The position numbers and the translations under genes were made by a program. From the NCBI GenBank assembly GCA_021781625.1, contig JAJXWL010000006.1, positions 1 to 13,238 of the forward strand: a DNA stretch of 13,238 nucleotides, in the 5' to 3' direction. The notes under the pieces were generated by a model. That model worked only from the letters and a program-made list of their open reading frames with translations, searched no databases and had not been told where the DNA came from. This document shows, in pieces, positions 1 through 13,238 of the stretch (position 1 is its first letter; each line of letters begins with the position of its first letter). This DNA is from a bacterium. GTDB lineage: Bacteria > Spirochaetota > Spirochaetia > JABEVK01.

Positions 1-432
1 TACAAAATCACCGCAACACCAATGCCAATTATGATTTCTGAGTTTAGAACCTAAATATCGCTCTAAAAGAGCCCCGACTGTATTTTCTGCACACATTGAT
101 TGCTGATGTGCAATCTTGATAAATTCGGATTGCTGAATATCATATCCGTATGCGACTTGTAAAACTATACTAACCATATCATCCGGTACAGTTCCTGGAA
201 TAGCAGGATAATCTGAGCTTCGATATGATTCAAAATACCTGTTTGCTAAAATCTTCAAACCATCCATGGTATTAACATTTGGTTTATTATTACCACGCCA
301 AGAAATAGCATCTGGATGTTCTGATAAATATGAACAAACTTGTGCAAAAGACTCAATTAGTCCTTCTTCGTTTCCTGTATTGTCTGACAATTCTGCTGCA
401 ATAAGCCTAGCCTGGTGCAAGTTGAAACTCAT
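1..432 (-). CDS. SinI-family type II restriction endonuclease, partial (probable first integron cassette gene)
   Basis: This is an open frame of 144 codons from an ATG at 432 to the window edge; its 3' part is missing. A good ribosome-binding site (AGGAGA at 442-437) fixes the start. The translation begins MSFNLHQARLIAAELSDN. Around residues 115-144 it has ENTVGALLERYLGSKL followed by NWHWCCGDFV. I recognise this from memory as the E-N-x-x-G-x-LLE-x-Y ... W-x-W-C-x-G motif of the SinI family (enzymes cutting GGWCC). I could not run a profile search. Base composition is clearly more AT-rich than the operons to the right, which fits acquired DNA. The gene lies on the same strand as, and just downstream of, an integron integrase, with a candidate recombination core site 45 bp upstream. 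I infer a gene cassette. A partner cytosine methyltransferase should exist further left. The family call is moderate; the reading frame is firm. Confidence 0.6.
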   Translation of the reverse strand, partial: MSFNLHQARLIAAELSDNTGNEEGLIESFAQVCSYLSEHPDAISWRGNNKPNVNTMDGLKILANRYFESYRSSDYPAIPGTVPDDMVSIVLQVAYGYDIQQSEFIKIAHQQSMCAENTVGALLERYLGSKLRNHNWHWCCGDFV

Positions 433-643
433 TTAATCTCCTAATCGCATTGTATTTATTTTCGCGCGAAGCGTCCACCCAACATTACTTAGCCTGTTCG
501 TTATAAGAGTCCGGTATCCAATTTATCCTGTTCCTGATAATATCGCGCTTTTCATAGCAACTACAAGGTAGTCTTGCCAAGATAACAATATACAAAGGCT
601 TAGCTTTAAAAATACCGATTTTATCTCGTTCGTCATACGGGTC
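433..643 (-). other. Candidate integron recombination region (attI-like)
   Basis: This is a 211-bp non-coding, AT-rich gap between the integrase stop and the first downstream ORF. On the minus strand it contains a GTTRRRY core site, GTTGGGT, at 483-477. Integrases of this family cut after the G, so the cassette would begin with TTGGGT about 50 bp before the ORF start. Three related 11-mers of the form TTA(T/G)C(C/T)(T/C)GTTC, read on the plus strand, lie at 489-499, 523-533 and 621-631. They may be integrase-binding repeats like the DR sites of attI1. A perfect 10-bp palindrome, TTCGCGCGAA, lies at 461-470. I found no paired R''/L'' and L'/R' arms here, so the site looks like attI and not attC. 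The sites are seen in the sequence; the role is inferred. Confidence 0.5.
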
Positions 644-1834
644 CTACATCAAATCCGCTGGGCTTTGTAGACCAAAAGGTCCACTATTCAGGACGTGGGT
701 GTAGATTTGCGTGGTTTTGACGTCGCTATGGCCCAGAAGCTCCTGAACAGTTCGTATGTCTGCCCCCTTCTGAATAAGGTGGGTAGCAAAGGAGTGGCGC
801 AAGGTGTGACAACTGGCTTTTTTGGGTATACCAGCATTCAGCAAGGCTTGATGAAAGGCTCGTTGCATCAACGATGGGTCCATATAATAGCGGCCTTGCT
901 TGCCTGTCTGGGCGTCCACCCAACGGTTAGCCTGCGGAAAAACCCATTGCCAACTCCAAGCCTTACTTGCAGCCGGATACTTTAAAGCTAAAGCATCGGG
1001 TAAAGGGACTTCACCAAAACCGTCACTAAGGTCCTGAAGGTGTTGTGCTTTTACAACGTCCAAGTGTTTTTTTAATTCACCTTTCAATGTCGCGGGTAGC
1101 ATTGTCCGACGGTCTTTATTACCTTTTCCTCGGTGAATAAAAATTTGATTTTGTTCAAAATCGATGTCTTGGATTCGCAACTGAAGACATTCTTGTAGGC
1201 GCATTCCTGTACCGTAGAGAAGTCGAGCAACCAGAAGTTTGTCTCCCGTCATATAGTCATAAATTTGTTTAATCTCGGTGATTGAAAGTACTACAGGCAG
1301 CCGTAGCGATTTCTTTGCCCGAATTAAGTTCTTCATCAATTCCAGGTCCTTGTCTAGGACATTACGAAAAAAGAACAAAATGGCGGCCAAGGCTTGGTTT
1401 TGAGTGGAGGCGCTAACGTAGTCTTTAGTGGCTAGGTTACTAAGAAATTGATTGACATCAAAAGTCGTCACCGAACGGGGGTCTTTTGTGCCCAGATGTC
1501 GAAAAAGGCGGTCAAGCCACGCACAATATATGTTAACAGTCCGCTGACTATAGTGTCTTGCTAACAGAGCAGTGCTATATTTTTTGCGAAGGTCAGCTTT
1601 CGTATCCTCTGGGGAAAGCTTCTGATTTTCGTCAAAGTTAAATATTTTAGTTTCGTAGAGGCTAGACAAAAGTTGGTCGATCGAAGCTTGCGAATCGCTA
1701 ATCGACCAGGTTTTGGTGGCAGGGTTCCAATGATTCGACGGAACACGATGCATAACGTTCACCAATGCTCTGTCAAAGGGGAATCTTACCTCCCACCGAC
1801 CTGGTTCTGAGCTACTTTTAATCTCAATATTCAT
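644..1834 (-). CDS. intI: Integron integrase (IntI-type tyrosine recombinase) with N-terminal extension
   Basis: Site-specific recombinase that inserts and excises gene cassettes at attI/attC. At 396 aa it is longer than IntI1 (337 aa). Residues about 80-180 are the SAM-like core-binding domain and 185-390 the catalytic domain. The tyrosine recombinase set is complete: R212 (GTGMRLQE), K237 (GKGNKDR), H343-x-x-R346 (CHTLRHSFATHL), H369 (LLGHSD) and Y378 (IYTHV). The segment from about 274 to 330 (PLPDALALKYPAA, then W-S-W-Q-W-V-F-P) is the extra patch that separates IntI from XerC/D, so this is not a plain Xer or phage integrase. Residues 1-75 are extra and include FPFDRALVNVMHRVP with a following W-N-P-x-x-x-x-W. 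The ATG start has no convincing Shine-Dalgarno; a promoter ends right before it. Downstream cassette DNA on the same strand gives the inverted layout known in Treponema. Confidence 0.93.
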   Translation of the reverse strand: MNIEIKSSSEPGRWEVRFPFDRALVNVMHRVPSNHWNPATKTWSISDSQASIDQLLSSLYETKIFNFDENQKLSPEDTKADLRKKYSTALLARHYSQRTVNIYCAWLDRLFRHLGTKDPRSVTTFDVNQFLSNLATKDYVSASTQNQALAAILFFFRNVLDKDLELMKNLIRAKKSLRLPVVLSITEIKQIYDYMTGDKLLVARLLYGTGMRLQECLQLRIQDIDFEQNQIFIHRGKGNKDRRTMLPATLKGELKKHLDVVKAQHLQDLSDGFGEVPLPDALALKYPAASKAWSWQWVFPQANRWVDAQTGKQGRYYMDPSLMQRAFHQALLNAGIPKKASCHTLRHSFATHLIQKGADIRTVQELLGHSDVKTTQIYTHVLNSGPFGLQSPADLM

Positions 1835-1840
1835 GGAACT

Positions 1841-1869
1841 ATTTTAGTCCCGTTAGGGCACAAAATCAA
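1841..1869 (-). promoter_or_regulatory. Predicted sigma70-type promoter of the integrase gene, with overlapping palindrome
   Basis: On the minus strand TTGATT (1869-1864), a 17-bp spacer and TAAAAT (1846-1841) precede the integrase ATG at 1834 by only 6 bp. Transcription should therefore begin at or next to the start codon, giving an essentially leaderless mRNA, in keeping with the absent ribosome-binding site. A perfect 10-bp palindrome, TCAAATTTGA (1866-1875), covers most of the -35 box and could be an operator. No recognisable E. coli-type LexA box is present. Confidence 0.5.
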
Positions 1870-1909
1870 ATTTGAGTTGCGCTTTTACCGAATATTATTG
1901 ATCAGCGTT

Positions 1910-2299
1910 TTATTGACGAAACTCTCGATGTCCTTCATTCAGCGTTGTCAGAATTTCTTCTAGGGCTTTCTTCATGACTTTGGGTTGATGAGCGCCTGCT
2001 CCTCCTACACCCGTCAAGGCAGCATCTATTAGTTGATGAAAAAGCTTATCCCAGTCTGCTTGAGAACCCTCAGGAGGCGCCATTGTGAGAAGGGACTCAT
2101 TGGCCTTAGCTAGCTGATAAAAGGCATCGGCCGCAGAGTAGTCGTTCCCCGCTTTGACAGCTTCGACAGCTGCTCTAAAGTGAGTGATATTTTCTCGCAT
2201 TATCGTCGCCACCGTTTCCCTATTAAACGGCTGAGTACTTTCAGCTATCAGTGGCGATGTCAAAAGTACAGCTAGTCCAAGAATCGACCAAAGCTTCAT
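1910..2299 (-). CDS. Periplasmic four-helix-bundle protein, cytochrome b562 / cytochrome c' superfamily
   Basis: 129 aa with a clear signal peptide (MKLWSILGLAVLLTSPLIA, probable cleavage near residue 19 or 20), so exported. The mature part is helical, about the size of cytochrome b562 (106 aa), with the family's pattern of amphipathic helices and an APPEGSQADW turn. The C-terminus, NEGHREFRQ, matches the end of cytochrome c' domains (C-x-x-C-H-x-x-F-R) with both heme-attaching cysteines replaced. His124 remains, and Met34 lies in helix 1, the same layout as the Met/His axial ligands of b562. I infer either non-covalent b-type heme binding or a heme-free relative. A strong ribosome-binding site, AAGGAG, lies upstream of the ATG. 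The gene has its own probable promoter after the tRNA terminator and sits between tRNA-Val and the integrase. Confidence 0.65.
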   Translation of the reverse strand: MKLWSILGLAVLLTSPLIAESTQPFNRETVATIMRENITHFRAAVEAVKAGNDYSAADAFYQLAKANESLLTMAPPEGSQADWDKLFHQLIDAALTGVGGAGAHQPKVMKKALEEILTTLNEGHREFRQ

Positions 2300-2322
2300 A
2301 GAGTCTCCTTCCTATTGTTTCG

Positions 2323-2351
2323 AAAGTAAGCAAACCAAGTTCAGGGGTCAA
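2323..2351 (-). promoter_or_regulatory. Predicted promoter for the cytochrome b562-like gene
   Basis: On the minus strand TTGACC (2351-2346), a 17-bp spacer and TACTTT (2328-2323) lie 23 bp before the ATG. The -35 box is good and the -10 box poor. It starts immediately after the T-run of the tRNA terminator, so the gene looks independently transcribed. Confidence 0.4.
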
Positions 2352-2353
2352 GA

Positions 2354-2384
2354 AATAAAAAAACCGGCTCAAGGCCGGTTTTTC
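2354..2384 (-). terminator. Rho-independent terminator of tRNA-Val
   Basis: The stem CCGGC (2364-2368) pairs with GCCGG (2374-2378) around a 5-nt loop and is extended by A-T pairs on both sides. On the minus strand it is followed by a run of seven T then ATTT. It begins about 10 bp after the 3' end of the tRNA. The flanking A/T runs would also let it work on plus-strand transcripts. Confidence 0.8.
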
Positions 2385-2393
2385 TTCATCAAA

Positions 2394-2467
<74 letters not shown>

Positions 2468-2480
2468 TCGGAACGCTTTT

Positions 2481-2509
2481 AACTTAGCGGAATACGCCAT
2501 TTTTGTCAA
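2481..2509 (-). promoter_or_regulatory. Strong sigma70-type promoter for tRNA-Val
   Basis: On the minus strand a perfect TTGACA (2509-2504), a 17-bp spacer and TAAGTT (2486-2481) are placed so that transcription starts about 7 nt before the mature tRNA 5' end. It is the best-matching promoter in the window. Confidence 0.7.
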
Positions 2510-2545
2510 GAACGGCATGAAGTTAGAAATCGAAACTCGCACACC

Positions 2546-2620
2546 TCATGACACCATCTCTTCAACAGTCATGACACTGATCCTTTGCTACTCATGAGTG
2601 AAAAGATCCATCTCTCATGA
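2546..2620. repeat. Four TCATGA palindromes at exact 23-bp spacing (degenerate 23-bp tandem repeat)
   Basis: TCATGA occurs at 2546-2551, 2569-2574, 2592-2597 and 2615-2620, each exactly 23 bp after the last. The palindrome extends to 8 bp (GTCATGAC) at the second site, 10 bp (ACTCATGAGT) at the third and 8 bp (CTCATGAG) at the fourth. Units 1-2 share TCATGACAC and units 3-4 share CTCATGAGTG. The spacers also share pieces: CCATCTCT in units 1 and 3, GATCC in 2 and 3, TTCAAC in 1 and 4. The array fills the gap between the cheY stop and the tRNA promoter. It may be a protein-binding array or a decayed tandem repeat. Confidence 0.7.
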
Positions 2621-2631
2621 GTGTTCAACCC

Positions 2632-3069
2632 TTACGATTGTAACGAATGAACGACACGTTCAAGAACCTTTTTCCGATCCAGTGGCTTGACGATGTAGTT
2701 TTTCGCGCCTAACAAAAGCGATTTTTTGACCAAATCCTGCTTTCCTAAGGCGCTTATCATGACTACTTTGGCATTTTTGTCAAACTGTATGATCTTTTCT
2801 AAAGCGGTGACGCCGTCCATCTTGGGCATAGTAATATCCATCGTCACCAAATCCACGTTGGGAAACAATTGTTTGTACTTTTCTAAGCCCTCTTCACCGT
2901 CACCGGCGGTTCCTACCACGTCAAAGCCTTCAGACGTTAAGATTTGCCCGATCTGCTTGGTCACAAACATCGAGTCATCGACAATAAGCACTCGAAAGGG
3001 TGACCCATCAGGACGGGTACCCTCGGGTGGACGCTCATTTATGGTAGGAAAATCGACTTTTGTCTTCAC
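2632..3069 (-). CDS. cheY: CheY chemotaxis response regulator
   Basis: Single receiver domain that carries the phosphate from CheA to the flagellar switch in the cytoplasm. Numbering from the GTG start used here (145 aa), the acidic pair is D31-D32 (LIVDDS), the phosphorylated Asp is D78 (VTMDITMPKMDG), the switch Ser is S106 (VMISA) and the Lys is K128 (VKPLD). There is no output domain. An N-terminal tail of about 20 residues with ERPPEGTRPDG precedes the domain, as I recall for spirochaete CheY. The start is chosen at GTG 3069 because GAGG lies 8 nt upstream and the codon follows the cheX stop by 4 nt. A TTG at 3096 would add nine residues and overlap cheX. It is the last gene of the operon, and I see no terminator after it. 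Confidence 0.95.
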   Translation of the reverse strand: MKTKVDFPTINERPPEGTRPDGSPFRVLIVDDSMFVTKQIGQILTSEGFDVVGTAGDGEEGLEKYKQLFPNVDLVTMDITMPKMDGVTALEKIIQFDKNAKVVMISALGKQDLVKKSLLLGAKNYIVKPLDRKKVLERVVHSLQS

Positions 3070-3073
3070 TTCT

Positions 3074-3538
3074 TTAACCTCGTTCTCGCACAGCAACGTT
3101 AATCTCGATATTCCCTAGTTCTGATTCCATCGGGACTATCAACGCTTCCACTTCTTGGTCAGAGACTTCCATATTGTCCCCCGAAATCAAGGCAGGGGGC
3201 GTTAGGTCAAAGCGAAAGCCTAAGTCATGCAACTTGGTAACGGCTTGAGCTGTGATCATATTGGCTAGCTCTGTGATGGTTGCCTTGGCCAGATCATCAA
3301 ATTCTTTTAACTCTTCCATGTTCATGGCCGATGCGATCTTAATGGCGGTAACCTTAGACATATCAAAAAGCACTCGACCTTCGACTTCTCCTGCCAAGCC
3401 TACGATGGCGGCTACCCCCATCACGGACTTCGTAGCGGATTTGAGGTACAAATTCCCCCGTTTAATCTCTACGCCCAAGACCTCAGATAGGACATTGTAA
3501 GCAGCCTCCACAAAGGGATTGATGTATTCCACGCGCAT
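3074..3538 (-). CDS. cheX: CheX, CheY-P phosphatase
   Basis: 154 aa, the usual CheX length. It dephosphorylates CheY-P and so resets the motor signal; spirochaetes use it in place of CheZ. The catalytic E-x-x-N is E90-L-A-N93 within TITELANMITAQAV. The N-terminus, YINPFVEAAYNVLSEVLG, is typical of the CheC/CheX/FliY fold, and only one such motif is present, as in CheX (CheC has two). A strong ribosome-binding site, GAGGAG, lies 5 nt before the ATG. The gene lies 40 nt after the cheW fusion and just before cheY, the spirochaete order cheA-cheW-cheX-cheY. Confidence 0.95.
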   Translation of the reverse strand: MRVEYINPFVEAAYNVLSEVLGVEIKRGNLYLKSATKSVMGVAAIVGLAGEVEGRVLFDMSKVTAIKIASAMNMEELKEFDDLAKATITELANMITAQAVTKLHDLGFRFDLTPPALISGDNMEVSDQEVEALIVPMESELGNIEINVAVRERG

Positions 3539-3578
3539 AGCAACTCCTCGTTATGATCTCCCGCTTTCTGCTCTTATC

Positions 3579-4886
3579 TTAGATGTTTTTCTGAAAGACC
3601 GTCCAGGGGCCTACAGCAACTCGCTTCCAGTCAGCTTCTTGTGGTGCCGTTTCGTTTTGTCCCAGGATCAAATACCCTTCGGGTTTTAACTTCTCATAAA
3701 ACTCGGCAAAAACCTTGTCACGGTCTTCAGGAGGTAAAAAGGACACAACGTCCCGGGCCACGATCAACGAGACATTAGAAATCGGATTCATGTTGCGAAT
3801 ATCATGAAACTCGAAAAAAACCTGGCTCTTAACCTCTGACGAAAACTGAGAACCCGCTTTTGTCGCCACTAAGAATGGTTGGTAAAAGCTCTCAATTTCC
3901 ACTTCTGGAAACGCGAGACTGGGAGCGATCGAGATATTCAAAAGATCATTGTCACTAGCCCAGATTTTTACTCCCACTTGGGGAAATTGCGTCCGGAACA
4001 GGACAGCCAAGCTGTAAGCTTCGTACCCCTTACCACAGCCGGGGTTCCACACCGAGACATTGTTGCCACTAAACCGCAAATCTTTGGCAAGAAGTTGAAT
4101 CTCTTGTTCTGTCCAAAAACGGGACGAGTTCCCTGTCAAAAATCCTTTCAAAAATTCTTCAGCTTCTTCTCGAGTTTGTAATTGAAAATCTTGGCCCTGG
4201 GCCTTACGGTCTGCCTTCCACTGAACTAAGCGTCCGCTAACCCATTCTCGGTTGATCGCCCCTACGTAAAACCCGGCTAGCGATCGCAGACTCTCAGAAA
4301 TAAATTGCAGGTCCAGGTCGCTCCCGGAAACTGTTGCCACCGGTGCAGGCGGAGGATCATCGGGTAAAACCTCAGATTTCAAAGCGGGTGTTTCTTCTGT
4401 CCTGGGCGGCTTGCCAAAAATCCGGTCAACATCCAAGAGAATAAACAGAATGTTGTTGTACTCGACAACTCCTTGGATGTACTGAATGTTAATGTCCCCA
4501 AACAGAGGATGCGGCGGTTGAATTGCTTCTTTTGACACACCCACAACCTTTTCGATGGTGTCAACAACCACCCCCAAAACCAGCTCATCCAACCGTAAAA
4601 TGATGATGTTTTCGAGGGCATGTTCTTCTCGGGTTTCAGCGGGAAGATGGAACATTATCCTGAGGTCAATAATCGGAATGATATCGCCGCGCAGGTTGTC
4701 TACGCCTCGAACAAAGTTAGGAGTATTGGGGACTTTGGTAAAATCGCCCGCCTTGCGGATCTCTTTTACTTTCATTATGTCTACCCCGTACTCCTTCCCA
4801 GCCAGGGTAAACGACACCATCTTAAAATCTACGCGTTGAACCTTTTCGGGGGTTACTGCTTTCGTGCTGGTAGGGGAAGTCGTCAT
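3579..4886 (-). CDS. cheW: CheW fused to a CheR-like domain (spirochaete coupling protein)
   Basis: 435 aa. Residues about 20-160 form a CheW domain (FTLAGKEYGVDIMKVKEI, then GVDNLRGDIIPIIDLR) that links receptors to CheA. After a Pro-rich linker (165-190), residues about 195-435 resemble the CheR methyltransferase: NPGCGKGYEAYSLA (281-294) for the SAM-binding loop, ASDND (310-314), and a C-terminal part ending KPEGYLILGQNE. Key CheR positions are changed. The T-x-F-F-R segment reads SSRFWTE, and the C-R-N-V motif reads ARDV. Methyl transfer is therefore doubtful, and a structural role in the receptor array is more likely. CheW proteins with a degenerate CheR-like tail are known from class F2 systems of Treponema. 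A good ribosome-binding site (GGAAGG) is present, and the start lies 9 nt after the cheA stop. Confidence 0.92.
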   Translation of the reverse strand: MTTSPTSTKAVTPEKVQRVDFKMVSFTLAGKEYGVDIMKVKEIRKAGDFTKVPNTPNFVRGVDNLRGDIIPIIDLRIMFHLPAETREEHALENIIILRLDELVLGVVVDTIEKVVGVSKEAIQPPHPLFGDINIQYIQGVVEYNNILFILLDVDRIFGKPPRTEETPALKSEVLPDDPPPAPVATVSGSDLDLQFISESLRSLAGFYVGAINREWVSGRLVQWKADRKAQGQDFQLQTREEAEEFLKGFLTGNSSRFWTEQEIQLLAKDLRFSGNNVSVWNPGCGKGYEAYSLAVLFRTQFPQVGVKIWASDNDLLNISIAPSLAFPEVEIESFYQPFLVATKAGSQFSSEVKSQVFFEFHDIRNMNPISNVSLIVARDVVSFLPPEDRDKVFAEFYEKLKPEGYLILGQNETAPQEADWKRVAVGPWTVFQKNI

Positions 4887-4895
4887 GATACCTTC

Positions 4896-7292
4896 CTATT
4901 TTGTCCAAGTCTCGCGTTGTTGTCGGGCAGTTCGCTCGTTACGAAGCCCTAAATCTAGAAGCTGACTCACATCGATGATAAGCGAAACCTTACCGTCACC
5001 CAAGATCGTCGCGCCGGCTATTCCGGGGGTGTTGGTATATTGGTCCTTGAGGGGCTTGATGACCACGTCTTCTTCGCCGATCAGGGCGTCTACCACAAGG
5101 CCGATTTTCTTGTCGCCGCTTCCTACAACAACCACGTAGTGGAACGGGACATTCTCGTCCGCTTCAATGCCAAACAAACGATTCAACCGCATCAACGAAA
5201 CCACGTCTTTGCGGACATTAAAGACTTCATAGTTATCAATAACCTTAATTTCGGACGCTTTGATCCTGTGGCTGTCTATGACCGACGTAATAGGAATGGC
5301 ATAGACTTCACGGCCCACACGCACCAAGAGCCCTTGAATGATAGCCAAGGTGAGCGGAAGCTTAATGGTAAACTTGCTCCCCAGCCCCTTCTCAGACCAA
5401 ATACTCACCGTACCGTTAAGCTTTTCAATCTGCTTGCGAACGACGTCAAGGCCCACGCCTCGTCCCGAAATATTGGTGACTTTTTCAGCGGTTGAAAACC
5501 CTGGCTCAAAGATGAGGTTAAAAGCTTCGACATCCGAAAGAATCTTTCCTGGATGCACCAGACCTCGTTCTACGCCCTTGCGCTTGACCGCTTCGACATC
5601 AATGCCGTTTCCATCATCAGAAATTTCAATGACAATCATATTGCCTTCGTTGCGAGCCGCAAGGACCACTCGACCTTCTTCAGGTTTACCCCGCTCCTGC
5701 CGTACCGAGGCGCTTTCAATACCGTGGTCGATAGCGTTCCTAACGCAGTGAATCAACGGATCCAGCAAATCTTCAATCACCGACTTATCAAGCTCTGTTT
5801 CTTCGCCGTCAATGACAAGGCTGATTTTTTTGTTGAGCGTCTTGGATAAATCTCGAACCAGTCGGGGAAAGCGTGAAAAGATTTGCGAAATCGGTACCAT
5901 CCGAATGCGCAGGACACCTTCGTGGAGTTCACCGATGATGCGCCCCAAATTTTGGGCGGTTCCTCGAAAGGTGGCTACTGTTCCCTTGAGCTGTGACTCA
6001 ACCGGGTCAAACAGCGTAAAGGTCTTTCCATAGCGTTCTTGAAGGTCCTTTTTGAGCTCTTTGACGGTTTTCCCTTTTTGCAGTTCATCCAAGTACTGCG
6101 GCAGGGCTTCTAAAAGATCTTTAAGATCGGTGCGAAAGGCCAACGACGCTTCTTGAAGGTGCGTTAGGGCCTCACCAAACTGGTTCGAGATTTGACTAAA
6201 CGTGGCCTTGCTAATGACGGTTTCGCTGACCAAATTCAAAAGGTTGTCGATGCGCTTCGAATCCACCCTCAGAATCGAACCGACCACCGCAGTCGAAGTT
6301 TTTTTCCCTTCTTTTGCCGCTTCGTGTTCCTCGGGAGGTGGCAAATCTTCTTTTACCGATTCACTTGATTCCCCCTGCGAAACAGAAGGACCGGGGACTG
6401 ACGTCGGAACTTTCGGGGATTCAGCCGTCTTTGCTTGCGGCGGTTCAGGAGCTTTTGCTTTCGCTGGGGCAGGTAAAACCTCTTTTTCTAAGTCCTGAAC
6501 GGTTACTTCGGTTGTTACATCAGGAATTTGGCATTTTTTCTGAACGACCTGGGGGTCTTTGTCTAAGGCGACAAAGTATTCAACTGTAGGCCAAAACTGA
6601 TCTTCATAAAGTTTGTCAAATTCGGGAATTGTTTTGAGTACGGAGCCTTGCTCTTTCAAGACCGCAAAAACCTGAATTCCCCCCACCGAATTCATGGGGT
6701 TAGCCTCGTCAAACTCAACAATCACGCGGTAGATCGGTCGACCATCGGCCGCTTGTTTGAGCTCAAGCACTTCGTATTCACTCAAGGACGATGCCGACTT
6801 TGTCGGCGAGGTGGCAGACCGGGCTGGGGTGGTAGGCGTAGGCGCAGCCTTTGCTTGAGCGGTTGGCGCTTTGGGTTTGGCTTTTTGTTCGGCATTAGTT
6901 GCCAAAAAGCTCGTTAATCGATTTTTCAGGCCCCCAATATCTTCTTCATAAACTTCGCCCTCTAAACGGGCCTCAAGCATAAGTTTAATCACGTCAATGG
7001 CTTTCAAAAGCGTATCAACAACCGCCTCAGAAACCTTAACAGCGCCGGTTCGGATTTCATCGAGCACATCCTCGACCACATGGGTGAACTCAGAAAGTTC
7101 AAACATCTGAACGGTGGCGGCACCCCCTTTTAAGGTATGCGCCGCACGAAAGATCTCGTCGACGGCGTCCTTACTGCGGGGATCATTTTCTAGAACCAGG
7201 ATATTTTGTTCTAGAGTATCGACTTGCCCTTGGGCTTCCGCGAAGAAGTCCTTTAAGAGCTCTTCATTGTTCGGATCCAGATAGTCGCTCAT
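4896..7292 (-). CDS. cheA: CheA chemotaxis histidine kinase
   Basis: 798 aa, cytoplasmic, autophosphorylates in the receptor array and phosphorylates CheY. P1 (1-130) has the phosphorylated H52 in FRAAHTLKGGAA. An Ala/Pro-rich linker (135-170) leads to a P2-like domain (172-255), then a second Pro-rich linker (272-335). P3 dimerisation (338-465) contains an insert of roughly 45-50 residues (about 388-438) compared with Thermotoga CheA. P4 ATPase follows: N box with N519 (HCVRNAIDHG), G1 DDGNGID (559-565), G2 GRGVGLDVV (610-618) and GLGSKFTIKLPLTLA. P5, the CheW-like regulatory domain, covers about 645-785. The ATG at 7292 begins with MSDYLDPNNEELLKDFF, normal for P1; the Shine-Dalgarno is weak. 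It is the first gene of the chemotaxis operon. Confidence 0.97.
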   Translation of the reverse strand: MSDYLDPNNEELLKDFFAEAQGQVDTLEQNILVLENDPRSKDAVDEIFRAAHTLKGGAATVQMFELSEFTHVVEDVLDEIRTGAVKVSEAVVDTLLKAIDVIKLMLEARLEGEVYEEDIGGLKNRLTSFLATNAEQKAKPKAPTAQAKAAPTPTTPARSATSPTKSASSLSEYEVLELKQAADGRPIYRVIVEFDEANPMNSVGGIQVFAVLKEQGSVLKTIPEFDKLYEDQFWPTVEYFVALDKDPQVVQKKCQIPDVTTEVTVQDLEKEVLPAPAKAKAPEPPQAKTAESPKVPTSVPGPSVSQGESSESVKEDLPPPEEHEAAKEGKKTSTAVVGSILRVDSKRIDNLLNLVSETVISKATFSQISNQFGEALTHLQEASLAFRTDLKDLLEALPQYLDELQKGKTVKELKKDLQERYGKTFTLFDPVESQLKGTVATFRGTAQNLGRIIGELHEGVLRIRMVPISQIFSRFPRLVRDLSKTLNKKISLVIDGEETELDKSVIEDLLDPLIHCVRNAIDHGIESASVRQERGKPEEGRVVLAARNEGNMIVIEISDDGNGIDVEAVKRKGVERGLVHPGKILSDVEAFNLIFEPGFSTAEKVTNISGRGVGLDVVRKQIEKLNGTVSIWSEKGLGSKFTIKLPLTLAIIQGLLVRVGREVYAIPITSVIDSHRIKASEIKVIDNYEVFNVRKDVVSLMRLNRLFGIEADENVPFHYVVVVGSGDKKIGLVVDALIGEEDVVIKPLKDQYTNTPGIAGATILGDGKVSLIIDVSQLLDLGLRNERTARQQRETWTK

Positions 7293-7305
7293 ACCAATAA
7301 AGCTT

Positions 7306-7334
7306 GATATAGAAAATCTATTAAGTCAAGGCAA
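7306..7334 (-). promoter_or_regulatory. Predicted promoter of the chemotaxis operon
   Basis: On the minus strand TTGCCT (7334-7329), a 17-bp spacer and TATATC (7311-7306) lie 13 bp before the cheA ATG, implying a 5' leader of only about 7 nt. I saw no sigma28 (TAAA-N15-GCCGATAA) match in this 105-bp divergent gap. Confidence 0.4.
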
Positions 7335-7380
7335 GAATTTTCGACAAAACCGGGTTCGCCTTCTGGAATTTTGCTTGATT

Positions 7381-7389
7381 TGTTATAAA
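7381..7389 (+). promoter_or_regulatory. Possible extended -10 promoter for the plus-strand envelope gene
   Basis: TGTTATAAA has the TGn-TATAAT form of an extended -10 element and ends 8 bp before the ATG. No -35 box can be recognised at the right distance. It shares the 105-bp divergent gap with the cheA promoter. Confidence 0.3.
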
Positions 7390-7397
7390 ATAAGAAA

Positions 7398-8255
7398 ATG
7401 ATCCGTTTTTTACTTTTTGTTGGTATCGTGCTAGGGGTCACACTCCCTGCTGCGGCTCTCGATTGGAGAGCTTCGACGCTGTGGACGAACTTAACGTGGG
7501 CCCCTAGCAAACAAGCCGACACAGCCGGAGAAACCTTTTCAGGGTCCGACCTCTACGGAAACGGCTCTTTGTTGCTATCACAAAAACTCAAAAACGATTT
7601 TACCCTCAGCTCGGGCTGGGTAGGCGACCCCATTCAAAGAGGACGAATTTTTTTAAAGCTGGGCTACTCCCAAGAAAACTTCTCCCTGTCCTTAAGCCCC
7701 TTTGTGGGAACTCTAACAACCCCTCAAACGTGGTTTAATCCGGGGATGTCACTCAGACTCCAAGCAACAAAACCAGGTCTAGGCTTTATCGGCGCCGGCT
7801 TTCTGACAACCTTTGCCCCGGTGGCCAGCACTGGCGATGCCTATACCTCGGGGATGCACGCCGAAGCCGGAGTTTTCTTGGAACATGGAATTCTTACCTT
7901 TTCTGTTGAAAACAAGGGTTTTTTAACCGATGACAACGGCGTCTTCGTAAAAGATTCACAAACCCGCTACCTCTTCGATACCGAGGTCTTTGAAAAGAAC
8001 ATTCCCTTTCGCATTGCCGTTGATCTGGGCTATCAAACGCTGAATCGTACCTATACAGCCCCCACCGTAACCTGGACACAAATCGACTCGGGCTTGTTCG
8101 GTGGGAGGCTAAGCTGGGTAACCTCTCCGCACTCCTCGGCTTTTGTAAAAGCCCTGGTGTCGCTCTTCAGTTTAGGCGAAGGGGCGACCATCTATAGTGT
8201 TCCCAGCTCCACAGCCCTCTTTGAGCTAGAAGCTGGCTTCAGTTATCAAGATTAA
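7398..8255 (+). CDS. Exported protein of unknown function, possibly an outer-membrane beta-barrel
   Basis: 285 aa with a typical signal peptide (MIRFLLFVGIVLGVTLPAAA, likely cleaved near residue 20 after AAA). The mature protein is rich in Gly, Ser, Thr and aromatics, with short alternating segments such as FTLSSGWVGDP, NFSLSLSPFVG and LFELEAGFSYQD at the C-terminus. That pattern suggests beta-strands, and the end with alternating hydrophobic residues resembles outer-membrane barrel termini. I do not recognise the family and found no catalytic motif or lipobox. It is the only convincing plus-strand gene here, divergent from cheA and convergent with the small Cys/His protein gene, so it is a single-gene unit. 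Only AAGA precedes the ATG as a ribosome-binding site. That it is coding is well supported by the intact long frame plus signal peptide. Confidence 0.75.
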   Translation: MIRFLLFVGIVLGVTLPAAALDWRASTLWTNLTWAPSKQADTAGETFSGSDLYGNGSLLLSQKLKNDFTLSSGWVGDPIQRGRIFLKLGYSQENFSLSLSPFVGTLTTPQTWFNPGMSLRLQATKPGLGFIGAGFLTTFAPVASTGDAYTSGMHAEAGVFLEHGILTFSVENKGFLTDDNGVFVKDSQTRYLFDTEVFEKNIPFRIAVDLGYQTLNRTYTAPTVTWTQIDSGLFGGRLSWVTSPHSSAFVKALVSLFSLGEGATIYSVPSSTALFELEAGFSYQD

Positions 8256-8270
8256 ACGCTAAAGTGAAAA

Positions 8271-8297
8271 AGCCCCCGCTTACATAGGGGTGGCGGT
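8271..8297 (-). terminator. Probable terminator ending the rpsP-to-Cys/His-protein gene string
   Basis: On the minus strand CCCC and GGGG arms enclose a loop of about 9 nt that includes the TAA stop of the last gene, followed by GCTTTTTC. The stem is short but GC-only. It lies in the 24-bp gap between two convergent genes. Confidence 0.4.
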
Positions 8298-8663
8298 GCG
8301 AGCTTTGACGAGGGCTTTGATCTCTTTACGCCATTCTGGCGGATTATGGGGGTCTTCTACTGCAATCTTGCGAACAATCTGAAAGTTCTTGGCATCAATA
8401 TCCTGAACAACCCCAAACATTCCCGAACCCAGGTAAGCCAGGCGTTCTCCTTCGCGAAGGTTTTCACGTTCCTGAAGCGCTTGAAGAACACAATCAAAAT
8501 GCGCCGGTCCTTGCTCGGGACCAAACGCAACAGCGCTGGCCATTTCGGCAATTACCTGATGACACACCACACAGGTCAATGAAGCCAGGACCAAACGAGG
8601 AAATTCATCAGGGCGGTTGCGTCGGCGAAAGCCTCGGCGTTTATCGGCGTTATTTTCTTTCAT
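8280..8663 (-). CDS. Small Cys/His motif (putative zinc-binding) protein of unknown function
   Basis: 127 aa. A basic N-terminus (DKRRGFRRRNRPDEFPR) is followed by C31-V-V-C34-H35 and then H55-F-D-C58. This C-x2-C...H-x2-C set could bind one zinc ion, as in small treble-clef or HNH-like folds. The rest (residues 70-127) has LAYLGSGMFGVVQDID and is mixed alpha/beta without motifs I know. No signal peptide or membrane segment is seen, so it is probably cytoplasmic, perhaps nucleic-acid binding given the basic tail (inference). Its ATG lies 14 nt inside the preceding 50-codon ORF, which implies translational coupling. It is the last gene of the long minus-strand string. Confidence 0.75.
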   Translation of the reverse strand: MKENNADKRRGFRRRNRPDEFPRLVLASLTCVVCHQVIAEMASAVAFGPEQGPAHFDCVLQALQERENLREGERLAYLGSGMFGVVQDIDAKNFQIVRKIAVEDPHNPPEWRKEIKALVKARTATPM

Positions 8664-8802
8664 GAAGCAAAAAATGCCCCCGATGAATACTCTCTGTCAA
8701 TAACACGGCAATTTCTAGAATGGCCGTTTGCATATAGACCGTTTCACCGAGCTTTTTCTTGAGTTCTTGGTACCGGCTTTCCGGCTCTTGCTGAGACATC
8801 AT
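8650..8802 (-). CDS. Small ORF of 50 codons, unknown function
   Basis: This frame is short and easily missed but well supported by position. Its ATG overlaps the yraN stop as ATGA (8802-8799), and its TAA lies 14 nt inside the next gene, so it exactly bridges two genes on the same strand. The translation runs from MMSQQEPESRYQELKKKLG to HRGHFLLHERK. It is predicted to be helical, with a charged N-terminal half and a hydrophobic stretch (AILEIAVLL) too short for a clear membrane span. I recognise no family. It may form a coiled coil or bind one of its neighbours. A second ATG at 8799 directly follows the first. Confidence 0.6.
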   Translation of the reverse strand: MMSQQEPESRYQELKKKLGETVYMQTAILEIAVLLTESIHRGHFLLHERK

Positions 8803-9170
8803 GTTAGACCACTCTCCGTAAATGCCCCGGGAAAATGGTGAAAACCGTCGGAACCGTGAAAAACCACGTCAAAGCGGACCACTGTCTCCCTCCAACACTG
8901 ATGTTCGGCGATAAATCGTTCGGCGCACCGGAGAATTCTCGCACGTTTGCGGGCATGAATCGAATGTTCCAAGGTTTCTACACCCCCACTTTTGCGGGCT
9001 TTGACCTCCACAAATACTAGGGTTGAGTCCTTGTATACTACTATATCGACTTCTCCTTCCCGGTACCTGAGATTTCTTTGCAGAATGGCGTAGCCTTGCC
9101 TTCCCAACCACACGCTCACGGCCTCTTCCGAGACATCCCCTCGCTCTCGTGCGTTAGGCTTCGTTGACAT
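8799..9170 (-). CDS. yraN: YraN / UPF0102 family protein (restriction-endonuclease-like fold)
   Basis: 123 aa from the chosen start, the usual size for UPF0102. The family signature is present: ARERGDVSEEAVSVWLGRQG at the N-terminus, then NLRYREGEVDIVVYKD and LVFVEVKAR. The G-E-V-D ... V-E-V-K residues are the (D/E)-x-K metal-binding core of the PD-(D/E)XK nuclease fold. A nuclease role linked to DNA repair or processing is usually suggested, but the reaction is not established. A longer frame would start at 9266, but its first 32 residues do not resemble YraN and lie inside the HD-GYP gene. The ATG at 9170 overlaps the upstream stop by 17 nt. The stop overlaps the next ATG by 4 nt. Confidence 0.9.
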   Translation of the reverse strand: MSTKPNARERGDVSEEAVSVWLGRQGYAILQRNLRYREGEVDIVVYKDSTLVFVEVKARKSGGVETLEHSIHARKRARILRCAERFIAEHQCWRETVVRFDVVFHGSDGFHHFPGAFTESGLT

Positions 9171-10098
9171 CCCGAAAATCCACAGGCCTGGCAATGAAGT
9201 TTCCCGACGCCGTAAGGTCGACCAAGCCTCCGCGATCTTGGCGGAATTCGGTTCCAAATTGGTCAATCATGATCCTGACCCGAGGTCGCAAAGGTTTGCC
9301 GGTTTGGGATTCGGTGACTCGGGCGATACTACCGTCACTGAGAAGAACAATGCTACCGGGGGGGTACATTCCCAAAACGGCTACAAGTTCTTTTACCCAC
9401 ACGGGGTTGAAACGCTTTTGTTGTTCCGCGATGAGCTGTTTCATCGCGCTATACCCCACCAAGGAGCTCCGATAGGAACGCTGGGTCGAACGTGCTACAA
9501 AATTATCCAGCACTGCTGTCAGAGCGGCCCAAGGGTGAATAGCCTCTTCTTTTAAGTTCTGCGGGTAACCTCCCCCCGACCATTCCTCGTGATGTTGCCA
9601 GGCAACCTGTGTGGACTCGTAGCTTTCGCCCCATTTTTTGACAAGATTAAACGACACACCGGGGTGCGCCGCGATCAAAGAACGTTCTTGCACCGACAAC
9701 TTGCCTTCTTTATGCAATAACCCCGGGGGAACAAACAGCATACCCACGTCATGAAGTAAGGCGGCACGAACAAAGAGTTCCCGTTTACGTTCGGTCCAAG
9801 CCCGGGAGGTAGCCACCAGCCAGGCAACCAAGGCGACATGTAGACTTGAAGCGGTGACATCGGGGTTCTCCCAACGACCGGTTAAAAAAAACCTCAACAA
9901 AGCCCAACCGTGGAGGGTCATTGCCTTGTGGAATTCGCGGGTAAACTCTTCAAAGGCCGAGGGCAAAAGTTCTTTTTGCTGAAGGTCGGCAAAGATCGTT
10001 TCGAGCGTTTGCCGAAGTTGTTGGTGGACCACTCCGGCTTGGTCGTCATCGGGAAAATTCCAAAAAGGAATCTGAGGTTGAATGAGCAACGACGACAT
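9154..10098 (-). CDS. HD-GYP domain protein (cyclic-di-GMP phosphodiesterase-like)
   Basis: 314 aa, cytoplasmic. An N-terminal helical part (1-80) precedes an HD-GYP domain of about 85-235. Visible elements are H87, HD at 116-117 (ALLHDVGMLFVP), H145 (AHPGVSF), HHEEW (169-173) and GGYP (176-179). HD-GYP enzymes hydrolyse c-di-GMP to pGpG or GMP using two or three metals. The usual D-x-F-D-A-L-x-S-D-R-x-Y-R reads DNFVARSTQRSYR: the first Asp (D198) is kept, but the second is Val and S-D-R-P is S-T-Q-R-S. Activity may be altered. A C-terminal region of about 75 residues (PPGSIVLLSDGSIARV) looks like the small beta domain often found after HD-GYP. The start codon overlaps the FlhB-like stop as TGATG. 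Confidence 0.88.
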   Translation of the reverse strand: MSSLLIQPQIPFWNFPDDDQAGVVHQQLRQTLETIFADLQQKELLPSAFEEFTREFHKAMTLHGWALLRFFLTGRWENPDVTASSLHVALVAWLVATSRAWTERKRELFVRAALLHDVGMLFVPPGLLHKEGKLSVQERSLIAAHPGVSFNLVKKWGESYESTQVAWQHHEEWSGGGYPQNLKEEAIHPWAALTAVLDNFVARSTQRSYRSSLVGYSAMKQLIAEQQKRFNPVWVKELVAVLGMYPPGSIVLLSDGSIARVTESQTGKPLRPRVRIMIDQFGTEFRQDRGGLVDLTASGNFIARPVDFRDVNEA

Positions 10099-10397
10099 CA
10101 GTGCTTGGCCTCCTGGGGGCCGCCTCGCGTTCCTCGCAGGCGGTAAACTTCGGCTAAAATTCCGGCAACCAGAGCATAGTGACTTTCGGGAATGAAGGCC
10201 CCTTCGGGAAAGGTAAACAAAACCTCCAACAAGTCAGCTTCACGGCGAATAGGAACCCCGTACTTTTTGGCCAAGCTTAAAACTGGCAGAGTTTGAAGTC
10301 GCGTGGCTTTAAAAAGAATACGCGGCGCCAGGGTTCCTGGTTCATATTTAAGGCCGACCAACCGGCCAGTCTCAGCTTTTCCTTCAGACGCTGACAT
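10098..10397 (-). CDS. FlhB C-terminal-domain-like protein (YlqH/FhlB type)
   Basis: 99 aa from the chosen start. It matches only the cytoplasmic C-terminal domain of the flagellar/type III export switch FlhB/YscU: LKYEPGTLAPRILFKAT, AKKYGVPI, then LL..LF and IPESHYALVAGILAEVYRLRG. The membrane part of FlhB is absent. The self-cleaving N-P-T-H motif is absent too, replaced by GRLVGLKYEP. Similar stand-alone proteins occur in flagellated bacteria (B. subtilis YlqH, beside YlqG and near rplS). They can partly replace the FlhB C-terminal piece in some species. An ATG at 10397 is preferred (14-nt overlap with the upstream gene); a start at 10430 would add 11 residues. Confidence 0.85.
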   Translation of the reverse strand: MSASEGKAETGRLVGLKYEPGTLAPRILFKATRLQTLPVLSLAKKYGVPIRREADLLEVLFTFPEGAFIPESHYALVAGILAEVYRLRGTRGGPQEAKH

Positions 10398-11256
10398 CAA
10401 TTCCCCGTGGCCCTGTCGCGGGGGGAGCAAGCCGGGAACCTAGCTGAGCTTTTAACCCAAACTGGCTCGCCAAGGACACGACCTTACTGACAAATGTACC
10501 ATGTTTTTGAAAGAAAACCTCATCCTCTGGACGAAAAAATGTCAAATTTACCGAAGAACCTACGAAAAGCCTCAGGGGAACTCCCAGACTCCAGGTTACC
10601 CAACTCGATTCCATCCTACCTTGAACCTGCCGAGATTTTACCCAAAGACAACCTTTTTGGCCTTGCCACCGAAAAGGTACAGGGTACAAGCTCCAGCCCC
10701 CTTTGGCGGTTGAGCCTTGGTTCCAGGCTGTCACTTCGTCGCGTTCTTGAGGGGTGGGTTCTGAAAACGGTTTTTGTAATGCCCGGTCAGGGTCTTGCTC
10801 TAAAAGGGCTTCAAAGTGTGACCAAGCCGCAATAAAGTTTGGGGTATCGGGCCATCGACGGGCCTCGGCTTGTGCTCCCCATTCTGCGGCGCCCGGGGTT
10901 CGTCCAAAACGTGCCATTCGCAGGGCAATACGCTCAGGATGCGGCGGCAGACCCAGCTGGACAAAGGCTTGTACCCAGGCTGGTGGCAAATTGGCTAAAG
11001 AGGACTGTTCGGTTAGCGGGGCCAAGACCTTCCATAGCCACCGGTTATCTTCTCGTGTGGCTTGAAGCCGCAATAGTTCGCCTGGTTTAAGCGGGAATTC
11101 AGTGGCAACTTGAACAGGCTGACGGTCAACAAGCACGACCGCTGTACTGTGCACAGGGTCATAGGAGGCCACACGAGCCGTAAAAAAAGACCCCGCCTTT
11201 CCCCCTAAGGGGAAAAAACGGGGTGAGGGAATCAGGGTTCCCGAGAACACCTGCAA
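10384..11256 (-). CDS. FliK/YlqG-like protein (flagellar hook-length-control related)
   Basis: 290 aa, no signal peptide. The N-terminal 80 residues look like a small beta domain (RVASYDPVHSTAVVLVDRQP, then LKPGELLRLQAT) of the type found in YlqG and other FliK-like proteins. The middle is helical and divergent. The C-terminal part (about 185-275) has a pattern close to the FliK/Flg_hook domain, with beta strands (GVPLRLFVGSSVNLTFF) followed by a helix and QFGLKAQLGSRL. I base the call partly on the neighbour, an FlhB-like protein, since ylqG-ylqH sit together near rplS in Bacillus. A role in flagellar export or substrate switching is inferred, not shown. The start is TTG at 11256 with AAAGGG 8 nt upstream; a GTG lies two codons on. 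It starts 20 nt after the rplS stop. Confidence 0.6.
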   Translation of the reverse strand: MQVFSGTLIPSPRFFPLGGKAGSFFTARVASYDPVHSTAVVLVDRQPVQVATEFPLKPGELLRLQATREDNRWLWKVLAPLTEQSSLANLPPAWVQAFVQLGLPPHPERIALRMARFGRTPGAAEWGAQAEARRWPDTPNFIAAWSHFEALLEQDPDRALQKPFSEPTPQERDEVTAWNQGSTAKGGWSLYPVPFRWQGQKGCLWVKSRQVQGRMESSWVTWSLGVPLRLFVGSSVNLTFFRPEDEVFFQKHGTFVSKVVSLASQFGLKAQLGSRLAPPATGPRGIDVSV

Positions 11257-11276
11257 GAGATAATCCCTTTCCGGCC

Positions 11277-11633
11277 TTAAACCGAGTCTTTCTTCTTGAT
11301 CAGTTCTTTTACCTTGGCGGCTTTACCGACACGGTCGCGCAAGTAATACAGCTTGGAACGGCGGACACGGCCCGGCCGAACCATTTCAACCTTTTCAATC
11401 CGGGGGGAGTGAAAGGGGAATACACGCTCGACGCCAACACCGAAGGAAATTTTGCGCACGGTAAAGGTCTTGCGCAGCCCGGAGTTCTGCATAGCGATCA
11501 CGGTGCCTTCGTACACCTGAACACGCTCCGTTTTACCTTCAACAATCTTAAAATGCACTTTAACGGTATCGCCCACTTTAAAAGGGGCAACTTCTCTCAG
11601 CTGTCCAGCTTCGATCGTCTTAATTAGGTCCAT
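11277..11633 (-). CDS. rplS: 50S ribosomal protein L19
   Basis: 118 aa, the usual length. Diagnostic stretches are [69 protein letters not shown] and [14 protein letters not shown]19 lies at the 30S-50S interface. A strong ribosome-binding site (GAGGAGG) lies inside the end of trmD, whose stop overlaps the start by 14 nt. The gene order trmD-rplS is widely conserved. Confidence 0.98.
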
Positions 11634-12333
11634 GACAATCCTCCTCGTTTTCTCTGTGACCCAGGCGGTCCAGCAAATCTGGCCGCAAACGTTTTGTTTT
11701 TTCGACGCTCTTCTGTGTCCGCCAATCCGCTACCCGGCCATGATGACCCGACAGCAAAACCTCAGGAACAGACCTACCGCGAAAAACTTCCGGGCGCGTA
11801 TACTGAGGGTACTCTAGAAGTCCCGCGCCAGAAAAGCTTTCTTCTTCAAGTGAGCGAGGTTTGATTACCCCATCACGAAGCCGGTAGATAGCATCAATGA
11901 GGACCAACGAAGCAATCTCGCCCGAAGACAGCACGTAGTCTCCGATCGAAATCTCTTCATCGACATACTCGTCGATGATGCGTTGATCAATGCCTTCGTA
12001 GCGTCCGCAGATCAGCACCAGCTCATCTTCTTTCGCTAACTCTTCGACCATCCTCTGCGTGAGAGTACGGCCTGACGGTGTCGGATAGAGGGTCCTTTTC
12101 GCTAAAGCTCCCACAGAATCCAGAGCTTCGGCCAAAGGTTCCGGTTTTAGGACCATACCGGCGCCACCGCCATAAGGAACATCATCACAGGTTTTATGGC
12201 GATTATGCGCAAAGTCGCGTATATTCACCAAATTGACAGTAATGAGACCTTTGTCACGAGCTTTTTTCATCAACGACGTTTGAAAAAAGCCCTCTAAAAT
12301 TTCGGGGAATAAACTCAGAACCGTGAAGGTCAT
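11620..12333 (-). CDS. trmD: tRNA (guanine-37-N1)-methyltransferase
   Basis: 237 aa. TrmD methylates G37 next to the anticodon, using SAM, to prevent frameshifting. The start [13 protein letters not shown] is typical. The SPOUT knot region is present: [18 protein letters not shown] and [20 protein letters not shown], which bind SAM, followed by [20 protein letters not shown] and [14 protein letters not shown] of the C-terminal domain. [21 protein letters not shown] near residues 43-63 is also canonical. ATG 12333 is chosen because it overlaps the rimM stop as ATGA; a GTG at 12345 would add four residues not seen in the family. Confidence 0.98.
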
Positions 12334-12833
12334 TCTAAAATCCACGGTGTCAAAAGCTGCATCGTCTGTCCGGTCAGATCAATATCACCCCAGTACTGTT
12401 GCTGAAACGGCACCAACGCCGTTCCGCCTTCTGTCTTGGCCACCTCAATCAGTGGGGCCACACCGCCTTCTAGGTACCCGGTAACCGTCCCCAGCACCTT
12501 GTCACCGTCAACCGCACGGCAACCAATCAGATCCCCGAGGTAAACCTCCCCTGGTTCCAACTTAGCGGCTTTGTCACGTTCTACCCAGATCTCCCAGTTT
12601 GCCAAGGTTTTAGCAAGCTCGGGGGTATCGATCCCGGCTAACTTCAGCAGGGGTATTTCTCCCGCCAGGCGAAACGATTCTACCGCAAAGTCCTTTTTCA
12701 AGGCTCCGTGGCGAAGCTCAACCTGACTCAGCTGGCTGAAATGCTCGTATTCCCCAGAAAAGCTAAAAAACTTTAGCTCACCGTGAACACCGTGACTGCT
12801 CCGGATCTTGCCGACGGCCATGAAGGTCGCCAT
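12330..12833 (-). CDS. rimM: Ribosome maturation factor RimM
   Basis: 167 aa, normal length. RimM binds S19 and helps assemble the 30S head. The N-terminal domain has VGKIRSSHGVHGELKFFSFS, and the C-terminal PRC-barrel has YLGDLIGCRAV, then LGTVTGYLEGGVAPLIEV and ALVPFQQQYWGDIDL. The family's VP(F/L)...(Y/F) pattern is clear. It lies 3 nt after khpA. No strong ribosome-binding site precedes the ATG, and an in-frame ATG four codons later is an alternative start. The first domain is weakly conserved, as is usual. Confidence 0.95.
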   Translation of the reverse strand: MATFMAVGKIRSSHGVHGELKFFSFSGEYEHFSQLSQVELRHGALKKDFAVESFRLAGEIPLLKLAGIDTPELAKTLANWEIWVERDKAAKLEPGEVYLGDLIGCRAVDGDKVLGTVTGYLEGGVAPLIEVAKTEGGTALVPFQQQYWGDIDLTGQTMQLLTPWILE

Positions 12834-12836
12834 GAA

Positions 12837-13070
12837 TCAATCCAGAATTTCCAGAACGACCCGTTTTCCCGACTTCGTAGACGAAGCGTTCAAAACGGTA
12901 CGGATCGCTTTGGCGATGCGTCCTTGCTTACCGATCACTTTTCCGAGATCGGTGGGCGCGACGCGCAATTCCAGGATCGTGGATTTTTCGCCTTCGATCT
13001 GGTTGACAATCACTTCGGACGGATCATCCACCAGCGATTTGGCAATGTATTCAACGAGTTCTTTCTCCAC
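12837..13070 (-). CDS. khpA: KhpA, KH-domain RNA-binding protein
   Basis: 77 aa, a single type-II KH domain with the GxxG loop as GKQG in [19 protein letters not shown]. It binds RNA and in other bacteria pairs with KhpB/Jag. The start is GTG at 13070 (GTG GAG AAA GAA), preceded by a purine-rich AGAGGGTAGGG. The order rpsP-khpA-rimM-trmD-rplS is conserved across many bacteria, and here the gene lies 15 nt after the rpsP stop. Confidence 0.95.
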
Positions 13071-13085
13071 AACCCTACCCTCTTA

Positions 13086-13238
13086 TCAGCCTAAATAGAA
13101 CTTATTCTTGTTCAGAAGGCTCTTGACGGTCGGGGACACCTGAGCACCCTTGGCGAGCCACTCGCGGATGCGTTCAGCTTGGAACACAACCTGACCTTCT
13201 TCTTTTTCCACTGGATGGTAGAAACCTACTTCTTCCAG
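13086..13238 (-). CDS. rpsP: 30S ribosomal protein S16, C-terminal part (cut by window edge)
   Basis: The final 50 codons and the TGA stop are present; the start lies beyond the right edge. The frame reads LEEVGFYHPVEK, then AERIREWLAKGAQVSPTVKS, which matches the S16 stretch G-x-Y-x-P ... ERIxxWLxxGAQPTxTVxxLL. The gene is first in the visible operon and its promoter must be outside the window. Being open at the edge, it was found by reading the frame directly. Confidence 0.95.
   Translation of the reverse strand: MEEVGFYHPVEKEEGQVVFQAERIREWLAKGAQVSPTVKSLLNKNKFYLG

What the first reader, a model, noticed from the sequence alone, without database searches (positions are those of the whole stretch)
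1..1834. Inverted integron: integrase transcribed toward, and in the same direction as, its first cassette
In most integrons intI is transcribed away from the cassettes and attI lies at the 5' side of intI. Here the integrase (1834 to 644), the candidate core site (483-477) and the first downstream ORF (432 to 1) all run in the same direction, and the recombination region lies beyond the 3' end of intI. This inverted design is known from Treponema denticola. It means the intI promoter could read through into the cassettes, so integrase and cassette expression may be linked.
Basis: partly seen in the sequence, partly recalled or inferred. Interest (0 to 1): 0.75.

Follow-up and report, generated by a model that had tools for sequence, protein, structure and literature searches.

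The report
Reverse integron with branched-DNA-domain integrase
This is the start of a gene-capturing integron in an uncultured spirochaete, built in the known back-to-front way, and its recombinase carries an extra front domain that resembles a DNA-fork-recognition domain of a human repair enzyme.

Summary
intI (1834-644), the core site GTTGGGT (483-477) and the first ORF (432-1) all run on the minus strand. IntI is an integron integrase (TIGR02249, 422 bits, cut-off 265). The first cassette encodes a SinI-type restriction endonuclease cut off by the end of the sequence. No attC lies in the window, but of 36 related Spirochaetota loci 23 have attC-like sites only on the 3' side of intI, 1 only on the 5' side and 12 none. 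Around them 163 of 169 ORFs run with intI. Reverse integrons are known, so the layout is a new member of a known kind, probably outside Treponema. Linked expression of intI and cassettes is not shown.

New here: the first 68 residues of this IntI form a domain that resembles SMARCAL1's HARP domain. That is its top PDB match by sequence profile (E 0.011) and by Foldseek (E 5e-3), but its Pfam score is just under the cut-off. The domain marks one IntI clade nested inside the reverse clade. I propose that it reads branched DNA such as folded attC; that function is untested.

The parts
644..1834 (-). intI, integron integrase, 396 aa
   Evidence: TIGR02249 422 bits vs cut-off 265; PF00589 139 bits; R212 and Y378 invariant, H343, R346, H369 nearly so in 120 aligned proteins (that these are the catalytic residues is recalled)
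1631..1834 (-). HARP-like N-terminal domain of IntI (residues 1-68)
   Evidence: PF07443 20.3 bits in the whole protein, 23.5 alone, cut-off 25; best PDB sequence-profile match 4o66, E 0.011; Foldseek ranks 1-2 are 4o66, E 5.2e-3 and 6.3e-3; model pLDDT 90.4
1343..1591 (-). core-binding SAM-like domain of IntI
   Evidence: PF13495, residues 82-164
689..1279 (-). catalytic domain of IntI
   Evidence: PF00589, residues 186-382
477..643 (-). putative attI region between the intI stop and the end of the core
   Evidence: position and repeat; several relatives carry a TTATAC(G/T)GAT-like motif in the same region
523..542 (-). attI direct repeat, distal copy
   Evidence: 16 of 20 identical to 508-489; 0 of 60 shuffles as good
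489..508 (-). attI direct repeat, copy next to the core
477..483 (-). core site GTTGGGT; inferred crossover after the G
1..482 (-). first gene cassette, cut by the window end (left boundary inferred)
   Evidence: starts TTGGGTGGACGC..., like cassette starts of relatives
1..432 (-). cassette ORF, SinI-type restriction endonuclease, first 144 aa
   Evidence: PF09570 161.9 bits; closest protein 94% identical, 230 aa
1841..1869 (-). promoter-like site just upstream of intI (consensus match only)
   Evidence: 9 of 12; 7 promoter-like sites in 1-2700 against 4.7 (sd 2.0) in shuffles
449..477 (-). weak promoter-like site at the cassette start (consensus match only)
   Evidence: 9 of 12

Best explanation
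This is the platform end of a chromosomal reverse (inverted) integron of a Treponematales-like spirochaete, probably outside Treponema. IntI binds attI beyond the 3' end of its own gene and inserts circular cassettes at the G/TT of GTTGGGT, so that cassette ORFs run in the same direction as intI; the first cassette carries a SinI-like restriction endonuclease. This IntI belongs to a clade whose integrase begins with a HARP-like domain. Shown by comparison: integrase family, layout, clade, domain resemblance. Inferred: attI function, the crossover point, further cassettes beyond position 1, and the role of the HARP-like domain, most likely an added contact that reads branched or hairpin DNA such as folded single-stranded attC.
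For: IntI family score. Core and repeat. In the 36 Spirochaetota loci L111-L146, attC-like sites only downstream in 23, only upstream in 1, none in 12; three shuffles of each side over 200 nt gave no hit in these loci (4 hits in all 139 loci). One of these sites lies at the published T. brennaborense attC coordinates. ORF strands in 22 reverse loci: 163 with intI, 6 against; 8 classic loci that I chose: 5 with, 41 against. Careful tree of 75 IntIs: one change of orientation over 44 scored rows; domain rows in one set at 99/96 with one loss. HARP likeness by three routes: Pfam, weak, PDB sequence profile, fold.
Confidence: 0.88

Rival explanations
1. The integron is real, but the N-terminal domain is not a DNA-structure reader. 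It is a dimerisation or regulatory domain with a common alpha-beta fold that resembles HARP by chance.
Against: SMARCAL1 HARP is the first match both by sequence profile (E 0.011; next 1.4) and by Foldseek (E 5.2e-3; next other protein 0.21). W36 is invariant and W43 nearly invariant in 120 proteins.
Confidence: 0.3
2. Expression is linked: one transcript from the intI promoter reads through attI into the cassettes, and no separate cassette promoter exists in this organism.
For: Same direction; no terminator-like and no sigma-70-like site found in 484-643 on the minus strand; a promoter-like site before intI.
Against: A cassette promoter is placed between intI and the first cassette in Treponema reverse integrons (PMC7691350, passages); the region from saliva clone TMB4 was active in an E. 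coli reporter (PMC6557892, passages). Some related loci show a TATAAT-like box shortly before the core (by eye, not tested). The consensus scan is weak evidence either way.
Confidence: 0.25
3. Not an active integron: a solitary intI with a chance heptamer, followed by an ordinary gene.
For: No attC in the window. Relatives L138, L143 and L145 show no attC-like site in 6.9-8.9 kb downstream. T. brennaborense has only one (PMC3607928).
Against: Open and conserved intI, attI-like repeat, core at the distance seen in relatives, and the sequence ends soon after intI, as in 8 of the 12 related loci without attC, whose contigs end within 1.5 kb.
Confidence: 0.05

Closest known systems
Reverse (inverted) integrons of Treponema (T. 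denticola, T. vincentii, T. succinifaciens, T. brennaborense)
   Same: intI transcribed toward attI and in the direction of the cassettes (PMC3607928, sections 3 and 8 read); attI with two direct repeats between intI and the first cassette (PMC7691350, passages)
   Different: IntI is 49-52% identical to those of five named Treponema contigs. The HARP-like domain is also present in 4 of the 5 named Treponema contigs; I found no report of it.
Reverse integrons of Planctomycetota (cf. Blastopirellula marina, named in PMC6557892, passage)
   Same: attC-like sites 3' of intI in 5 of 40 fetched loci as I scored them; same reverse set in the careful tree (93/92)
   Different: No HARP-like N-terminus found by my profile in the 40 loci
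HARP substrate-recognition domain of SMARCAL1 (PF07443; PDB 4o66)
   Same: Fold of the model and an aligned motif around the two conserved tryptophans
   Different: Fused to a tyrosine recombinase, not to an SNF2 motor; identity 18-24%; Pfam score below the cut-off
SinI restriction endonuclease family (PF09570)
   Same: 161.9 bits over residues 14-144, all that is present
   Different: Carried as the first cassette; a partner methyltransferase is not visible because the sequence ends

Membership tests
Integron | IntI with the integron-integrase sequence signature | tested here: met
   TIGR02249 422 bits, cut-off 265
Integron | attI next to intI with a GTTRRRY core | tested here: met
   Sequence only: 483-477 with a direct repeat; recombination itself not tested
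Integron | attC sites ending the cassettes | not testable with these tools
   The window ends inside the first cassette; no attC-like site in the 646 nt after intI; no whole genome held. Present in relatives
Reverse integron | Cassettes at the 3' side of intI and on its strand | tested here: met
   First ORF on the same strand; relatives 23 of 36 attC downstream only, 1 upstream only, 12 none; ORFs 163 to 6 in 22 loci
Reverse integron | IntI falls in the reverse IntI clade | tested here: met
   Careful tree, 75 of 121 rows: domain set 99/96 inside the reverse set 93/92
HARP domain PF07443 | Score above Pfam's gathering cut-off | tested here: not met
   20.3 bits full length, 23.5 alone, cut-off 25. 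I therefore call it HARP-like, not a HARP member
HARP domain PF07443 | HARP fold | tested here: inconclusive
HARP domain PF07443 | Binds branched DNA | not tested
   Needs a bench assay
SinI restriction endonuclease | PF09570 match above cut-off | tested here: met
   161.9 bits, cut-off 22
SinI restriction endonuclease | Cleaves GGWCC (specificity recalled, not from a call) | not tested
   -

The most novel reading that the evidence does not exclude
A single gain put a SMARCAL1-like, branched-DNA-reading domain onto the recombinase of reverse integrons, giving IntI a second contact with the junction of folded single-stranded attC (or with stalled forks where attC strands become single-stranded), so that these integrases choose or fold their substrate differently from class 1 or Vibrio IntI.
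Probability: 0.4. Interest if true: 0.75.

Novelty: new variant of a known kind. Interest (0 to 1): 0.52.

Why it matters
Integron integrases are unusual tyrosine recombinases because they act on folded single-stranded attC (established knowledge). An integrase clade that carries its own domain of the kind found in fork-remodelling enzymes would give a simple handle, domain removal, on how IntI finds hairpins in cells. The careful tree also suggests an order of events: reversal of the integron first, shared with Planctomycetota, then gain of the domain. Both kinds of integron, classic and reverse, occur in the phylum searched around a Treponema genome.

Tried and rejected
HARP-like domain as the cause of the reverse layout: rejected, since Planctomycetota loci scored as reverse show no such domain.

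tRNA-associated integration as a rule: rejected; 3 of 39 loci (window, L111-L148) have a tRNA within 2 kb upstream of intI.

Extending the window: no whole genome is held, and the session allowed no metagenome scans. The window's own full-length SinI protein was not among 63 hits, which fits a contig end at position 1 but does not prove it.

Where else the N-terminal domain occurs: a search with residues 1-70 of P0017 gave 3 IntI proteins, the query included, from 17 candidates, so the question stays open.

A third attI repeat near 639: the 12-nt repeat that includes it was reached by 18 of 60 shuffles.

Orientation labels set by hand for the trees: single hits in L147, L162, L270 and L274 were judged not attC (plain palindromes or AT-rich sequence) and left unscored; L121 was left unscored; L257 was scored reverse (3 sites downstream) despite one terminator-like upstream palindrome. 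L076, L059 and L290 also had doubtful hits and were not tree rows. The first, quick tree had 121 rows and needed 2 orientation changes over 62 scored rows and 5 changes of the domain. The second, careful tree used 75 of the 121 rows; I dropped 46 by hand (near-copies, long branches and rows without orientation). It needed 1 orientation change over 44 scored rows and 2 of the domain; for it I scored L117, L141 and L146 as having the domain. In L117 the domain is in the core's frame with one stop codon inside; in L146 it is whole in another frame; in L141 about its first half is in another frame. In L144 none was seen in the 900 nt upstream.

No shuffles were run for the Planctomycetota and Chloroflexota loci. 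Verrucomicrobiota were not searched (unanswered, not repeated). The phylum of L058 gave only 2 genomes. Phylum names of G genomes are inferred from the titles of the named loci L001, L029 and L041.

Papers: no held paper has both 'integron integrase' and 'HARP domain' or 'HARP domain' and 'tyrosine recombinase'; 'integron' with SMARCAL1 gave one outbreak paper with one mention of each (listing only); a wider search gave 64 papers, 10 listed, none read for this except PMC3607928 and passages of PMC8352920. Subscription papers, among them the original T. denticola description and the SMARCAL1 HARP structure paper, were not read (seen only in reference lists).

Full report
WHAT IS THERE. On the minus strand the window holds, in order, tRNA-Val(GAC) (2467-2394), an ORF without a Pfam match (2299-1910), intI (1834-644), a 167-nt stretch that ends in GTTGGGT (483-477), and an ORF from 432 running off the window at position 1. 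IntI scores 422 bits for TIGR02249 integron integrase against a cut-off of 265. R212 and Y378 are invariant and H343, R346 and H369 nearly invariant in 120 aligned proteins (their catalytic role is recalled). The end ORF is a SinI-type restriction endonuclease (PF09570, 161.9 bits); its nearest protein is 94% identical and 230 aa long, so about 86 codons and the attC are missing from the window.

THE RECOMBINATION SITE. The 167 nt from the intI stop to the end of the core hold a direct repeat, TATTATCAGGAACAGGATAA (542-523) and TCTTATAACGAACAGGCTAA (508-489), 16 of 20 identical, reached by 0 of 60 shuffles; repeat lengths of 12, 14 and 17 were reached by 18, 1 and 1 of 60. GTTRRRYNGAC stands at 483-473. 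The same pattern is found within 450 nt after intI in 10 of 35 loci of this IntI group, window included, against a mean of 0.18 loci in shuffles; in 7 of these 10, window included, it starts 160-163 nt after the first base of the stop codon, but five of the 7 are close kin. The other 25 of the 35 lack this strict pattern; many have a near variant such as GTTATGTGGAC (by eye). Cassettes of a named Treponema contig begin in that way after their attC (L005). One caution: GTTGGGTGGACGC also stands inside intI (924-912), and 13-mer repeats in the window are not above shuffles.

ORIENTATION IN RELATIVES. I searched 392 genomes of the phylum of a Treponema genome; 60 have an IntI match at E 1e-40, in 63 places. 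I fetched the surroundings of 58 of the 63. A simple attC detector (R'' RYYYAAC, R' GTTRRRY, complementary arms with bulges) found 7 sites in 9 kb of the genome that matches T. succinifaciens by coordinates, and the one published T. brennaborense site. Of the 36 loci L111-L146, which fall in one IntI clade, 23 have attC-like sites only downstream of intI, 1 (L121) only upstream and 12 none; for 8 of the 12 the contig ends within 1.5 kb. Several of the 36 are near-copies, so they are not 36 independent cases. Of 15 Spirochaetota loci of other IntI types (L149-L152, L154-L163, L165), 6 have sites only upstream (L150 has 9), 1 has a single doubtful site downstream (L162), and 8 have none. Of the remaining 7 fetched loci, mostly partial or broken intI, L148, L153, L166, L167 and L168 have sites downstream, L147 one doubtful site upstream, L164 none. 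Among the 75 named loci L006-L080 (mainly Proteobacteria), 16 have sites only upstream (one of them, L059, doubtful), 1 on both sides, none only downstream. Three shuffles per side gave 4 hits over all 139 loci. ORFs of 70 aa or more up to the last attC are on the intI strand in 163 of 169 cases in 22 reverse loci with at least two sites, and in 5 of 46 cases in 8 classic loci that I chose.

PLACE OF THE WINDOW. Among the 120 listed IntI relatives, four are labelled Rectinemataceae and one Treponemataceae. I read this as a Treponematales-like lineage, probably outside Treponema, not placed more finely. The che genes are followed by tRNA-Val(GAC) in 6 of 7 fetched relatives; no IntI match appeared in the stretches held, which are under 1 kb beyond the tRNA for two of them. 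So the integron sits at a lineage-specific place.

HISTORY. In a careful tree of 75 IntIs (core region) the rows with the domain form one set (99/96) with one loss, L144; this set lies inside a larger set (93/92, not starred) that also holds the Planctomycetota reverse integrons without the domain, and orientation changes once over 44 scored rows. The first, quick tree of 121 rows needed two orientation changes over 62 scored rows, so one origin of the reverse layout is favoured, not proven. Three of four apparent losses of the domain are broken genes: L117 has it in frame with one stop codon, L146 whole in another frame, L141 about half of it in another frame. Chloroflexota loci (20 fetched) show no such domain; 6 have sites upstream, 1 a doubtful site downstream, 13 none. 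Of 40 Planctomycetota loci I scored 5 as reverse (one of them, L257, also has a terminator-like upstream hit) and 9 as classic; 2 had single doubtful hits and 24 none.

HOW IT WORKS. Shown by comparison: family, layout, clade. Inferred: IntI exchanges at the G/TT of GTTGGGT; new cassettes enter there; the SinI cassette is the latest. Expression: no terminator-like and no sigma-70-like site was found between intI and the core, so read-through is possible. But in Treponema reverse integrons a cassette promoter is placed there (PMC7691350, passages), and one such region, from saliva clone TMB4 and not identical to T. denticola's, was active in E. coli, in both directions (PMC6557892, passages). 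For the domain I propose a DNA-structure reader. SMARCAL1's HARP is listed among the domains of that fork-remodelling enzyme in a review (PMC8141627, passage); that it binds branched DNA is recalled, and the structure paper was seen only in a reference list.

KNOWN OR NEW. [quoted passage not shown] PMC3607928 held Treponema to be the only spirochaete clade with integrons; this window and the classic-type Spirochaetota loci widen that, though a later paper already models Spirochaetes attC sites as a phylum (PMC8352920, passages). I found no report of the HARP-like domain in the searches.

Noticed in passing
window 912-924 and 471-483 (-): The 13-mer GTTGGGTGGACGC occurs at the attI core and also inside intI, both preceded by CAGGCTAA a few bases upstream; 13-mer repeats alone are not above shuffles.
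   Followed up: partly
L121, about 260 nt upstream of intI: A genuine-looking attC lies upstream of a reverse-clade intI and points the same way, with no attC-like site found in 9 kb downstream; intI there may have been moved into or behind an array.
   Followed up: partly
L149-L165: Spirochaetota also hold classic-orientation integrons with a different IntI lacking the HARP-like domain (e.g. L150 with 9 attC-like sites upstream).
   Followed up: partly
window 1-432: A restriction endonuclease as first cassette without a visible partner methyltransferase; a partner would have to lie left of position 1 or elsewhere.
   Followed up: no
window 2394-7292: The che genes followed by tRNA-Val(GAC) recur in 6 of 7 fetched relatives without an integron in the stretch held.
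   Followed up: partly
L117, L141, L146: Reverse-clade intI genes whose HARP-like N-terminus is broken off from the core by a stop (L117) or a frame change (L141, L146); sequencing error or decay, described only.
   Followed up: partly
L138, L143, L145: Reverse-clade intI with no attC-like site in 6.9-8.9 kb downstream, possibly cassette-less.
   Followed up: no
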